A stretch of 64,000 nt of DNA, taken from assembly GCA_902776365.1 (NCBI GenBank), contig CACYPU010000002.1, positions 195,180 through 259,179 on the forward strand, in the 5' to 3' direction. This document shows, piece by piece, positions 1 through 64,000 of this stretch (its first letter is position 1; each line of letters starts with the position of its first letter). Position numbers and translations under genes: made by a program. The stretch is from an uncultured Bacteroidota bacterium. GTDB taxonomy: Bacteria; Bacteroidota; Bacteroidia; Bacteroidales; P3. Under the pieces are notes generated by a model. It saw nothing but the letters and a program-made list of their open reading frames with translations. It did no database searches and was not told the DNA's origin.

Positions 1-2
1 TA

Positions 3-530
3 AAAAAGGTGGCAGCATTCAAGGAGAAGCCTGATTTTGAGACGGCTGAGAAATATCTCAAGGCTGGCAACTATCTGTGGAATGCCGGCATTTTCGTGTG
101 GAACGTCCGCACCATCACGGAGGCTATCAAGACCTATAAGCCCAACATTGCCAGCGATATGGAACGTATGCAGACGGATGCCGACGTGCAAACCATCTTC
201 CCGCAGTGCGAGAAGATAAGCATCGACTATGCCGTCATGGAGCCCGCTGCAGCTGACGGCAAGGTGTACACGCACCCTGCTGACTTCGGATGGAGCGACC
301 TTGGCAACTGGGCGTCGCTGCACGACAAACTGCAGAAGGACAGCGCGAACAATGGCGCTGTGGGCAAGGTCCACCTCTACGAATGTTCGAACTGTGTGGT
401 GCATGCCGAAGAGGCAGGAAAGGTTGTCCTACAGGGACTTGACGGCTATATCGTCTCTGCTAAGGGCGACCGTCTGCTGGTCTGCAAACGCAGTGAAGAA
501 CAGCGCATCAAAGAGTTCTCTCAGCAGTAG
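3..530 (+). CDS. manC: Mannose-1-phosphate guanylyltransferase, C-terminal part (5' truncated)
   Basis: This is the last ~175 residues of a GDP-mannose pyrophosphorylase, which makes GDP-mannose from mannose-1-phosphate and GTP for surface glycans. The frame is open to the window edge, so the start lies outside; the GTG at position 9 is internal. Family landmarks are NYLWNAGIFVWNV, SIDYAVME, and the GWSDLGNWASL motif followed by the beta-helix-like end (GYIVSAKGDRLLVCKR). No phosphomannose-isomerase domain follows, so it is the short, single-domain form. Its 3' end overlaps the convergent small membrane protein gene by 23 nt. Confidence 0.9.
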   Translation, partial: KKVAAFKEKPDFETAEKYLKAGNYLWNAGIFVWNVRTITEAIKTYKPNIASDMERMQTDADVQTIFPQCEKISIDYAVMEPAAADGKVYTHPADFGWSDLGNWASLHDKLQKDSANNGAVGKVHLYECSNCVVHAEEAGKVVLQGLDGYIVSAKGDRLLVCKRSEEQRIKEFSQQ

Positions 531-696
531 TCTTCCCGCAGGTGCAGTTGGCGCAGCGGCCGGTCTTGGGGTCGCGGTTGGCGCAGGGACGCTTGAATTC
601 TTTCTCCTTTTTCAGGAGCATCTTCAGGCTGAGGGCAGCCATCATCAGGGCAAAGACCCCGACGGCGATGGCAAGTACGATGAGTATTGTTTTCAT
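508..696 (-). CDS. Small single-pass membrane protein with Cys-rich tail
   Basis: A 62-residue protein: one N-terminal transmembrane helix (about residues 3-28), a basic stretch (LKKEKEFKR), then a tail with four cysteines (RPCANRDPKTGRCANCTCGK). The cysteine spacing suggests a metal site or disulfides on the far side of the membrane, but no cofactor can be assigned. It recalls in plan the small Cys-tailed NqrM-type maturation proteins, without convincing identity. Its ATG directly abuts the stop codon of the upstream S41-type gene, so the two are probably co-transcribed. Function unknown. Confidence 0.6.
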   Translation of the reverse strand: MKTILIVLAIAVGVFALMMAALSLKMLLKKEKEFKRPCANRDPKTGRCANCTCGKTTAERTL

Positions 697-2010
697 TTAG
701 TGGTTCTTGATATAGTTGAGGGCTGCGTCGAGCTGGGGTTTAAAACTGTGGGCGGGGTCGTCCTTGCGGAGCACCTGCTCGTCGGGGACGAGGCCTTCGC
801 CCTCGCGCACCTTGCCGCCCATGAGGGCTTCGAAAGTGGAGGTGTAGACGTAGTGGTTGTAGGCGGAGCTGTTGCCGAAGGGGCCGCCGTAGTTGAGGTC
901 GACGGCGTCGTTCTGCAGCGGGCCGGTGCCGCCGTAGGTGCGCTCGCCGATGATGTGGGCGGTGGGGAAGACGTCGCGGATGACCATAGGCTCTATCTCG
1001 GCCATACTCACCGAGTTGACGTCGACCAGCACCACATAGGGGATGTTCTCGGCGGTGATGTCGCGGTGGTAGTTGGGGTTGGGGTTCTGGTAGTAGGGGC
1101 ACCAGGCGGAGTATTCGAGGCGGCCGGGGCCTTCCTTGTAGCGGGTCGCAAAGATTTCGATGCGTTGGTTGATGAAGGAGCCTATGAGGTAGTCGAGGTC
1201 GTCCTGATAGCCGCCGCCATTGGAGCGAGTGTCGAGGATGAAGCCTGCCAGCTGGTTGCGGGGAGTGGTGCAGATGGCTGTGAGCCAGCGGTCGATGGCG
1301 TTGTATGAGGGAGTACCCGCCATGTCGCGCATCACGGGGGTGAGGGCGGCGTTGGTGGTCCAGAGGTAGGGCACCTGACGGCCGTCGGCGAGGGTGAAGA
1401 GGCAGTAGTGGTAGTAGACCGTGGTGCCGAACTCGGGGATGTAGGCAGTGCCACTGCAGGTGTCGGCAACGGTGTATTGGCTTGTGATGCCGGCGAGGAA
1501 GGCCTTGAGGGCTGTCTGTGCGTCGCCTCGACCTTCGATGTAGTAGTTGCGGTCCTCAACCTCGAGGAGACCCGGACGGATGGTGAGGTAGGGGGTGATG
1601 TCGCCTGGGGCGGGGTGGAGGTTTTTGACGCGGAAGAGCATGTGGTGGTCGCGCATTTTGCCTACCAGACCTAGGTAGAGCTCCTCCAGTTCGGCGGTGC
1701 GCACATAGCCGCTGTCCTGATACTTGCTGTCGAGGGCCTCGAAACGAGGCAGATAGCGGTCGTAGGCGGCGTCCCAGTCGACGGTGTCGACATCCCAGAA
1801 GACATAGCCTGTGCTCATCACCTTCCAGAGGTACTGGAACTGCTCGGTGTAGTTGCTGTAGGCCAGCTTGCTGTTCTCGCCGGGGTAGGGGATGTAGTCG
1901 GCCTCCTTGCGGCAGCTGATGGCTAGAAGGGACAGCAAGAGGAGGAGTGCAAGGGAGTGCAAGGGAGTGCAGGGGAGTGCAGGGACAAATGTATGTTTTT
2001 CGTGTTTCAT
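697..2010 (-). CDS. S41-family peptidase-like lipoprotein
   Basis: A 437-residue lipoprotein with a lipobox ending at Cys33 (SLLAISC). The C-terminal half carries the S41/tail-specific-protease core: a strand with DTRSNGGGY near residue 260 and the nucleophile region NSVSMAE near 332-338, with Ser335 the likely catalytic serine. The segment IGERTYGGTG lies where Ser-Lys type enzymes usually have GKxxxGKG, so the general base may differ or be missing. It is probably periplasmic or outer-membrane anchored; its substrate is unknown. The n-region of the signal peptide is encoded by a 10-bp tandem repeat. It lies 12 nt downstream of the barrel gene, in the same orientation. Confidence 0.75.
   Translation of the reverse strand: MKHEKHTFVPALPCTPLHSLALLLLLSLLAISCRKEADYIPYPGENSKLAYSNYTEQFQYLWKVMSTGYVFWDVDTVDWDAAYDRYLPRFEALDSKYQDSGYVRTAELEELYLGLVGKMRDHHMLFRVKNLHPAPGDITPYLTIRPGLLEVEDRNYYIEGRGDAQTALKAFLAGITSQYTVADTCSGTAYIPEFGTTVYYHYCLFTLADGRQVPYLWTTNAALTPVMRDMAGTPSYNAIDRWLTAICTTPRNQLAGFILDTRSNGGGYQDDLDYLIGSFINQRIEIFATRYKEGPGRLEYSAWCPYYQNPNPNYHRDITAENIPYVVLVDVNSVSMAEIEPMVIRDVFPTAHIIGERTYGGTGPLQNDAVDLNYGGPFGNSSAYNHYVYTSTFEALMGGKVREGEGLVPDEQVLRKDDPAHSFKPQLDAALNYIKNH
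1941..1991 (-). repeat. 10-bp tandem repeat in a lipoprotein signal peptide
   Basis: On the plus strand the unit AAGGGAGTGC occurs about four times with small changes, followed by GGACAAATG. It encodes residues ~7-22 of the S41-type lipoprotein. A homologous array with the same GGACAAATG boundary lies at 28151-28203 in another lipoprotein, but there it is read in a different frame. Confidence 0.85.
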
Positions 2011-2022
2011 AATGATTATTCT

Positions 2023-2715
2023 TTATAGTTTATAGTTGAGGTTTAGGTTGATGGACAGGGTGTTGAGGTAGCGGGGGTCGGTGAGGGAGGGGGTGCTTTG
2101 GTGGTGTGAGGTGAGGTCGTAGTAGTAGAGGGCGTCGAGGCCCACTTCCCAGCGACTGCCGATGGGGTAGGTGAGGCCGATGCCAAGGACGAGGCCGGCA
2201 TTGAGGCGGTTGTCCTCGTCGGTGAAGTCGCGTGTCTCGTCGAAGGGCTCGAAATAGACGTAGTAGTCTGTCATCCAGTAGGTAGTGCCTTGGCGGTGCT
2301 CGCTGAGCCAGTAGCCCGCATAGCCTCCGGCGAGCAAGTGGCCGCGGAGTTGGGGTCCACCGAAGGAGAAGTCGGCCAGCACGGGGAGCATGAGGTAGGA
2401 GTTGAGGTGCTCGGTGTAGACGGGGTCGAGGTAGTTGAGGTTGCGGTCCATGCGGTGCGAGCGCTGCATGAAGCTGAGGTTGGCGCGGAGGGCCATCCAC
2501 GAGTTGACGGTATAGCGGCCCTGGAGGCCGAATTCCATTCCGCCGAGGGCGGAGTAGGCCTCATCCATGCGGCCGCCGTCGTAGCGGCTGATGGTGGAGG
2601 ATGTCCAGCCGCCCCGCAGGCCGATGGCCCATGGCGACGAGGGTTCAGTGTTTTCCTGTGCCTGTGCGCCGAATACGGCCAGCATAAAGGCGATGGAGAT
2701 GATGATGCGTTTCAT
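2023..2715 (-). CDS. Outer-membrane beta-barrel protein (OmpX/porin-like)
   Basis: About 230 residues: a Sec signal peptide (MKRIIISIAFMLAVFGAQA) then alternating amphipathic strands with many Tyr/Trp/Gly, ending in NLNLNYKL as expected for a barrel. The ATG at 2715 is preferred to the upstream in-frame ATG because it gives a clean signal peptide and leaves a TAnnTTTG promoter about 100 nt upstream. It belongs to the general Bacteroidota outer-membrane barrel class; ligand and role are unknown. The downstream S41-type lipoprotein gene probably shares its transcript. Its leader contains the left copy of the 23-bp repeat that may bound the neighbouring island. Confidence 0.75.
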   Translation of the reverse strand: MKRIIISIAFMLAVFGAQAQENTEPSSPWAIGLRGGWTSSTISRYDGGRMDEAYSALGGMEFGLQGRYTVNSWMALRANLSFMQRSHRMDRNLNYLDPVYTEHLNSYLMLPVLADFSFGGPQLRGHLLAGGYAGYWLSEHRQGTTYWMTDYYVYFEPFDETRDFTDEDNRLNAGLVLGIGLTYPIGSRWEVGLDALYYYDLTSHHQSTPSLTDPRYLNTLSINLNLNYKL

Positions 2716-2760
2716 AGTTTTTACGTTTGTTTTTCTCCTTTGGATTCGTTTTTTAATACT

Positions 2761-2783
2761 CACTCGGTTACATCTCGGTTGCA
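2761..2783. repeat. Left copy of a 23-bp att-like direct repeat
   Basis: CACTCGGTTACATCTCGGTTGCA (written as CACTCGGTTACATC plus TCGGTTGCA) matches 6513-6535 at 21 of 23 positions. Each copy contains two CGGTTRCA half-sites separated by TCT. It lies about 55 bp beyond the stop codon of the recombinase remnant, a usual place for an attachment site. Confidence 0.5.
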
Positions 2784-2817
2784 GTTTCTGACCTTTGTAA
2801 GTATCAAAATTCAAGTG

Positions 2818-2825
2818 CAAAGATA
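2818..2825 (-). promoter_or_regulatory. -7 promoter element for the barrel/S41 transcription unit
   Basis: TATCTTTG on the minus strand matches the Bacteroidota TAnnTTTG -7 element. A clear -33 TTTG is not evident. It lies just downstream of the recombinase remnant's stop codon, so the promoter may derive from the island edge. Confidence 0.55.
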
Positions 2826-2836
2826 CAATTTTTTTT

Positions 2837-2992
2837 TCATTTGGGAGATTTTTTTTCTTTCTCGAACAAATCAGCGTATTTGGCCATGTTCTCCTTCCTC
2901 AATTCGTCCACGATTGCGACGTAGGGTTTCATGGCCGTGAAGTCGCTGTGGCCAGTCCATTTCATAATCACTTCCGCAGGGATGCCCAGCCG
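2837..2992 (-). pseudogene. C-terminal remnant of a tyrosine recombinase/integrase
   Basis: A 51-codon fragment reads in frame RLGIPAEVIMKWTGHSD, then MKPYVAIVDELRKENMAKYA, and a stop. This is the end of a Bacteroidota phage-type integrase, including the GHS motif and the candidate catalytic tyrosine (KPYVAI). Immediately upstream is an in-frame TGA at 2993-2995, and no other integrase-like sequence can be read in one frame, so the gene is truncated and inactive. It indicates that a mobile element once inserted here. Confidence 0.75.
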
Positions 2993-3087
2993 TCACCACA
3001 CACTGCGCTCGCCGTACTTTCGTCGTGAACTCTCTCCGTCTAGCACACATTATGGGTGCTGGCGAAGGAAATCTATTGCTTGCTGTA

Positions 3088-3924
3088 TCATAGTTGGTTG
3101 AGAATAACAGATATGTCTTCGGTGAAAGAGAGGAAGCGCGGGAGGTCTTGGAGGTACGGCTCGGGATTGTCTCGGTTGAAGCGGACGAGGGTGGTCTTTG
3201 GGTAGCGCTGCGCCATCTGCTCGAAGGGGAGGCGGATGATGCCGGGAGTGTTGTAGCCGATGCCAAATTCTAGCAGCAGGAGGTTTCCTTGCGAGGCTTC
3301 TTGCACGAAGTCGGTGTAGCGTTTTGCCTGCCGGTGCCAGTGCTCGTCCTCGACGAAGGTGTCGTCCACGCGCAGGTTCATGGCTGTTGGGCGGCCGTCC
3401 TCGGTCCGGGGAATCATGTTGGTGGGGATGCGGCAGTCGTCGATGAGCGGCAACGCCAGCTCTACCCAGCGGCGGTTGCTCCATGTGATTTTGGGGTCGC
3501 CATTGGCGGGCTGGAAACGGCCGTAGTCGCCCTGCGTGGCGAAGATGTTCTTCTTGTCGAAACCCGCCAGTTCGAACTGCGCGTCGACATTGGTGGTTAC
3601 GATGAAGGCCTTGGGGAAGAGGCGTTGCAACTGCCTATAGAGCGGCAGCGCCCCTGTGCGGTAGCGGCAGAACCAGATATGCTTTGCCCAGCAGGCCCAG
3701 TACTCCTCGGGAGTTTCGAAGGGGTGGAAACTGGAGGAGTAGAGGTCGGTGATGCCGTAGCGTTCAATCCATGGGGCGAACTCGCGGCGGAAATCCTCGC
3801 CGGCGTAATCCAACCCTGCGGCGGTCGAGAGGCCGCTGCCCGCGCCGATGATGATGTGGTCGGCATGTTTTATAGCTTGACGCAATGTCTCAATTCTCTC
3901 CAAGTAGCTCACGGAAGATGTCAT
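3088..3924 (-). CDS. Class M sirtuin (SirTM), probable protein ADP-ribosyltransferase
   Basis: A 278-residue Sir2-fold protein. The NAD-binding loop is GAGSGLSTAAG (27-37), without the canonical GIPDFR. The TQN-type motif is TTNVD (110-114), and the usual catalytic His-Gly is replaced by QGDYG (131-135). No CxxC zinc pairs are seen; a second signature, FGIGYNTPGII, lies at 220-230. These are the marks of SirTM enzymes, of which characterised members mono-ADP-ribosylate proteins instead of deacetylating them and are encoded beside macrodomain hydrolases. Here the macrodomain gene is immediately upstream and overlaps by 35 nt. The usual partners of the staphylococcal/streptococcal system (lipoylated GcvH-like protein, lipoate ligase) are not nearby, so the target is unknown. 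Confidence 0.88.
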   Translation of the reverse strand: MTSSVSYLERIETLRQAIKHADHIIIGAGSGLSTAAGLDYAGEDFRREFAPWIERYGITDLYSSSFHPFETPEEYWACWAKHIWFCRYRTGALPLYRQLQRLFPKAFIVTTNVDAQFELAGFDKKNIFATQGDYGRFQPANGDPKITWSNRRWVELALPLIDDCRIPTNMIPRTEDGRPTAMNLRVDDTFVEDEHWHRQAKRYTDFVQEASQGNLLLLEFGIGYNTPGIIRLPFEQMAQRYPKTTLVRFNRDNPEPYLQDLPRFLSFTEDISVILNQL

Positions 3925-4627
3925 AGTCGATGTCTTTGAAAACGTTGAAAAGTACCATGATTGATTGATTGCCTGATTGCTTGATTGTTTGAATGGCTAT
4001 CTCGGCGGCGCGGCGGTTGGGGAAGTGGAACTCGCCCGTGGAGATGCAGCAGAAGGCGATGCTGCGGCACCCTTTCTCCTTGGCCAAACGCAGACAGTTG
4101 TGGTAGCAGTCGGCCAGTTGCTGTTCCTGCTCAGGGGTCGGGCTGCCAGTGGCGATGATTGGTCCCACGGTATGGATGACGTACTTCGCCGGCAGGTTGT
4201 AGCCGGGCGTGATGATGGCGTCGCCCGTGGCAATCTCACCACCGCGCAGTATATTATTGCACTCTTGCCGTAGCTGCAACCCCGCTGCCGAGTGGATGGC
4301 GTTGTCAATGCAGGTGTGCAGCGGATGCCAGCATCCGAGCCCGTAACTGTTGGCGGCATTGACGATAGCGTCGACCTTCAGTCGCGTTATATCTCCTTTC
4401 CAAAGCATGCCGTCGGGTTCCACAACACCCTTGTCTTGCAGTTGCATTTGCAGTTCCGCATCCTGTGCCGTCAAGAATTCCTCGCTCAACGGCTGTGGCT
4501 CCCAGATATTCATCAACGCCCGTAGCAACAGTTGTTTCTCCTGCAGCGTCTCGGACATCTCGGTTTGCACTCCGTTCTGCTCCAGCAGGTAGCGGATACA
4601 GAAGTCTATGTTTTCAATCCTGTTCAT
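3890..4627 (-). CDS. Zinc-containing macrodomain ADP-ribosyl hydrolase
   Basis: A 245-residue protein: an N-terminal helical extension (1-70), then a macrodomain with WKGDIT (76-81), NAAN (90-93), and the insert GCWHPLHTCIDNAIH, whose Cys99, His104 and Cys106 match the zinc ligands of Zn-macro proteins. Such enzymes remove ADP-ribose from proteins modified by SirTM. The ATG at 4627 overlaps the HxlR stop by 14 nt, and its own 3' end overlaps the SirTM gene, so all three are probably translationally coupled. Residues ~214-223 (TIKQSGNQSI) between the last helix and strand are encoded by a 40-bp repeat element and look like an insertion. Confidence 0.88.
   Translation of the reverse strand: MNRIENIDFCIRYLLEQNGVQTEMSETLQEKQLLLRALMNIWEPQPLSEEFLTAQDAELQMQLQDKGVVEPDGMLWKGDITRLKVDAIVNAANSYGLGCWHPLHTCIDNAIHSAAGLQLRQECNNILRGGEIATGDAIITPGYNLPAKYVIHTVGPIIATGSPTPEQEQQLADCYHNCLRLAKEKGCRSIAFCCISTGEFHFPNRRAAEIAIQTIKQSGNQSIMVLFNVFKDIDYDIFRELLGEN
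3957..3996 (-). repeat. 40-bp element of five 8-bp units inside the macrodomain gene
   Basis: On the plus strand the five octamers are ATGATTGA, TTGATTGC, CTGATTGC, TTGATTGT and TTGAATGG. The same order of units occurs in nnrD (7193-7232). It is in frame and encodes a surface-loop-like segment. Confidence 0.85.
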
Positions 4628-4988
4628 GGTATTTCTCCCGGTCGGAGATGATGTCGTTGAGGTTTTGGTAGGCCCAGTCGAGGAGTTGCTGGAGGACGGG
4701 GAGGAATGAGCGACCACGGTCGGTAAGAGCGTACTCGACGCGTGGCGGCATCTCGGCATAGACGGTGCGTTGCACGAGGCCGTCGGCCTCCAAGCCGCGC
4801 AGGGTCTGTGTAAGCATCTTCTGCGAGCAGTCGGGGTTACGCTGCTCGATGTCGCGGAAACGCAAAGGGGTTTCGCTACCACCCAGCGTGTAGAGCACCG
4901 CCAGCGTCCACTTACCGCCGATGCGTGCCAGCACGTTGCGGATGGGGCACTCGGGGAAGAAAGGGTCTTGTATGAAGTCTTTGTTCAT
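4614..4988 (-). CDS. HxlR-family transcriptional regulator
   Basis: A 124-residue winged-helix protein of the HxlR/DUF24 family: PECPIRNVLARIGGKWTLAVL, RFRDIEQRNP, LTQTLRGLEADGLVQR and PPRVEYALTDRGR. Cys14 in PECPI occupies the conserved N-terminal cysteine position that acts as a redox or electrophile sensor in members such as HypR. It is the first gene of the operon with the zinc macrodomain and SirTM genes and probably controls it. The ATG at 4988 is chosen because the longer frame starts inside the promoter. Confidence 0.88.
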   Translation of the reverse strand: MNKDFIQDPFFPECPIRNVLARIGGKWTLAVLYTLGGSETPLRFRDIEQRNPDCSQKMLTQTLRGLEADGLVQRTVYAEMPPRVEYALTDRGRSFLPVLQQLLDWAYQNLNDIISDREKYHEQD

Positions 4989-5010
4989 AGTTACTCTCTT
5001 TTTGAAAGTG

Positions 5011-5018
5011 CAAAAGTA
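5011..5018 (-). promoter_or_regulatory. -7 promoter element of the HxlR-macro-SirTM operon
   Basis: TACTTTTG on the minus strand fits TAnnTTTG and lies 22 nt upstream of the hxlR start. The -33 element is not clear at the usual spacing, which would fit an activated or repressed promoter. Confidence 0.5.
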
Positions 5019-5090
5019 CGACTTTTTTCGCAAACGGGCGGACTTTTTTACTTAAGCCCGCCCATGAAGCATTATGATGTTGAAGAAAGT

Positions 5091-5966
5091 TTACTTATAG
5101 AGCGCTTCTGCCAGCGGGGCGATGTCGCCTGGCATATCGGGATAGGCTTTGGCGAGGGCATCAGCAAAGGTGGCGGCATCTTTGCACTCGGCGCGGAGCT
5201 GTTTGACCTTCTCAAGGTAGGCAATACGGGCCTCGACGGCAGCTTTCTCCACTAATCCGCCGTGGCCGCCGATGAAGTAGTGAGCGCCCGTGGCCAAGCT
5301 GGCCTTCGTGGTCTCCAACTCGGCATCGATAGCCGCTGCGCTACCCATTTGCAAGGGGCTCATGTGCATCTGATAGGGAGCCCAGTGGGTGTAGCACACC
5401 TGACCACCGATGAGAATCATAGCACCGGGGAAGTCGGAGGAAGCACCGCGGTCGAAGCGGAAGCTCACGCCGGCATACTGCTGGGTGCTGCCGAAAGGCA
5501 CTTCGGCGGCTTTCTGCGTGGGCAGGTCGACCATTGTCTCACCAAACTGCTCGGCGAAGCCTTTCATCATGCCGCCATAGATGGGACCTTCGATGAAGGC
5601 GGGCATACCTTCAGGCATCGTCAGGGGCAGAGTGTCGCTGCCGCCCAGGTGGTAGTCGGTGATGTCGGTCAGCACGGGCTTGCCGAGATCCTTGATATAC
5701 TCGCCAAACTCGGCGGCGTTGACCTTGAAGAGGGGGTATTCCATCACCACAAGGCCATCGTGGCCCTCGATGATGTAGCTGGCGTCGTACATGACGTCGT
5801 TCGAATTGTAGACATGCAGCTTGAATCCGTCAAGCTCGTAGGCCTGGAACTGGCCCACCATTTCTTTCTGTGTGCTCATAGCGGTATCGTTTTGGTTGTT
5901 ACTATTGTTTTTGCAGCCTGTGGCAAGGATGGCGACTGCGGCCATCATGAGGATTGTACGTTTCAT
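5091..5966 (-). CDS. Metallo-beta-lactamase-fold-like lipoprotein, metal site degenerate
   Basis: A 291-residue lipoprotein (lipobox AILATGC). Segments such as DASYIIEGHDGLVVMEYP, TDITDYHLGGSD, GQVCYTH and HYFIGGHGG follow the order of metallo-beta-lactamase-fold hydrolases, but the signature THxHxDHxGG reads ITDYHLGGSD. Most metal ligands are therefore missing, and catalysis of the usual kind is doubtful. The start at 5966 gives a clean lipoprotein signal, and a TAnnTTTG promoter lies 27 nt upstream. It lies within the possible island, upstream of and co-directional with the HxlR operon, but has its own promoter. Confidence 0.7.
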   Translation of the reverse strand: MKRTILMMAAVAILATGCKNNSNNQNDTAMSTQKEMVGQFQAYELDGFKLHVYNSNDVMYDASYIIEGHDGLVVMEYPLFKVNAAEFGEYIKDLGKPVLTDITDYHLGGSDTLPLTMPEGMPAFIEGPIYGGMMKGFAEQFGETMVDLPTQKAAEVPFGSTQQYAGVSFRFDRGASSDFPGAMILIGGQVCYTHWAPYQMHMSPLQMGSAAAIDAELETTKASLATGAHYFIGGHGGLVEKAAVEARIAYLEKVKQLRAECKDAATFADALAKAYPDMPGDIAPLAEALYK

Positions 5967-5992
5967 TGTGTTTTTTGTTTTGAATTCGGTTG

Positions 5993-6024
5993 CAAAAGTA
6001 CAATGGTTTTCAAAACCCCGCAAG
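5993..6024 (-). promoter_or_regulatory. Promoter of the MBL-like lipoprotein gene
   Basis: -7 element TACTTTTG at 5993-6000 on the minus strand, with TTG of a -33 element (CTTG) about 20 nt further upstream. Confidence 0.6.
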
Positions 6025-6512
6025 AGGGTACCCGGGCGTAAGCCACTAACCTTTAGGTAAGTAATATCGTAACCGCAAGAAACCATCCTGCGGAATTTAA
6101 CACACTTTAACACAAAGCTATCGGTCCAATCCTCGTTAGAACGGCCCGATGGCATAGCAGATTATAGTGTTTTTTATGTTGTTTGAAAATAGAGGTATGC
6201 CCCCTTGTACCGATTGAATTTATTTCGCTGGCTCCCATTTGCAGAGGACGAGCGACACGATGTTATCTGATTTAATATTTGTAAAATAACGAAGACATAT
6301 TGGTCTGGTAAAAGGAACCTTACTGAAAACAAAAGCCTCATTGCAGAAAGGGACTCTAATGTATTATTAAATGAAAAGAAAAGGATCAATCCCAACGAAG
6401 AGTTGAACTTTTACTTTGTGGATGCATGATTTGTAGATGGTTTTACTTTTTTGACAAATAAAAATGTAGCTTTGGTAATAAACTTAAGTTACTGATTCCT
6501 ATTATTATACAC
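6025..6512. other. Gene-free AT-rich stretch
   Basis: No coding sequence can be supported here. The composition is clearly more AT-rich than the flanks, especially after 6170. The longest open frame (minus strand, 6174-6395) has no start context, no promoter and no recognisable family. The stretch ends at the right 23-bp repeat and may be decayed island DNA. Confidence 0.5.
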
Positions 6513-6535
6513 CATTCGGTTGCATCTCGGTTGCA
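6513..6535. repeat. Right copy of the 23-bp att-like direct repeat
   Basis: CATTCGGTTGCATC plus TCGGTTGCA; 21 of 23 positions match 2761-2783. It lies just beyond the tRNA-Asn terminator and 36 bp from the tRNA 3' end. Confidence 0.5.
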
Positions 6536-6566
6536 AAAAAACGAAAGGCACTGATTATCAGTGCCT
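6535..6566 (-). terminator. Rho-independent terminator of tRNA-Asn
   Basis: On the minus strand GGCACTGA-taa-TCAGTGCC forms an 8-bp stem followed by TTTCGTTTTTTT. Confidence 0.8.
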
Positions 6567-6570
6567 CTTG

Positions 6571-6644
6571 CTCCCCCTGAAGGACTTGAACCTTCGACCC
6601 CCTGATTAACAGTCAGGTGCTCTAACCAACTGAGCTAAGGAGGA
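6571..6644 (-). tRNA. tRNA-Asn (GTT anticodon)
   Basis: A 74-nt cloverleaf: acceptor TCCTCCT pairs with AGGGGGA (one T-G pair), D arm GCTCAGTTGGTTAGAGC, anticodon arm CTGACTGTTAATCAG with anticodon GTT, T arm with GGTTCAAGTCC, discriminator G. CCA is not encoded. It has its own promoter and terminator, so it is a monocistronic unit. Confidence 0.96.
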
Positions 6645-6670
6645 ATCTTTTTTCTTCTCAAATGCGGGTG

Positions 6671-6702
6671 CAAAAGTACGAATTTTTCTGTTACCCACCA
6701 AA
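6671..6702 (-). promoter_or_regulatory. Promoter of tRNA-Asn
   Basis: On the minus strand TTTG, a 20-nt spacer, then TACTTTTG, placed about 27 nt before the tRNA 5' end. This is a full match to the Bacteroidota housekeeping promoter. Confidence 0.8.
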
Positions 6703-6744
6703 TTTTTTTTGAAATATTTTTTATTCTCCACGTTAACTATTTGT

Positions 6745-7548
6745 TTATTCGATGAATATGTTCTTTAGTTCTTCCACCATGTCGGAGGCGATGAGACTAG
6801 ATTCGGACTGTTTTTGCACTAGTTGGTCGCCGATTTGGCCATGGATGCGAACTCCCTGGCATACGGAATCGAACAAGTCGCTGTGTTTCTGCGCAATAAT
6901 ACCCAACAGGATGCCTGTCAGCACGTCGCCGCTGCCGGCGGTGGCCATGCCTGCATTACCCGTAAGGTTCTCATACACACGGCCGTCAGGGGCGTAGACG
7001 TGGGTGCGATGGGCTTTTTTGACGATGATGACGTTGTGCTCCCGCGCCATCTCGGCGGGGTCGGCGTTGCCGAAGAGGCGGGCGTACTCGCGGGCGTGAG
7101 GGGTGAGGATACAGTTAAGAGTTAAGAGTTTAGAGATAAGAGTTTTTTGAAGGGCGAGGATGTTGAGGGCGTCGGCGTCTAAGACGAGCGGAGTGATTGT
7201 CGGATTGCCTGATTGCTTGATTGCTTGAGTGGAGAGGAGTTTGAGGAGGGCTTGGCAGGTGGCGGGGTCGGTACCGATGCCGGGGCCGACGGCGATGGCG
7301 GAGTAGTGTTCGAGGTGCTCGGGCAGGGTGGTGAAGTGGGTGGGGGAGGTGTCGATGGAGACCATGGCTTCGGGGAAAGAGGCCTGCATAGGGTCGACGC
7401 AGCGCTGGGGCAGATGCACGCTCACCAGCCCGCAGCCTGAGCGCAACGCCGCTTTCGCCGCCAGGATGGCGCAGCCCATGCGTCCGTAGGCCCCGGCGAT
7501 GAGCAGCCCGTGGCCATAGTCATGTTTGGTGGTTTCTTGATTTCTCAT
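6745..7548 (-). CDS. nnrD: ADP-dependent NAD(P)H-hydrate dehydratase
   Basis: A 267-residue ribokinase-fold enzyme that repairs hydrated NAD(P)H. Motifs are GHGLLIAGAYGRMGCA at the N-terminus, VGPGIG, LDADALN, LTPHAREYARLFG and NAGMATAGSGDVLTG. The epimerase (NnrE/YjeF-N) domain that is often fused is absent, so this is the dehydratase alone. Two short tandem arrays are embedded in frame: a heptad array encoding TLISKLLTLN and a 40-bp octamer element encoding TQAIKQSGNPTI. Both lie in or next to peripheral segments and leave the nucleotide-binding motifs intact. Confidence 0.9.
   Translation of the reverse strand: MRNQETTKHDYGHGLLIAGAYGRMGCAILAAKAALRSGCGLVSVHLPQRCVDPMQASFPEAMVSIDTSPTHFTTLPEHLEHYSAIAVGPGIGTDPATCQALLKLLSTQAIKQSGNPTITPLVLDADALNILALQKTLISKLLTLNCILTPHAREYARLFGNADPAEMAREHNVIIVKKAHRTHVYAPDGRVYENLTGNAGMATAGSGDVLTGILLGIIAQKHSDLFDSVCQGVRIHGQIGDQLVQKQSESSLIASDMVEELKNIFIE
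7113..7147 (-). repeat. 7-bp tandem array inside nnrD
   Basis: Plus-strand units AGTTAAG, AGTTAAG, AGTTTAG, AGATAAG, AGTTTTT. Period 7, in frame with the coding sequence. Confidence 0.8.
7193..7232 (-). repeat. 40-bp element of five 8-bp units inside nnrD
   Basis: Plus-strand units GTGATTGT, CGGATTGC, CTGATTGC, TTGATTGC, TTGAGTGG. The order is the same as in the macrodomain gene copy, and the end (TTGAGTRG) is shared with copies at 12374 and 21504. Confidence 0.85.
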
Positions 7549-7573
7549 ATGGGACTAATAGGTTTAATAGGAT

Positions 7574-7610
7574 AAAAAAGTAGAGACGCACTTCACGCGC
7601 GTCTCTACTT
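7574..7610 (-). terminator. Terminator of the M16 protease gene
   Basis: On the minus strand a 12-bp stem (AAGTAGAGACGC with GCGTCTCTACTT), a 9-nt loop and a T-run. The AGAGACGC..GCGTCTCT core resembles palindromes that recur in Bacteroidota genomes, so it may also be a REP-like sequence. Confidence 0.75.
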
Positions 7611-7625
7611 CTGGAATAGGGGTCA

Positions 7626-10532
7626 TCAATCGGCGGTTCCGACGGCGCCGTCTTCGGGACGGAGCTTGACGGAGACATAGTTGTCGAGGTTGATGTACTT
7701 GTTGGCGAGGCGTTTGATGTCCTCGGGGGTGACTTTCTTCACCATGGCGCTGTAGTCGGTGATGTTCTCGTCACGGCTCTCGCCATAGATGTAGCTGCCT
7801 TGGATCTGGCCGAGCCAGTAGCTGTTGTTCTGGACGCTCTTGTCGTGCTGGACACACATCTGCTCCTGGACTTTGCGGAGGGTCTTTTCGTCGCAGCCTT
7901 TCTTCATGTACTGCTTGAGAATCTTAATGCAGTCTTTCTCAATCTTCTCGGCTTTTTCGGGGTCGCAGCCAATGTAGAACTGCCATGCCACCACACCGTT
8001 GCCGGTGATGGAGGGGCTACAGGTGATGTTGGCGCTGGGGCTGTAGGCGTCGCCGTTCTTCTCGCGGATGATTTCGAGGGTTGTCATGCCCAGAGCGTCG
8101 CCAAACTCCTGGAGGGCGATGCGGGTCTGGAGATCAAGCTCGCTGTTGGGAACTTCCATCTGTCCGGCGATGAGGAGCATGCCCTGACGCTCGATACCCT
8201 TGACGGCTTCGGCGTGGACGATGCCCTTGGCGAACTGCGGGGTGCGGTTGAGGGCGTAGTCTTTGGTGACGGCAGGGATGGTGGGCAGGTGGTTGAGGTA
8301 GTTGGCAATCATGGCGATGGCGCTGTCGTTGACGTTACCGACGAAGAAGAAGGTTTGGTTGTTGGCGAAGGCGAAGCGCTCGCGGTAGATGTCATACATG
8401 CGGTCGAGGTCGAGGCTGCGGACCTGTTCCTCGGTGGGGAACTGGATGATGCGCTTGCTGTCGGGGTAAGCGGCCTTGATGTATTTCTCGATGAAGGCAA
8501 CCTGGGGGTTGTCGCGGATGAATTTGAGCTGCTGGATGGTGTTCTCGATCTCACGTTCGTAGGCTTCGCTATCCTTGCGGGGAGCGGTGTAATAGAGGTT
8601 GATGAGCTGGAGGGTGGTCTCGAGGTCCTTGGGAGAGCAGTTGCCGGAGAAGCCCTGGGTGCTGTTGCTGATGGAAGGACTGATGGAGAGGTTCATGCCT
8701 TTGAGCTTCTTGGAGAGTTGTGTGGCGCTGAAGTCGGCGATACCGCCGGCATCGATGAATTCGGCAGCGTTGTCGGCCTGGTAGAAGTCGGCGTCGCCAT
8801 AGAGGGAGGTGCCGCCGAGGGAGTAGGAAGCGATGAGGATTTCGTCGGCCTTAAGCTCGGTTTTCTTCACCACGAAGCGGACACCGTTGGGGCAGGTGTA
8901 CTCGGTGTAGCCGAGGACGCTGTTGCTGGCGGTCTGGATGGGGGTGATGGCTTCGACGGTCTCGTTGAAGAGGGGTTCGCTGTTGAAGTTGTCGACCCAA
9001 GGTTCGGTCTTGATGTTCTTGTAGTTGCGGAGGATGTTGAGGACTTCCTGCTCGGTGGGGATGTTGACACCGTCTTTCTCGGGGGCGGTGAGGTAGAAGA
9101 CGATGTTCTCGTCGGTGATCCAGTTCTTCACGATGGCGTTGCACTCTTCAAGGGTGATTTCGGGGACAAACTCTTTGGCATAGCGGAATTCCTGACGGAT
9201 GCCGGGGGTGGGATCGTTTTCGAGGTAGTGGTTGGTGTATTCGTCGGCGAGGGAGTTGGTCTGGGTCTTGTTCTCTTCCTTGGCCATTTTCTGGTAGCGG
9301 GAGAGGAGTTCTTCTTTCTGACGATCGAGTTCGGCGGCGAGGAAGCCGTGGTCCTCAATCTGTTTCATGACCTTGAGGAGGAGTTCGGCGGTCTCGTTGA
9401 TGCGGCCGTCCTTGGGGGCTGCGCCGAGTTCGAAGACGTCGATTTCACGGCCGAGGAATCCGCCGTATCCGCCGTTGGCATACATCATGGGGGCAGAGGG
9501 TTTCTGGGTGAGTTCGCTGAAGCGCTCGTTGATCATCATGCCGATGAGGCTGCGGAGGAGCATGGTGCGGTAGGCGCCGATGGTGCCGTTGACACCTTTT
9601 TTGTGTTTCCAGAAGATTTCGAGGGTGGTGCTGGTGGCTTCCTTGTCGGTGGCGATGGCCACGAGGGGCTCTTTGTTGTCGGGGATTTCATAGGAGAGAC
9701 GGGGCAGTTTCTCTTTGCCGAGGAACTGGTGGCTGGAGAAGATGTCTTTCACCTTCTGCTCCATGGCTTTGTCGCCCTTCAGGCCTTGATACTCGAAGTT
9801 GTCGAGGTCGCCAACGATGACGATGGCCTGGAGGTCGGGACGGTACCAGTCGTTGAAGAAGTCGACGATGCTCTGGCGTTTGAAGTTCATGATGACCTCT
9901 TCCTTACCGATGGGGAGACGGTCGGCATAGAGGGAGCCTTTGAGCATGATGGGCCAGGTCTTCTTGCGGAGACGGTCGCCGTGGCCGACGCCACCGCGCC
10001 ATTCCTCATGGATGACGCCGCGCTCGCTCTCAATCTCCTTCTCGTCGAAGAGGATGTTACCGGCCCAGCCGTCGAGGATTTCGATACCCATCTTGACCAT
10101 CTCGGGGTCGTCGGCGGGCATGTTGACATAATAGACGGTCTGGTCGAAGGAGGTGTAGGCGTTGATGTCGCGTCCGAACTCGACACCATGCTGCTGCAAT
10201 TTGTTGATCATCTCGTTGTGGGGGTAGCCCTTGATGCCGTTGAAGGCCATGTGCTCGCAGAAGTGTGCGAGGCCCTGCTGGTCGTCGCGTTCCATGATGG
10301 AACCGGCATTGGAGACGAGACGGAACTGAATCATGTTCTCAGGCTTCTTGTTGTTGCGGATGTAGTAGGTGAATCCGTTGTCAAGCTTGCCATAGCGCAC
10401 CTTTTTGTCCAGGGGGACCTGGGCGTTGAGGTCGCTCTTTTTCTCTTTCGCGCCGGCAGTGCCGAGCTGGGCGAAGGAGGTGCCGCTGAAGACGAAGGTC
10501 AGCAGGAGGGCGAATAAAAAGTTTTTTTTCAT
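7626..10532 (-). CDS. M16-family zinc metalloprotease, exported
   Basis: A 968-residue pitrilysin-family protein with a Sec signal peptide (residues 1-21). The inverted zinc motif HFCEH (90-94) is followed at the expected distance by the third-ligand region ESERGVIHEEWR near 170, so the N-terminal catalytic lobe looks intact. The second, inactive M16 lobe spans roughly residues 560-950, as in the double-domain members. It is probably periplasmic and degrades peptides. It is followed by a strong hairpin terminator; the small XRE gene lies 54 nt upstream on the same strand. Confidence 0.9.
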   Translation of the reverse strand: MKKNFLFALLLTFVFSGTSFAQLGTAGAKEKKSDLNAQVPLDKKVRYGKLDNGFTYYIRNNKKPENMIQFRLVSNAGSIMERDDQQGLAHFCEHMAFNGIKGYPHNEMINKLQQHGVEFGRDINAYTSFDQTVYYVNMPADDPEMVKMGIEILDGWAGNILFDEKEIESERGVIHEEWRGGVGHGDRLRKKTWPIMLKGSLYADRLPIGKEEVIMNFKRQSIVDFFNDWYRPDLQAIVIVGDLDNFEYQGLKGDKAMEQKVKDIFSSHQFLGKEKLPRLSYEIPDNKEPLVAIATDKEATSTTLEIFWKHKKGVNGTIGAYRTMLLRSLIGMMINERFSELTQKPSAPMMYANGGYGGFLGREIDVFELGAAPKDGRINETAELLLKVMKQIEDHGFLAAELDRQKEELLSRYQKMAKEENKTQTNSLADEYTNHYLENDPTPGIRQEFRYAKEFVPEITLEECNAIVKNWITDENIVFYLTAPEKDGVNIPTEQEVLNILRNYKNIKTEPWVDNFNSEPLFNETVEAITPIQTASNSVLGYTEYTCPNGVRFVVKKTELKADEILIASYSLGGTSLYGDADFYQADNAAEFIDAGGIADFSATQLSKKLKGMNLSISPSISNSTQGFSGNCSPKDLETTLQLINLYYTAPRKDSEAYEREIENTIQQLKFIRDNPQVAFIEKYIKAAYPDSKRIIQFPTEEQVRSLDLDRMYDIYRERFAFANNQTFFFVGNVNDSAIAMIANYLNHLPTIPAVTKDYALNRTPQFAKGIVHAEAVKGIERQGMLLIAGQMEVPNSELDLQTRIALQEFGDALGMTTLEIIREKNGDAYSPSANITCSPSITGNGVVAWQFYIGCDPEKAEKIEKDCIKILKQYMKKGCDEKTLRKVQEQMCVQHDKSVQNNSYWLGQIQGSYIYGESRDENITDYSAMVKKVTPEDIKRLANKYINLDNYVSVKLRPEDGAVGTAD

Positions 10533-10569
10533 TGTGTTGATTTTTAAAATGTTTATACTAATTATTTAT

Positions 10570-10597
10570 TTTTCAATTTTCAATTCTCAATTTTTCT
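10570..10597. repeat. 7-bp tandem array at the xre/M16 junction
   Basis: Units TTTTCAA, TTTTCAA, TTCTCAA, TTTTTCT. It spans the end of the XRE gene and the following gap. Confidence 0.75.
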
Positions 10598-10790
10598 TAT
10601 ATTCCAGGAGGTCGGCGGGCTGGCAGTCGAGTACTTCGCAGAGGCGCTCGAGGGTGCTGAAACGCACAGCCTTGGCTTTGCCGGTCTTGAAAATCGACAA
10701 GTTAGCAGGTGTGATGTCCACCCGTTCGGCCAGCTCGTTCAACGATATCTTGCGCTTGGCCATCATCATATCGAGATTCACCAGTATCAT
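10587..10790 (-). CDS. Small XRE-family (YozG-like) transcriptional regulator
   Basis: A 67-residue helix-turn-helix protein (KISLNELAERVDITPANLSIFKT, then FSTLERLCEVLDCQPADLLEY). Such regulators are regularly paired with a DUF2975 membrane protein. Here the start overlaps the DUF2975 stop by 4 nt, which implies translational coupling. It probably autoregulates the pair. The last codons lie in an AT-rich heptad array. Confidence 0.88.
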   Translation of the reverse strand: MILVNLDMMMAKRKISLNELAERVDITPANLSIFKTGKAKAVRFSTLERLCEVLDCQPADLLEYKKN

Positions 10791-11452
10791 ATTGTCAATT
10801 CCTGTTCTTCCTGTATTTCGCGTCCGTAGTAGAATATCTGTGCCATGAAGATGATGGTGAGTCCGAAAACGATGCGTCCGAAGTGAATGGGCATGTTGGT
10901 TGTGGGTTCCCAGTCGGTGCCGGCGAGGAGGTTGGCAGCCAGCGACTGCTCAATCCATGTGGCGGCGTCGATGCTGAGGGTCATGACAATCATCAGGATG
11001 CCGGCCCAGGTGAGCCAGCGGATGTTCTTCTTGGGGAACACCTTGCCGCGACGTACATTAATATAGAATGAGATGAGCGTGATGACGGCAAGGATAATCA
11101 TGATGACAAAAGCGAGGATGCTTACAATTTGAAGGATGAGGCACCAAGTGGCTTTGCCCGAGGTGACGAGATGCTCGCTGTCGGAGGCCAGTGAGACGTC
11201 GAAGGTGGCGGTGTGGACGGTGGCGGAGAGGCTGTCGTCGAGGCCGACCACAGCGGTCAGCCGGTCGTGCTGAGGCTGGAGGTCGGTGATGAGGATGCCG
11301 TAGTCCTTGTTCTGTTCGCTGAGGTTTGCCACCGCGATGGGGTCGGCAGCGGAGACAACATTGAGAATGAATAGCACAATGAAGAGTGCCACCAAGCCGA
11401 TGAGGACTGCGTAAAGTGTTCTTATTCTTGCTATTCTGCTGTTTTTTGCCAT
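10787..11452 (-). CDS. DUF2975-like membrane protein
   Basis: A 221-residue protein with four predicted transmembrane segments (about residues 13-34, 103-128, 145-165 and 190-207) and a ~65-residue external loop between the first two. The pairing with a YozG-type XRE regulator supports the DUF2975 assignment. Function unknown. A TAnnTTTG promoter lies about 25 nt upstream. Confidence 0.75.
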   Translation of the reverse strand: MAKNSRIARIRTLYAVLIGLVALFIVLFILNVVSAADPIAVANLSEQNKDYGILITDLQPQHDRLTAVVGLDDSLSATVHTATFDVSLASDSEHLVTSGKATWCLILQIVSILAFVIMIILAVITLISFYINVRRGKVFPKKNIRWLTWAGILMIVMTLSIDAATWIEQSLAANLLAGTDWEPTTNMPIHFGRIVFGLTIIFMAQIFYYGREIQEEQELTI

Positions 11453-11475
11453 CTTTTCCGTGTTGTTTTCGACGG

Positions 11476-11504
11476 CAAAGATACAACTTTTTTTTAATAT
11501 GCAA
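11476..11504 (-). promoter_or_regulatory. Promoter of DUF2975-xre
   Basis: TATCTTTG at 11476-11483 on the minus strand, with a TTG about 18 nt upstream. Confidence 0.6.
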
Positions 11505-11580
11505 GAAAAATTTTATGAAAAACGAAAAAAAAATATCGTTTTTCGATAAATAATATCTGTAAAACGAGAAAAATAGGGTT

Positions 11581-12378
11581 TTAACACTCGTACTTCTCGA
11601 GGGCCTGGCGGAGTTCGACGAGAGAGATGTCGTGATGGATGGTGCCGCCGAGGGCGTAAGAGATGGCGCCAGTCTCTTCGGAGACGATGACGGAGAGGAC
11701 GTCGAGCTGCTCGGTGACGCCAATGGCGGAGCGGTGACGGAGGCCGAGGTTGGGATCGATGTCGAGGCGCGATGAGACTGGGAGGATGCAGCGGGCGGCG
11801 AGGATGGTGTTGCCGCGGGCGATGACGGCGCCGTCGTGGAGGGGTGAGTTCTTGAAGAAGAGGGCTTCGATGAGAGGGGAGGAGGCGAGAGCATCGATAC
11901 GTTCGCCGGTGTCGATGAGGTCGTCGACCTCGTTGCGGCGCTTGAAGACGATGAGGGCGCCGGTCTTGGTCTGGGACATGTGCATGCAGGCGTTGATGTA
12001 GGCCTCGTAGTTGACTGACTGCTTGTTGGACTGGATGTTGTGTTTCCAGAAACGGATGCGCTTGAAGAAGGATTCGTCGAGTTGGGTTTTTGTGCCGACG
12101 AAGAGGAGGAAGCGGCGGATTTCGGGCTGGAAAATGACGATGAGAGCGATGAGACCGACGCTGACGATGGAGGAGAGGATGGCGCCGAGGAGGCGCATGC
12201 CGAGGAGGTCGGCGGCACGCCAAACGATGAGGAGGATGACGAGGGCCCAGAAGATGAGGATGATGTTGGTGCCTTTGACGAGACGGTAGATGTAGTAGAC
12301 GAGGGCGGCAACGAGGACGATGTCGATGATGTCAATGGGATGGATGGTCGGAAGACCGAGAATGTCGAGGGGTATCAT
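11581..12378 (-). CDS. cdaA: Diadenylate cyclase (c-di-AMP synthase)
   Basis: A 265-residue membrane enzyme that joins two ATP molecules into cyclic di-AMP. Three N-terminal transmembrane helices (about 18-95) are followed by a DAC domain with the catalytic motifs LHDGAVI and GLRHRSAIG. It follows folP with an 11-nt gap on the same strand, an arrangement common in Bacteroidota. A candidate phosphodiesterase for the same nucleotide (pgpH) is also in this window. The start codon lies within a 40-bp octamer element. Confidence 0.94.
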   Translation of the reverse strand: MIPLDILGLPTIHPIDIIDIVLVAALVYYIYRLVKGTNIILIFWALVILLIVWRAADLLGMRLLGAILSSIVSVGLIALIVIFQPEIRRFLLFVGTKTQLDESFFKRIRFWKHNIQSNKQSVNYEAYINACMHMSQTKTGALIVFKRRNEVDDLIDTGERIDALASSPLIEALFFKNSPLHDGAVIARGNTILAARCILPVSSRLDIDPNLGLRHRSAIGVTEQLDVLSVIVSEETGAISYALGGTIHHDISLVELRQALEKYEC

Positions 12379-12413
12379 TGCTTGGTTGTTTAACTGTCTG
12401 ATTGATTGAGTAG
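12374..12413 (-). repeat. 40-bp octamer element at the folP/cdaA junction
   Basis: Plus-strand units ATCATTGC, TTGGTTGT, TTAACTGT, CTGATTGA, TTGAGTAG; a more diverged copy. It contains the cdaA start codon and the folP stop codon. Confidence 0.65.
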
Positions 12414-13232
12414 TTCAATGGTTTGGAGGGCGGGTTTGGGGTCGTGGACGCGGAGGATGCGGGAACCTTTGAGGAGGGCAACGGTGTCGAGTGCGATGGT
12501 GCCGGGGAGTGCTTCGTCGGGGGAGATGCCGAGAGGTTTATAAATCATGCTTTTGCGGCTGAGGGCGGCAAGGAGGGGCTGGGGAAAGAGCGAGGTGAGT
12601 TCGTCGAGACGATGGAGCAACTCGTGGTTTTCTTCGACGGTCTTGGCGAAGCCGAAGCCCGGGTCGAGCCAGACATCTTTGACGCCGAGGCGGTAGAGTG
12701 TATCGAGGTGTGAGGAGAAATATTTTGTGAGGTCGTCGATAACGTCGGTGTAGCCAGTATGTTGCTGCATTTCAGATGGCAAGGCACGGTTGTGCATGAG
12801 GATATAGGGCACCTGGAGGTCGGCGACGGTGGAAAACATCTTGTCGTCGAATTGACCACCGGAGATATCGTTGATGATGTCGGCCCCGGCTTCGATGGCC
12901 CGACGGGCAGGGAGGGAGTAGCAGGTGTCTACGGAGAGGATGGCGTCGGGGAGGGTGCTGCGAAGGAGGGTGACGGCGTTGGCGAGCTTTTCGGCTTCGA
13001 TGTCGGGTGGCAGAAGTTGGGCTCCGGGGCGAGAGGAAGCGGCACCGATGTCAATGATGTCGGCTCCCTCGTCGAGGAGCCAATGGGCATGAGAGAGTAT
13101 GGCCTCGGGAGTGCTGTGGCGGCTTCCGTCGTAGAAGGAGTCGGGGGTGATGTTGAGTATGCCCATGACGGCGGGTCGGGAGAAGGTGACCAGCCGTCCA
13201 CGGACGGTGACAGTGAAGGGATTAAAATTCAT
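12390..13232 (-). CDS. folP: Dihydropteroate synthase
   Basis: A 280-residue TIM-barrel enzyme of folate synthesis that condenses the pterin pyrophosphate with p-aminobenzoate. Signatures are MGILNITPDSFYDGSRH, EGADIIDIGAASSRPGA, VDTCYSLPARRAIEAGADIIND, and the C-terminal RVHDPKPALQTI. Length is normal. The last codons (LLNQSDS) fall in a repeat element. It heads the minus-strand folP-cdaA unit and diverges from the DUF1599 gene with 96 nt between. Confidence 0.95.
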   Translation of the reverse strand: MNFNPFTVTVRGRLVTFSRPAVMGILNITPDSFYDGSRHSTPEAILSHAHWLLDEGADIIDIGAASSRPGAQLLPPDIEAEKLANAVTLLRSTLPDAILSVDTCYSLPARRAIEAGADIINDISGGQFDDKMFSTVADLQVPYILMHNRALPSEMQQHTGYTDVIDDLTKYFSSHLDTLYRLGVKDVWLDPGFGFAKTVEENHELLHRLDELTSLFPQPLLAALSRKSMIYKPLGISPDEALPGTIALDTVALLKGSRILRVHDPKPALQTIELLNQSDS

Positions 13233-13328
13233 AAAACCATTAACGCATTCAAGCGTTCGTTATTGTGTGGAATTATTTTTTTTATATTTTATACAATAAA
13301 GAATACCAGTTTGCGTTTTACACTAATT

Positions 13329-13895
13329 ATGACTGAAAATATAGAAAAAAGAGATACTAGGAGCGAAATGGAGCGTGAGGTGGCGGAGTGTCGGGCGTTG
13401 TTTGAGAAGAAGACGCGCGACTATGGCACCTCGTGGCGTATCCTGCGCCTGCCGTCGCTGACGGACCAGATTTTTATCAAGGCCAACCGTATCCGTAGCA
13501 TTCAGGAGAGTGGGGAGAACCGTGTGGGTGACGATGTGCGTGACGAGTTTGTGGCAATGGTGAACTATGCCGTGATGGCACTCGTCCAGTGTAAAGTGGA
13601 AAGTGACAAGTGGAAAGAGGAGCTGCCGTTGGAGAAGGCATTGGCGCTCTATGATGAGCAGACGAAACAGGTGCTTGATCTTATGATGGACAAGAACCAT
13701 GACTACGGCGAGGCGTGGCGTCAGATGCGTATCAGCTCGATGGTGGATTTGATTCTGATGAAATTGCTGCGCATCAAGCAGATAGAGGATAATGACGGAC
13801 AGACGTTAGTGAGTGAGGGCGTGGAAGGCGGATATATGGACATCATCAACTATTCGCTGTTCTGCCTGGTGCGGATTACGGAAAATGAAAATTGA
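13329..13895 (+). CDS. DUF1599 protein (nucleotide-modification-associated family)
   Basis: A 188-residue protein made of two similar halves: KKTRDYGTSWRILRLPSLTDQIFIKANRI (first half; positions ~22-50) and a second set DYGEAWRQMRISS with ILMKLLRIKQIE. This is the DUF1599 duplicated unit, predicted to bind nucleotides; its biochemical role is unknown. The ATG at 13329 follows an AT-rich leader. A heptad array in frame encodes CKVESDKWKEE between the two halves. It is the first gene of the long plus-strand cluster. Confidence 0.85.
   Translation: MTENIEKRDTRSEMEREVAECRALFEKKTRDYGTSWRILRLPSLTDQIFIKANRIRSIQESGENRVGDDVRDEFVAMVNYAVMALVQCKVESDKWKEELPLEKALALYDEQTKQVLDLMMDKNHDYGEAWRQMRISSMVDLILMKLLRIKQIEDNDGQTLVSEGVEGGYMDIINYSLFCLVRITENEN
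13591..13618 (+). repeat. 7-bp tandem array inside the DUF1599 gene
   Basis: Units GTAAAGT, GGAAAGT, GACAAGT, GGAAAGA; in frame, in the linker between the two protein halves. Confidence 0.75.
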
Positions 13896-13909
13896 AAAAT
13901 GAAAAATAT
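13882..13909 (+). repeat. 7-bp tandem array at the DUF1599/DoxX junction
   Basis: Units AAAATGA, AAATTGA, AAAATGA, AAAATAT. The array supplies both the stop of one gene and the start of the next. Confidence 0.7.
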
Positions 13910-15131
13910 GAAGTTTGAAATTAGAGATACGAAACTGAGCTACACGCTTAACGTGGTTTCGCGTTGGTTGGTGGGGTTGGTATTCATTTTTTCGGCGTTC
14001 GTGAAGGGCGTCGACCCCATGGGGACGATGTTCAAGGTCGAGGAGTATATGTCGAGTTGGACGCTCTTCGGCATGACGTTCGAGTGGGCGCATCCTTTGG
14101 CAGGAGTACTCTCGGTGGCGCTGGTGTGTGCCGAGTTCCTTGTGGGTGTGATGCTTATCTTCAACGCATTCCGGGTGCTCTCGTCGTGGCTGCTGGTACT
14201 GATGATGACCTTCTTCACTTGTACCACTTTCTTCGACGCTGTTACCGGCCTGGTCGACGACTGTGGCTGCTTCGGCGACGCCATAAAACTGACCAACTGG
14301 CAGACGTTCTGGAAGAATGTGGTGCTCGACGTGTTCACGGTGGTGATTTTCCTCACACGGAAGGTGCGCTACCGTCGTCGTCTGGAACGTGACGTCGTTG
14401 TGGTGTTGGTGGCACTGGCTGCCATTCTGGTGTTCTGCATCTATAATATCAAGCACGAGCCTGTGATAGACTTCCGTCCGTGGAAGGTCGGCAAAAGCAT
14501 GGTGATGCGCCAGGAGCCGATGAACTATCTCAAATATAAGAATTTGGAGACTGGTGAGGAGGTGGAGCTTCGCTATAAAAACGGCGAATGGAAGAATGAA
14601 TGGGACCAGTATACCGAAGATGAGGCTCATTGGGAATTTGTTGAATCAGGGACCACCCCCGAGTTTGTGGTCTTGGCCGACGGATTCTCGATGCTGGCTC
14701 CCGACGAACAGGGGAACCTCAGCACCGAACAGACGCTGAACATCCTGCCTGACAGCAATGGCGTGCTTTTTGTCACCATTTACGATTTGGAGAAGGTGGA
14801 CGAAGAGGGAGTGCAGGAGGTGAAAGACGCTGTGACACTGGTGGATGACCTGAATAAGGCCGGACATGAGATGCGAATCGTTTTGTTGACTTCGATGAGT
14901 CGCAACATACATGACAATCCGCTGGAGAAAGTCCAGGCTTGGCTGTCGGACAATGAAATTGAGGGTATTCGTGTGAATGTGTTGGATGTGGAGGGCGACA
15001 ACAACGTTTATTTCGCCGACGCCACCGCTATCAAGACCATCATGCGCGGCAATCCAGGTTTTATGTACATGGAAAACGGTGTGGTGGTGGATAAGGGTCG
15101 CAAGGCAGAGAAATTAGAAATTAAGAAATAA
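13899..15131 (+). CDS. BT_3928-like DoxX/MauE membrane protein with C-terminal thioredoxin-like region
   Basis: A 410-residue protein. Residues ~15-160 form a four-helix DoxX/MauE-type membrane domain with VDDCGCFGDAIKLTNW, a CxC redox motif shared with vitamin K/quinone-linked disulfide systems. A further helix near 165-185 is followed by a periplasmic C-terminal domain with a thioredoxin-like strand order (GVLFVTIYDLEKV, GNPGFMYMENGVVVDKG) but no CxxC. It probably moves reducing equivalents across the membrane; the partner is unknown. It is closely spaced with the DUF1599 and DUF4293 genes. A second DoxX-thioredoxin protein lies at 56580. Confidence 0.8.
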   Translation: MKNMKFEIRDTKLSYTLNVVSRWLVGLVFIFSAFVKGVDPMGTMFKVEEYMSSWTLFGMTFEWAHPLAGVLSVALVCAEFLVGVMLIFNAFRVLSSWLLVLMMTFFTCTTFFDAVTGLVDDCGCFGDAIKLTNWQTFWKNVVLDVFTVVIFLTRKVRYRRRLERDVVVVLVALAAILVFCIYNIKHEPVIDFRPWKVGKSMVMRQEPMNYLKYKNLETGEEVELRYKNGEWKNEWDQYTEDEAHWEFVESGTTPEFVVLADGFSMLAPDEQGNLSTEQTLNILPDSNGVLFVTIYDLEKVDEEGVQEVKDAVTLVDDLNKAGHEMRIVLLTSMSRNIHDNPLEKVQAWLSDNEIEGIRVNVLDVEGDNNVYFADATAIKTIMRGNPGFMYMENGVVVDKGRKAEKLEIKK

Positions 15132-15136
15132 GAATT

Positions 15137-15703
15137 ATGATACAGAGAATTCAATCGTTATGGTTGGCACTGGCGGTGGTTTGCATCGGCTTGTGCTTCT
15201 TGTTCCCCGTGGCAAAGTATCAATATGCCGACAAACCCGAGCAAGGTCAACGTCTTGAGTCGCGACTTGATTTGGTGGCCAAGGATAATCCCGATGCTGG
15301 GAATCTCTTGAAACCAGGTGTTACAGTGGTTCCATTCAACCAGAGCAAGACAGATATGACCACATGGCCGTTGGTGACGCTTGCCATCGTGTCGGGCGTA
15401 ATAGGTTTGCTCTGCATCTTCCTCTTCAAGAACCGTCGTTTGCAGATGCGTCTGGCAACACTGGGATTTATGACCACCTTGGCTTATGTTTTCCTGCTGT
15501 TTTTCTGGGCGGTGGACAAGTATGCCGATATGCTTTCTAACAACGGGATGCTGAAGCAGTTTCTGAGCGAGGCAAAACCCGATGTGTCGTGGGGTGCTGG
15601 CGCCTTCATCCCCATGGCGGCGCTGGTGTTCTTCTTCCTGGCACAGCGTGCCATCCGCAAGGACGAAGCCATGGTGCGTGCCGCTGACAGACTGAGAGGG
15701 TAA
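15137..15703 (+). CDS. DUF4293 membrane protein
   Basis: A 188-residue integral membrane protein with four helices (about residues 7-25, 74-97, 107-128, 152-172). The start MIQRIQSLWLALA is typical of the Bacteroidota DUF4293 family. Function unknown. It lies 5 nt after the DoxX gene and 6 nt before tsaE, inside the operon. Confidence 0.82.
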   Translation: MIQRIQSLWLALAVVCIGLCFLFPVAKYQYADKPEQGQRLESRLDLVAKDNPDAGNLLKPGVTVVPFNQSKTDMTTWPLVTLAIVSGVIGLLCIFLFKNRRLQMRLATLGFMTTLAYVFLLFFWAVDKYADMLSNNGMLKQFLSEAKPDVSWGAGAFIPMAALVFFFLAQRAIRKDEAMVRAADRLRG

Positions 15704-15709
15704 TGGTTA

Positions 15710-16165
15710 ATGATTAACGTAGAGATTAGCGATATAGGGCAGCTGCCAGAAGTGGCACGGAATTTGCTGGAGACATTCAGTGAGGAGCGCTTTTTCGCCT
15801 TCTTCGGCAAGATGGGGGTGGGGAAGACCACACTCATCAAAGAGCTCTGTGCAGCACTGGGGGTGGAGGACAATGTGTGTAGTCCGACGTTCGCCATTGT
15901 GAACGAATATAAAATCGTACGCGACCGAAGCGGAGCGAATGATTTTATTGAGGGCGAGCCGGTCTATCACTTCGACTTCTACCGTCTGAAGTCGCTGGCG
16001 GAAGCTTATGATATCGGCTATGAGGAATACTTCTATAGTGGATACTACTGCTTCACGGAGTGGACAGAGAAGATAGAGGAATTGCTGCCGGAACGCTATG
16101 TCAGGGTGGAGATAGAGGAACACGACGGGCGGAGAACACTGACGGCGGAGGTAAGAGGTGAATGA
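15710..16165 (+). CDS. tsaE: tRNA t6A37 biosynthesis ATPase TsaE
   Basis: A 151-residue P-loop protein that works with TsaB/TsaD to form threonylcarbamoyladenosine at position 37 of ANN-decoding tRNAs. Walker A is GKMGVGKTT; further family marks are CSPTFAIVNEY, YHFDFYRLKS and FTEWTEKIEELLPERYVRVEI. Length is normal. The start codon lies within a short TTAATGATTAAC stretch. mtaB, which acts on t6A, is elsewhere in the window. Confidence 0.95.
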   Translation: MINVEISDIGQLPEVARNLLETFSEERFFAFFGKMGVGKTTLIKELCAALGVEDNVCSPTFAIVNEYKIVRDRSGANDFIEGEPVYHFDFYRLKSLAEAYDIGYEEYFYSGYYCFTEWTEKIEELLPERYVRVEIEEHDGRRTLTAEVRGE

Positions 16166-16193
16166 CATTTAATATTGTATACATTAATATATA

Positions 16194-16547
16194 ATGAATA
16201 ATAGAGATAAAGAATCGGAGGTGCTGGCGCGTTTGGCGGCTCACGCCCTCGACGAGAAGAAAGCTGAAGATGTGCGCATCCTCGACCTGAGGAAGGTCCA
16301 CGGTGCTCCGGCCGAATTTTTTGTCATCGCGTCGGGTAACGTACCGTCGCATGTCAGCGCACTGAGCGACAGCGTGTTTGAGACGGTGAAGAAGGCAACT
16401 GGTCTTAATCCTCACAAAATCGAAGGTTACAACAATGCCGAGTGGGTGCTGATGGACTATTTCGATGTAGTTGTACATATCTTCCAGAAAGAAAAACGAG
16501 CTTTCTACCGTCTCGACGAGCTTTGGAGCGACGGTGAGGAGATATAA
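16194..16547 (+). CDS. rsfS: Ribosome silencing factor RsfS
   Basis: A 117-residue protein that binds ribosomal protein uL14 and blocks subunit joining in starvation. Motifs are KKAEDVRILDLRKV, FFVIASGNVPSHVSALSD, GYNNAEWVLMDYFDVVVHIFQ and RAFYRLDELWSDG. Length and order are normal. It lies directly before ftsH, a usual Bacteroidota order. Confidence 0.95.
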   Translation: MNNRDKESEVLARLAAHALDEKKAEDVRILDLRKVHGAPAEFFVIASGNVPSHVSALSDSVFETVKKATGLNPHKIEGYNNAEWVLMDYFDVVVHIFQKEKRAFYRLDELWSDGEEI

Positions 16548-16558
16548 ACATTTTTTAT

Positions 16559-18610
16559 ATGGCGAAACAACCCAATAATCTCAATCCCAAGAATATCCCG
16601 CAAGGGAAAAAGCCCAAGTCGTCGCGGGTGCTTTATATCATCTATGGCGTCATCATGATGGTGCTGTTGTTCACCATGTTCAACGGCGGTTCTGCAAAGC
16701 GGAGCATCGACTGGAGCAGGCTGGAGGCGATTCTTGAGCGTGGAGACTATGAGAAGATTACTGTTGTCAACCAGGCTGTTGCCGAAATCATCATAAAGGA
16801 TTCTGCCCTCAGGGTTAATCCCGAATACAGTGATTTGAGAGGAAAGAAGACTATGATGGGCGGCGAGGGCGTCCCGGGTGTGTACACGTACAATGTGGGA
16901 ACCCTCGAACATTTCGACCATCAGCTTGAGGAGTTCAAGGAGACGCATGAAGGCAAATATGTGAGTTATGAGAACGAGACCGAGAGTAGTGCCCTGAAGG
17001 ATATCTTTGTCTTTTTCGGTCCGCTGCTGTTTTTCATCCTCTTTTTCTGGATTATGAGTGCCTGGAGCCGCAAGAAGATGGGCGGTGACGGCGGTGGCGG
17101 CCTCGGAGGAATCTTTGGTTTCGGCCGCAGTACCGCCAAGCAGTATGATGCCACCAAGCAGATTAACGTCACCTTCAAAGATGTCGCCGGTCTCGCCGGT
17201 GCCAAGGAAGAGGTGATGGAGGTTGTCGACTTCCTCAAGAACCCCAAACATTACACCGAGCTCGGCGGTAAAATCCCCAAGGGTGTCCTATTGGTAGGCC
17301 CTCCGGGTACAGGTAAGACTCTTTTGGCCAAGGCTGTGGCTGGTGAGGCTGGCGTGCCGTTTTTCTCCATGAGTGGTTCCGACTTTGTCGAGATGTTTGT
17401 CGGCGTTGGCGCCAGCCGTGTCCGTGGACTCTTCGACGAGGCCAAGAAGAAATCGCCTTGCATTGTCTTCATCGACGAAATCGACGCTGTGGGCCGCGCC
17501 CGTGGCCGCGGCGGTTTCGCAGGTGGCAACGATGAACGTGAGAATACGCTCAACCAGCTCCTTACAGAGATGGATGGTTTTTCCTCCACCACCAATGTCA
17601 TCGTCCTCGCCGCCACCAACCGCGCCGATGTGCTCGACAAGGCTTTGATGCGTGCTGGGCGTTTCGATCGCCAGATTTATGTAGAACTGCCCGACATCGA
17701 AGAGCGCAAAGCTATCTTCGCTGTCCATATGAAGAACTTGAAAATAAATAACGACAAGAATGACGAGGGCTTTGTCGACCGCGATTTCTTGGCCAAACAG
17801 ACCCCTGGCTTCTCGGGTGCCGACATTGCCAATGTCTGCAACGAAGCTGCTCTTGTCGCCGCTCGCAAGAATAAGAAGAAAGTTGAACGTCAGGACTTCC
17901 TCGACGCTGTCGACCGTATTGTCGGCGGCCTCGAGAAACGCACCAAGGTGCTCTCCGACCAGGAGAAGCACACCATCGCCTACCACGAATCCGGTCATGC
18001 CTCGGTCTCATGGCTGCTGCGTTGGGCCAATCCGCTGGTGAAGGTCACCATCGTGCCTCGCGGCAAAGCCCTCGGCGCTGCCTGGTACCTCCCTGAGGAA
18101 CGCCAGATTACCACCTATGAGCAGATGTTCGACGAGATGACCAGTCTCATGGCAGGCCGTGCTTCCGAAGAGATTGTCTTCGGACGCATCTCCACGGGCG
18201 CCCTCAACGACATTGAGCGTGCCACCAAGATGGCCCAGGCCCTTGTCACCTACTATGGCATGAGCCCCGAGGTGGGCAATATCAGTTTCTACGACTCCAC
18301 GGGTCAGAGCGAATACTCTTTCGCTAAACCCTTCAGCGAAAAGACAGCCGAAACCATTGACCGCGAGGTACGTCGCATGGTTGAGGAGGCCTACACCAAA
18401 GCCAAGGAACTTCTCCTCAGTCACCGCGAGCAGCTCGACCAACTGGCCGCGCAACTTTACGACAAGGAAGTGCTCTTCCGTGAGGACCTCGAACGCATCT
18501 TCGGTCCCCGCCCCTGGGAGACACCGGAAACACCAGAAATACCTGAGACACCAGAAAATCAGGAAGTCCAGGAAAACTCTGAAAACACAGAAAACTCCAT
18601 CGAGCAATGA
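16559..18610 (+). CDS. ftsH: ATP-dependent zinc metalloprotease FtsH
   Basis: A 683-residue membrane AAA protease that degrades membrane and regulatory proteins. Two transmembrane helices (about 23-42 and 140-165) flank a periplasmic domain. The AAA module has Walker A GPPGTGKT, Walker [14 protein letters not shown] and the second region of homology with RAGRFDRQI. The zinc site is YHESGHA (HExxH). The C-terminal ~30 residues are a low-complexity Glu/Pro/Asn tail ([11 protein letters not shown]), an unusual extension. Its stop overlaps the cdsA start (ATGA). Confidence 0.97.
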
Positions 18611-19449
18611 AAACCTTCTGGATTCGTACCGTCAGCGCCGTCGTCTATGTGCTGCTCTTCTTGGGCTCCATGTTCAGTGGTGTCCTGCTGGGCAACGAAA
18701 AAGTCGGCATGCTCATCTTCGGAGCTTTCCTGCTTTTCGTCACCATCGGGTGCTCCTTTGAGTTTTTCCGCATGGTGCGTCTTCAAGGCGCTTGTCCGAG
18801 CGAGTTGCTGGGCTATTTTTACGCAATCCTCACCCTGCTGTTGGTAATGTTTGTCCCCCTGATGGGTCTGAAGGGCTTTTCGGTGACACTTACCGCCTAC
18901 ACTCTTTTCCCCGCCATCTTTGCCCTTTCGGTTATCCTGCAGTTATGGCACCACAGCGAGCAGCCCTTCCGTGACGCGGCCTATACCCTGATTCCGTTGC
19001 TTTACATTGCACTGCCACTCTCACTAATGATGGCAGTGATGAGTTCTCATGGAGCAATGGTCCTTTTCTTGCTGGTGGCTCTTGTGTGGGTCAACGACTC
19101 GGGTGCCTACATCGGAGGTTCCCTCTTCGGAAGGCATAAGATGTGGGAGCGCCACTCGCCAGGAAAGACCTGGGAGGGTACCGTCTTCGGTGTGGCTGTT
19201 TCCATTCTGTTGGCTGTGTGTATTGGCCCATTGGTGACCAACATTGGCTGGTACCATTGGTTTGTCCTCGGTGTCATTTGCAGCGTCGTGGATACCCTCG
19301 GTGACCTCGTAGAAAGCATGCTCAAACGCTCTGTGAGCGTCAAGGACAGTGGCAATATCATGCCCGGACATGGCGGGTTCCTTGATCGCTTCGACAGCCT
19401 GCTTATCATTATGCCTTTCGCTTACGCCTATCTAACCCTTGTTGTATAA
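18607..19449 (+). CDS. cdsA: Phosphatidate cytidylyltransferase
   Basis: A 280-residue multi-pass enzyme that makes CDP-diacylglycerol from phosphatidic acid and CTP. The C-terminal signature is readable as NDSGAYIGGSLFGRHKM, SPGKTWEG, and DTLGDLVESMLKRSVSVKDSG with MPGHGGFLDRFDS. It is coupled to ftsH by a 4-nt overlap and followed by psd, so two steps of phosphatidylethanolamine synthesis are together. Confidence 0.95.
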   Translation: MKTFWIRTVSAVVYVLLFLGSMFSGVLLGNEKVGMLIFGAFLLFVTIGCSFEFFRMVRLQGACPSELLGYFYAILTLLLVMFVPLMGLKGFSVTLTAYTLFPAIFALSVILQLWHHSEQPFRDAAYTLIPLLYIALPLSLMMAVMSSHGAMVLFLLVALVWVNDSGAYIGGSLFGRHKMWERHSPGKTWEGTVFGVAVSILLAVCIGPLVTNIGWYHWFVLGVICSVVDTLGDLVESMLKRSVSVKDSGNIMPGHGGFLDRFDSLLIIMPFAYAYLTLVV

Positions 19450-19475
19450 CCCCTCGAACCAAAACCATACATTAT

Positions 19476-20135
19476 ATGAAGATTCATCGCGAAGGAAAGA
19501 AGATAATATTTTTCACCCTGGGCTTGTCAACGCTCATCGTGCTGCTCATGCTCTTCCTTGTCAAGGAGTGGAATGTGGTGCATTATCTCTTTGTCGCCGG
19601 TCTGGCGGTGCTCTCCGCCTTGGTGACAGCCTTCTTCCGCATCCCGCGACGCATCTTCACCGAAAGCCCATCCGAAATCATCTCGCCTGCCGATGGCACC
19701 ATTGTCACCATCGAGCAAGTATATGAAAAGAACTACATCAAAGACGAATGCATGCAGGTCTCTATTTTCATGTCTGGCACCGACGTGCATGTCAACCGTT
19801 ATCCTTGCGACGGCACCGTTGAATATGTCAAGTTCCGCCGTGGCAACTACTTCGTGGCCTCCTATCCCAAGAGCTCCGACCTCAACGAACGCACCGAGGT
19901 GGGTGTCCTCCTCGACAATGGCAAACGCATCCTCATCCGTCAGGTAGCGGGAGTTATGGCTCGCCGTATTGTCTGCTATGCCAAAGAGGGTGAGCGTGTT
20001 AGGCAAAACCAAGAACTTGGATTCATTCGCTTTGGTTCACGTGTAGACCTCTTCATGCCCCTCGACTTCCCCATCAACGTGGGTCTTCAAGACAAAGTTC
20101 GTAACGCCATCAGTCCCATTGCTGAAATAGTATGA
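19476..20135 (+). CDS. psd: Phosphatidylserine decarboxylase-family protein
   Basis: A 219-residue short-form (type II, archaeal-like) proenzyme. Two hydrophobic segments near residues 12-50 anchor it. The pyruvoyl-forming serine is in FIRFGSRVDLFMP, where cleavage at Gly-Ser is expected. Other marks are SPADGTIV, SGTDVHVNRYP and GERVRQNQELG. It converts phosphatidylserine to phosphatidylethanolamine. The stop overlaps the following gene by 4 nt. Confidence 0.92.
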   Translation: MKIHREGKKIIFFTLGLSTLIVLLMLFLVKEWNVVHYLFVAGLAVLSALVTAFFRIPRRIFTESPSEIISPADGTIVTIEQVYEKNYIKDECMQVSIFMSGTDVHVNRYPCDGTVEYVKFRRGNYFVASYPKSSDLNERTEVGVLLDNGKRILIRQVAGVMARRIVCYAKEGERVRQNQELGFIRFGSRVDLFMPLDFPINVGLQDKVRNAISPIAEIV

Positions 20136-20812
20136 TTGCCGACCAGATATTATACGAGGACAACCACTTGCTGGCCATCAACAAACTCCCCGGGCAGATT
20201 ACCCAGGGCGACAAGACCGGCGACCCTTGTCTTGCCGACCTTGTGAAGGCTTTTATTAAAGAACGCGACCATAAGCCGGGACAGGTCTATTGTGGTGTTA
20301 TCCACCGCCTTGATCGTCCCGTCTCGGGTGTTGTCCTGTTGGCTAAGACCTCCAAAGCCCTCAGCCGCATGGTGGAGAAGGTGCGTACCCGCGAGTTCGA
20401 AAAGCACTACTGGGCTGTGGTCAAGAACGCTCCTCCCCAACCTGCAGGTGCCCTCGAAAACTGGCTCGTCAAGAACGAGGAACGCAACAAAAGTTATGTC
20501 TTCTCCGTGGCACGCCCTAATGCCAAGCTGGCGCGCCTTGAGTACCGCGAAATCGCTGTTTCCGAGGGTGGCTATCACCTCCTCGACATCAACCTCCACA
20601 CCGGCCGTCATCACCAGATTCGCTGCCAACTCGCCAACATCGGCTGCCCTATCAAGGGCGACCTCAAGTACGGTGCCCCTCGCAGCAACGACGACGGCTC
20701 CATCTCCCTCCACGCACGCCTCATCTCCTTCGAACATCCCGTCACCCACCTACCCGTCACCATCGAGGCCCCTTGTCCGGCAATAGAAAAAATGTTTTCC
20801 CACTTGCAATAA
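20132..20812 (+). CDS. RluA-family pseudouridine synthase
   Basis: A 226-residue enzyme without an N-terminal S4 domain. The catalytic-Asp motif is HRLDRPVSGVVLLAKTSKA; LHTGRHHQIRCQLANIG and GDLKYGA follow. It modifies uridine in rRNA or tRNA; the exact site cannot be read from the sequence. It is translationally coupled to psd. Confidence 0.92.
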   Translation: MIADQILYEDNHLLAINKLPGQITQGDKTGDPCLADLVKAFIKERDHKPGQVYCGVIHRLDRPVSGVVLLAKTSKALSRMVEKVRTREFEKHYWAVVKNAPPQPAGALENWLVKNEERNKSYVFSVARPNAKLARLEYREIAVSEGGYHLLDINLHTGRHHQIRCQLANIGCPIKGDLKYGAPRSNDDGSISLHARLISFEHPVTHLPVTIEAPCPAIEKMFSHLQ

Positions 20813-20853
20813 AATGCCTGTTTGGGGTACTAAATATAATTATAAAGAATAAA

Positions 20854-23244
20854 ATGATAAAAATGAAAAAGATAGCGTTTGTAGCAACATTGCTGATACC
20901 TTTCACCTTTCACCTTTCGCCTTTGAAAGCCCAGGCTGTTGTCAGCGACGGCTTCGACCGCCTTGTGGTAAGTTATAAGACTCCCACGCCCGACATGCAG
21001 ACTGTAATTCATAATGCGGCCTACACTCTTCCCACCTTGCCGGGATACAATGCTGGTGGCGAGGTGGGCGCCCCGGCACTTCCGGTCCGTGGCGACATCA
21101 TCGAGGTGCCCTTCTGCACCAGCATCAGTGTGTCGGTCGAGAATGCTGTCTACGACACCATCCAACTCTCCAAATACACCATCTTCTATCCTCTGCAGCC
21201 CAGCCGCTCCAAGTCTGATACAACACATCATAACCTTATCTTTGACAAGAAAGTCTACGATGCCGATGCCTTTTACGGTCTTCCCTTGGCCGAGGTCGAG
21301 GTGATGGGGGTCGCCCGCGACCGTCGTTTGGCGCAACTTCGTTTCAATCCCGTGCAGATCAACCCTGTCACCAACCAGGTCGTTGTTTGTCGCTCCGCCG
21401 ATGTTACAGTCACCTATGTCGGTTCCGATGTCGACCGTACCCTTGAGCACTACCAGCGCTACCATACCCCTGCTTTCTCTGTCGGTACAACCCTCAACAG
21501 CCTCTACTCAAGCAATCAGGCAATCAAGCAATCAAACAATCAGGTAGTCCGTATGGTTATTGCTGTCCCCGATATCCTCCGCTGCAAGGCCATCGAGCGT
21601 TTTGCCGAATGGAAACGCCATCAGGGTCTCCTCGTCAATATCCTCTACTATCAGGTGCTCGGCATCAACACCAACACGGCGCTGGCAGCCCACCTCAAGT
21701 CATTCTATGACGACGCTTCTGACTCTGCTCCCGCCCCCACCTATCTGCTCCTCGTTGGCGACAACAACCAACTTCGTGCCTTCGATTCTCAATTGCCCTC
21801 TTCCGGTTATTGGTCCAGCGATCCCGGCAACGACCATATCACAGACCTCTACTTTGTTTCTTGGACCACGGGAGACGACCTCCCCGACTGCTATCAGGGC
21901 CGCTTCTCCGCTACCGATACCGCCACTCTGGCCTCCATTGTCGACAAGACGCTGCTCTATGAGCAGTACGCTTTCGCCGACGATTCCTACCTCGCCCGCG
22001 CCGCACTGGTTGCCGGTGAGGACAACGCCTCCCACACTACCTCGGGATGGAACGCCGACTATGCATGGGTTTACGCCGACCCCACCATGGACTACATTGC
22101 CTACAACTATGTCAACGCCGCCAACGGCTATACCGACGTGGTCTACTATAAGAACGATACCTCCTATGCGCCCAGCGGAGTCTCTGTCACCGGCTACTGC
22201 AGTTCCTCCAGCTCGGCCACGGCCCTCCGCAACCTCTACAGCAGTGGCCTGGGGTGGATCAACTACTCCGCGCATGGTGACTGGGACTGCTGGCATAAAC
22301 CCAACTTTACCATTTCCCATGTCAACTCCATGAACAATACCGGCAAGCCATCCTTTATGATTGGCAACTGCTGCCTCACAAATAAATTTGATAAATCCAT
22401 CTGCTTTGGCGAATCACTCCTCCGCCGTGGCAACAGCGCCGGTGCTGTGGCCTATATTGGTGGCACCAATTCCACCTACTGGCAGGAAGACCTCTACTGG
22501 TCCGTCGGCGTCCGCAGCAACATCAACCACACACTCTCGCCAAACTACAACGCCCAGCGTCTCGGCATCTACGACCGCCTTTTCCACACCCACTCTGAAT
22601 CCTTCGACAAGTACGCCATCACAGCCGGCGCCATCGTCTACTATGGCAACCTCTCCGTCAACTCGTCCTCTTCTTCGTCCAACATGAAGAAATACTACTG
22701 GGAGATTTACGAGCTCATGGGCGACCCCTCGCTCATGCCCTGGACCCGTCGTGCTGCCGACCTCGACATCTCCCTCGCTCTCAATGGACAGACCATTGCC
22801 GTCACCACCGTTGCCAATGCCTACGTGGCACTTGTCGACACCGCCACCCTCTCTCCCATCTTTGCGGCCTTCGCCGATGATAACGGACGGCTCAGCATTG
22901 ACATCTCCTCCGTCGCCGACCTGTCGGCTACACTCCTCTCCGCCACCGCTCAGAACTATAAACCTTATACCCGTATTTTTGCCACCAATCCATTGGGCGT
23001 CAGCGATATTGAAGATTCTCAGCTCTCAATCTATCCCAATCCAGCCACCGACCATGTGGCCATTGACGGCCTCGCTGCCGGCAGCACTGTGGAACTCTAT
23101 GACGCTCAAGGCCGACAGATTTCGGTCTTTAAAACCAATACTTCAAAATTTGAATTTGACGTCAGCACGTTGACGCCAGGGCTCTACCTTCTCCGCATCC
23201 ACACCCCCAAGAGTGTTGTTACCCGTAAACTCGTTAAGAATTAA
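20854..23244 (+). CDS. Gingipain-like C25 cysteine protease with type IX secretion signal
   Basis: A ~796-residue secreted protein. After a signal peptide (partly encoded by a heptad array, FTFHLSPLKAQA) comes a propeptide, then a C25 caspase-like domain. The candidate catalytic His is in NYSAHGDWDCW (about residue 474) and the Cys in IGNCCLTNKFD (about 506). The final ~75 residues (SIYPNPATDHVAIDG to TRKLVKN) are a type A sorting domain for the type IX secretion system. The start at 20854 (or 20863) is chosen to give a normal signal peptide. SSNQAIKQSNNQ, between propeptide and protease, is encoded by a 40-bp element. It could be PorU-like, but the size and the C-terminal sorting domain fit a general C25 protease. 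Confidence 0.88.
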   Translation: MIKMKKIAFVATLLIPFTFHLSPLKAQAVVSDGFDRLVVSYKTPTPDMQTVIHNAAYTLPTLPGYNAGGEVGAPALPVRGDIIEVPFCTSISVSVENAVYDTIQLSKYTIFYPLQPSRSKSDTTHHNLIFDKKVYDADAFYGLPLAEVEVMGVARDRRLAQLRFNPVQINPVTNQVVVCRSADVTVTYVGSDVDRTLEHYQRYHTPAFSVGTTLNSLYSSNQAIKQSNNQVVRMVIAVPDILRCKAIERFAEWKRHQGLLVNILYYQVLGINTNTALAAHLKSFYDDASDSAPAPTYLLLVGDNNQLRAFDSQLPSSGYWSSDPGNDHITDLYFVSWTTGDDLPDCYQGRFSATDTATLASIVDKTLLYEQYAFADDSYLARAALVAGEDNASHTTSGWNADYAWVYADPTMDYIAYNYVNAANGYTDVVYYKNDTSYAPSGVSVTGYCSSSSSATALRNLYSSGLGWINYSAHGDWDCWHKPNFTISHVNSMNNTGKPSFMIGNCCLTNKFDKSICFGESLLRRGNSAGAVAYIGGTNSTYWQEDLYWSVGVRSNINHTLSPNYNAQRLGIYDRLFHTHSESFDKYAITAGAIVYYGNLSVNSSSSSSNMKKYYWEIYELMGDPSLMPWTRRAADLDISLALNGQTIAVTTVANAYVALVDTATLSPIFAAFADDNGRLSIDISSVADLSATLLSATAQNYKPYTRIFATNPLGVSDIEDSQLSIYPNPATDHVAIDGLAAGSTVELYDAQGRQISVFKTNTSKFEFDVSTLTPGLYLLRIHTPKSVVTRKLVKN
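20899..20926 (+). repeat. 7-bp tandem array in the C25 protease signal peptide
   Basis: Units CCTTTCA, CCTTTCA, CCTTTCG, CCTTTGA, encoding FTFHLSPLK. Confidence 0.8.
21504..21543 (+). repeat. 40-bp element of five 8-bp units inside the C25 protease gene
   Basis: Plus-strand units CTACTCAA, GCAATCAG, GCAATCAA, GCAATCAA, ACAATCAG; the reverse complement ends in TTGAGTAG like the other copies. It is in frame at the propeptide-protease boundary. Confidence 0.85.
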
Positions 23245-23258
23245 GGATTTAAAATAAT

Positions 23259-24032
23259 ATGAAACTAAAAACAATTTTCATTCTTCATCTTTCATTTTTC
23301 CTGTTGTTAGCTTCCTGTGGCAACAGTCAGAACATCAATCCCGACGTCCGTGTCGACACTGTCAGCGCTCCTTCCACTAACCTCCAGTCAGTCAAGGATT
23401 CACTTTCATGGGGCTATGGCCAGTACCTTGCCAACATGGCGCTCCATGGCGTCTTTTTGGATACCGTCCTCAACCACGACATCGTTCTCCAGGCTTTCGC
23501 CTACACCTTGAAAGGCGGTACGCAGAACCATTTCACCGACGAGATGGCCGAGGAAGCCTATCGATTCATATACATGCAATATGTAACAGTCCTCCAGCAC
23601 CAAGCTAAGAGCATGGCCCAGCAAGTCGACAGTTTGCAGCAGATTTATTTCGACAATCTTGTCAAAACAAATCCCGCCGTCAAGCGTCACCAGATGGGCG
23701 ACCAGGCTTTCTACTACGAGGTCCTCACCCAGGGCAAAGGCCGCAAGGCAGGCTTTGCTGAACGCATCCGTTTCGACTATCGTAGCTTCAACCTCCTCAG
23801 CGGTCAACCCATCGACCAGACCTATGGCAACCGCGAACCTATCATCCATGTCGTCGGTAGCCCCATGTTCCCAGGCCTCATCGATGCCTTCCAGCTGATG
23901 ACTGCCGGCAGTATCTACCGCTTCTATTTCCCTTATCAGCTTGCCTTCGGCGCCGAGGGTTCTGGCGGAGCAATTCCCCCCTATACCCCTGTTATCTACG
24001 AGGTCGAATTGCATGAGGTGTACGACGATTAA
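23259..24032 (+). CDS. FKBP-type peptidyl-prolyl isomerase lipoprotein
   Basis: A 257-residue lipoprotein (lipobox LLLASC). An N-terminal helical dimerisation-like region (about 45-140) is followed by an FKBP domain with the reduced pattern QGKGRKAGFAERIRFDYR, FPGLIDAFQLMTAGSIYRFY and AFGAEGSGGAIPPYTPVIYEVEL. It is predicted to assist folding in the periplasm. It follows the C25 gene by 14 nt and may serve the secreted protease; that link is inference. The signal peptide is encoded by a heptad array. Confidence 0.88.
   Translation: MKLKTIFILHLSFFLLLASCGNSQNINPDVRVDTVSAPSTNLQSVKDSLSWGYGQYLANMALHGVFLDTVLNHDIVLQAFAYTLKGGTQNHFTDEMAEEAYRFIYMQYVTVLQHQAKSMAQQVDSLQQIYFDNLVKTNPAVKRHQMGDQAFYYEVLTQGKGRKAGFAERIRFDYRSFNLLSGQPIDQTYGNREPIIHVVGSPMFPGLIDAFQLMTAGSIYRFYFPYQLAFGAEGSGGAIPPYTPVIYEVELHEVYDD
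23275..23302 (+). repeat. 7-bp tandem array in the FKBP signal peptide
   Basis: Units TTTTCAT, TCTTCAT, CTTTCAT, TTTTCCT, encoding the hydrophobic FILHLSFFL. Confidence 0.75.
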
Positions 24033-24076
24033 AATGTCCGCTTTACCGTCGCTGCACCTATTATTTACCCTTTAAT

Positions 24077-24142
24077 AACACCTACCCAGCACCCTACCAA
24101 CTCCTATCACAGTAGGAGTTGGTAGGGTGCTGGGTAGGTGTT
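24077..24142. repeat. Perfect 30-bp inverted repeat with 6-nt loop
   Basis: The arms 24077-24106 and 24113-24142 are exact reverse complements around TCACAG. The arm reads AACACCTACCCAGC then ACCCTACCAACTCCTA. No T-run follows on either strand, so it is not a standard terminator. The left arm shows a loose 11-bp periodicity (ACCTACCCAGC, ACCCTACCAAC). It sits between the FKBP gene and the speA promoter in a 320-bp gap where nothing else but the promoter is seen. Confidence 0.85.
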
Positions 24143-24261
24143 GATAAGGCGATGGTATTGATTCTGAGGTGCTTGTGTCCTATTGTGTGTTGTAAATATT
24201 TGTTTTTCAGTAAAATGAAGGTGTAGTTTGTGTTATATTCTGCTTTTTTTGTATAAAAAAT

Positions 24262-24292
24262 TTTGGATGTAAGTAAATTAGTTGTATATTTG
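24262..24292 (+). promoter_or_regulatory. Promoter of speA
   Basis: TTTG (24262-24265), 19-nt spacer, TATATTTG (24285-24292); a full consensus match, about 60 nt before the start codon. Confidence 0.85.
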
Positions 24293-24295
24293 CAA

Positions 24296-24320
24296 ATCAA
24301 TCCGAGTGAGTTGGATTGAT
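24296..24320 (+). other. Predicted 5'-terminal stem-loop of the speA mRNA
   Basis: ATCAATCC and GGATTGAT pair (8 bp, 9-nt loop). The expected transcription start is within a few bases of its left arm, so the mRNA would begin with a hairpin. It might stabilise the transcript; that is inference. Confidence 0.45.
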
Positions 24321-24352
24321 AAAAATAATTGAAACTAATTAACTTAAATGTT

Positions 24353-25762
24353 ATGAAGAATAAATATTATGACCTGATTGATCAGACTTTTGACTTTCCG
24401 CAGGATGAATTCCGGACGGAGGATGGTGAACTTTATTTTCATGACATACCTTTGATGGAGGTGATTAAACAATATGGCACTCCATTGAAGATTACTTACC
24501 TGCCCAAGATAAGTTCGCAGATACAGCGTGCGAAACGTCTGTTTAACGTGGCTATCGCCAAGACTGACTATCGCGGCACCTATAATTATTGTTATTGTAC
24601 CAAGAGCAGTCATTTTGCTTTCGTGCTCGAAGAGGCACTGAAGAATGATATTAACCTCGAGACATCGTCAGCTTTCGATATCAACCTCATCCAAGAGTTG
24701 CACTCGCAGGGGTTGATAGACAAGGAGAAGGTGATTGTGTGTAACGGATTCAAGAAGGAACAGTATGTGCAGAATATTGTCGATTTGTTTGGAGAAGGGT
24801 TCCATAATGTGATTCCCATTTTGGATAACAAGAACGAATTTAGTTTGCTCGACAGTGTGTTGAGCGAGCAGTCCGAGCAGCCGGAGAGTATGAACCTCGG
24901 CATCCGCATTGCGTCGGAGGAGGAACCGAAGTTCGACTTCTACACCTCGCGCCTGGGTATCCGATACAACGACATTGTGTCGTTCTACGAGGAGCAAATC
25001 AAGCCGAATAGTCGGTTCCGTTTCAAGATGCTGCATTTCTTTATCAACACGGGCATACGCGACACGGCATATTATTGGAACGAGTTGGCGAAGTGTGTCA
25101 ACGTCTACTGCGACTTGAAGCGTGTCTGTCCCGAGCTCGACAGCTTGAATATCGGCGGAGGATTTCCCTCGAAGACCAGTCTGGCGGCCACCTACGACTA
25201 CGAGTACATGGCCGAGGAAATCTTGGCGCAGATCAAGAATATCTGCACGCAGCGGGACGTAGAGGAACCGAATATCTTCACCGAGTTCGGCTCGTTCACC
25301 GTGGGAGAGAGCGGTGCCACACTCTACAGTATCCTCGACCAGAAACAGCAGAACGACCGCGAGCTGTGGTATATGATTGACTCCAGTTTCATCACCACGC
25401 TGCCTGACACCTGGGGTATCAACCAGAGGTTCATCATGCTGCCCATCAACCATTGGGACTGCGAGTATCAGCGGGTGTTTTTGGGAGGCTTGACCTGCGA
25501 CTCGGAGGATTACTACAATGCCGACTCGCATGCCAATGCCATTTTCCTGCCTAAGTTGCAGAAGGACGAGCCGCTCTACATCGGCTTCTTCCACACCGGT
25601 GCCTATCAGGAGAGCATCGGTGGCTATGGCGGCATCCAGCACTGCCTCATTCCTGCGCCGAAGCATGTGATTATCGACAAGGACGAGAATGGCGAATATA
25701 CCACCAAACTTTTTGCCAAGGAGCAGAGCTACAAGTCGATGCTGAAGATTCTAGGATACTAG
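24353..25762 (+). CDS. speA: Biosynthetic arginine decarboxylase (PLP fold III, short form)
   Basis: About 469 residues of an alanine-racemase-fold decarboxylase. Marks are a PLP-lysine region NYCYCTKSSHF, GIRIASEEEPKFDFYTSRLGI, LNIGGGFPS, EFGSFTVGESG and GFFHTGAYQESIGGYGGIQHC, the last holding the active-site Cys-equivalent region. It is shorter than the E. coli SpeA, as is usual in Bacteroidota. It should produce agmatine for polyamine synthesis. ATG at 24353 is preferred over the upstream TTG. It converges tail-to-tail, without a gap, with the sugar-transferase gene. Confidence 0.85.
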   Translation: MKNKYYDLIDQTFDFPQDEFRTEDGELYFHDIPLMEVIKQYGTPLKITYLPKISSQIQRAKRLFNVAIAKTDYRGTYNYCYCTKSSHFAFVLEEALKNDINLETSSAFDINLIQELHSQGLIDKEKVIVCNGFKKEQYVQNIVDLFGEGFHNVIPILDNKNEFSLLDSVLSEQSEQPESMNLGIRIASEEEPKFDFYTSRLGIRYNDIVSFYEEQIKPNSRFRFKMLHFFINTGIRDTAYYWNELAKCVNVYCDLKRVCPELDSLNIGGGFPSKTSLAATYDYEYMAEEILAQIKNICTQRDVEEPNIFTEFGSFTVGESGATLYSILDQKQQNDRELWYMIDSSFITTLPDTWGINQRFIMLPINHWDCEYQRVFLGGLTCDSEDYYNADSHANAIFLPKLQKDEPLYIGFFHTGAYQESIGGYGGIQHCLIPAPKHVIIDKDENGEYTTKLFAKEQSYKSMLKILGY

Positions 25763-27247
25763 TTATTTCCCGCGGCCCTGAAGGATGATTTGTCCCGTAT
25801 AGACCATGATTTTCAAATCGGTGGTCAGGGACATGTTGTCGAGGTAGAGGAGGTCGTAGCGGAGACGCTCGACCATCTCGTCGACATTAGAGGCGTAGCC
25901 ATATTTCACTTGTCCCCAGGAGGTAATGCCGGGTTTGACGCGCTGGAGGAGGAGGTATTCAGGGGCACGTTTCACTATTTGGTCAATGTAGTATTGGCGT
26001 TCGGGACGGGGACCGACGATGGACATGGTGCCACGTAGGACGTTCCAGAACTGGGGAATCTCGTCGAGACGCACCTTGCGCATGAAACGGCCGAAGGGGG
26101 TGATGCGGGGGTCGTCGTCCTTGGAGAGGGCTGGGCCTGACTGCTCGGCATCGACATACATGGAGCGGAATTTGTGCATGCGGAAGGGACGGCCGTGGTA
26201 GCCCACACGTTCCTGGGCGTAGAAAACGGGTCCCGGGGAGGTGCAGCGGACAATGATGGCGGTGATGAGGTAGACGGGGGAGAGGAGAATCATGGCGAGG
26301 AGGGAGAGGAAGATGTCGGCGAGGCGCTTGACGGAGTATTGCCACTCGGCCATGAGGCGGTTGTTGATGACGATGAAGGGAGAGTGGAAGATGGAGTCTT
26401 GCTTGACGGAGCCGATGATGAGGTCGCGGGCGTCGGGGGTGAGCTTGATGATAAGGTCGGCGCAGTAGTTGAGGTGGAGGAGAATGTCGTTGATATGGTC
26501 TTTTTCGGAGTCTTCGACGGCGATGATGACTTCCTCGATATTGTGTTTCTCGACAAGGACGCGGAGGTCGTCGAGGGTGCCGAGGCAAGGCATGACGTTG
26601 TTTAATTGAGAATTGAGAATTGAGAATTGAGAATTATTGTTTGCGTCAGCCGAATTTTCAATTTTCAATTTTCCATTTTCAATTTGTATGTAGCCGATGA
26701 ACTGGTTGCCAGAATAGGTCTCCTGGTTCTCGATGTCGAGGTAGGTGTGGTAGGCTTTGTTGCCTGAGCCGATGAGGAGCGTGGGGAAGCCTATCTGGCG
26801 GGTGTGGACGCGGTGGACGGTCTGGGAAGTGAGGAGGAGGCGCAGGGAGTAGGTGAGGAGGAAGTGGACGCCAAAGAGGAAGAGGAAAGAGAGGTAGTGG
26901 TTGCGCGAAGGACCAACATTGTCGTCGATGAGCAGGAGAAAGAAGATGACGACGGAGCCGATGAGTGTGGCGAGGGCAGTGTCGAGGAGCTCTTTGAGAC
27001 GGGCTTTGCGGAGGACGTCGCGATAGGTGCCTTGGATGGTGTATAATGCGAGCCATCCGATGGGGATGATGCAGAGTCCAAGCCAGAAGTTGGAATCTTC
27101 TAAGATTGAAAGTTGAAAATTGAAAAATGAAAATTGTTCGGTCGTGGGCTCCAGGACAAACTTGCGGAATGTGAAGAGGGCTCCCCAGGAGAGAAGGGCT
27201 GCGAGGAAGTCGCAGAGGATATATTTGAGGGTCTGTTTTTTTTGCAT
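25763..27247 (-). CDS. Undecaprenyl-phosphate sugar-1-phosphate transferase (WcaJ/EpsE-like)
   Basis: A 494-residue initiating enzyme for surface polysaccharide. Four N-terminal helices, a CoA-binding-like cytoplasmic domain, a re-entrant helix near 320-345, then the catalytic bacterial sugar transferase domain: KRLADIFLSLLAMILLSP, FRMHKFRSMYVDAE, RLDEIPQFWNVLRGTMSIVGPRPE and KPGITSWGQVKYGY. The sugar (glucose or galactose) cannot be read. Two AT-rich heptad regions are translated within it: residues ~37-47 (NFQLSILEDSN) and a larger one at ~188-215 (IENGKLKIEN...SQFSILNSQLNN) within the cytoplasmic domain. Confidence 0.92.
   Translation of the reverse strand: MQKKQTLKYILCDFLAALLSWGALFTFRKFVLEPTTEQFSFFNFQLSILEDSNFWLGLCIIPIGWLALYTIQGTYRDVLRKARLKELLDTALATLIGSVVIFFLLLIDDNVGPSRNHYLSFLFLFGVHFLLTYSLRLLLTSQTVHRVHTRQIGFPTLLIGSGNKAYHTYLDIENQETYSGNQFIGYIQIENGKLKIENSADANNNSQFSILNSQLNNVMPCLGTLDDLRVLVEKHNIEEVIIAVEDSEKDHINDILLHLNYCADLIIKLTPDARDLIIGSVKQDSIFHSPFIVINNRLMAEWQYSVKRLADIFLSLLAMILLSPVYLITAIIVRCTSPGPVFYAQERVGYHGRPFRMHKFRSMYVDAEQSGPALSKDDDPRITPFGRFMRKVRLDEIPQFWNVLRGTMSIVGPRPERQYYIDQIVKRAPEYLLLQRVKPGITSWGQVKYGYASNVDEMVERLRYDLLYLDNMSLTTDLKIMVYTGQIILQGRGK
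26604..26687 (-). repeat. Paired 7-bp tandem arrays inside the sugar-transferase gene
   Basis: Two five-unit arrays: plus-strand AATTGAG x4 plus AATTATT (26604-26638), and AATTTTC x3, CATTTTC, AATTTGT (26653-26687), separated by 14 bp. The two are in opposite sense, so they form an imperfect inverted pair. They add about 28 codons in frame. Confidence 0.85.
27104..27138 (-). repeat. 7-bp tandem array near the sugar-transferase N-terminus
   Basis: Plus-strand units GATTGAA, AGTTGAA, AATTGAA, AAATGAA, AATTGTT; encodes the loop between the first two helices. Confidence 0.75.
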
Positions 27248-27264
27248 GGCTGGGTGGAGGGGTT

Positions 27265-28227
27265 CTAAAGAACGCTTGCGGTGGTAATTAGTTTCACGTT
27301 GTCGATGCGGACGTCGCCTTCTTCTCCGTAGGGGTTGAGGGCGGCGAAGGAGAGTTTGAATGAGGGATTGTGGTTGAACCAGGACCAGGTGCGGCCGAGG
27401 TTGATATAGAGGTGCTGCCAGTGGGAGGAAGGGTAGACGACCATGACGCGTTGTTTGTCGGTGGCGCCGCCGGAGCTATAGGCCGACTCCATGTAGACTT
27501 CGAAGCGTATGTCGGAGCGGGAGTCGAGTTCAAGATAGACGGCACGGTTGGGGTCGGAGACATAGAAGTCAGTCTTGATGGCGAAGGGGACGTTGGAGAC
27601 GCTGTCGGGAACATGGACGGAGGCGTAGCCTTGGCCGGTGCAGGCTTCAGCGGCAGCGTACTTGTGCCATGTGATGGAGTCGAAGAGGGTGGAGAGCTCG
27701 GTGGGTTCGAAGGGCTCGAACATTTGCATGTCGGAGAGGGTGAGGGTATAGGAGGTGGAGAGGGTGTCGAAGCGGAGGGTGTCGCCGATGGTGAGTGTCT
27801 GACTGTTGATACGGATGGGTTTGTAGAAGGTGTAATAGGGGAGGGTGCCGGAGATGCCGCTTTGTTTGACTGCAGGATAGAACTCGAAGTAGTCGACCTC
27901 GCCGTTGTAGAGTACTGGAACTGTAAAGGGCATCTGGAAGAGACCTATGGAATCGAGTTTGGAGGTTTCAGGATAGTGAGCAACCACGTAGCAGGCTACG
28001 ATGTCGGAGGTGTAGAAGCCAGGGTCGAGGGAGATGGGGTTAGAGGAGGTGGGGACGACCTTGATGGCGTCGACATGGATGAACGAGGGCGGGACGAAAT
28101 CCTCGTCGTCGGTGCAGGAGCAGAAGAGGAGTGTAAGGAGTGCTGCAAGCAGCAGGGAGTGAGAGGGAGTGAAAGGGAGTGAGAGGGAGTGAAAGGACAA
28201 ATGCTTTCTATGGTGGGTATTTTTCAT
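27265..28227 (-). CDS. Exported lipoprotein of unknown function, beta-sandwich-like
   Basis: A 320-residue lipoprotein (lipobox TLLFCSC near residue 37). The mature part is rich in beta strands: a first half of ~130 residues and a second with AIKTDFYVSDPNRAVYLELD, HWQHLYINLGRTWSWFNH and DVRIDNVKLIT, which resembles carbohydrate-binding jelly-roll domains of Bacteroidota surface lipoproteins. No catalytic motif is seen. The n-region of its signal peptide is encoded by a 10-bp repeat. It lies 17 nt upstream of the sugar-transferase gene on the same strand. Confidence 0.6.
   Translation of the reverse strand: MKNTHHRKHLSFHSLSLPFTPSHSLLLAALLTLLFCSCTDDEDFVPPSFIHVDAIKVVPTSSNPISLDPGFYTSDIVACYVVAHYPETSKLDSIGLFQMPFTVPVLYNGEVDYFEFYPAVKQSGISGTLPYYTFYKPIRINSQTLTIGDTLRFDTLSTSYTLTLSDMQMFEPFEPTELSTLFDSITWHKYAAAEACTGQGYASVHVPDSVSNVPFAIKTDFYVSDPNRAVYLELDSRSDIRFEVYMESAYSSGGATDKQRVMVVYPSSHWQHLYINLGRTWSWFNHNPSFKLSFAALNPYGEEGDVRIDNVKLITTASVL
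28151..28203 (-). repeat. 10-bp tandem repeat in a second lipoprotein signal peptide
   Basis: Plus-strand unit GAGAGGGAGT (four to five copies with A/G changes), then AAAGGACAAATG. Homologous in unit, order and boundary to 1941-1991, but read in another frame. Confidence 0.85.
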
Positions 28228-28277
28228 GCCGTTTATTTTTCAATTATAGCATAATAACGCGCGCGAATCATTTTTAT

Positions 28278-28308
28278 TTTGTCGTCTCGTTTTTTTTGTG
28301 TATTTTTG
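28278..28308 (+). promoter_or_regulatory. Promoter of the GHKL ATPase-phosphoesterase pair
   Basis: TTTG, 19-nt spacer, TATTTTTG. From GTGTATTTTTGCATTT onward the sequence is nearly the same as the promoter-leader at 40861-40929. Confidence 0.85.
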
Positions 28309-28317
28309 CATTTTATT

Positions 28318-28346
28318 AAGTCAAAAAGTCAAAAGTCTAAAAGTGA
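28318..28346 (+). repeat. 7/8-bp tandem array in the leader of the GHKL gene
   Basis: Units AAGTCAA, AAAGTCAA, AAGTCTA, AAAGTGA directly before the start codon. A related leader occurs at 40901 and a short one at 42361. Confidence 0.65.
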
Positions 28347-28350
28347 CAAT

Positions 28351-28899
28351 ATGAAAGAACTGGCGATGCATGTCTATGACCTGATGGAGAATTCCACGGC
28401 GGCGAATGCAAAAGATGTGAAACTGACGATAGTGGACAGCTTGAAGAACAACGACTTCCACTTCACTATAGAGGACAACGGCAAAGGTATGAGCCCTGAG
28501 TTCCTGGCTAAGGTGACGGATCCCTATACCACCAGCCGCACCACGCGCAAGGTGGGTCTGGGATTGCCGCTCATCAAAATGAACACCGAGAAGTGTGGCG
28601 GCGGCATGAAGCTGACCTCCGAGGTGGGTGTGGGCACACGGCTCGAATTCTGGTTCGAGCACAACAACTGGGACCGTCCGCCGATGGGCGACTTGCCGGG
28701 GACTCTGGTGATGCTGCTTTCGGCGCATGAGGATATCCACTTCGTCATCACCTACCGCACCGACGAAGACGAGTTTGTGCTCGATACCGACGAGCTAAAG
28801 GAGGCTCTCGACGGTATGTCGATGAACGACATCCATATCATGAATTACCTCAAGGAGATGGTGGCGGAGAACCTCAAGGAAATCCACGCGAACGAATGA
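28351..28899 (+). CDS. GHKL-type ATP-binding protein (HATPase_c)
   Basis: A 182-residue protein with a stand-alone GHKL ATPase fold: N box DLMENSTAANAKDVKL, G1 DNGKGM, and G2 TTRKVGLGLPLIKMN. There is no sensor, dimerisation or His-kinase phospho-acceptor domain. The ~80 C-terminal residues are acidic and unfamiliar. Similar small ATPases accompany hydrogenase or serine-kinase/anti-sigma genes in anaerobes, but no such partner is near. The ATG at 28351 follows a repeat leader. It is coupled by ATGA overlap to the phosphoesterase gene. Confidence 0.8.
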   Translation: MKELAMHVYDLMENSTAANAKDVKLTIVDSLKNNDFHFTIEDNGKGMSPEFLAKVTDPYTTSRTTRKVGLGLPLIKMNTEKCGGGMKLTSEVGVGTRLEFWFEHNNWDRPPMGDLPGTLVMLLSAHEDIHFVITYRTDEDEFVLDTDELKEALDGMSMNDIHIMNYLKEMVAENLKEIHANE

Positions 28900-29384
28900 A
28901 ACGCATAGGAGTTTTGTCGGATACGCACGGCTATGTGGCGCCGCAGATTTTTGATTTCTTTAAGGACTGCGACGAGTTGTGGCATGCCGGTGACATGGGC
29001 CCCGGAGTCCTGGAGGAGTTGCGGGCATGGAAACCTGTCCGTGCTGTTTGGGGCAACTGCGATAGTTTCAGTTTGCACTATGAACTCGAGGAACGCGCTT
29101 TCTTCGAGGTGGAGGGGCTGCGGGTGCTGATGACGCATATCGGCGGTTACCCCGGCCACTATCCCCATGAGCTGCAGCGGCCGCTAGAACTAGCGAAACC
29201 CGACATTTTCGTTTGTGGTCACAGCCACATTCTCCGTGTGATGTATGACAAGGACTACAACTTCCTGCATATCAATCCCGGCGCTGCGGGACGGCAGGGC
29301 TTTCATCGCGTAGCGACATTGGTGCGTTTTGTCATTGACGGCACCCCGAAGGAGATGGAAATACTCGATTTCCAGAAATTATAA
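28896..29384 (+). CDS. YfcE/MJ0936-type metallophosphoesterase
   Basis: A 162-residue calcineurin-like phosphodiesterase. All metal motifs are present: GVLSDTHG, HAGDMG, WGNCD, MTHIGG and CGHSH, with NPGAAGRQG at the end. Members hydrolyse phosphodiesters in vitro; the natural substrate is unknown. It overlaps the preceding ATPase gene by 4 nt. Confidence 0.93.
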   Translation: MKRIGVLSDTHGYVAPQIFDFFKDCDELWHAGDMGPGVLEELRAWKPVRAVWGNCDSFSLHYELEERAFFEVEGLRVLMTHIGGYPGHYPHELQRPLELAKPDIFVCGHSHILRVMYDKDYNFLHINPGAAGRQGFHRVATLVRFVIDGTPKEMEILDFQKL

Positions 29385-29390
29385 CAGCGG

Positions 29391-30287
29391 CTATCTTTGT
29401 TTTGTTGTTTTTCCTTGTGCGATGATGACGCCGGAGATGACGACTATCATTCCGATGAGGTGGATCCAGTTGAAGGATTCCTGTCCGATGACTAGTGCGG
29501 CGATGAGGGAGAAGACTGGGATGGCGTTGTTAAAGATGCATGCCTCGGAAGCTCCGAGGTTTCGAACACCGTAGTTGTAGCCTGCATAGGCTAGGGTGGA
29601 GCAGAAAAGTCCTAGGACGAGGAGAAGGAGGAGCATCTTGGGGCTCCACGAAAGCAGGTGCAGCTCAGCACTATCGAAAGTGAGCATAAGTGGCAGGAAG
29701 TAAATGAGTCCTATGACGTTCTGCCAGGTGGTGATTACCAAAGGGTTGTACCGTTTCACGATTTTGACGAGGAGCATGGTGTAGACCACTGCAATGACCA
29801 CGGCTCCCGAGAGGTAAGCCAGCCCGGCGAAGCTGCCCGATAGCCCTTCTCCACCGATGAGCAACACACCCACACCTGCCAGCGATAGGACTACGCCGAC
29901 GATGAGCGGCAGGCTGATGCGTTGGCGGTAGACCAGCCACATGCCAAAAGGCACGAAAAGAGGTATGGTGGCAATGATGACCGAGGCCAGCGAACCGCTG
30001 ACGAGTTTCACCCCGTTGGTCTCGCAGAGGTGATAGATGAAAGGCTCGCAGAGAGCAAGGAGGAGAAACCATTTGAGGTCTTGGCGTTGTATGCGTTGCA
30101 GACGCCGTGTCAGAGCCAGAGCGGGCAACATGACGAGGGTGGCAATGGCTAGCCGAATGGTGATGAGGATGGTGACAGTCATGTGCTCCTCACTGAGGAA
30201 GAGTTCCTTGGTCATGATGAAGCTCACCCCCCAGAAGATGGTGCTCAGCACTAGCAGAATATATGTCAGAGTTCTCCCTTTAACCAT
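29391..30287 (-). CDS. EamA-family (DMT) transporter
   Basis: A 298-residue membrane protein of ten helices arranged as two EamA repeats of five (a first repeat ending near 145, a second starting near 150). It probably exports a metabolite such as an amino acid, but the substrate cannot be inferred. The start is at the edge of a heptad array (CATTWAT units). Confidence 0.9.
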   Translation of the reverse strand: MVKGRTLTYILLVLSTIFWGVSFIMTKELFLSEEHMTVTILITIRLAIATLVMLPALALTRRLQRIQRQDLKWFLLLALCEPFIYHLCETNGVKLVSGSLASVIIATIPLFVPFGMWLVYRQRISLPLIVGVVLSLAGVGVLLIGGEGLSGSFAGLAYLSGAVVIAVVYTMLLVKIVKRYNPLVITTWQNVIGLIYFLPLMLTFDSAELHLLSWSPKMLLLLLVLGLFCSTLAYAGYNYGVRNLGASEACIFNNAIPVFSLIAALVIGQESFNWIHLIGMIVVISGVIIAQGKTTKQR

Positions 30288-30312
30288 TTATCATTAATCA
30301 TTAACCATTACT
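30285..30312. repeat. 7-bp tandem array between the EamA and TamA-like genes
   Basis: Units CATTTAT, CATTAAT, CATTAAC, CATTACT. It joins the EamA start region with the stop of the barrel gene. Confidence 0.7.
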
Positions 30313-32749
30313 AGAAGGGGTAGTTGATGGCGAAGTTGGTGACGAACTGTGAGAAACTCCAGTGGGGCGGACGCCAGCGGAGCGATTCCTCGAAGCCCGG
30401 GTCGTAGAGCGGAATGGCGAAGTCGAGGCGGAGGGTGGCTACGGAGACGTTGGCACGGAGGCCGAGGCCGATGCCGACAGCAATCTCCTTAAAGAAGTCT
30501 TTCCATTTGAATTCACCTCCAGGGTAGATGTCGGAGGGGTTGAAGAGCCACACGTTGCCCATGTCGGCGAAGATAGCACCTTCGAAGATGCTGAAGATGG
30601 GGAATCGTTCTTCGAGATTGATGACGAGTTGGAGGTCGCCGACGCGTTCGAGTTCGAAGATTTCGCCGGGGTTGTAGCTTCCGGGACCTAGGCGTCGGAG
30701 CTGCCAGGCACGCATGGTGTTGGGGCCGCCGCCATAGAAGCTTTTTTCGTAGGGCATGTCCATGGAGTTGCCGTAGGGGATACCGATGCCGAGAATGCAG
30801 CGGGTGACAAAGGTATTCTGGGAGGCATGGTAGTGGTAGCGTGTGTATTCTCCCATGAGACGGACATATTGAGAGAAGGGGACGTCGAAGAACATGCGGA
30901 CGCCGTTGCTGTCGACATTGCCGTCGACGAGATGGCTGTAGGCGTTGAGGAGGTTGCCAGCGCTTTCGGCTGAGAGGCGGTAGACGGAGAAGTCTCGTCG
31001 GAGGCCGAATTGCTGGGTGGAGTAGGAGAAGTCGTAGCGTGCGGCCATGATGTAGTGGTCGCTGTATTGGTATTTTGTGCGGAAGTAGTTCTCCAAGGTG
31101 ACAACGCGGAAAATGAAGTCGTTGTCAAGGTTGAGGATGCGTACGAAGGTGAGGTCGATGGGAGTGAGTTGGTGCTGGGCGGTACGGCTATTGGTGAAGC
31201 CGGTGCCGATTCGCTGGGTCCATGAGTAGCCGAAGGAGGTATTGGCGATGACGCGTTCAAACCAGTAGCGGTACTGGTAGCTGCCGCCAATGGAGATAAG
31301 TGTGTGGGGACGAGTGCGTTGCCATGAGACGAGAGAGGAGAAGGGCATGAGGAACTCCGGCATGTCGAGAGAGGCGTCGAGGCCGACCTCGAAGGCGTTG
31401 AAGTTGTCGTAGAAACCGCTGTTGCCATTCGACCCACGGAAGATGAGTTTGGGGAGTTCTAGGAGTAGTGAACTCTTGACTTTCAGCAGTTCGGCGCCGC
31501 CGAAGAGGTTTTTGTGCTGGTATTCAAGGGCTGTCTCGAAGCCGAGGTTGCCGTTGGAGAAGAAATTGCCGCTGCTGTCGCTAGTGCCGATGGGCGAGGC
31601 ATTGGTGAGTTCGAGTGAGAGTGACAGTTTCTGCTGTGTGGTGTTGATGAGTCGCACATGGGCGTCGACGAGTGGCAGGCTGTCGGAGGAGAAGGGTGAT
31701 TCGCTGAATTCGACGTTGATGTATTTGAAATTGCGCAGGTTGAGTAACGAGGAATAGGTGTTGCTGATGTAGCGTGGACGATAGGTCATGCCGGGGAAGA
31801 GCATCATGGCGCGGCTGATGGTCAGCGGGTTGATGGTCATGGGTTTGTCGTAGATGAACTGGTAGTCGAAGTTGCGGTTGATACCGGAATAGTTGTATAT
31901 GAGGGTGTCGTAGTTCGACTCATGGGATCGGAGACCTGCCGTACTGTTAGGGTAGACGTAGATATTGTTGATGTGGTAGACGCGGAGGTTGCGGCTGTCG
32001 ACATGCACGTCAATGGAGAGTTTGCGCGGATTGTAGGTGGTGTCGACAACGAAGGTGATGTTTTCAGGCGAGGCGTGATAGTAGCCTTCTTCGCGGAGAT
32101 TGTTGGCGATGCGGCTGCGTTCGGCGGCGATGTTCTCCTGATCGTAGGCGTCGCCAGGTTTCAAAGGAGAAGATTCCTGCCACTGCTCGAGGAGGCGCAG
32201 TACGGTGTCGTTGTCGCAGAAGTATTTCACATCGTCGATAAAGTAGCGCTGGGTGGCTGTGATGTGGTAGGCGATGGAAATCTTGCGGTTTTCGAGTTTT
32301 ATGGTGTCGAAGGTGACGGAGGAGTTGAAGCAGCCCTTGGATTCAAGCAGATTCTGCAACTGAAGGGCGGTACGCTGGGCCTTGCTTTCGTCGTAGATGA
32401 CAGGGGCTTGTCCGATATTGCGCCAGTAGTCTCCCCAGAAGGAACTGTCGGTGGGACTGGCGATACAGTATATCCACATTCCAACGGTCATGTTTTTCAT
32501 TCCTAATAATTTGGAGTTTGGACGTTGGAGGTGGTAGTTCTGTGATTTTTTGAGAGCTTCGGTCACCTCAAGGGGGACGTCGCTACTGTCGGCCATGACG
32601 ACAGTTTGTTCGGTGTAGTGGAGCAGGCTTTCGCCCTCGCCGAGGTATTTGTTGGCGCTGCAGGAAGTTAATAATATGAAAAATGAAAAATGGAAAATGA
32701 ATATCAGGCTGACGCAGACGGTTCTGCGCAACCAGCGAGAATTATTCAT
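30311..32749 (-). CDS. BamA/TamA-family outer-membrane assembly protein (TamL-like)
   Basis: An ~812-residue protein: signal peptide with a possible lipobox (FFILLTSC), POTRA-like repeats over roughly residues 100-320, and a C-terminal 16-strand Omp85 barrel ending in TNFAINYPF. The conserved loop-6-type motif appears as GGPNTMRAWQLRRLGPGSY. The lipidated N-terminus fits TamL of Bacteroidota. It is predicted to insert proteins or lipids in the outer membrane. ATG at 32749 is chosen. It follows waaA by 10 nt. Confidence 0.88.
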   Translation of the reverse strand: MNNSRWLRRTVCVSLIFIFHFSFFILLTSCSANKYLGEGESLLHYTEQTVVMADSSDVPLEVTEALKKSQNYHLQRPNSKLLGMKNMTVGMWIYCIASPTDSSFWGDYWRNIGQAPVIYDESKAQRTALQLQNLLESKGCFNSSVTFDTIKLENRKISIAYHITATQRYFIDDVKYFCDNDTVLRLLEQWQESSPLKPGDAYDQENIAAERSRIANNLREEGYYHASPENITFVVDTTYNPRKLSIDVHVDSRNLRVYHINNIYVYPNSTAGLRSHESNYDTLIYNYSGINRNFDYQFIYDKPMTINPLTISRAMMLFPGMTYRPRYISNTYSSLLNLRNFKYINVEFSESPFSSDSLPLVDAHVRLINTTQQKLSLSLELTNASPIGTSDSSGNFFSNGNLGFETALEYQHKNLFGGAELLKVKSSLLLELPKLIFRGSNGNSGFYDNFNAFEVGLDASLDMPEFLMPFSSLVSWQRTRPHTLISIGGSYQYRYWFERVIANTSFGYSWTQRIGTGFTNSRTAQHQLTPIDLTFVRILNLDNDFIFRVVTLENYFRTKYQYSDHYIMAARYDFSYSTQQFGLRRDFSVYRLSAESAGNLLNAYSHLVDGNVDSNGVRMFFDVPFSQYVRLMGEYTRYHYHASQNTFVTRCILGIGIPYGNSMDMPYEKSFYGGGPNTMRAWQLRRLGPGSYNPGEIFELERVGDLQLVINLEERFPIFSIFEGAIFADMGNVWLFNPSDIYPGGEFKWKDFFKEIAVGIGLGLRANVSVATLRLDFAIPLYDPGFEESLRWRPPHWSFSQFVTNFAINYPF
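32676..32703 (-). repeat. 7-bp tandem array in the TamL-like signal peptide
   Basis: Plus-strand units ATGAAAA, ATGAAAA, ATGGAAA, ATGAATA; encodes the hydrophobic IFIFHFSFF. Confidence 0.75.
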
Positions 32750-32759
32750 TATGGATTTT

Positions 32760-34013
32760 TCACTTCTCATTTTCAATCTCTTTCAGGATTATGTCAGTAC
32801 TGCCAAGGCTCTGGTTCATGTAGTCGGAGCAAGCTTGGGAGGCTTTGGAATAGGCCTCGGAGTCGGTGAGCAGAGGCATGATATGGGCAAGGAGTTCGTC
32901 GTAGTTGCTGTGACTCCATCCGCCGCCGCGGGCAATGATGTCGCGGGCCTCTTGGAACTTGTGGTAGTTGGGGCCGAAGAGGACGGGCTTGCCGAAGGTC
33001 ACCGCCTCGAGAATGTTATGGATGCCTACGCCGAAGCCACCGCCTATATAAGCCACGTCGGCGTAGCGATAGAGCTTGGAGAGGAGGCCGATGTTGTCGA
33101 TGATGAGAATTTTAGGTAATGATGAATGATGAGTGATTAATGATGAATGTTCATCATTAATTTTGGAGTAGCGGATGCTGTCGGGGAAAAGTTCTTCAAT
33201 CTGTTTCAGATGCTCCTCGTTGATGACGTGTGGCGCCAGAATAACTTTGAGTGATGAATGATGATTGATGAATTGGGAAATCAGTGTTTCGTCGGGGGGC
33301 CAGGTGCTGCCGGCTACGAGGACTTTCCCCTTGTAGCCGTCGAGGAAGGCTTCCGCCACCTCGTTTCCCTCGGCGGCTAAGGCTATCTGGTGTACGCGGT
33401 CGAAACGGGTGTCGCCGGCTAGCGAGCAATGTTCAATGCCAATATTTTTCAGCAGTTTTAGACTTTCCTCGTTCTGCACGAAGAGATGTTTGAAACAGTT
33501 TTTCAGCTGTTTCCTGAACCATCCACCATACCATTTGAAGAAATACTGGTTGGGGCGGAAGATGGAGGAGAAGATATAGGTGGGAATGCCGCGACGACGC
33601 AGCTCGCCGAGGTAATTGAACCAGAATTCGTATTTGACAAAGAAAACGATATTAGGCTTGTAAGTGTCAATCAGCCGTCGGGCGTTGCGAGGGGTGTCCA
33701 TTGGCAGGTAGCGCACGATGTCGGCCTGGGCGTAGTTCTTCCTCACCTCGTAGCCCGAGGGCGAGAAGAATGTCACGAGAATACGGTAGTCGGGATGTTT
33801 TTGGCGGAACGCCTCCAGCACTGGGCGTGCCTGTTCAAACTCTCCGAGGCTGGCTGCGTGGAACCAGGCGAGATGCGCGCCGGATGCACAGCCGACTGTG
33901 CCAACTTCGCGCCATCCTTTCACCATCAAACTGGCATTCTTGTGTCCGAACAATGCCGCTATGCGGATGCCCAGTGTGTACAAGAATATTCCTATGGTGT
34001 AAAAAACTCTCAT
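32760..34013 (-). CDS. waaA: 3-deoxy-D-manno-octulosonic acid (Kdo) transferase
   Basis: A 417-residue GT30 enzyme that adds Kdo to lipid A precursor. Marks are WFHAASLGEFEQARPVLEAF, FVKYEFWFNYLGELRRRGIPTY, the membrane anchor at the N-terminus, LVAGSTWPPDE, and the C-terminal GGGFGVGIHNILEAVTFGKPVLFGPNYHKF. Two heptad arrays are translated in frame: INDEHSSLITHHSSLPKIL and FINHHSSLKV. Both lie in the C-terminal Rossmann-fold domain beside strands, not in the motifs. It shows that the organism makes Kdo-containing lipopolysaccharide. Confidence 0.94.
   Translation of the reverse strand: MRVFYTIGIFLYTLGIRIAALFGHKNASLMVKGWREVGTVGCASGAHLAWFHAASLGEFEQARPVLEAFRQKHPDYRILVTFFSPSGYEVRKNYAQADIVRYLPMDTPRNARRLIDTYKPNIVFFVKYEFWFNYLGELRRRGIPTYIFSSIFRPNQYFFKWYGGWFRKQLKNCFKHLFVQNEESLKLLKNIGIEHCSLAGDTRFDRVHQIALAAEGNEVAEAFLDGYKGKVLVAGSTWPPDETLISQFINHHSSLKVILAPHVINEEHLKQIEELFPDSIRYSKINDEHSSLITHHSSLPKILIIDNIGLLSKLYRYADVAYIGGGFGVGIHNILEAVTFGKPVLFGPNYHKFQEARDIIARGGGWSHSNYDELLAHIMPLLTDSEAYSKASQACSDYMNQSLGSTDIILKEIENEK
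33117..33160 (-). repeat. 7-bp tandem array inside waaA (large)
   Basis: ATGATGA-type units: ATGATGA, ATGATGA, GTGATTA, ATGATGA, then an inverted ATTCATCATTA-like tail (plus strand TTCATCATTAA). Confidence 0.8.
33251..33274 (-). repeat. 7-bp tandem array inside waaA (small)
   Basis: Units GTGATGA, ATGATGA, TTGATGA; same unit family as the array 100 bp away. Confidence 0.8.
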
Positions 34014-34031
34014 CAGTATTTTCTTGAACTC

Positions 34032-34856
34032 CTAAAAATAATAGTAGTCGTACGAGGTGCGACCCGTCAGCGGGAACAGCCACGATAGTTTCACCCCCAC
34101 CATCAGGTCGAAGTAGCGACTGTCGTCTTTTCCGTTGAGACCCATCACATTGTCGATGATATAAGGTCTTTTAGACCAACTCAGGCACTGGCTGGCAAAT
34201 AATTCGACTTTGAAATTCACATAGTTGATGTAGTTGCTCATGTATAGGAACCCCACGCTCTCGGTCAACATCACGCCGTGGCGCAGGTGGTCGTAGAGAC
34301 GGCCGTAGGCCTCGTTCACCTGGGGCACCATGCTCTCATTCATGTCTTGCGAATGCGCCGTTTTCTGCATGAACCATCCGCCGCTCAACTTCACAAAAAT
34401 TCCCGAATTGGGGTTCTTCGGCATGATGTTGAACAGTCGGGCCACGCCCGGACGCACCGCCAGCCCTCGGTTGTACATCGTCACCACGCCGTCGGTGCCG
34501 CCCCAACTCATCAGGTAGCCTTGCGACGTGTAGATGTCGCCCATGCGTTCGGCACGCTGTGTCAGGTTGTCGCTGTTGTAGCCAAACCAGAGGTCGCCCT
34601 CCAGCGTCACCATCCAGTCCTGCTTGAACTTATAGTCGCATTCAAATCCGAAGTCGAGATAGGGGCCTTGGTAGAGGTCCTTCATGTTGCCGTTCGTCAG
34701 GCCTGCACTGTTGCTGCCTGCCAGGGGCGTCTGTAGGCCGAAGGAAAAACCGATGATGTGGCATTCCAACGTGTCGACATTCAGCTTTAACTGAGCCTGC
34801 GACGCCATCGGCACCATCATCACCATCACCATCACTGCCAGTATTTTATGCTTCAT
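34032..34856 (-). CDS. Outer-membrane barrel protein of unknown function
   Basis: A 274-residue protein with a signal peptide (AVMVMVMMVPMASQAQ) and beta-rich sequence with aromatic strand ends, e.g. YLDFGFECDYKFKQDWMVTLEGDLWFGY and a terminal KLSWLFPL near residues 255-262. It fits an 8-10 strand outer-membrane barrel of the Bacteroidota type, but no named family is recognised. Same strand as waaA, 18 nt upstream of it. ATG at 34856 gives the cleanest signal peptide. Confidence 0.65.
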   Translation of the reverse strand: MKHKILAVMVMVMMVPMASQAQLKLNVDTLECHIIGFSFGLQTPLAGSNSAGLTNGNMKDLYQGPYLDFGFECDYKFKQDWMVTLEGDLWFGYNSDNLTQRAERMGDIYTSQGYLMSWGGTDGVVTMYNRGLAVRPGVARLFNIMPKNPNSGIFVKLSGGWFMQKTAHSQDMNESMVPQVNEAYGRLYDHLRHGVMLTESVGFLYMSNYINYVNFKVELFASQCLSWSKRPYIIDNVMGLNGKDDSRYFDLMVGVKLSWLFPLTGRTSYDYYYF

Positions 34857-34867
34857 ATTAAAAAAAA

Positions 34868-34895
34868 TCAATTTTCAATTCTCAATTTTCAATTT
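34868..34895. repeat. 7-bp tandem array upstream of proS
   Basis: Units TCAATTT, TCAATTC, TCAATTT, TCAATTT, immediately before the proS -7 element, where the -33 element would be. Confidence 0.75.
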
Positions 34896-34901
34896 TATTT
34901 G

Positions 34902-34909
34902 TATCTTTG
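34902..34909 (+). promoter_or_regulatory. -7 promoter element of proS
   Basis: TATCTTTG, about 66 nt before the start codon. The -33 position falls in the heptad array. Confidence 0.6.
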
Positions 34910-34975
34910 CAATTCGTTTAAAGAAACGATGACAGACCCAAAATATTGTATAATAAATAAAAAAATATATATCCA

Positions 34976-36448
34976 ATGGCAAAAGACTTTTCTAAACGCA
35001 GTGAAAACTACTCTGAATGGTATAACGAACTTGTTGTCCGTGCCGACCTCGCCGAGCAGAGCGCTGTGCGTGGTTGCATGGTGATAAAACCCTATGGCTA
35101 CGCTATTTGGGAGAAGATGCAGCATCAGCTCGACAGCATGTTCAAGGCCACCGGCCATGTCAACGCCTACTTCCCCCTCTTCATCCCCAAGAGTTTCCTC
35201 AGCCGTGAGGCCGAGCATGTCGAGGGCTTCGCTAAAGAGTGTGCCGTGGTAACCCACCACCGCCTCATGAACGACCCCAACGGCAACGGCGTCGTCGTCG
35301 ACCCCGCCGCCAAGCTCGAGGAAGAGCTCATCGTGCGTCCCACCTCCGAGACCATCATTTGGAGCACCTATAAGAACTGGATCAAGTCCTACCGCGACCT
35401 GCCCATCCTCTGCAACCAGTGGGCCAACGTTGTGCGCTGGGAGATGCGCACCCGCATGTTCCTCCGTACCGCCGAGTTCCTCTGGCAGGAGGGCCACACC
35501 GCCCACGCCACCCGCGAGGAGGCCGAAGAGGAAGCCCGCAAGATGCTCGACGTCTACGGCGACTTCGTTGAGAACTACATGGCCGTGCCCGTCATCAAGG
35601 GCCACAAAAGCCCCAACGAACGCTTTGCCGGCGCCCTCGACACCCTCTGCATCGAGGCTATGATGCAGGACGGCAAGGCCCTGCAAGCTGGTACCAGCCA
35701 TTTCCTCGGACAGAACTTCGCCAAGGCCTTCGATGTACAGTTCCTCAACAAAGAGAATAAGTTGGAGTATGTCTGGGCCACTTCGTGGGGCGTCAGCACC
35801 CGCCTGATGGGCGCCCTTATCATGACTCATTCCGACGACAACGGCCTCGTCCTGCCGCCGCGACTGGCTCCCATCCACGTCGCTATCGTCCCCATCTGCA
35901 AGAGCGACGAGCAGCAGCGCCAACTCGACGAGCATATAGCCCCCATCGTCAAGGCCCTTGAAGCCAAAGGACTTGTGGTGAAGTACGACAACCGCCCGGA
36001 ATACAAGCCCGGCTGGAAGTTTACTGAATACGAGTTCAAGGGCGTTCCCGTGCAGCTGGCCATCGGTGCCCGCGACATGGAGAATGGCACCTGCGAGGTG
36101 CGTCGCCGCGACACCCTCGAGAAAGCCACCCTGCCCCTCGAAGGCATCGCCGACCATGTCTACAACCTCATGGAGGATATTCAAAAGAATCTCTTCAAGA
36201 AGGCTGCCGACTTCCGCGCCTCGATGACCCGCAAGGTCGACACATGGGATGACTTCAATGTGGAAATCGAGAAGAACGGCTTCCTGCTCTGCCACTGGGA
36301 CGGCACCCCCGAGACCGAGGAACGCATCAAGGAGGAGACCAAGGCTACCATCCGATGCATTCCTTACGATGCTCCCGAAGAGGAGGGCAAGTGCATCTAC
36401 AGTGGCAAGCCCAGCCACCGCCGCGTGGTCTTTGCCCGCAGCTACTAA
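34976..36448 (+). CDS. proS: Prolyl-tRNA synthetase (archaeal/eukaryotic-type, short form)
   Basis: A 490-residue class II synthetase without the bacterial editing insertion. Marks are [54 protein letters not shown] and [15 protein letters not shown], followed by an anticodon-binding domain (VAIVPICKS) and a C-terminal zinc-type domain. Strong use of C-ending codons suggests high expression. It ends 4 nt into the convergent methyltransferase gene. Confidence 0.97.
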
Positions 36449-37323
36449 TTCCTGGCCTGCAGCGTAATGATAAAGTGATTCGCTTTGGGGATGAGACGAT
36501 TGACTATCCGGTCGCAGCATCTCCAAAGCGGCATCCCTAAGTGAGAGAGCAGCACGGACAGATGGCTGTGCAACAGCAACTTGTTCCCCACCAGACGCAT
36601 ACTTTTGATTTCAACGGGAAGCGGAGCGACCATGCGCCGCACCTTCTCCTCGTCGAACGAGTGCAGGTGGGCGTTGTGGGGCGTTTTGCGGTTGCAGTGG
36701 ATGCATAGCGAGTAGGCTATCTTTTCCTTGTATGGCGTGGAAACAATCAGGGTGCCGCCAAGCTTGAGTTTGGAGAGAAGCGAGGCGACGAACCCTCGCG
36801 GATCGACGGTGTGCTCGATAATCTCCGACGCGATGATGCAGTCGAAGGATCCGTCGGCAAAGGGCAGGTGGTAGGCATCCGCCACCACGGCGGCATGGCT
36901 CTCGTAGGGATACTGCGACAGGGCTTTCTGTGCGTTGGCATAGGCGATGTCCATCGACACCACACGTTTTCCCCGTTCGCAAAAATGCTGTGCCACAAAT
37001 GCTGAACCGCACCCCACGTCAAGCAGGAGCGTGGCGGATTTCGGCACTTGACGCATCACCAGCGTGCGCAGCAGTTTCAGGTGCAACGCCGTGAGAGGGT
37101 CGGTCTCTTCGCTGAAATAGTCGAACTCTTCGGCATCGGTCGTGTAATGCGTTGTGTAGTCGAAAGCCTCACTGTCATCCTTCTTTTCGATAAACGAGGG
37201 AATGTCGTCGCTGACAGGGAAGGTCCGGTCGCCTGTCCTCAGCAGCCCTTCGCCGTCCGCCAAGGCAAGGGTCTCACCGGTGTCGGGATAGCGTAAAATA
37301 TCGAGTAGCCAATCTTTAATCAT
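36445..37323 (-). CDS. SAM-dependent methyltransferase with Trm112-like N-terminus
   Basis: A 292-residue protein. Residues 1-45 ([26 protein letters not shown]) resemble a Trm112/YcaR-type small domain; then a class I methyltransferase with [52 protein letters not shown] and [20 protein letters not shown]. The C-terminal ~70 residues hold [16 protein letters not shown] and a hydrophobic helix. The substrate is not known. Confidence 0.85.
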
Positions 37324-37348
37324 AATAATATATCGTCTTTTTCCGCTG

Positions 37349-37379
37349 CAAAAGTACGAAAAAAAAGTGGCACACACAA
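37349..37379 (-). promoter_or_regulatory. Promoter of the methyltransferase gene
   Basis: On the minus strand TTG, 20-nt spacer, TACTTTTG, about 26 nt before the start codon. Confidence 0.7.
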
Positions 37380-37470
37380 TAAATTTGGTTAATTTCCGTT
37401 AATTTGCCAGATGTCAACAATGGACATTTTATGTTAATTGGAAATATAAACCTTTAAAACACTTAATATT

Positions 37471-38193
37471 ATGAAGATTTGTAACAAAATGTTCGCCGAA
37501 GGTCTCGGTACCTTCGTGCTTGTGCTCGGCGGCTGCGGTACCGCGCTGTTCGGACACGTGGGATTCCTCGGTGTCGCCATTGCCTTCGGTCTCACCGTCA
37601 TTGCCATGGCCTACGGTATTGGCCATATCAGCGGCGCCCACCTCAACCCCGCCGTCTCCTTCGGCGTCTGGGTCAACGGCCGCATGAGTTTTAAGGAGAT
37701 GCTGCTCTACTGGCTGAGCCAGTGCATCGGAGCTGTCATCGCCGGAGCCGTGCTGCTGGTTATCTACAAGTCCACGACGGCTGATCCTACGGGAGTCTTC
37801 GCCGCCAACGGCTTTGGCGCCGACTTCGCCAAAGCTACCGGCAACGCCGACTACCAGACCATTTGCACCGGTGGTGCCTTCCTCGTCGAGGCCCTGCTCA
37901 CCTTCGTCTTCCTGATGGTCATCCTCGGCGTCACTGACAGTCGCCACGAGAACGGCAAGTTCGCCGGCCTCGCCATCGGTCTTACCCTGGTGCTCATCCA
38001 CCTCATTTCCATCCCCTTGACCAACACCTCGGTCAACCCCGCCCGCTCCCTCAGCCAGGCCCTCTTCAGCAACGCTGAAGGCTGGAACGCCATGAGCCAG
38101 CTCTGGCTCTTCATCGTCGCCCCGCTCGTCGGTGCCGGCCTCGCTGGCCTTGCCTACAAGTGCCTCGGCGGCTGCTGCAAATGCAAGGAATAG
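37471..38193 (+). CDS. aqpZ: Aquaporin Z-like water channel
   Basis: A 240-residue MIP-family channel with six helices and both half-helix motifs: SGAHLNPAVSFG (first NPA) and TSVNPARSLSQALF (second NPA). The residues after the second motif fit water-selective channels more than glyceroporins. The C-terminus is Cys/Lys-rich (YKCLGGCCKCKE), which is uncommon. A strong terminator follows, so it is monocistronic. Confidence 0.94.
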   Translation: MKICNKMFAEGLGTFVLVLGGCGTALFGHVGFLGVAIAFGLTVIAMAYGIGHISGAHLNPAVSFGVWVNGRMSFKEMLLYWLSQCIGAVIAGAVLLVIYKSTTADPTGVFAANGFGADFAKATGNADYQTICTGGAFLVEALLTFVFLMVILGVTDSRHENGKFAGLAIGLTLVLIHLISIPLTNTSVNPARSLSQALFSNAEGWNAMSQLWLFIVAPLVGAGLAGLAYKCLGGCCKCKE

Positions 38194-38215
38194 ATTGTAT
38201 TTAAGAATTTTTAAC

Positions 38216-38250
38216 AAGAGTTGATTGTGTTGACAATCAACTCTTTATTT
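38216..38250 (+). terminator. Terminator of aqpZ
   Basis: A 13-bp stem (AAGAGTTGATTGT with ACAATCAACTCTT), 4-nt loop GTTG, then TTATTTTAT. Confidence 0.85.
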
Positions 38251-38300
38251 TATATGCTCTTTCATAACCCTTTGTTAAGTCTCTCTAAACCAATAGAAAG

Positions 38301-38344
38301 GTAAGAGCAGAGTAAGAGGGGAGTAAGAGTTGAGTAAGACCTAG
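38301..38344. repeat. 11-bp tandem array, GTAAGAG family
   Basis: Units GTAAGAGCAGA, GTAAGAGGGGA, GTAAGAGTTGA, GTAAGACCTAG. The reverse-complement family recurs at 63427-63466. It lies in the gap between aqpZ and mtaB; nothing else is seen there apart from the aqpZ terminator. Confidence 0.85.
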
Positions 38345-38401
38345 ACACTTAATGGTCTGGTTTTCAGTACTCGTTTTTAAGGTTATGTTAAGTAGAGAAT
38401 T

Positions 38402-39589
38402 TTATGTCTCGTTGACAATATTGTCGGGGGTGAGGGTGATGGTTTCGATGGTATTGACGAGAGAGGAGTCGTAGGGGCGGGCGACGCGGATGTAGTTGTC
38501 AGTCCAACCGAACATTGCATCTCCATGTTCGGTTGCTTCCCACAATACCGGCCGTGCCTTGTCGAGTTGGCTGGCGGTGAACTCGCGATGTTTTTTCTCG
38601 CTGAGTTCGAGGAGACGAGCGGTGTGTTTGTGGCGCACGGGGATGGGAATTTTTTCTCCCAGTTTCAATGCGGCGGTGCCAGGACGGTCGCTGTAGGTGA
38701 AGACATGGAGGTAGGAGATGGGAAGCGAGTCGATGAAAGTCAGGACTTTTTGGAATTCCTCCTCGGTCTCACCGTTGAAGCCTGCCATAACGTCGGCGGC
38801 GATGCATGCGTCTGGCATTACGGTTTTGATTTTCTGCAGCTTGGAGGCGTAGAGGGCGGTGTCGTAACGTCGGTGCATGAGCTGGAGTACATGGTCGGAG
38901 CCGGCCTGCAGGGGGATGTGGAAGTGGGGAAGGAAAGCACGGCTGTGGGCGACGAAGTCGATGATGTCGTCGGTGAGGAGGTTGGGCTCGATGCTGGAGA
39001 TGCGGTAGCGCAGGATGCCTTTGATTTGGTCGAGTTCTTTGAGCAGGTCGAGGAAGGATTCGTCTTGATGTTGACCGAAGGTGCCGGTGTTGACGCCAGT
39101 GAGTATCACCTCTTTGGCACCATTGTCGGCGATGCGGTGGGCGGCGCAAAGGGTCTCCTCAATAGTAGCGGAGCGTGAGCGGCCGCGGGCGTAGGGGATG
39201 GCGCAGTAGGTGCAGAAATAGTCGCAGCCGTCCTGAATCTTGAAAAAGGTGCGGGTACGGTCTTCTCCCGAATAGGATAGCAGTCGTTTGCTTTCGTTTC
39301 CAAGTACTTGTGTTACGCCAGGCATCTTTTTGATTTCCTCGGCGGCCACTTGGGCGAAACAGCCCATGACGACAATCTGGGCGTCGGGGTTCTGGCGGTG
39401 GGCCTGCCGGATGGCGTTGCGGCATTTCTTCTCGGCAACCGCTGTCACGGTGCAGGTATTAATAATGTATATATCAGCCACGTTTCCCCATTCAACAATG
39501 GTGTTGCCCTCCTCGCCGAGACGTCGTAGCAGGTCGGAAGTTTCGGCGTAGTTCAGCTTGCATCCCAGAGTATGCGCGGCGATTTTCAT
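38402..39589 (-). CDS. mtaB: tRNA (t6A37) methylthiotransferase
   Basis: A 395-residue radical-SAM enzyme that converts t6A to ms2t6A in tRNA. The N-terminal UPF0004 domain has three cluster cysteines (TLGCKLNYAE, INTCTVTAVAEKKCR, VMGCFAQ), the radical-SAM motif is DGCDYFCTYCAIPYARG, and a TRAM-like end follows. Length and spacing fit MtaB and not MiaB or RimO. Its start region overlaps the -33 element of a divergent promoter for a small RNA. Confidence 0.93.
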   Translation of the reverse strand: MKIAAHTLGCKLNYAETSDLLRRLGEEGNTIVEWGNVADIYIINTCTVTAVAEKKCRNAIRQAHRQNPDAQIVVMGCFAQVAAEEIKKMPGVTQVLGNESKRLLSYSGEDRTRTFFKIQDGCDYFCTYCAIPYARGRSRSATIEETLCAAHRIADNGAKEVILTGVNTGTFGQHQDESFLDLLKELDQIKGILRYRISSIEPNLLTDDIIDFVAHSRAFLPHFHIPLQAGSDHVLQLMHRRYDTALYASKLQKIKTVMPDACIAADVMAGFNGETEEEFQKVLTFIDSLPISYLHVFTYSDRPGTAALKLGEKIPIPVRHKHTARLLELSEKKHREFTASQLDKARPVLWEATEHGDAMFGWTDNYIRVARPYDSSLVNTIETITLTPDNIVNET

Positions 39590-39595
39590 AAAAAT

Positions 39596-39626
39596 TTTGT
39601 CAGTTTAAATAGATGTTGTATCTTTG
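39596..39626 (+). promoter_or_regulatory. Promoter of the intergenic small RNA
   Basis: TTTG (39596-39599), 19-nt spacer, TATCTTTG (39619-39626); a full consensus match that faces away from mtaB. Confidence 0.85.
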
Positions 39627-39631
39627 CAGTG

Positions 39632-39767
39632 TCGACAATATATGAGATTGTTTACAATCGGTTGATTGATAGAGATAAAGGTTCCAAAATACCTTCTAAA
39701 TTTTGGATTTTGTAATAGTGTTTAATGGAGGAACCGCCTTGCTGTCTTGCGAGGCGGTTCTTTTTTT
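39632..39767 (+). ncRNA. Candidate small regulatory RNA (~136 nt), monocistronic
   Basis: A consensus promoter and a strong terminator frame ~136 nt with no open reading frame of note, between mtaB and a convergent MORN gene. The 5' end can fold as ACAAT-atatgag-ATTGT. GGTTCC near 39679 can pair with GGAACC at the base of the terminator stem, so two exclusive structures are possible. It does not match tmRNA, 6S, SRP or RNase P RNA as far as can be judged by eye. The alternative is a long leader without a gene, which is unlikely because the only downstream gene is antisense. Confidence 0.65.
39730..39767 (+). terminator. Terminator of the candidate small RNA
   Basis: A 12-bp stem (GAACCGCCTTGC with GCGAGGCGGTTC, one G-T pair), 6-nt loop, seven T. 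Confidence 0.9.
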
Positions 39768-39771
39768 ATCA

Positions 39772-40809
39772 CTATTCTTGCTCGAGGAGAGGTGAATGTT
39801 CGTCGTACTGCAGGGCATGAACCATCTTGAGGGCGTCTTCGTCGGGGAAGATGGCGAAGTCGGGTTGCGGCTCAAGGAGGAGTATGTCGCGGCCATCCTT
39901 GTCTTTGCCGATACCCTGGATGCATTTGCGGGCCACAGTGACGCGGCTCTTGCGGTTGGCGAAGGAGAAGAGTTCGTCGCCGGCGCGGTTGAAGATGAGC
40001 TCGTTGCTCTCGTTGGCCACGAGTTTGGAGCCGTCCTTGAGGAGGACGACGGTCTTGTTCTTGCCCTGAGCGGCCATGCAGGCGATGTCGTAGATGGAGA
40101 CGAACTGGTCGCCGCTGGCGAGGCGGAGGAGTATCTCGCGGTCGTTCATGTTGCCGTGGTGCCAGCGTTCACGGACGGTGAGGGTGCCTTCCTCGAAGAA
40201 TTTGTAGTCGCCGTGCTTGAGGCCGTCGACATACCAGCCTTCGCGGGTGAGGAGGCCTGCGTCGTTGTATTCCACAAGACGTCCCTCGAGACTTCCGTTG
40301 ACATAGTTGCCGGTGATGTAGCCTTTTTTGCCGATGCGTTTCCACCAGCGTCCATGGCGGTGGTTGTTGAGCCAATTGGACACTTCGGCGGTGTCGCCGT
40401 TACGTTCGTAGATGACGTTGATGCCGTCTTTGACGCCCATGTTGTAGGAAGTCTCCTTGATAAGGCGTCCGTCCTCGGCATAGAATTTCCAGAGGCCGTG
40501 GCGGTTGCGCTGGTTGTATTCGCCACGGGCGAGGAGGTGCCCCTGCTCGTCGTAGGCCTCGTGGAGGCAGCGGCGGCCGGGTTCGGTGTATGTGTTGCGG
40601 ATGCGGACGGAGCCGTCGTGATAGAAGTAGGTGAAGGTGCCGGTCTCGAGGCCGTCGACGAAGTCGCCTTCGAAGATTTTGGAACCGTCCTTGTCGGTGC
40701 GAATCCAGTGGCCTTGACGGCGTCCCTGTTGGTCGGTTTTGTTCTGTGCGACGGCGCTGACGGATGTGAGCATCATGGCCGCGGCAAGGAGGAGAAGTGT
40801 TTTTTTCAT
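39772..40809 (-). CDS. Exported MORN-repeat protein
   Basis: A 345-residue protein with a signal peptide (residues 1-21) and about seven MORN-type/YwqK-like repeats over residues 25-220, e.g. GRRQGHWIRTDKDGSKIFEG, NQRNRHGLWKFYAEDGRLI and HGRWWKRIGKKGYITGNY. The remaining ~120 residues (YDIACMAAQGKNKTVVLLKDG onward) form a separate beta-rich region. Such proteins are often labelled antitoxin-like by repeat similarity alone; there is no toxin gene here, so function is unknown. It converges on the small RNA terminator. Confidence 0.8.
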   Translation of the reverse strand: MKKTLLLLAAAMMLTSVSAVAQNKTDQQGRRQGHWIRTDKDGSKIFEGDFVDGLETGTFTYFYHDGSVRIRNTYTEPGRRCLHEAYDEQGHLLARGEYNQRNRHGLWKFYAEDGRLIKETSYNMGVKDGINVIYERNGDTAEVSNWLNNHRHGRWWKRIGKKGYITGNYVNGSLEGRLVEYNDAGLLTREGWYVDGLKHGDYKFFEEGTLTVRERWHHGNMNDREILLRLASGDQFVSIYDIACMAAQGKNKTVVLLKDGSKLVANESNELIFNRAGDELFSFANRKSRVTVARKCIQGIGKDKDGRDILLLEPQPDFAIFPDEDALKMVHALQYDEHSPLLEQE

Positions 40810-40860
40810 CGGTAGTTGTCCTTTTTATATGTTTGAATAACGCACAATTATATTTTTTAT

Positions 40861-40891
40861 TTTGGCAGGTGAGAAAAAAAGTGTATTTTTG
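40861..40891 (+). promoter_or_regulatory. Promoter of the CMP-sugar operon
   Basis: TTTG, 19-nt spacer, TATTTTTG. The only clear promoter for the seven co-directional genes that end at 47054. Confidence 0.85.
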
Positions 40892-40900
40892 CATTTCAAT

Positions 40901-40929
40901 AAGTCAGAAAGTCAAAAGGGTAAAAAGTC
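40901..40929 (+). repeat. 7-bp tandem array in the operon leader
   Basis: Units AAGTCAG, AAAGTCA, AAAGGGT, AAAAAGT, ending at the start codon; matches the leader at 28318. Confidence 0.65.
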
Positions 40930-41685
40930 ATGAGGAATATCGCAGTGATACTGGCAGGAGGTACCGGCAGCCGCATGGGGTCGTCGGTGCCTAAACAGTT
41001 CCTAGAACTTGGCGGTCGCACGGTGATAGAGTATTCTATTGAGACTTTTTGCAGCCATCCGGCCATCGACGAGGTGGCGGTGGTGGTGCATCCCGACTGG
41101 CGGGGACGCATGGAGGAGATAGTGGCTAGTGCTCAGTGGTCAGTGGCTAGTGGGAAGTTGAAGAAGATTATTGACGGTGGCAGCGAACGATACATGTCGA
41201 GCCTCAACGCCATCATGGCTTATATCGACGAACCCGACGACACTAACTTGTTACTGCATGACGCGGCACGGCCTTTCGTTTCGGTCGAGATTATCGACCG
41301 AGTGGTTGCGGCTCTGCAATGCCATGAAGCTGTGGGAGTGGCGGTGCCGAGTACCGATACCGTGTGGGAGGTGCATCCGGATATGGGTGGAGAGTTGATG
41401 GTTAAAAGTGAAAAGTGTGAGATTCCGCGATTTGTGGCACGGATACCGGAGCGCAAGTTGATGTGGCGCGCCCAGACCCCCCAGGCTTTCCGCCTGCCGC
41501 TGATTCGCGACGCTTACCAGAGGGCTCTACAGGACCCGATGTTCCAGGCTACCGACGACTGCGGTGTGGTGCGCAAATACATGCCCGGCACGAAGATAGC
41601 TGTGGTGGAAGGAGTTGAACGCAACATGAAGGTGACGACCCCACAAGACATCGTCGCACTGGAACAAATTCTGATTAATAGATAG
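40930..41685 (+). CDS. IspD/TarI-family cytidylyltransferase
   Basis: A 251-residue nucleotidyltransferase: AVILAGGTGSRMGSSVPKQFLELGG, LLLHDAARPFVSVEIIDRVV, AVPSTDTVWE, APQTFR-equivalent RAQTPQAFRLPLIRDAY, DDCGVVRKY and GVERNMKVTTPQD. It may be the MEP-pathway IspD (makes CDP-methylerythritol) or a CDP-alditol-forming enzyme like TarI. Position as first gene of a sugar operon favours the latter; as the only such gene in view, the former cannot be excluded. Two heptad arrays are translated in frame (VASAQWSVASGK and VKSEKCEI). Confidence 0.85.
   Translation: MRNIAVILAGGTGSRMGSSVPKQFLELGGRTVIEYSIETFCSHPAIDEVAVVVHPDWRGRMEEIVASAQWSVASGKLKKIIDGGSERYMSSLNAIMAYIDEPDDTNLLLHDAARPFVSVEIIDRVVAALQCHEAVGVAVPSTDTVWEVHPDMGGELMVKSEKCEIPRFVARIPERKLMWRAQTPQAFRLPLIRDAYQRALQDPMFQATDDCGVVRKYMPGTKIAVVEGVERNMKVTTPQDIVALEQILINR
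41121..41155 (+). repeat. 7-bp tandem array inside the IspD-like gene
   Basis: Five units: AGTGGCT, AGTGCTC, AGTGGTC, AGTGGCT, AGTGGGA. In frame. Confidence 0.85.
41401..41421 (+). repeat. Short 7-bp array inside the IspD-like gene
   Basis: Units GTTAAAA, GTGAAAA, GTGTGAG; in frame. Confidence 0.55.
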
Positions 41686-41702
41686 TGAAAAAAAGAAATA
41701 AT

Positions 41703-42362
41703 ATGAAGACAGTAGCTATGGTGCCCATCAAGTTGAACAGCGAGAGGGTGAAAGAAAAAAATCTACGGCCTTTTTCGGACGGCAAACCACTGGTGCAGTT
41801 TATTCTGGAGTCTTTGGTGAAGAGTAGCCGTGTGGATGAGGTGTATGTTTATTGCAGTTCGGAGCGGATAAAGGATTATCTTATCGACGGGGTGAAGTTT
41901 CTGAAACGTCCCGAATATTTGGACGGTAATGGATGCAACTGCAATGATATCATTCGAGAGTTTATGAAGGAGGTGGATGCCGACTATTATGTGGTTTCGC
42001 ATGCAACGGCTCCTTTCACAAAGACAGAGAGCATCGACCGTTGCATTGCCAGTGTGGAGGACGGCGAGGAGTATGATTCGGCGTTCACGGTGGAGAAAAT
42101 CCAGACATTCCTCTGGCAGGACGGATCCCCTATTAACTTCGACCCCGACCATTTCCCCCGCACACAGGACTTGAAGCCGATTTACATGGAGACGTCGGGT
42201 GCTTTTGTGTTTCCGAGGTGGGTGTTTGAAAAGTACAACCGCAGGGTGGGGGTGAAGCCCTGTCTTGTGGAGGTGGAGCCGATAGAAAGTAGCGACATTG
42301 ACACAGAGTATGACATGATGGTGGCTCAGGCTTTGTATAAGTATATGCAGGAAAATCAATAA
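41703..42362 (+). CDS. CMP-sugar (acylneuraminate/ulosonate) synthetase, NeuA-like
   Basis: A 219-residue cytidylyltransferase: MVPIKLNSERVKEKNLRPF at the N-terminus (the NeuA signature is ARxxSKRxPxKN-like, here diverged), HATAPFTKTESIDRCIASV, YDSAFTVEKIQTFLW, FPRTQDLKPIYMETSGAF and ESSDIDTEYDMMVAQ. Enzymes of this family attach CMP to 2-keto sugar acids (sialic, legionaminic, Kdo-type). It lacks a C-terminal phosphatase or esterase domain. ATG at 41703 is preferred over the GTG at 41685. Confidence 0.9.
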   Translation: MKTVAMVPIKLNSERVKEKNLRPFSDGKPLVQFILESLVKSSRVDEVYVYCSSERIKDYLIDGVKFLKRPEYLDGNGCNCNDIIREFMKEVDADYYVVSHATAPFTKTESIDRCIASVEDGEEYDSAFTVEKIQTFLWQDGSPINFDPDHFPRTQDLKPIYMETSGAFVFPRWVFEKYNRRVGVKPCLVEVEPIESSDIDTEYDMMVAQALYKYMQENQ

Positions 42363-42380
42363 GTCAAAAGGTTCAAAAAT

Positions 42381-43421
42381 ATGGGAGCAAAAGTACATAT
42401 TGTAGACTGTACCATCCGTGATGGGGGCTATCTTTTCGACAAGAATTCCGACCCAGAGTTTGTGAGAGGTATTCTGCAGGGGTTGGTGAATGCGGGTATT
42501 GATTATACTGAGACAGGTTTCCTCCAAAGCAAGGTGAACGGTGAAACTATTGTATATCATGACTCAAAGGGTGTGATAAAGTATCTCCCAACCGATGCAG
42601 GACGGACAACCTATCTGGGTTTCTGTGACAATAGCCGATACACACCGGAGGAACTCGATGAGTGTGACGGCAAATCCTTCAAGTGGTTGCGTATCTCGTT
42701 TGCAAAACATGAGATAGAAGACTCGTTGAGGTTCTGTCAAGAGGCCATGAGAAAAGGATATCGTGTCCAGTTCAACCCGATGGATAGCATCAGCTACACA
42801 ATGCAAGAAAGGGCAGAGTTGATAGAGAAGGTGAATAAGGTTAAGCCGGCAGCGTTCTCTATAGTGGATACATTCGGGGCTATGTATATGTCAGACCTTG
42901 TGACTATCTTCAAACAGTTTGACACGATGCTCGACAAAGAGGTGATGATAGGACTTCATTCCCATGACAATCTTGGACTTTCCTGTGCGTTGGCTGAACG
43001 CATGGTTGAGCTTGCCGAAGAAACGGGACGCGAGATATGCATCGACGGTTCTTTGTTCGGGATGGGCCGTGGGGCGGGCAATGCAAAAACGGAATTGCTT
43101 GCCGACTATCTCAATAAGCATTGTGGCACGCAATACAATGTGCAGGTGCTGCTTGAAACAATAGACAAGTACATTGTTCCCATTCTTGACAGAATTCATT
43201 GGGGATACGACTTGCCGATGTTTGTCTGTGGAACAAAGCATTCCCATGTCGACAATGTGAATCATCTGGCTCAAACAACGGATAGTTCGATTACCGATAT
43301 TTTCAATGTGGTTGAGACCTTGACTCCCCAACAGAGAACAAGATATGGTGCAGGATATTCCAAAACGGACTTTTCACAATTGGACCAAAAATACTTGGAG
43401 TATAAAAATAAAAACAAATAG
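42381..43421 (+). CDS. DRE-TIM (HMG-CoA lyase-like) aldolase
   Basis: A 346-residue TIM-barrel enzyme. The DRE motif is VDCTIRDGGY (residues 9-18), and the metal-binding HxH is IGLHSHDNLGL near 195; GMGRGAGNAKTE follows, as in 4-hydroxy-2-oxovalerate aldolases. The C-terminal communication domain is short. It should form or cleave a C-C bond next to a 2-keto acid or acyl unit. It lies where a NeuB or KdsA synthase would be expected. Codon use and base composition are more AT-rich than in the genes before 41.7 kb and after 45.1 kb, suggesting separate origin of this segment. Confidence 0.85.
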   Translation: MGAKVHIVDCTIRDGGYLFDKNSDPEFVRGILQGLVNAGIDYTETGFLQSKVNGETIVYHDSKGVIKYLPTDAGRTTYLGFCDNSRYTPEELDECDGKSFKWLRISFAKHEIEDSLRFCQEAMRKGYRVQFNPMDSISYTMQERAELIEKVNKVKPAAFSIVDTFGAMYMSDLVTIFKQFDTMLDKEVMIGLHSHDNLGLSCALAERMVELAEETGREICIDGSLFGMGRGAGNAKTELLADYLNKHCGTQYNVQVLLETIDKYIVPILDRIHWGYDLPMFVCGTKHSHVDNVNHLAQTTDSSITDIFNVVETLTPQQRTRYGAGYSKTDFSQLDQKYLEYKNKNK

Positions 43422-43423
43422 AT

Positions 43424-43951
43424 ATGAATTGTGCTGATTATTTAGTTGATTATCTGATTAAACAAGGTGTAACGGATGTCTTTGGTTTTGCAGGTGGCTA
43501 TATTGTGCCTTTTCAAGACGCTCTATATAAGCGGCCTGAAATAAAGGTGCACGTGTGCTATAATGAACAAGGATGTTCTTTTGCTGCGAATGGTTATGCC
43601 CGCACAAGTGGAAAACTTGGGGTGTATTTCACAACCTCCGGCCCTGGCGCCGTCAATGCGTTTGGAGGGTTGGCAGATGCTTGGTTCGACGGAGTCCCCG
43701 TTATGGGAATTTGTGGCAATGTGCCTACCAATGAGAAGAAAGGTTTTTCTGGAATACGCCAGAACGGTTTTCAGGAAATGGATATTGTCTCAATGACAAG
43801 ACATATTACAAAACTTTCTGTCACGCCATTGAGCGCTATTGATTTCCCGGATATAGTATCACGCGCCTATAACATGGCCATGCTTGGCAGGAAAGGGGGT
43901 GTAGTTATTGATTTTCCGTATAACATTCAAAAGACGGAGGTGGAGTTATGA
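43424..43951 (+). CDS. TPP-dependent enzyme, N-terminal (pyrimidine-binding) subunit
   Basis: A 175-residue protein equal to the first domain of acetolactate-synthase-type enzymes: GVTDVFGFAGGYIVPFQDAL, then CYNEQGCSFAANGYARTSGK, whose Glu (NEQ) is the TPP-activating residue, and TTSGPGAVNAFGGLADAW. The middle and PP domains are on the next gene, which overlaps by ATGA. Normal single-chain relatives have ~550 residues. Most likely it is a heteromeric enzyme; a frameshift of one gene is the alternative. AT-rich codons as in the aldolase gene. Confidence 0.85.
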   Translation: MNCADYLVDYLIKQGVTDVFGFAGGYIVPFQDALYKRPEIKVHVCYNEQGCSFAANGYARTSGKLGVYFTTSGPGAVNAFGGLADAWFDGVPVMGICGNVPTNEKKGFSGIRQNGFQEMDIVSMTRHITKLSVTPLSAIDFPDIVSRAYNMAMLGRKGGVVIDFPYNIQKTEVEL

Positions 43952-45060
43952 ACTACAAGGATTTTAAGAAGCCCGTTCTTTTAGTGGGCAGTGGCGTTCG
44001 TGCAGCGGGAGCAGCAGGTTTGGTTGTCGAGTTTGCCCTGAAAACCAATATCCCGGTGTTGACAACGATGAATGCCGTGGATGTTGCACAAGGTGACCTC
44101 CGAGTCGGAATGATGGGAACATATGGCAACCGCTGGTCCAATATGATTCTGGAGAATTGTGACCTTGTTATTTCTGTGGGTGCTCGTTTGGGCCTTCGTC
44201 AGATTGGTCACAAAAAGGAATGGTTCGCTCCTAAAGCAAAGTTGGTGAGAGCCGATGTCGACCAGGCGGAATTAAGCCGTAACGTGAAGGATGACGAGGA
44301 AAAACATTTGATAGACGCAAGGGATTTCATAGTTTCCTTGCTTGCGACAGATTTCCCTGATTGCACCGAATGGAAGCGCCGCTGCCTTGCAGTAAAGGAC
44401 ATGCTCGCAAAGTATGACAATACTGAGGGTAATGATGCCGTGGAGGCTATCGCAGATTTACTGCCAGAGAATCCTGTCTGTGCCATTGATATTGGTCAAC
44501 ACCAGTGTTGGTGCGCCCAGTCCCTTGCTTTGAAAGGACATGATGGCCGTATCTTGATAGGAGGTGGCTATGGCTCCATGGGTTGCGGCTTGCCCTATTC
44601 CATCGGGGCGTCCATCTCAAGGAATAATGGTCTTGTCTATTGTATCACTGGCGATGGCGGTCTTCAAATGAACATCCAGGAACTGGAGACAGTTGTGCGA
44701 GAGAAGTTGCCCATCAAGATTATTGTAATAAACAACCATGTGTTGGGTAAAATCAGCGAAATTCAGCATGGTTCTTACGACGACCGTTATGCTCAGACGA
44801 CAGCTGAGAGCGGATATTCTGTCCCCGACTTCAAGAAAATCGCCGAGGCCTATGGAATAAAGGCTGCAACGATTCCTTCCTATCGGGAACTCAAGAACTA
44901 TAAGGAATGGTTTACTGACGGTGACCCCTGCCTTATCAACATGTTCTTGGACCCCGACACACTGCTAATCCCCAAAATTAAATGGGAAACGGGACTTATA
45001 ATGCCACTGCTTGAAGGGGGGTTGAACAAAAAGGTTCTTTCTTTACTCAATTTTGAATGA
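43948..45060 (+). CDS. TPP-dependent enzyme, central and C-terminal (PP-binding) subunit
   Basis: A 370-residue protein with the central Rossmann-like domain (PVLLVGSGVRAAGAAGLV, NRWSNMILENCDLVISVGARL) and the C-terminal TPP-binding domain (GGGYGSMGCGLPYSIGAS, then GDGG, about 26 residues, INNHVLGKI). The Mg-diphosphate motif is therefore intact. It completes the previous gene. A carboligase or decarboxylase acting on a 2-keto acid is predicted. Neither gene has an ilvN-type regulatory partner, so a branched-chain amino acid role is unlikely in this context. Confidence 0.87.
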   Translation: MNYKDFKKPVLLVGSGVRAAGAAGLVVEFALKTNIPVLTTMNAVDVAQGDLRVGMMGTYGNRWSNMILENCDLVISVGARLGLRQIGHKKEWFAPKAKLVRADVDQAELSRNVKDDEEKHLIDARDFIVSLLATDFPDCTEWKRRCLAVKDMLAKYDNTEGNDAVEAIADLLPENPVCAIDIGQHQCWCAQSLALKGHDGRILIGGGYGSMGCGLPYSIGASISRNNGLVYCITGDGGLQMNIQELETVVREKLPIKIIVINNHVLGKISEIQHGSYDDRYAQTTAESGYSVPDFKKIAEAYGIKAATIPSYRELKNYKEWFTDGDPCLINMFLDPDTLLIPKIKWETGLIMPLLEGGLNKKVLSLLNFE

Positions 45061-45976
45061 CATGATAAAGTTCCTCGTAATGGATGTCGACGGCACCTTG
45101 ACCGATGGCAAAATCTATATGGGTGCGCAGGGTGAGCTCCTCAAGGCTTTCGATATAAAGGATGGCTATGGTATCAAAGAGATTCTACCCCTGCATAATA
45201 TCACCCCTGTGATTATCACGGCCCGCAGTAGCGAGATTCTGCAAAACCGCTGCCGTGAACTGGGCATTACTGAACTCTACCAGAACACCAGAGACAAGTT
45301 CGCTTGTCTGACAGCTCTTCTTGAACGGCACCACTCTTCTCTCGCCGAGGTGGCTTATATCGGAGACGACTGCCTCGACCTTCAATGCATGGAGCCTGTC
45401 TTGCGAGCGGGCGGACAGACGGGCTGTCCTGCCAATGCCGTCCCCGCAGTCATAGCCGCTTGCAGTTACGTTGCTCCCCATAAAGCAGGAGAGGGAGCTG
45501 TGCGCGACTTTGTCGAGTACCTTGTCAATCACAACAGCGAAGATCATCATCCTTCCCTGAAGCAACGCCTCGACAAGGCGGTGGCTTATATCGACAGACT
45601 TGACTTCGATTCTCTCTCTATGGGTACTCACGAAGTGTCGCCCGACTTCTACTTTAACGTGATGGAGTATATTCCTTCTCTCGAACAGGAGGTGCTCTAT
45701 GAGTCCCATCGCAAGTATATAGACATACAGCGTTTGTTCGATGGAGAGGAACGAATGATGGTTGCCGAGACCTCGATGTTGACTCCCGCCACGCTTTATG
45801 ATGCCGATAAGGACTGTATACTCTACGAGAACTCCTCCAGTCTCTCTGGTCTCCTGTTCCGCCCTGGTTCCTCCCTGGTTCTTTTCCCCAATAATGCCCA
45901 TAAGGCAGTGCGTAATGGCGAGAAGGAGACGAAAGTGAAGAAAATTGTCGGAAAACTAATGATTAATCATGGCTAG
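45053..45976 (+). CDS. KdsC-type phosphatase fused to a YhcH/NanQ-type anomerase domain
   Basis: A 307-residue fusion. Residues 1-165 are a HAD phosphatase of the KdsC subclass (VMDVDGTLTDGKIYMGAQGE, FDIKDGYGIKE, ITARSS, YIGDDCLDLQCM), which removes phosphate from 8- or 9-carbon ulosonate phosphates. Residues ~180-305 are a YhcH/YjgK/YiaL cupin domain (YFNVMEYIPSLEQEVLYESHRKYIDIQ, LYDADKDCILY, LVLFPNNAHKAVRNG), known in E. coli NanQ as an N-acetylneuraminate anomerase. The two would act in succession just before CMP activation. It overlaps its neighbours by 8 nt on each side; Met4 is an alternative start. Confidence 0.9.
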   Translation: MNDMIKFLVMDVDGTLTDGKIYMGAQGELLKAFDIKDGYGIKEILPLHNITPVIITARSSEILQNRCRELGITELYQNTRDKFACLTALLERHHSSLAEVAYIGDDCLDLQCMEPVLRAGGQTGCPANAVPAVIAACSYVAPHKAGEGAVRDFVEYLVNHNSEDHHPSLKQRLDKAVAYIDRLDFDSLSMGTHEVSPDFYFNVMEYIPSLEQEVLYESHRKYIDIQRLFDGEERMMVAETSMLTPATLYDADKDCILYENSSSLSGLLFRPGSSLVLFPNNAHKAVRNGEKETKVKKIVGKLMINHG

Positions 45977-47054
45977 AAGGGCTTTTTCCCCCGAGGGATT
46001 GGACGCTGTTCCTTATGGCGACATCACCCATGTATGCATGACACCCTCCATTCATGCCCTCCTACAATACATGCTTCTTTTCGACTATGATACGGTGGCC
46101 CGGCATACTGCCTATTTTACTGGCTATGCTGTCTCACCCGATATTGCCTCGCGCCTTCCGGGAGTCTGGTTCTCCGTCAAACAGACAGGCACCCGCCAGT
46201 CTTTGTCGCGTATTTTTGGGAAAATCGCCATCCGTGCTACACGCCGTTTGCGTTATCCTTTCCTCCGCAACGCTCGCATCTACGCATTTGATGTGGGTTT
46301 TGTGCCCCCGTTGATAGGCCGCCGACCCTACGCCCTGCTCTCTGACGGCCCTTTGGGAATCTCGCAGAACATGCAGGAATCCAGTGCTGAATATATCCGT
46401 CAGCAACGCCGTAGCCAGTCTCTTCAAGGACATATAGAAGAACTTCTTTTCGGGCCCGTGGCGGTCAATGGATGGGGCAACAACCCCCAGTGCCGAGAGT
46501 TCTACATGACAGAAGATAACCAATGTGTCGTCTTCCGGGACAAGCCTGTCCATATCGATTCTCTCCGCAGCCTCTGGGAACAGGCCGAACCTGCCACGCA
46601 CGCTTTTGTCAAACATGTCTTCGATGTAGATGAAACCGACATTGCACTCCTCAACAGTCGCCCCTATATGTTCTGCACTCAGCCGATGGTAAAGGATGGC
46701 ATCCTTTCCGTACAGGAATACCTCGCCATTCTCAGACCTATATTCGAAAAATATGGTACCGACCAGCTGTTGCTCAAACTCCATCCTCGTGATGACTTCG
46801 ACTACCGTCGTTATTTCCCGGAGGTGGCTGTTTATGATAAAAAGGTGAACATGCAACTATTGGTTCTTCTGGGAGCCAATGTACAACGTGTAGGAACCAT
46901 CTGCTCCTCGTCGGTCAACTCCTTCCCGCAGGAGGTGCAGGTCGATTGGTATGGCACCGACTTTCACCCTAAGCTCAAAGCGTGGTTTGGTACTGCGGTG
47001 CCACCGGCACGCCCCTATAACCAATGTGCTATTTCCCCAGCAGTCCTTTTGTGA
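45969..47054 (+). CDS. Sialyltransferase-like glycosyltransferase (GT52/POST type)
   Basis: A 361-residue protein with no signal peptide. The last third carries the motifs of bacterial CMP-sugar-dependent transferases: LLLKLHPRDDFDYR (the HP motif), VGTICSSSVNSFPQ (the Ser motif) and DWYGTDFHP. The N-terminal half is Arg-rich and less typical. With the upstream CMP-sugar synthetase it should transfer the CMP-activated acid to a lipid or glycan acceptor at the inner face of the membrane. Its 3' end overlaps the convergent GT2 gene by 26 nt. Start overlaps the fusion gene by 8 nt. Confidence 0.75.
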   Translation: MARRAFSPEGLDAVPYGDITHVCMTPSIHALLQYMLLFDYDTVARHTAYFTGYAVSPDIASRLPGVWFSVKQTGTRQSLSRIFGKIAIRATRRLRYPFLRNARIYAFDVGFVPPLIGRRPYALLSDGPLGISQNMQESSAEYIRQQRRSQSLQGHIEELLFGPVAVNGWGNNPQCREFYMTEDNQCVVFRDKPVHIDSLRSLWEQAEPATHAFVKHVFDVDETDIALLNSRPYMFCTQPMVKDGILSVQEYLAILRPIFEKYGTDQLLLKLHPRDDFDYRRYFPEVAVYDKKVNMQLLVLLGANVQRVGTICSSSVNSFPQEVQVDWYGTDFHPKLKAWFGTAVPPARPYNQCAISPAVLL

Positions 47055-47934
47055 CGTTCTTCCTAAAGGTCACCAGTTTGTTGCCCTTGGCAAAATCGCC
47101 TTTCAGAGCAAAACCTGTCCAGAGTACCAGTGTGCCACCCCATTTAACACCCTCTTTTACAAGCCGTCTCAGGTACTTCCCTGTTCCTATTTGCCGTGTG
47201 CGGTAGCGTTCGCTTACCCCGATGCTGTAGGTGAGACGGTCGAAGTAGTCCTGCGTCAGTTTCTTGGGCGGGATGAGATGGTAGAGGATGGCGGTGGGCA
47301 GGTAGTAGAACTTCATGCCGCGCGAGGTCATCTTGTCAAAAAGGTCTTTCTCCTCGGCTCCGATAAGACTGTTGCCCTTGCGTCCCAGTTCGGGGTTGAA
47401 GAGTCCCACGGCATCGAAGACGCTCTTGCGGTAGGCGGCATTGCCTCCGCCAGGGAACGCGTCGCCGGGGAATTCCCGCTCTTTGTCTCCCAGATAGAGT
47501 TTTCCTGTGATTAATTGTCTGGTATAGTGACTCATCCAGCCTGGCTCCTCGCATCCGTCATATTGGGGAATGATGGGACCTCCGGCGGCTACAGCGTCGG
47601 GATGGCGTTGGAAAAAGTCGGCGTAAGTCTGTAGGTATTCTTTATTAACCAGTGCGTCGTCGTCGACATACACCAGGATGTCGCCTTCGCTGTTGCGGAT
47701 GCCACAGTTGCGGGCATGAGAAAGGCCCTGCTGTGGCTCCAGGCAGTAGCGCAGTTTCACGTCCGGATAGTCGGCTTCAAACCGGCGGTATTCCTCTTCG
47801 GTGTTGTCGGTGCTGTTGTTGTTCACCAGCACAATTTCATAGTCCGAGAGAGGTAAAGTACCTACTGCAATGCTCTGAAGTACATTGTAGATATACCTCC
47901 CTCGGTTGTATGTGCAAAGGATGACGCTAATCAT
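47029..47934 (-). CDS. Family 2 glycosyltransferase
   Basis: A 301-residue GT-A enzyme: SVILCTYNRGRYI, EIVLVNNNSTDNTEE, GLSHARNCGIRNSEGDILVYVDDDA (with the DxD), GGGNAAYRKSVFDAVGLFN and GAEEKDLFDKM. The C-terminal ~70 residues contain an amphipathic helix likely to contact the membrane. Donor and acceptor are unknown. It follows the YfhO gene with a 4-nt overlap, and both may act in glycosylation of an outer envelope polymer. Confidence 0.92.
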   Translation of the reverse strand: MISVILCTYNRGRYIYNVLQSIAVGTLPLSDYEIVLVNNNSTDNTEEEYRRFEADYPDVKLRYCLEPQQGLSHARNCGIRNSEGDILVYVDDDALVNKEYLQTYADFFQRHPDAVAAGGPIIPQYDGCEEPGWMSHYTRQLITGKLYLGDKEREFPGDAFPGGGNAAYRKSVFDAVGLFNPELGRKGNSLIGAEEKDLFDKMTSRGMKFYYLPTAILYHLIPPKKLTQDYFDRLTYSIGVSERYRTRQIGTGKYLRRLVKEGVKWGGTLVLWTGFALKGDFAKGNKLVTFRKNVTKGLLGK

Positions 47935-50456
47935 GCTTTTTTCTCTTTCTTACGGTAGACGAGGAAGATGGCGCCACCGATGAGGAGTACCAGAACAACG
48001 GAAGCGAGGATATTAATGGTGTCCATCTTGTGGAACAGCGGTGCTTCGTTGCGGAATTCGATGACGTGGTCGCCAGCAGGGATGACCAGGCCGCGGAGCA
48101 CGTAGTTCACGCGGAAGTGGTCGACGGGCTTTTCGTCGATATAGACACGCCAGTCGGGAGCATAGTAGATTTCGCTGAAGACGGCCAGTCGGGTACTTGC
48201 GGTGTGGCTGCGGTATTTCAGATAGTCTGGGTTGTAGGGAGTCTGGTGCTCGATGCGGATGAAGTCGTTATTGTCGGAGGTGGAGGAGAATTTTGCCATG
48301 TCGGGGAACTCTTTGGTGTTGACCACGGCAGTGGTGGCAGGGTTGATGTCGTTGAGGGCGAGGATTTCCTCATTGACGGTGGTGACGGTTTTCAGGCTAT
48401 CCACTAGCCAGCAGCAGCCGAGGGCTCCCGGGTTCACCTCCACCTGCCCCTGCGGGGTGACGATGTAGCGTGTGTTGAGCATGTTGAAGACATTCATGTT
48501 GCCGTAGTTTATGTAGAAGTCGATGAGATTCTGGTAGCGGCTCATTTTCACAGCGCTGTAGCCTCCAATCTGATGATGGAAGGCGGAGGGATAGGAGAGG
48601 TTGAAGGGGTTTGGTTTTCTTCCATAAGGGGCATAAAGGTTATAAACACGGTAGTTGGTATCTCCCAATTGGGCGGCCATTTGGTCAACCACATCTTCTT
48701 TGTATTCGGCCGCTTTCGCCATGGATAATTCGGTATCCTCTTTGTCGATGAAGTTATCGCTGTTGAGGTAGCGACGGTCGATGCCCCAGAGGTCGATGAC
48801 TATCAGGGCTCCTACGATAGCCAACACCACACCGCTATTTTTGATTTTTTGTTTGGCATAGAGCCAAATGGTCGTGGCGGCGAGGAGGATGAAGATAATG
48901 GAGCGCCAGGAGTCGCCCATGAAGAGACTCTCGCGGTCGGACCTCAATCCCGCCATAAGGTCGTCGGGATACTGTTCTCCCGGAGCCGTAAAGTTGAGGC
49001 TGGCGAATATCATTACGCCGAGAATGAGGGTCAGCAAACACCCTGCAGAGATGTAAAGGGATCTGAGGATACGCTTTCTATCAGCCTCGGTATTCTTCGG
49101 ATTGAAGATGTGTTTCAGTGTGAGTACCGCCATGAGGACCATGCAGACATTGGTCAGGACCAACGCCATGCTGGGGGTGCGGAACTTGTTGTAAAGAGGC
49201 AGGTTGTTGAAAACCCATTCGTTGAGCCACAGGAAGTTGAGTCCCCAGGAGAGCATGATGGAGATGAGCGTGGCGGCGAGAATCCACCAGCGGTCGGCAC
49301 CTTTCACCACCATCATACCCATCAGGAAGAGCATGAAGATTATCGCGCCGAAGTAAACGGGGCCACTGGTGCCGGGTTGTCCGCCCCAGTAGAGAGGTGC
49401 TCTGTCTTCATCCCAAGGGTAGGGTTGGCGGACAGGGTCATAATAGCGTTGCATAAAGGTGTTGTAGAATTGGCTCTCGTCGGAGTTGACCAGCTCACTT
49501 GACCCACCGCCCATGGCACCGGGTACTAGCAGGGTGTAGGTCTCGCCGATGCCATAGCTCCAACTGAAGGCATAATTGATGTCCAATCCATTGGAGGTGT
49601 TTTGCTTGCTGGGGTTGCCGTTATGGTAGAGGTCGTCGGGGGTGACGGTGAGTTCGTTGCCGCCGCGCATGGTCACGTTGGCGTATTCTTGGCTGACCAT
49701 AAGGCTGCGGGAATTGCAGGCGAAGCTGATGGCGGCTCCCGCTATCAGGATGCCCACGGCGATGAGGAACTCTTTGAAGTAGCGTTGTTTGAGGGAAACG
49801 ACGGCATAGGTGATACCTAGTAGCACGGCACCGATGACGGTGTAATAGGTAATCTGGATATGGTTGCAGAGGAGCTGCAGACCCAGCGCCAGGGTGAAGA
49901 GGATGCCTCCCCAAAGCCAGTCTTTCCACTTGTCCTTGCCTTCGCGGGGTTTGCGCAGGCAGAGTATCATGCCGGCGAGGATAGGTGCCGCCATGGCGAG
50001 GGACCAGGCTTTTGTGATATGGCCGGCCTCTATAATAATAATGTTATAGCTTCCGAGTCCGAAGGCGAGTGCGCCGACAAGGCTCAGCCACGGTTTGCAT
50101 CCGAGGGCCATCAGGGCGATGTAGAAACCTATGAGATAGAAGAAGAGGACGCCGGCGTTGCGGTCCATGCCTAGGAATCCGAGGGTGCCGACCTGCCGCA
50201 TGGGCTGGTAGACGCTCTTCACCGGCGGGTTGCCGCCCACCTGATAGCCAGGCATGCCGCTGAACATGGCGCTGTTCCAGTGTGCATATTCTCCTGTTTG
50301 TTCGTGAAAGTCGGTAGTCTCTTTTATCATTGCCTCGTAGCTTTGGATATCGCCTTGCTTGACGATTTTCCCGCCCAGGGCCGGTGAGAAGTAAATCAGC
50401 GATACCGCCAGCATGGCGGCAACCATTCCCACATGAATCCAGATGTTTTTCTTCAT
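47931..50456 (-). CDS. YfhO-family multi-pass membrane glycosyltransferase-like protein
   Basis: An 841-residue polytopic protein with about 13 helices: 1-560 in the N-terminal transport/GT-C-like part (SLIYFSPALGGKIVKQGDIQ with the acidic residue expected in GT-C catalysis, FGLGSYNIIIIEAGH), a large periplasmic domain (~600-790) and a final helix ending in RKKEKKA. YfhO proteins are proposed to attach sugars to lipid-linked polymers such as teichoic acids. It is coupled to the GT2 gene. Confidence 0.87.
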   Translation of the reverse strand: MKKNIWIHVGMVAAMLAVSLIYFSPALGGKIVKQGDIQSYEAMIKETTDFHEQTGEYAHWNSAMFSGMPGYQVGGNPPVKSVYQPMRQVGTLGFLGMDRNAGVLFFYLIGFYIALMALGCKPWLSLVGALAFGLGSYNIIIIEAGHITKAWSLAMAAPILAGMILCLRKPREGKDKWKDWLWGGILFTLALGLQLLCNHIQITYYTVIGAVLLGITYAVVSLKQRYFKEFLIAVGILIAGAAISFACNSRSLMVSQEYANVTMRGGNELTVTPDDLYHNGNPSKQNTSNGLDINYAFSWSYGIGETYTLLVPGAMGGGSSELVNSDESQFYNTFMQRYYDPVRQPYPWDEDRAPLYWGGQPGTSGPVYFGAIIFMLFLMGMMVVKGADRWWILAATLISIMLSWGLNFLWLNEWVFNNLPLYNKFRTPSMALVLTNVCMVLMAVLTLKHIFNPKNTEADRKRILRSLYISAGCLLTLILGVMIFASLNFTAPGEQYPDDLMAGLRSDRESLFMGDSWRSIIFILLAATTIWLYAKQKIKNSGVVLAIVGALIVIDLWGIDRRYLNSDNFIDKEDTELSMAKAAEYKEDVVDQMAAQLGDTNYRVYNLYAPYGRKPNPFNLSYPSAFHHQIGGYSAVKMSRYQNLIDFYINYGNMNVFNMLNTRYIVTPQGQVEVNPGALGCCWLVDSLKTVTTVNEEILALNDINPATTAVVNTKEFPDMAKFSSTSDNNDFIRIEHQTPYNPDYLKYRSHTASTRLAVFSEIYYAPDWRVYIDEKPVDHFRVNYVLRGLVIPAGDHVIEFRNEAPLFHKMDTINILASVVLVLLIGGAIFLVYRKKEKKA

Positions 50457-50465
50457 ATATTGTTG

Positions 50466-52463
50466 TTATTTATTGTTTTTCACTGTTGGGTATTCGATAC
50501 GGACGTGGTAGATGCTCATCATTTTGTTTTTGAGGAAGCGGCGGATTTTGGCCACGTCGCCGTAGGAGAGGGGACAGTTTTCGAGTTGGCCGGCGGCGAT
50601 TTTGCCGTCGATGAGGCGGTCGATCATTTCGTCGGTGGCCTCTTTGGTATGATTTTTCAAGCTGCGGCAGGCTGCCTCAACGGTGTCGACAATCATCACC
50701 ACGGCGGTCTCGCGCGAGTAGGGACGGGGACCCGGATAGCGGAACAGGCTTTCGTCGAAGCCTCCATCGGGATGGCGTTCACGTTCTTTGGCGTAGAAGT
50801 AGCCGGTCATGGTGGTGCCGTGGTGGGTGCGGATGAAGTCCTGCACCTCGGAGGGGAGATGGTAGTGGCGGGCTTCCTCGAGACCTTCCGTGACATGTGC
50901 TGTTATCATTCGGGCGCTCTCGGTGTAGTCGAGTTCGTCGTGGGGATTGAAGCCGCCGGTCTGGTTCTCGGTGAAGTAGAGAGGGTGGCGAATCTTGCCG
51001 ATATCGTGGTAGAGTGCACCGACTTTGGCGAGGAGGACGTTGCCGCCGATTTCGCTGACAAGGTCTTCGGTGAGGTTGGCCACCTGCATGGAGTGTTGGA
51101 AGGTGCCGGGAGCGCGACGGCTGAGTTCGCGGAGGGCTTTGTTGTTGGTGCTGCTGAGCTCGAGGAGTGTGAGGGCCGTGGTCATGCCGAAGAGTTTTTC
51201 GAAGAGGTAGATGAGGGGGTAGGCGAGGAGGGTGAGGACGGCGTTGAGGAAGAACATAAGATATTTGTTACCTTCGAGGGAATAGAGGTTGGTCTCCTGG
51301 CTGAGGACACCGGCGGTGTAGATGAAGGAGTAACTGGCGAAGATGACCAGTGCCAAGATGAAGAACTGGCTGCGTTTTTCGAGACTGCGTACAGCGATGA
51401 TGCTCATCATGCCGGTGACCAACTGGTAGAAGATGAACTCGTACGAGTTGGGTACCAGGCTTGCGAGGATGATAACGGTGGTGAGGTGGATGTAGAGAGC
51501 CACGCGCATGTCGAAGAAGACACGCATGAGGATTGGGACGACGCAGAGTGGGACGATGAGTATCCATTCGGGTGATTCCCAAGCCATGAGAGCTTCAAAG
51601 GCCGACATCAGGAGCACGAGTACGAGGACGAAGGAGACCTTGCGGTTGTCCTCGAGGATGCTGTGACGGGTGTTTTTGAGGAACATGTAAAGGGCCACGA
51701 AGGCGATGACGGCGAGGAGCACTTGTCCGGCCATCTGTCCCCAGAGGTTGTAGCCGTCGGCGAAGCGACGGTCGTTCTCGGCTTCTAGGGCGGCAATGCG
51801 GCGTCCTTTTTCTTCGGTGACTTCTTCGCCTTTGGCAATGATGAGGTCGCCGGTCATCACGAGTTCGCTGGTGTTGCTAAGCTGGGAGAGACGGCTTTGC
51901 AGTTCGAGTTGTGTCTGGGTTTCGTCGAGGAGGAGGCTGGGGACGAGGATGCTATCGCGGAGGAGTCCGGGTTCGAGGTCGTCGGAGGTGACGAAGTCGC
52001 CAGCCATGTAGCTGTGGCCTTCGTTGCCTGTCTCGCCGTCGAGGACGACGATTTCGCGTGAGGGTGAGAGGGACTCGGCGGACTGGAGGTAGCCGTGACG
52101 GTAGATGGTGTCGATGGAGTTCTTGAGACGATGGAATTCATCGGTATTCAATGATGTTCCTAGTGCTTCGAGGTTTTTCAGTGCGGCAGTTTTGGCGCCG
52201 TTGTTGCGGTGGTAGAAGAGGGTGGCTTGCTCACGCTCTTTTTGCTCTTGGCTGGCCATTTCGCCCTTGGATTTGGTGACGGCGAAATCGTAGGGTGCGA
52301 CAAGGTCGCTGTCGCGCCAGATGCCGCCAACCTTGTAGTCGTAGTGGGCGCCGTAGGGGGTATGAGGGAAAATGGCCACAATGACAGCGGAGGTGAGCAG
52401 CATGGCCAAAATCTTGTAAGTCAGTCCTAAATGCCGCACGGCGGCAGATAAAAAGTTTCCCAT
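50466..52463 (-). CDS. pgpH: Cyclic-di-AMP phosphodiesterase, 7TM-HD family
   Basis: A 665-residue protein: N-terminal helix, an extracytoplasmic 7TMR-HDED domain (~45-250), seven helices (~255-440), then an HD domain with HSMQVANLTEDL, YHDIGKIRHPLYFTENQ, AHVTEGLEEARHY and THHGTTMTGYFY. This is the PgpH architecture that hydrolyses c-di-AMP. With cdaA it forms a complete synthesis and breakdown set for c-di-AMP in one window. A -7 element lies 22 nt upstream. Confidence 0.93.
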   Translation of the reverse strand: MGNFLSAAVRHLGLTYKILAMLLTSAVIVAIFPHTPYGAHYDYKVGGIWRDSDLVAPYDFAVTKSKGEMASQEQKEREQATLFYHRNNGAKTAALKNLEALGTSLNTDEFHRLKNSIDTIYRHGYLQSAESLSPSREIVVLDGETGNEGHSYMAGDFVTSDDLEPGLLRDSILVPSLLLDETQTQLELQSRLSQLSNTSELVMTGDLIIAKGEEVTEEKGRRIAALEAENDRRFADGYNLWGQMAGQVLLAVIAFVALYMFLKNTRHSILEDNRKVSFVLVLVLLMSAFEALMAWESPEWILIVPLCVVPILMRVFFDMRVALYIHLTTVIILASLVPNSYEFIFYQLVTGMMSIIAVRSLEKRSQFFILALVIFASYSFIYTAGVLSQETNLYSLEGNKYLMFFLNAVLTLLAYPLIYLFEKLFGMTTALTLLELSSTNNKALRELSRRAPGTFQHSMQVANLTEDLVSEIGGNVLLAKVGALYHDIGKIRHPLYFTENQTGGFNPHDELDYTESARMITAHVTEGLEEARHYHLPSEVQDFIRTHHGTTMTGYFYAKERERHPDGGFDESLFRYPGPRPYSRETAVVMIVDTVEAACRSLKNHTKEATDEMIDRLIDGKIAAGQLENCPLSYGDVAKIRRFLKNKMMSIYHVRIEYPTVKNNK

Positions 52464-52484
52464 AGGTTACAAAAATTGCAAATG

Positions 52485-52492
52485 CAAAAATA
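52485..52492 (-). promoter_or_regulatory. -7 promoter element of pgpH
   Basis: TATTTTTG on the minus strand; the -33 element is weak. Confidence 0.5.
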
Positions 52493-52609
52493 CGCTTTTT
52501 TTTTGAAATAGGCGGTGAAAAAATTTTTTTTTGTTTTTGTACAATTTTTTTGAGGCTTTTGTGTTATTGTAGAAAGTTATTGAAAATATAAATATAAAAA
52601 TAAAGAAAG

Positions 52610-53383
52610 ATGAAGAAAAGCGTTTTCTCTCTGATTGCTGCCGTGTTGTTTGCGGTGAGCGGAGTTATGGCCCAGAACACGTTCAAGGGCATTGTGAAGT
52701 TCAAGGTTGAATCGACAGGTACTGTGGCGATGAATTTGCCTGAGCAGTTCGCGACGGCGGAGATTAAGGTGGACGGTGAGAATATGTACACGAAGAGTAT
52801 GATTTTCACGCAGGGTGTTGAGGTTTTTGTGAGGGGTTTAAAGCAGATTCAGTGCATCGACTACAGCCAGTTGATTTCCTATCTGGCGGCTCAGGGTTTT
52901 GAGTTTGAAAATTACCAGGGCAACGGCAAGATTCTGATGGAACAGACTTTCAGTGCGGAGACGTTCGATAGCCTTGAAATTAAAGATACTGAGCCGGGAC
53001 ATTTCTATTATGAGTATGTGGACGGAGAAACGAAGGAAATTGCGGGGGTGACGGCTTACAAGCTGGTGCAGCACAATTACAACGAGGAGGGTGTCGACCA
53101 TCCCGATGTGATGTGGTATTCGAAGGAGATAGGTCCTGCGTATAACATCCTGTTCCAGGGCTTGAAGGGTATGCCGCTTGAGTTTACGATGGAAGCCGGC
53201 GAGGGACGTGCGCTTACGTTCACGGTGACCGAGATTGTGAAAGGGAAGGTGAAGGAGGCTGACTTCCTGTTGCCGGACGGCTACAAGAAACTGACTGACG
53301 AGGAGAGGGAGGCTTTTGCCACCGACCTGCAGGATGCAAGGGATATGGGCTATTTGCCCAGTGGTGGGGATGATGAGGAGTAG
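52610..53383 (+). CDS. Exported DUF4412/GLPGLI-like protein
   Basis: A 257-residue protein with a signal peptide (SLIAAVLFAVSGVMAQ). The pattern TFKGIVKFKVESTG, GENMYTKSMIF, AGVTAYKLVQHNY and MWYSKEIGP is that of periplasmic Bacteroidota proteins of the DUF4412/GLPGLI group. Function unknown. It is followed by a long heptad array that runs to the ftsK start. Confidence 0.7.
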   Translation: MKKSVFSLIAAVLFAVSGVMAQNTFKGIVKFKVESTGTVAMNLPEQFATAEIKVDGENMYTKSMIFTQGVEVFVRGLKQIQCIDYSQLISYLAAQGFEFENYQGNGKILMEQTFSAETFDSLEIKDTEPGHFYYEYVDGETKEIAGVTAYKLVQHNYNEEGVDHPDVMWYSKEIGPAYNILFQGLKGMPLEFTMEAGEGRALTFTVTEIVKGKVKEADFLLPDGYKKLTDEEREAFATDLQDARDMGYLPSGGDDEE

Positions 53384-53431
53384 TTAACGGTTAATGGTTA
53401 ACGTTTGACGTTTAACGGTTAAGAGTTAAGA
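53383..53431 (+). repeat. 7-bp tandem array before ftsK
   Basis: Seven units: GTTAACG, GTTAATG, GTTAACG, TTTGACG, TTTAACG, GTTAAGA, GTTAAGA. It fills the entire gap between the two genes. Confidence 0.85.
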
Positions 53432-53432
53432 A

Positions 53433-56012
53433 GTGGCAGCAGCAAAGAAGAAAGGATCGACAAAGAAGCCAAAATCGGCTCCTAAGCGGAGCGCGAAGGG
53501 TAAAGGTAAAGGGTCTTCCGGAAGATGGAAGGCTTTTGCCGTTTTTGTGCGCAGCAAGCAGTTTGCACGAATACGAGGCGCTTTCTATATCATGTTTGCG
53601 CTGTTCCTGCTGATTTCGCTGGTGAGTTACTATGCCACGGGCTGCGACCGCGAGGCCAACTGGTTGGGTACGGTGGGTGGCGCTGTGGCCTATTTCTTTG
53701 CCTGCAAGCTTTTCGGCATCGGAAGCTTGGGGTTCTCGCTGCTGTTTTTCGTCTACGGTATGCGGCTGTGGGATTCGGTGGTGCTGCCTTGGTGGAAGAC
53801 ATTGGGTAGTACGGCTTTCTGGATGTTATGGCTAAGTGTGATGCTGGGCTATGTGGGTGTGCTTTCGGGCTCGAATGCTTCGTATGACCCGTATGCCGGT
53901 ATCGGCCTGCTACTGGGAGAACCGTTGAACGAGTTGCTGAGCTGGTGGACGCTGGTGCTGCTGGTGTTTGTGGCGGTGCTGTTCCTCGTCTTTGTCCATA
54001 AGATGGAATTGCCGGAAATCCATGTTCCTAAAGTGGATTTCAAGAAAGTGACGGAAGATTTGAAGCGTGTGGGAAGCGAAGAAGAGAAAGAAAAAGGGAA
54101 AAAGGAGAAAGGTGAGAAAGGAAGAGAAAGAACGGGTGTGGTGGACCTGAATGTCGAACAGCAGCGTGAAGAGCAAAAGGCGGAGTTCGACGAGGCAGCA
54201 ATGAAACTCTTCCAGAGCCATACGGATTCCAAAGAACCAGAAATCCAAGAGACTCTAGAAACTCCAGAAGAACCGGAGAAAGTTGTTTTCGATATCGATG
54301 ACGAGTTCGCCAAATTGAACGAGAAACTTTCGGGTCAGCAGGAAACTCCCATTGCCGACGACGGCATTGACTTCAGAATTGAAGGGGAAACGGAAATCCA
54401 GGAAAATCTAGATTCTCACGAAACCCCGGAAGACCCCGAAGATCAGGAATCTCTCGCAGACCTCGACGATGACGATTACCGTCGCCACTACGGGGTGGAT
54501 GAGCCTTACGACCCGCATCTGGATTTGGCAGATTTCGAGATGCCGAATACCGATATCTTGGAAGACTGGGAAGTGGCCAACACCAAGGTGACGAAGGAGG
54601 AGCTGATTGCGAACAAGGATAGGATTGTACAGACTCTGAAGGATTACGGGATAGAGATTACTGAGATTTCGGCGCAGCCGGGTCCGACGGTGACGTTGTA
54701 TAAAATCAAGCCTGCCCCGGGAGTGCGCATCAGCAAAATAAAGAACCTCGAGGACGATATTGCACTGAGTCTGGCGGCCTTGGGTATCCGCATTATTGCA
54801 CCGATCCCCGGCGAGAGCAACGTGGGTATAGAGGTGCCGAACGCGAAGCCTCAGATTGTGGCTATGAAAACCATGCTGGAGAGCGAGGCTTTCCAGGCGG
54901 CGAAGGCCAAGATGGATCTTCCGGTGGCTTTTGGCAAGACTATCAGCAACGAGTGCTTTGTCACCGACTTGGCGAAGATGCCCCACTTGCTGATGGCCGG
55001 TGCCACGGGTACTGGTAAGTCGGTAGGCCTCAATGCTGTTCTTGCATCGCTGCTCTACACCAAGCATCCCACCGAGCTGAAGCTGGTGTTGGTGGACCCG
55101 AAGAAGGTGGAGTTCAGCCTCTATTCGGCGCTGGAGCGTCACTATCTGGCTAAGATGCCCGACGAGGGTGAGGCTGTCATCACTGATGTGAAGAAGGTGG
55201 TGCGGACCCTCAACTCGCTGTGCATCGAGATGGACACGCGCTACGACCTGTTGAAGCAGGCCAAAGTGCGCAAGATTACGGAATATAACGAGAAGTTCTG
55301 CAAACGGATGCTGAATCCTGAGCACGGACACCGCTACCTGCCGTATATCGTTGTGGTCATCGATGAGTTCGGCGACCTGATTATGACGGCGGGCAAGGAG
55401 GTGGAGCTGCCGATAGCGCGCCTGGCGCAGCTGGCGCGTGCCGTGGGCATCCACCTGATTATCGCCACGCAGCGTCCCACGACGAATATTATCACAGGTA
55501 CCATCAAGGCCAACTTCCCGGCACGTGTGGCGTTCCGTGTGACGAGCGGCATCGACAGCAAGACCATTCTCGACACGGGTGGCGCGCAGCAGCTCATCGG
55601 CCGCGGCGACATGCTTATCTCGCTGGCGGGCAAGGATATGATAAGGTTGCAGTGCGCACTTATCGACACACCCGAGATTGAGCGGCTGGTGAAGTTTATC
55701 GGCGACCAGCGCGGCTATCCCGAAGGATTCGAGCTGCCGGAGTACTTGGACGAAAACGAGGAGCCGAACAAGGAGTTCGACGCGAAGCATAAGGACGAGT
55801 TCTTCAACGATGCCGCCCGACTGGTGGTGGCGTCGCAGTTTGGCAGCACGAGTTTGCTTCAGCGCAAGCTCCAGCTTGGCTACAACCGTGCGGGCCGCAT
55901 CATCGACCAACTCGAGGCGGCAGGCATTGTTGGTCCTTCCAATGGCTCGAAGCCCCGCGACGTGCTAATCCACGACGAGGTGACGCTTGAGGAACTGCTG
56001 AGAACGTTATGA
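53433..56012 (+). CDS. ftsK: DNA translocase FtsK
   Basis: An 859-residue motor of chromosome segregation at division. Basic N-terminus, four helices (~47-185), an acidic low-complexity linker (~200-370), then the RecA-like motor with Walker A MAGATGTGKSVG, Walker B VVVIDEFGDLI, and the C-terminal gamma winged helix (VVASQFGSTSLLQRKLQLGY). The start is a GTG at 53433, directly after the heptad array. Length is usual for Bacteroidota. Confidence 0.96.
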   Translation: MAAAKKKGSTKKPKSAPKRSAKGKGKGSSGRWKAFAVFVRSKQFARIRGAFYIMFALFLLISLVSYYATGCDREANWLGTVGGAVAYFFACKLFGIGSLGFSLLFFVYGMRLWDSVVLPWWKTLGSTAFWMLWLSVMLGYVGVLSGSNASYDPYAGIGLLLGEPLNELLSWWTLVLLVFVAVLFLVFVHKMELPEIHVPKVDFKKVTEDLKRVGSEEEKEKGKKEKGEKGRERTGVVDLNVEQQREEQKAEFDEAAMKLFQSHTDSKEPEIQETLETPEEPEKVVFDIDDEFAKLNEKLSGQQETPIADDGIDFRIEGETEIQENLDSHETPEDPEDQESLADLDDDDYRRHYGVDEPYDPHLDLADFEMPNTDILEDWEVANTKVTKEELIANKDRIVQTLKDYGIEITEISAQPGPTVTLYKIKPAPGVRISKIKNLEDDIALSLAALGIRIIAPIPGESNVGIEVPNAKPQIVAMKTMLESEAFQAAKAKMDLPVAFGKTISNECFVTDLAKMPHLLMAGATGTGKSVGLNAVLASLLYTKHPTELKLVLVDPKKVEFSLYSALERHYLAKMPDEGEAVITDVKKVVRTLNSLCIEMDTRYDLLKQAKVRKITEYNEKFCKRMLNPEHGHRYLPYIVVVIDEFGDLIMTAGKEVELPIARLAQLARAVGIHLIIATQRPTTNIITGTIKANFPARVAFRVTSGIDSKTILDTGGAQQLIGRGDMLISLAGKDMIRLQCALIDTPEIERLVKFIGDQRGYPEGFELPEYLDENEEPNKEFDAKHKDEFFNDAARLVVASQFGSTSLLQRKLQLGYNRAGRIIDQLEAAGIVGPSNGSKPRDVLIHDEVTLEELLRTL

Positions 56013-56013
56013 A

Positions 56014-56038
56014 TTAATAGTTAATAGATAACAGTTAT
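56014..56038 (+). repeat. 7-bp tandem array after ftsK
   Basis: Units TTAATAG, TTAATAG, ATAACAG, TTATATG; it fills the gap to the next gene. Confidence 0.6.
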
Positions 56039-56287
56039 ATGAAGAAGAAGTATTTGTTTTTGGCCATGTTGGCAGTGGGAACGCTGCTGGCGTGGAGTTG
56101 TACGAAGGAGAAGACTTGCCGTTGCTCGGTGCTTCATTCTTCGAAAGTGAGGATCATCAAAATCACTGGCGGCAACTGCGAGGATATCAAGTTGCTGCGT
56201 TACCACACAGACCTAGGTGTTCTGAAGGTGGACTCGCTGCTTTGCACCGACTACGAGTTCGCTATCGACTCAATCTACGGGGAATAA
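56039..56287 (+). CDS. Small Cys-rich lipoprotein (first of a pair)
   Basis: An 82-residue lipoprotein (lipobox LLAWSC) whose mature part begins TKEKTCRCSVLHSSK and later has GGNCEDIKLL and LLCTDYEF. The CxC near the N-terminus is shared with the next gene, so the two are paralogues. Function unknown; see the DoxX-thioredoxin gene downstream for a possible redox link. Confidence 0.65.
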   Translation: MKKKYLFLAMLAVGTLLAWSCTKEKTCRCSVLHSSKVRIIKITGGNCEDIKLLRYHTDLGVLKVDSLLCTDYEFAIDSIYGE

Positions 56288-56290
56288 TGA

Positions 56291-56325
56291 CGTTTAAAGT
56301 TTAAGGTTTAACGTTTAAGAGTTTA
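56291..56325 (+). repeat. 7-bp tandem array between the paired lipoprotein genes
   Basis: Units CGTTTAA, AGTTTAA, GGTTTAA, CGTTTAA, GAGTTTA. Confidence 0.8.
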
Positions 56326-56329
56326 GAAT

Positions 56330-56587
56330 ATGAAGAAGTGTTTGTTTTTTGTGATGCTGGGTGTGGTGGCACTGATGGCTGCAGCATGCAGCAAGGAGCA
56401 CCAGTGCAAGTGCACCTATGCGAACAACCCGAACGATGATCAGTTCAAGGTTTTTGTCGTCGACGGTTCCATTTCGTGCGAGGACTTGGTTTTGATGGGT
56501 TTTGAGGAGCATGTGGCCACCGAAGGCGTGAATTCGCTCCATCGTGTCGACACCCTCCGCATCAACTGCCGCGATTTCGGTGAATAG
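56330..56587 (+). CDS. Small Cys-rich lipoprotein (second of a pair)
   Basis: An 85-residue lipoprotein (lipobox LMAAAC): SKEHQCKCTYANNP with the same CxC, then VDGSISCEDLVLMGFEEH and a C-terminal LRINCRDFGE. It is a paralogue of the preceding gene and overlaps the following DoxX-thioredoxin gene by 8 nt if the GTG start there is right. Confidence 0.65.
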   Translation: MKKCLFFVMLGVVALMAAACSKEHQCKCTYANNPNDDQFKVFVVDGSISCEDLVLMGFEEHVATEGVNSLHRVDTLRINCRDFGE

Positions 56588-57464
56588 GTTCTGCACCATA
56601 TTCAGCTGGATCCTTCGGTTCCCGATTGCCGCCGTGTTTATTTTCTCGGCGGTGAGTAAGTTGATGCCGTCGGCAATCGACGAGTTCGAGCTTTACATTT
56701 TCTCTTTCGGCTTCTTCCCGCTGAACGTATGCTTCATTCTGGCACGCCTCTGCATCGGCATGGAGTTGGTGCTGGCGCTCTTCATCCTCTTTGGCTGGTT
56801 CCCGAGGACCATGCGGCTCGTCACTTCCGGAGTTCTCCTGCTGTTCACCATCTTCCTCGCTTATGCTGCCCTGATAGGCCGTGACGACAGTTGCCAGTGT
56901 TTCGGCGAGATGGTGGAATTGAACCCGCTGCAGTCGCTGCTGAAGAATGCCGTTTTGCTGCTCCATGTACTCCTGTACTACCGTTTCCTTCCCCCCAAGC
57001 CCCGCATGCGCTCCCGTTGGATAGCGTTCCCGTTCCTTTTGGCTGCCGGCCTTATGGTGCTGCCTTTCGTTGTCTCCGTTCCCGACAACTGGTATTTCGG
57101 ACCGGGACACCAGCCCTACAATGAGGAAGCCCTTACAGAATGGTATAGCAATCAAACAATCAATCACTCAAGCAATCACACCATCGTTGCCTTTGTCACA
57201 CCTAAATGCCACTATTGCCAATTGGCTCGCAAAAAGCTCGACGCTATCGTTTCACGCCACAATATCGACGCGGACGCTCTCTTTTATGTCGAGCCACAGC
57301 AGAAGAAAAACACCCCCGGGGCTATGACTATCCCCACGAAGCAATTTGTGGAAATCACGCATGGCTCGCGTCCGATGGTTTTCCTCCTCGACGGTTCAAA
57401 AGTGGTGACCACCTATCACCTCCGCAACATCGATGAGGACCAAATAGCGAAATTTTTTAAATAA
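56580..57464 (+). CDS. DoxX/MauE-type membrane protein fused to a thioredoxin-like domain
   Basis: About 294 residues from the GTG at 56580 (overlap GTGAATAG with the upstream stop); a GTG 36 nt earlier is possible. Four helices (~8-145) carry DDSCQCFGEMVELNP, the CxC of MauE/DoxX redox carriers; a fifth helix near 155-172. A periplasmic thioredoxin-like domain follows with CHYC as active site (VAFVTPKCHYCQLARKKLDAI). It is predicted to pass electrons to periplasmic disulfides. The linker before the thioredoxin part (SNQTINHSSNHTI) is encoded by an octamer repeat. Confidence 0.82.
   Translation: MNRFCTIFSWILRFPIAAVFIFSAVSKLMPSAIDEFELYIFSFGFFPLNVCFILARLCIGMELVLALFILFGWFPRTMRLVTSGVLLLFTIFLAYAALIGRDDSCQCFGEMVELNPLQSLLKNAVLLLHVLLYYRFLPPKPRMRSRWIAFPFLLAAGLMVLPFVVSVPDNWYFGPGHQPYNEEALTEWYSNQTINHSSNHTIVAFVTPKCHYCQLARKKLDAIVSRHNIDADALFYVEPQQKKNTPGAMTIPTKQFVEITHGSRPMVFLLDGSKVVTTYHLRNIDEDQIAKFFK
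57148..57179 (+). repeat. Octamer element in the DoxX-thioredoxin gene
   Basis: Units GCAATCAA, ACAATCAA, TCACTCAA, GCAATCAC; four units of the same family as 21504-21543, in frame in the interdomain linker. Confidence 0.8.
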
Positions 57465-57502
57465 ATATATTGTTAATCATTAATTAAAACACAACAAACA
57501 TT

Positions 57503-58927
57503 ATGAGTGGATTTTTCGGTATTGTCTCCGAACACCCCTGTATCTCAGATCTGTTCTACGGAACCGATTATCATTCGCATCTGGGCACCAAACGTGCCGG
57601 CCTGGCAACCTTCGACGGCACGCAAGCCCATCAGAACATCCACAACATCCAGAACTCGCACTTCCGTCCGAAGTTCTCGAAGGACCTCCCCGAGATGTCC
57701 GGCAACGTCGGCATCGGCGTCATCTCCGACACCGAGGCGCAGCCCGTGATGGTCAATTCGCACCTCGGCCGCTTCGCCATCGCCACCGTCTCGAAAATCA
57801 ACAACATTGACGCGCTGGAGAAGGAGTGCCTCGACAAGCACCAGCAGTTCACCGACCTCTCCATGGGCCGCACCAACCCCACCGAGCTCGTTGCCCTCCT
57901 CATCTCGCAGGGCAAGGACTTCGTCGAAGGTATCGAGAATGTCTACAACAGCGTCAAAGGCTCCTGCACCATGCTGATACTGACGTCCGACGGAATCATC
58001 GCCGCCCGCGACCGCTATGGTCGCACCCCCATCGTCATCGGCCGTCGTGGCAACGACTACGCCGTCGCTTCCGAGAGCCATTCCTATGTCAACCTCGGCT
58101 ATGAGACCTGCCGCTTCGTGGGTCCCGGCGAAATCGTCAAAATCACCGTCGACGGCGGCATCAAGGTCCTCCGTCCCGCCGAGCAGAAGAACCAAATCTG
58201 CTCCTTCCTCTGGATTTACTACGGCTACCCCTGCACCGAATACGAGGGCATCAATGCCGAATCCGTGCGCTACAACCTCGGTCGCCTCATGGGTCTGCGC
58301 GACGATATCACCCCCGACTTCGTCAGCCCCATCCCCGACAGCGGCATCGGCATGGCCTTGGGCTACAGCAACGGCCGTCAGATTCCCTACAAACGTGGTC
58401 TGCTGAAATATACCCCCACCTGGAGCCGCTCCTTCATGCCGGTCTCCCAGACCGACCGCTTCCTCGTGGCCAAGATGAAGCTCATCCCCAGCCGCGCCAT
58501 GCTCGAGGGCAAAGAGGTGGTCTTCTGCGACGACTCCATCGTCCGCGGCACCCAGCTGCGCGACAACGTCAAGATGCTCTACGACTACGGTGCCAAGAAG
58601 GTGCATGTCCGCATCTCCTGCCCGCCGCTGGTCCATGGATGCACCTTCCTGAACTTCAGCGAGAGCAAGACCGACCGCGAGCTTATCACCCGCCGTGTCA
58701 TCGAGGAACTCGAGGGCACGCCCGCCGCCCAGCTCCCCGCAGACCGTCTGAGCCTCTACCATAACGCCGAGACCAAGGAATACGCCCAGATGGTCGAGGT
58801 CATCCGCCAGCATGTCGGTGTCGACACCCTCAGGTTCAACACCATCGACGATGTCTGCCAGGCCATTGGCCTCCCCAAGGAGTCCATCTGCACCCACTGC
58901 TTCGATGCCAGCTCCTACGGCGACTAA
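57503..58927 (+). CDS. PurF-like amidophosphoribosyltransferase paralogue lacking the glutaminase cysteine
   Basis: A 474-residue protein with the two PurF domains: an Ntn-hydrolase glutaminase-like part (1-~240) and a PRTase with the PRPP loop VVFCDDSIVRGTQLRDN near 342-358. The N-terminus is MSGFFGIVS, so the Cys that becomes the nucleophile in MCGI(V/F)G enzymes is Ser2. The family is known from other Bacteroidota, where it is annotated as PurF. Either it uses free ammonia, or Ser substitutes, or it has another role. C-terminal cysteines (ESICTHCFD) may bind a metal cluster as in some PurF enzymes. Confidence 0.82.
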   Translation: MSGFFGIVSEHPCISDLFYGTDYHSHLGTKRAGLATFDGTQAHQNIHNIQNSHFRPKFSKDLPEMSGNVGIGVISDTEAQPVMVNSHLGRFAIATVSKINNIDALEKECLDKHQQFTDLSMGRTNPTELVALLISQGKDFVEGIENVYNSVKGSCTMLILTSDGIIAARDRYGRTPIVIGRRGNDYAVASESHSYVNLGYETCRFVGPGEIVKITVDGGIKVLRPAEQKNQICSFLWIYYGYPCTEYEGINAESVRYNLGRLMGLRDDITPDFVSPIPDSGIGMALGYSNGRQIPYKRGLLKYTPTWSRSFMPVSQTDRFLVAKMKLIPSRAMLEGKEVVFCDDSIVRGTQLRDNVKMLYDYGAKKVHVRISCPPLVHGCTFLNFSESKTDRELITRRVIEELEGTPAAQLPADRLSLYHNAETKEYAQMVEVIRQHVGVDTLRFNTIDDVCQAIGLPKESICTHCFDASSYGD

Positions 58928-58930
58928 ATG

Positions 58931-58965
58931 AAATTGAAAATTGAAAGTTGAAAATTGAAAAAAAA
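58931..58965 (+). repeat. 7-bp tandem array after the PurF-like gene
   Basis: Units AAATTGA, AAATTGA, AAGTTGA, AAATTGA, then an A-run. Confidence 0.75.
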
Positions 58966-58971
58966 ATAGGA

Positions 58972-60834
58972 ATGAATCATAACGGTCATACTTGTAGGAT
59001 TTTGAAAATGATGTTTTGCGCAAGCATTATTTTCAATTTTCAATTTTCAACTTTCAATTCTCTCCATGCCCAGCGTCCCGGGAAGAAAGCCCCAACGGTC
59101 CTCTCCGTCGCCGACCTCCTGTCCAACTACGGTCTCGACAGCGCCCAGGTCAACGATACCGCTGTCGCTGCCAGCTACCTCGACTCCCAGCCCAGGGATT
59201 ATGTCGCGCTGACCAACCTATGCGTCTCACTCCGCACCAAAGCCCAGACAGCCCTCAACTCCCTCAACAACGACTATCCCCACCGCGACGACCTTATCTG
59301 GATTGATTCCAATATCGTCGTGGCCGACTTCGCTATCTACGACTTCCGCCTCCGCCTCTATGCCGACTTCATGGGGCGCCGCTCCATCCAGTACTCCCGC
59401 CTCGAGCAGCAACGTGTCGAGGCCGAGAAAGAGGCTGCACGTCTCCGTGCCGAAGAGGAGGCTCGTCAGCGCCAGCTCGCTCGCGACAAGGAAGCCGACG
59501 ACCTGCGCCTGTCCATCGAACGTCACCACCGCTCCATCATCTCCGCCTGTGAGGGCGTCGGCATTTCCGATAAAAACAAAATCAAGGAGCTCAAAGACCT
59601 CTACTACTCCTATCTGATGGTCTACAACAAGTACGACCTCTCGCCCTCCCAGGCCACACAGGCGTCCATTGCCCAGCTCGACGAACTCAACGCCTTCCAG
59701 AACGACCTCCTCGACAACGTCCTCGGACAGAACTCCTTGCCCTACCGCATCGAGAACTTCAAGAACCAGCTCAAGGTGCGTTGCGAGAAGGACCACTCCG
59801 ATGTCTACCGCTCCTACTCGCGCGTCTTCAAGCAGACCTCCGTGCCCGTCACCTTCGCCTCGGTGCAAGAGTATCAGGACTATATCGCACGTCTGCAGAC
59901 CATCATCTCCATCCAGCAGCGCTACCTTCAGGCCATCGACCTCCGCACCACCATCGCCTCCAACTACGACGCCATCTCCAACCTCTATGCCAAGAAGTAC
60001 AAGCCCGTCTTCAACGCCTATAAGGACGTCCACCGCACTGTCGACCAGGTGCCTACCTTCACCACCAATGCCGAAAGCCTCAACTTCATCCAGTCGCTCA
60101 CCGACTATGTCGAGGCCCAGCAACTCTACATCCAATACTACCCCGTCCTCGAGGACATCACTCGTCGCTCCGACACCATCCTCAACGGCCGCCATGAGAG
60201 CTTCAAGGACGTCTCCCGCGCCTACCGCGACCTCAAGGACAACCTCATCCCCCTTCCCAGCTTCAAAACCCCCAACGACGCCATCCTCTATGAGCAGCAA
60301 CTGCAGCAGGTGGAACTCCTCCAGGACTCCTACCTCAGGACCATCGAGAAGCGCACCCTCATCCAGCAACTCGACGACTCCCTGAATGACAACCGCAAGC
60401 TGGACCGCACCCTCTGGGACGGCTACCGTCTCCTCCGCAAACAGGTCGACCTTACCCCCGGCTTCACCACCGTCGAGCGCGCACGCTCCTACCTCGCCAC
60501 CCTCGACGACTACATCGCCATCCAGCGCCTCTGCCTCCGTGTGCTCGACAAACGTCGCACCATCGAGGCGCAGGACAAGCAAATCGACCGCCTCGCCTCC
60601 AACTACCGTAACATCGACAAGGCCTATTCCCGCATGAAGAAGGCCTACGACGACTTCGGCGACATAACCAACAACGAGGACCTCCGCCGCTACGACCGCC
60701 AGTGCGAGCACGTCCTCGGGATGCAGCAGGCCTTCATCAACCTCCTCGGATCCGACCTGGCCTCTGACGCCGACACCCGCCTCAAACGCGAGAGCGACAT
60801 CTCCAAGATCAAGCTGGTCCTCGGACTTGAATAA
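58972..60834 (+). CDS. Exported coiled-coil protein of unknown function
   Basis: About 620 residues: a signal peptide (with FNFQFSTFNS encoded by a heptad array, cleavage near LHAQ), then a mostly helical protein. A charged coiled coil (EQQRVEAEKEAARLRAEEEA, near residues 140-175) is followed by about five repeats of ~80 residues, each with a YRxxxxxx...P.F.t..e...y...L..Y....Q pattern (e.g. VFKQTSVPVTFASVQEYQDY, PLPSFKTPNDAILYEQQL). No family is recognised. ATG at 58972 is chosen, ATG at 59008 is also possible. It lies 14 nt before the kinase gene and is probably co-expressed with it. Confidence 0.7.
   Translation: MNHNGHTCRILKMMFCASIIFNFQFSTFNSLHAQRPGKKAPTVLSVADLLSNYGLDSAQVNDTAVAASYLDSQPRDYVALTNLCVSLRTKAQTALNSLNNDYPHRDDLIWIDSNIVVADFAIYDFRLRLYADFMGRRSIQYSRLEQQRVEAEKEAARLRAEEEARQRQLARDKEADDLRLSIERHHRSIISACEGVGISDKNKIKELKDLYYSYLMVYNKYDLSPSQATQASIAQLDELNAFQNDLLDNVLGQNSLPYRIENFKNQLKVRCEKDHSDVYRSYSRVFKQTSVPVTFASVQEYQDYIARLQTIISIQQRYLQAIDLRTTIASNYDAISNLYAKKYKPVFNAYKDVHRTVDQVPTFTTNAESLNFIQSLTDYVEAQQLYIQYYPVLEDITRRSDTILNGRHESFKDVSRAYRDLKDNLIPLPSFKTPNDAILYEQQLQQVELLQDSYLRTIEKRTLIQQLDDSLNDNRKLDRTLWDGYRLLRKQVDLTPGFTTVERARSYLATLDDYIAIQRLCLRVLDKRRTIEAQDKQIDRLASNYRNIDKAYSRMKKAYDDFGDITNNEDLRRYDRQCEHVLGMQQAFINLLGSDLASDADTRLKRESDISKIKLVLGLE
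59030..59064 (+). repeat. 7-bp tandem array in the coiled-coil protein signal peptide
   Basis: Units TTTTCAA x3, CTTTCAA, TTCTCTC. With 58931-58965 it forms an inverted pair around the gene start. Confidence 0.75.
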
Positions 60835-60848
60835 TTTACATCCCTCTT

Positions 60849-62672
60849 ATGGAAAACAATATGCAATCGGTAGCCGAACTGCAGCCAGGTGCAGAACTCT
60901 ACAATGGCAAGTATGTCGTTGAGAAGAAAATAGGACAAGGTGGCTTCGGAATCACCTATCGTGCCGTGCAGAAGGAACTGGGACGTGAAGTCTGTATCAA
61001 AGAATTCTTCCTCGCTACAGGGTGTGTGCGTGACACATACGCCAAAACTATCCATCTGCAGGGCTTGGAAGAAGACCGGTTCGAGAAGTACCGCCAGGCC
61101 TTCGTCAAAGAGGCGCAGACGCTGGCGACGCTGCGCCATCCCGGCATCGTGGAGGTGATAGACATCTTCCACGAGAATAACACCTCCTACATGGTGATGC
61201 CGTTCATCGAAGGGCGCACCCTGCAGAGTATTGTGGACGCCAACGGCCCGTTGGACTATCCCGAGGCCGTGAACTACATGGCGCAGGTGGCCAACGCCGT
61301 GGGCTATATCCATGAGCGCCACATCCTTCACCGCGACATCAAGCCTGACAATATCATCATCACGGCCAACTACATGGCCATCCTTATCGACTTCGGGTCG
61401 GCTCGCGAGTTCGAAGAGGACAAGACGCAAGCCCATACGTCGATAGTGACGCATGGCTATGCCCCTTCGGAACAATATTCCCGCACCAGCCGCAAGGGAG
61501 CCTATACGGACATCTATGCCCTCGGCGCCACGCTCTATTTCATCCTCACAGGCCGTGTGCCTGTCGAGGCGGCGGCCCGCATCACGGAGCCCATGCCCGA
61601 ACCCCGGGAGCTCAGGCCCGACCTCCCCGAGGAGGCCAACCGCACCATCATGAAGGCCATGCAGCTGAAGCCGCAGGACCGCCACCAGAGTATCGTCGAG
61701 TTCATGGACGACCTGAGGAATGTCACACCCACCGTGGCGCTCGACGAGGAAAACCCAACAGAGGTACCACCCCCCATACCTCCTGCAAATCCGACCGACG
61801 AGGGGACTACTAAAAAGAAAAGCCGTCTCCCGTTGATACTGGGCATCGTCTTCGGCGCCTTGCTGCTGATAGGCGGAGCGGTCTTCGCCGCCTTGTATGC
61901 TTTCAATTCGAATGAGACCGAGTCCGTTGATTCAGCCTCAGATGTAAAAGTGGCGAAACAAGAGGAGGTGGTGGAAACGTCCGCCGAAACCCGTTATGTC
62001 TATGCCACACATGTGAGGATGCGCTCTTCGGCCAATGCCAACACCACGGCCAATGTCATAGCCATGCCGTCATACGGCTCCGAAATCAGAATCCCCCATC
62101 CCGACCAGTCCACTTCCGACGGCAACAACACATTCTACTATGCCTATTACGACTCCGTGGACTCCTACGGTAACAAGAGAACCTACGAAGGCTATGTGGC
62201 GTCGGACTTCCTGATGTCCAGGGACGATTTCCTCTACCTCAACAGCATCCTGGGCAACGCGAACGCCGTGAACCTCATTGGCCGCGGTTCCAACGCCAAA
62301 GGCTGCGGCGAGGCACGCTACAAGAGGGCACTCCTCACCTATTTCAAGAGGAACAACTACGTCGGCAACCTCAGCGACAGCGACATCAGACAGTTGGGTC
62401 TCGACCCCTCTGATGTCCAGCGCTGGCAAGTCTCCTGCCGCTATCCGGAATCCAGCACCAACTACGTCTATCACGGTGATCCCAACAACGGAGAGATAGA
62501 GTTCGCCGTCATCATCCAGAACACCTATTCCGGCGACCGGAAGTTGCTCTGCTTCGACTTCGACTCCTACGGCAACGTCTCCTTCTCCCACTCCGAGGAC
62601 ATCTACACCAGCGGCTATCTGTATAGTGTCTACCGATATGGCAATTCAGTTCAAGTATATTATGAACAATAA
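60849..62672 (+). CDS. Transmembrane Ser/Thr protein kinase with extracytoplasmic sensor region
   Basis: A 607-residue Hanks-type kinase. Gly loop IGQGGFGITYRA (29-40), Lys51 in CIKEFF, HRDIKPDN (161-168), DFG (181-183), and an activation segment with THGYAPSEQYS. A Pro-rich linker precedes one helix (327-352). The outer part starts with an SH3b-like segment (YATHVRMRSSANANTTANVI) and ends with a ~150-residue region without a known match; there are no PASTA repeats. It lies between a coiled-coil exported protein and an L,D-transpeptidase, so a role in envelope sensing is a reasonable inference. Confidence 0.9.
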   Translation: MENNMQSVAELQPGAELYNGKYVVEKKIGQGGFGITYRAVQKELGREVCIKEFFLATGCVRDTYAKTIHLQGLEEDRFEKYRQAFVKEAQTLATLRHPGIVEVIDIFHENNTSYMVMPFIEGRTLQSIVDANGPLDYPEAVNYMAQVANAVGYIHERHILHRDIKPDNIIITANYMAILIDFGSAREFEEDKTQAHTSIVTHGYAPSEQYSRTSRKGAYTDIYALGATLYFILTGRVPVEAAARITEPMPEPRELRPDLPEEANRTIMKAMQLKPQDRHQSIVEFMDDLRNVTPTVALDEENPTEVPPPIPPANPTDEGTTKKKSRLPLILGIVFGALLLIGGAVFAALYAFNSNETESVDSASDVKVAKQEEVVETSAETRYVYATHVRMRSSANANTTANVIAMPSYGSEIRIPHPDQSTSDGNNTFYYAYYDSVDSYGNKRTYEGYVASDFLMSRDDFLYLNSILGNANAVNLIGRGSNAKGCGEARYKRALLTYFKRNNYVGNLSDSDIRQLGLDPSDVQRWQVSCRYPESSTNYVYHGDPNNGEIEFAVIIQNTYSGDRKLLCFDFDSYGNVSFSHSEDIYTSGYLYSVYRYGNSVQVYYEQ

Positions 62673-62678
62673 AAGATT

Positions 62679-63323
62679 ATGAAAACAAGAAACAATAAAA
62701 ACAAACTCCTCATCGTACTGGCGGTCATTGCGATAGCCGTCGTGGCATTCCTTATTTTCAGAAACAAGGGCAACGCGGAAGCCCCGGCGCCCGCAACGCC
62801 GCCGCAGGACTCGGTCACCGACAGCGTCCAGGCCACGCAACCTGCGCTGCCGGCAGATACGGTGGAGGCCGCCTTCATCATCATCGACAAGCAGACGATG
62901 ACGCTGCAGCTCTATGACGTCAGCGGAAAACGCCTGATGAACGTGGGTGTCGCCTGCGGCCGCAACTTCGGCAACAAGCTGTGCACGGGTGACATGCGCA
63001 CGCCCGAGGGTGTCTTCACCATCGAGGCCATCCAGGATGCCTCCACGTGGACCCACGACTTCAAGGACGGCAAGGGCGAAATCCCCGGAGCCTACGGCCA
63101 TTGGTTCATCCGCCTTCGCTGCCCCGGCCACAACGGCATCGGCATCCACGGCACCCACGACCCCACCTCCATCGGCAAGCGCTGCACCGAAGGATGCATC
63201 CGCCTGAAAAACGAGAACCTCGACAAGCTGAAGCCGATGGTCCGTCCCGGCATGGTCGTCATCATCCTCCCCTCCAACCGCGACGTCACGGTGAACGACT
63301 CGGTGCTGAACCTCGCAAAATAA
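62679..63323 (+). CDS. L,D-transpeptidase (YkuD domain)
   Basis: A 214-residue membrane-anchored enzyme (one helix, residues 9-26, Pro/Ala-rich spacer to ~60). The YkuD domain shows KQTMTLQLYDVSGKRL, CGRNFGNKLCTGDMRTPEGVF and the catalytic block GIHGTHDPTSIGKRCTEGCIRL with His and the nucleophile Cys. It forms 3-3 cross-links or attaches proteins to peptidoglycan. It follows the kinase gene by 6 nt and is closed by a strong terminator. Confidence 0.93.
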   Translation: MKTRNNKNKLLIVLAVIAIAVVAFLIFRNKGNAEAPAPATPPQDSVTDSVQATQPALPADTVEAAFIIIDKQTMTLQLYDVSGKRLMNVGVACGRNFGNKLCTGDMRTPEGVFTIEAIQDASTWTHDFKDGKGEIPGAYGHWFIRLRCPGHNGIGIHGTHDPTSIGKRCTEGCIRLKNENLDKLKPMVRPGMVVIILPSNRDVTVNDSVLNLAK

Positions 63324-63341
63324 TTACCACACTGAAAACCT

Positions 63342-63383
63342 AACACGCATTCCGCCAATTTTTTGGCGGAATGCGTGTTTTTA
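63342..63383 (+). terminator. Terminator after the L,D-transpeptidase gene
   Basis: A 15-bp perfect stem (AACACGCATTCCGCC with its complement), 8-nt T-rich loop, then TTTAG. Confidence 0.88.
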
Positions 63384-63426
63384 GCATATCATATCTTTCT
63401 GTATTTCAATATCATATTATCACCTT

Positions 63427-63466
63427 GTCTTACTCCTCTCTTACTCCTCTCTTACTCCTCTCCTAA
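63427..63466. repeat. 11-bp tandem array, GTAAGAG family (inverted copy)
   Basis: Plus-strand TCCTCTCTTAC repeated three times after GTCTTAC; on the minus strand GTAAGAGAGGA x3 then GTAAGAC. It matches the array at 38301-38344 in unit, period and terminal GTAAGAC. Confidence 0.85.
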
Positions 63467-63544
63467 TAAAATTTTTCTTGAGTAAGCAATAATAAAGAGA
63501 AAATAACGTTAGAATAAATAAATAATCAATAAAAACATATTCTT

Positions 63545-64000
63545 ATGGCTAAGCAACAGTCTGGTATTCTGGGAGGTTACGTCGGAAAGGTGGGGACCGT
63601 GGTGGGGTATTTCTGGAACGGGAAGCCCTGCATGCGGGCCTACAAACGGCAGGTGAGGAACCCGCGCACGGCGGCGCAGATGGAGCACCGCAGGATGTTC
63701 AAGCAGGAGGTGCAGCTGGCGGCGAAGATGCGTTGGGCCGTGAACACGACGCTGCGCGATGCGGCACGCGAGGCCGGCATGACGGCCTACAACCTCTTCG
63801 TCAAGGTCAACCAGCCGGCCTTCGGCATAGCCGACGAGCGGCTGCTGGTGGACTACAGCGCGCTGATTCTCAGCATGGGCGACGTGGCGCAGGTGCAGCT
63901 CCAGGCGATGGAGTGGACGGCCGACAACGTGCTGAGCGTCAGGTTCGACCGCGGCCGGGGCAGCGGCTACGACCACGTGTACCTATATGTATATGTACCG
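63545..64000 (+). CDS. DUF6266-family protein (3' truncated by the window)
   Basis: The first 152 residues of a protein starting MAKQQSGILGGYVGKVGTVVGY, FWNGKPCMRAYKR, NPRTAAQMEHRRMFKQEV. This opening is the mark of DUF6266 proteins of Bacteroidota, which may be phage- or pilus-derived structural proteins; the function is unknown. Base composition is high in G and C compared with the AT-rich 160 bp in front of it. Confidence 0.85.
   Translation, partial: MAKQQSGILGGYVGKVGTVVGYFWNGKPCMRAYKRQVRNPRTAAQMEHRRMFKQEVQLAAKMRWAVNTTLRDAAREAGMTAYNLFVKVNQPAFGIADERLLVDYSALILSMGDVAQVQLQAMEWTADNVLSVRFDRGRGSGYDHVYLYVYVP

Follow-up and report, generated by a model that had tools for sequence, protein, structure and literature searches.

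How an operon for a CMP-activated acidic sugar might work without a PEP-dependent synthase (NeuB, KdsA) is the question raised by a locus from an uncultured Bacteroidota bacterium. To our knowledge, the described CMP-sialic-type and Kdo sugars are all built by such synthases. The window analyzed here, a stretch of 64,000 nucleotides from contig CACYPU010000002.1, contains seven tightly packed genes on the + strand, extending from 40930 to a final stop at 47054, with the following features:

40861..40891, + strand: promoter TTTG-N19-TAnnTTTG, Bacteroidales-type (motif match), upstream of ispD and the cassette
40930..41685, + strand: g1, IspD (Pfam IspD, 4e-52; TIGR00453, 188 bits, cut-off 181.3)
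41685..42362, + strand: g2, NeuA/PseF-like CMP-sugar synthetase (Pfam CTP_transf_3, 1e-18)
42381..43421, + strand: g3, RDGGY-type pyruvate-aldolase-like DRE-TIM enzyme of the DmpG/3dxi group (Pfam HMGL-like, 1e-22)
43424..43951, + strand: g4, TPP-enzyme N-terminal subunit (TPP-N) of a split YerE/AHAS-like carboligase (TPP_enzyme_N, 3e-36)
43948..45060, + strand: g5, TPP-enzyme middle and C-terminal subunit (TPP-M/C; TPP_enzyme_M, 5e-27; TPP_enzyme_C, 2e-37)
45053..45976, + strand: g6, KdsC-type HAD phosphatase fused to a YhcH/NanQ-type anomerase (TIGR01670, 136 bits, cut-off 107; DUF386/YhcH, 7e-28)
45969..47054, + strand: g7, GT52-type glycosyltransferase with HP motif H272-P273 (Glyco_transf_52, 8e-13)

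These coordinates, the Pfam and TIGR matches, and the promoter motif uphold the arrangement given in the preliminary description, that of seven packed genes behind one promoter. Overlaps of 1 to 8 bases join four of the six adjacent gene pairs, or three of six if NeuA starts at the ATG at 41703, which is the likelier start compared to the GTG at 41685. The promoter motif, which we take to be the Bacteroidetes consensus, has 6 matches within the window, compared to 0.54 on average over 100 shuffles. On balance, we favor a reading in which g2 to g7 are a cassette, spread by horizontal transfer, whose product is a CMP-activated 2-keto-3-deoxy (ulosonic-type) sugar acid made without a PEP-dependent synthase, and we regard this reading as somewhat probable.

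As previously described, the operon contains no PEP-dependent synthase. NeuB gave no match in the organism's own genome (89.65% complete), in a search that was positive for 9 of 14 controls, and KdsA gave a single match above cut-off, at C2:305856, outside the operon, plus a 34-bit match below cut-off. A wider scan covered 80 loci, comprising 27 close loci (aldolase identity of at least 50%) and 53 distant loci; six NeuB queries detected NeuB in none of them. In comparison to the NeuB/PseI/LegI and KdsA pathways for CMP-ulosonic acids (Neu5Ac, Kdo, Kdn, Leg, and Pse), the locus is alike in its synthetase of the NeuA/KdsB superfamily, its KdsC-type phosphatase, and its YhcH anomerase, and GT52 or polysialyltransferase-type genes lie near some cassette loci. 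It differs in that no synthase is found in or beside the cluster, which instead carries the pyruvate-aldolase-like DRE-TIM enzyme and the split TPP carboligase.

In the gene-neighborhood survey, NeuA, TPP-N, and TPP-M/C were each found in 26 of the 27 close loci, and KdsC in 22. Since 26 of 27 distinct contigs have NeuA, the aldolase, and both TPP genes as a group, co-occurrence by chance is not an issue, and the earlier grouping of the aldolase and TPP genes with NeuA and KdsC is borne out. From gene content, the conserved unit appears to comprise NeuA, aldolase, TPP-N, TPP-M/C, and KdsC, with YhcH and GT52 as optional members. Variations include an extra gene between aldolase and TPP-N (L060), relocation of KdsC before TPP-N (L062), and the lack of a KdsC match within 5 kb in 4 of the 26 loci with the block (L061, L064, L067, and L069). 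Partial members were NeuA and TPP-N fragments at L075, a partial TPP-M/C at L061, and a NeuA cut by the contig end at L076. The close loci span five phyla by record title, with a Melainabacteria locus (L071, aldolase alone) uncounted, and the cassette is also present in further microbes of gut type and in one archaeal bin. Carriers that are not MAGs include Butyrivibrio sp. NC2007, Butyrivibrio sp. INlla18, and Lachnoclostridium sp. Marseille-P6806 (loci L061, L062, and L068). Searches of plasmids and phages with the aldolase, TPP-N, TPP-M/C, and NeuA found no close relative (the first three matched below 60% identity, and NeuA not at all). Of the neighboring proteins, 108 of 133 were scanned.

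The first gene of the operon is most likely not part of this unit. g1 is the only IspD above cut-off in the genome, which also encodes Dxr, as befits the MEP pathway. A relative of g1 was detected in 39 of the 41 genomes searched (the organism's own included) and lies within 6.6 kb of the aldolase in only 2 of the 27 close loci. In two of four cassette-bearing genomes of the same genus, ispD is not beside the cassette, and in genome G433 the cassette is on contig C14 and ispD is on C10. Three relatives of the same genus with a TPP pair and an SDR (L159, L192, and L193) hold a further, separate IspD-like gene there. We conclude that g1 is most likely a resident housekeeping gene of the MEP pathway at the edge of a variable slot. 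The preliminary description had suggested that this cytidylyltransferase perhaps activates a pathway intermediate, which would then be a CDP derivative; in favor of this, the gene order at L077 equals that of the window, and an IspD-like gene immediately precedes the TPP pair in L103. As the sole IspD of a Dxr-containing genome, rarely found near the aldolase, g1 was nevertheless rejected as a pathway enzyme, and such a role is highly improbable.

Within the cassette, the aldolase most likely takes the place of a PEP-dependent synthase, given that its family adjoins CMP-sugar synthetases even where TPP genes are lacking. A synthetase gene is adjacent in 26 of 27 close loci and 50 of 53 distant loci (76 of 80 overall), compared to 1 of 25 in a control aldolase subgroup (L010 to L034), although the synthetase and phosphatase queries were partly taken from the same 80 loci, which favors these counts over the control. 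With g2 as the sole query, the synthetase is adjacent in 24 of 53 distant loci, and still in 1 of 25 control loci; the control subgroup omits long aldolases from the order that are accompanied by a synthetase (L043, L045, and L046). A HAD phosphatase is adjacent in 37 of the 53 distant loci, none of which has TPP genes directly downstream of the aldolase; in two (L103 and L127), TPP genes lie several kilobases upstream. Aldolases accompanied by a CMP synthetase and a HAD phosphatase occur in Bacillota, Bacteroidota, an alphaproteobacterial plasmid, and others, and in a Candidatus Helicobacter avicola MAG, NeuA and aldolase are fused in a single frame of 591 aa with no inner stop (L125:10523-12298). 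Judging from these neighborhoods, the core seems to consist of aldolase, phosphatase, and CMP synthetase, to which the TPP enzyme adds a step.

The predicted model of g3 (pLDDT of 92.4) has as its 12 best PDB matches 4-hydroxy-2-oxovalerate aldolases or BVU_2661 (3dxi), ahead of Claisen synthases. Like DmpG, BphI, and 3dxi, g3 has a DRE-TIM fold with HxH and RD motifs and metal-site type residues (D9, R13, D14, H193, H195, and N197, a role that we presume by analogy to DmpG), which are invariant in 28 aligned sequences. It differs from these enzymes in its low identity (18 to 26% in the fold search), its surface-sugar context, and the lack of a partner acylating aldehyde dehydrogenase among the seven operon genes; a Tyr follows the RDG motif, where DmpG has a His. 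DmpG-type aldolases mostly accept aldehydes rather than ketones, which speaks against our main model. Model alignments comprised 25 of 28 close aldolases and 37 of 45 long aldolases, and the domain alignment comprised 23 of 37. L127 was omitted from the TPP tree, the aldolase tree, and all invariance counts, and L103 from the aldolase tree and the aldolase invariance counts.

For the TPP pair, the top whole-length PDB match is 5ahk, which we take to be the YerE-like chain PpYerE, at 252.7 bits, only 8 bits from AHAS I (244.7 bits). The pair and 5ahk have in common a 6-residue insertion and a 1-residue indel, both absent from AHAS I. By itself, g4 best matches a plant AHAS, while the two best PDB matches of g5 are 5ahk and 8rph, the latter being JanthE according to PMC12188165. 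In the best matches of g5 and in its indels, the pair resembles the YerE-like ThDP carboligases (YerE, ErwE, JanthE, and PpYerE), although it is nearly as close to AHAS, and it differs from them in being split into two genes (N, then M plus C) and in its linkage to CMP-acid genes rather than CDP-keto-sugar genes. On sequence grounds, it looks like a split YerE-type carboligase that would make the aldolase acceptor. A function as an AHAS for branched-chain amino acids is unlikely and was rejected, because the genome (89.65% complete) gave no match to IlvC (detected in 14 of 14 controls) and g4 has no further match there.

In the same genus, a second cassette combines TPP genes from a sister clade with genes for an SDR and an IspD-like protein, a set that fits a TPP product bearing both a carbonyl and a phosphate. 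Since the TPP clades of the two cassettes (I and II) are well separated, their products may differ. The relatives with this second gene set (L159, L192, and L193) are alike to Bcs1/TarIJ-type CDP-alditol pathways in that SDR and IspD-like genes accompany their TPP pair, whereas the window cassette has NeuA and the aldolase instead.

Of the remaining cassette genes, g2 fails to reach the cut-off of any named NCBIfam model that it matches, the best being PseF (62 bits, cut-off 205.7), and the KdsC domain of g6 is one of two in the genome above cut-off. g7 exceeds the gathering score of PF07922 and carries the HP motif of GT52 enzymes, and would be expected to use a CMP donor; a search of PDB sequences with g7 as the query found nothing up to an E value of 1.

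Drawing on gene content, conservation of the unit, enzyme families, the predicted aldolase fold, and the absence of NeuB, we propose the following reactions, substrates, and order. The carboligase (g4 plus g5) would decarboxylate a 2-keto acid (probably pyruvate) and join the product to a phosphorylated carbonyl compound from central metabolism, giving a phosphorylated acyloin. The metal-dependent aldolase (g3) would then add pyruvate to the acyloin carbonyl, giving an ulosonic acid phosphate that would be branched at C4 if the acceptor is a ketone. Removal of the phosphate by the KdsC domain of g6, rotation of the anomeric center by YhcH (where present), formation of the CMP donor by g2, and transfer to a surface glycan by g7 would complete the route. 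We predict that the product is a CMP-activated, probably C-branched ulosonic acid. More tentatively, the cassette may belong to a class of CMP-ulosonic acid pathways that dispense with PEP and use a pyruvate aldolase as the synthase; in the branch seen in the window, the split carboligase would first build the acceptor, and the product could be, for example, 3-deoxy-4-C-methyl-hept-2-ulosonic acid (C8H14O7), derived from glyceraldehyde 3-phosphate and two molecules of pyruvate.

Two other routes retain both carbon-carbon bond-forming enzymes. Following the logic of ErwE, the order might be reversed: the aldolase would make a 4-hydroxy-2-oxo acid, which the TPP enzyme would decarboxylate to attach a long acyl group as a branch on another carbonyl compound, and NeuA would activate a branched acid rather than a normal ulosonate. 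The donors of the YerE-like ErwE are 4-hydroxy-2-oxo acids, i.e., products of pyruvate aldolases, and both ErwE and the caryophyllose enzyme favor hydroxylated 2-oxo acid donors, according to PMC12247030; this preference would place the aldolase before the TPP enzyme and counts against our main order. In further support of this order, rfbH, a split transketolase, and an aldolase of 27.9% identity stand in a row on a Desulfobaculum plasmid, where a 15-kb stretch has no annotated CMP synthetase (in an incomplete gene table). However, the distant aldolases adjoin a synthetase and often a phosphatase with no TPP gene directly downstream, so the aldolase product can pass straight to CMP activation, and TPP pairs are also found without an aldolase. 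We consider the reversed order unlikely. A slightly less likely variant, compatible with the later steps of our main model, has the TPP pair act as a decarboxylase that makes an aldehyde phosphate (e.g., glycolaldehyde phosphate from 3-phosphohydroxypyruvate), from which the aldolase and pyruvate would give an unbranched short ulosonic acid. Enzymes with this aldolase fold usually accept aldehydes, and, by our reading of the ORFs, the corresponding slot of the relative L160 is occupied by PEP mutase, a TPP decarboxylase, an alcohol dehydrogenase, and LicD, a set that would lead by way of a decarboxylase to a small activated unit. In PDB comparisons, however, the TPP pair is nearer to the YerE/AHAS carboligases than to decarboxylases. 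Phosphonate logic was rejected for the window itself, as the operon has no PEP mutase.

A third explanation leaves the aldolase and TPP genes to another pathway and has NeuA supplied by a NeuB or KdsA that is encoded elsewhere. The organism does encode a KdsA, in a genome of incomplete recovery, and NeuB was matched in the genomes of 13 of the 27 close loci (12 of the 26 with the block). Of 16 longer stretches that surround more distant aldolases from the order, one (L038) has NeuB, beside its own NeuA-KdsC frame and 3 kb before the aldolase. On the other side, 14 of the 27 close-locus genomes show no NeuB (although bins may be incomplete), which rejects the strict co-occurrence of NeuB with this NeuA that would have spoken against the preliminary description. 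The joint presence of NeuA, aldolase, and both TPP genes in nearly all close loci, the lack of NeuB across the 80 loci, and the natural NeuA-aldolase fusion also argue against a synthase elsewhere, and we deem this explanation very improbable.

We found no description of this gene combination in the open-access literature (most subscription journals are outside this coverage). If the favored, synthase-free route is real, it would represent a new class of acidic surface sugars common to distant gut and rumen microbes (by record title). It could also explain why NeuA genes occur without NeuB, and would make such NeuA genes misleading markers of sialic acids. With two carbon-carbon bond-forming enzymes and a defined set of partners, the product is directly testable.

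In a viral Foldseek search, giant-virus proteins named KdsA ranked 3 and 4, aligned at an rmsd of 19 to 21. Aldolases of ∼530 aa carry an extra C-terminal domain, for which 50 PDB search rows contained no separate fold and one query of viral contigs found no relative. This domain occurs in 3 of 395 genomes of the phylum, and 3 of 37 members have weak MptE-like matches.

The preliminary description had read this region as one promoter and seven packed genes for a CMP-activated acidic sugar, and family searches recovered genes of all the claimed families in the operon:

40861-40891, promoter TTTG-N19-TAnnTTTG, 5' of the operon
40930-47054, + strand, seven packed genes, g1 to g7:
g1, IspD
g2, NeuA/PseF-like CMP-sugar synthetase, below the cut-off of every NCBIfam model matched
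g3, HMGL-like aldolase
g4, TPP N-domain protein (TPP-N)
g5, TPP M + C protein (TPP-M/C)
g6, KdsC-YhcH fusion
g7, GT52-type transferase

Promoter sites of this type number 6 in the window, versus a mean of 0.54 in shuffled sequences. The parts are of known kinds; for the combination, with its proposed synthase replacement, no description was found in the open-access literature examined.

Conservation was assessed with an aldolase-alignment scan of one genome per species (84,980 species), from which the best 80 of at least 542 loci were used: 27 close loci, with an aldolase identity of ≥50%, and 53 distant loci below that value. The proposed neighborhood survey bore out the pairing of aldolase and TPP genes, with both TPP genes in 26 of the 27 close loci among these best 80. 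The same 27 contain NeuA in 26 cases, KdsC in 22, YhcH in 7, GT52 in 4, and IspD within 6.6 kb in 2; the 26 block loci include one with NeuA and TPP-N as fragments only (L075), one with a partial TPP-M/C (L061), and one cut at a contig end (L076). The family scan of neighbor proteins covered 108 of the 133 collected; GT52 was matched by 3 and the polysialyltransferase family by 3 (E values up to 1e-4), sets that may overlap. By record title, the close loci derive from Bacteroidota, Bacillota (Lachnospiraceae and others), Synergistaceae, Treponema, and one Thermoplasmata archaeon; a further one, from a Gastranaerophilales bin, has only the aldolase. Most carriers are MAGs, so stray contigs in bins are possible. 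The full cassette on the Thermoplasmata contig (L066:2813-6600) has a TPP pair that clusters with a Eubacteriaceae bin (support 91/83), a grouping that implies recent transfer or misbinning. At least four label changes are needed for Bacillota on the starred branches of the aldolase tree, which fits, without proving, transfer.

The genome carrying the operon (18 contigs, 2.23 Mb, 89.65% complete) was searched for PEP-dependent synthases, and the outcome was as predicted: no NeuB was detected, and a single KdsA above the cut-off lies outside the operon, at C2:305856. Kdo synthesis itself requires KdsA. KdsC scores above the cut-off twice, in the operon fusion and in a free-standing protein encoded on contig C4; the operon KdsC is thus a second copy. 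Genomes of the close loci contain NeuB in 13 of 27 cases and gave no match in 14. Within the best 80 scan loci, no NeuB was retrieved with six NeuB queries, which do retrieve one another's loci. A point against synthase absence around these aldolases comes from 16 larger stretches surrounding aldolases of the order: one of them, L038:4710-14376, has NeuB beside a NeuA-KdsC frame, together with a distant long aldolase (∼33% identical) and another KdsB-like gene. Acidic-sugar genes of two kinds thus adjoin in this stretch.

The suggestion that the first cytidylyltransferase activates a pathway intermediate was not upheld. g1 is the sole IspD above the cut-off in its genome (next match, 22.8 bits), Dxr is present, a g1 relative occurs in 39 of 41 searched genomes (its own included), and the gene is not constant beside the cassette. 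Among 20 same-genus stretches around ispD, 11 have a MORN-type gene within ∼3.5 kb and 13 have at least one of the markers that flank the slot, which are MORN/MiaB-like at one edge and GT2/YfhO/7TM-HD at the opposite edge, while none of the 20 contains the full cassette. Their contents differ between relatives, several gene names being assigned by ORF reading:

L160:10279-14504, same slot, PEP mutase with cytidylyltransferase domain, TPP decarboxylase, alcohol dehydrogenase of the iron type, and LicD (names from ORF reading)
L156, IspD-SDR fusion and TagF-like gene
L158, KdsB-like gene, another aldolase, PfkB kinase, and GT52
L174 and L173, KdsA or KpsF, with NeuA and GT52

The L160 genes read as a phosphonate decoration route. 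Four same-genus genomes carry the window's cassette (its own, G433, G456, and G454); the stretch examined around it lacks ispD in G433 and G456, and in G433 cassette and ispD lie on different contigs. On these grounds, g1 is most likely a resident ispD behind which the cassette was placed, a neighbor rather than a member.

The aldolase most likely provides the acid that NeuA activates, for which synthetase adjacency together with a NeuA-aldolase fusion is the strongest ground. A CMP-sugar synthetase adjoins the aldolase in 76 of the best 80 loci, compared with 1 of 25 control loci of other aldolases from the same order (flanks of ∼1.5 kb). For the distant loci the count is 50 of 53, and a HAD phosphatase adjoins as well in 37; adjacency queries were drawn partly from the 80 loci themselves, and g2 alone as query gives 24 of 53 versus 1 of 25. 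As a further limit on the control, three long aldolases of the order outside that set do have a synthetase (L043, L045, and L046). A Leisingera plasmid has aldolase, 3-deoxy-manno-octulosonate cytidylyltransferase, and HAD hydrolase consecutively. The fusion is a single 591-aa open frame in a Candidatus Helicobacter avicola MAG, whose locus L125:6906-14096 contains three frames for aldolases and numerous NeuA-like ones, the fusion being one of them. In L158:10437-14986 and L046:9819-13107, an aldolase (511 to 515 aa) and CMP synthetase are followed by a PfkB-type kinase that reads like KDG kinase (Pfam test for L158 only).

Structure comparison places the predicted g3 model (pLDDT 92.4) closest to 4-hydroxy-2-oxovalerate aldolases and 3dxi (twelve best PDB rows, E values of 5e-19 to 1e-16), followed at 1e-13 or weaker by synthases of the homocitrate and isopropylmalate types. 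Residues D9, R13, D14, H193, H195, and N197 are invariant across 28 aligned rows. In the TPP pair, the N-domain glutamate (E48) is invariant and the GDG motif (G235-D236-G237) is present. Over its whole length, the pair scores highest in the PDB against 5ahk, which we take to be PpYerE (252.7 bits), followed by AHAS I (244.7 bits), and it has both indels that distinguish 5ahk from AHAS I. The genome (89.65% complete) yielded no IlvC in a search positive in 14 of 14 controls, and no g4 match besides g4 itself. g5 also matches 8rph (154 bits), a structure of JanthE, identified as YerE-like in PMC12188165. Such enzymes make branched sugars, and one of them, ErwE, prefers 4-hydroxy-2-oxo acids as donors, according to PMC12247030.

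TPP-N matches occur in 10 of 120 same-genus genomes, 7 of them at ≥78% (the window's own included). The window's cassette is found in the four genomes named for it, while G427, G455, and G446 have in its place an SDR, TPP-N, TPP-M/C, and an IspD-like gene of ∼200 aa:

L159:10281-14378, all four genes plus a TagF-like gene
L192:9702-12641, all four genes
L193:8628-11596, all four genes

This second cassette is likely a CDP-alditol route with an additional carboligation step; the SDR and IspD-like pair suggests reduction of a carbonyl phosphate followed by its CDP activation. In the TPP tree, the pairs from these three genomes form one fully supported group with that of L103:3152-6561, against 27 rows from the window's type; in L103, an aminotransferase, an IspD-like gene, TPP-N, and TPP-M/C are consecutive, with a KdsB-like gene and a long aldolase downstream. 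By analogy, the TPP step of the window's cassette would yield a carbonyl phosphate for extension by the aldolase, and the two TPP groups may differ in product.

TPP carboligation would come first and the aldolase second. This order is favored because most distant loci have aldolase and CMP synthetase without TPP genes (directly downstream in 0 of 53 among the best 80 of at least 542 loci, and several kb upstream in L103 and L127) and because the second cassette has the TPP pair without the aldolase. The reverse, in which the aldolase product serves as TPP donor, has a precedent in ErwE; we consider it unlikely, at somewhat better than one chance in five. It also draws on a Desulfobaculum bizertense plasmid where rfbH, a split transketolase, and a g3-related aldolase are consecutive (L195:3843-8011): such pairs exist outside CMP pathways. 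No CMP synthetase is annotated in that stretch, whose genes possibly represent a branched CDP-dideoxy sugar route.

Most of the distant aldolases are ∼530 aa long and end in an additional domain. These C-terminal 195 residues (e.g., L120:11015-11590) contain AGxDG and APGxS motifs and are weakly MptE-like; a Foldseek search of viral structures also returned giant-virus proteins named KdsA, of 486 and 504 aa.
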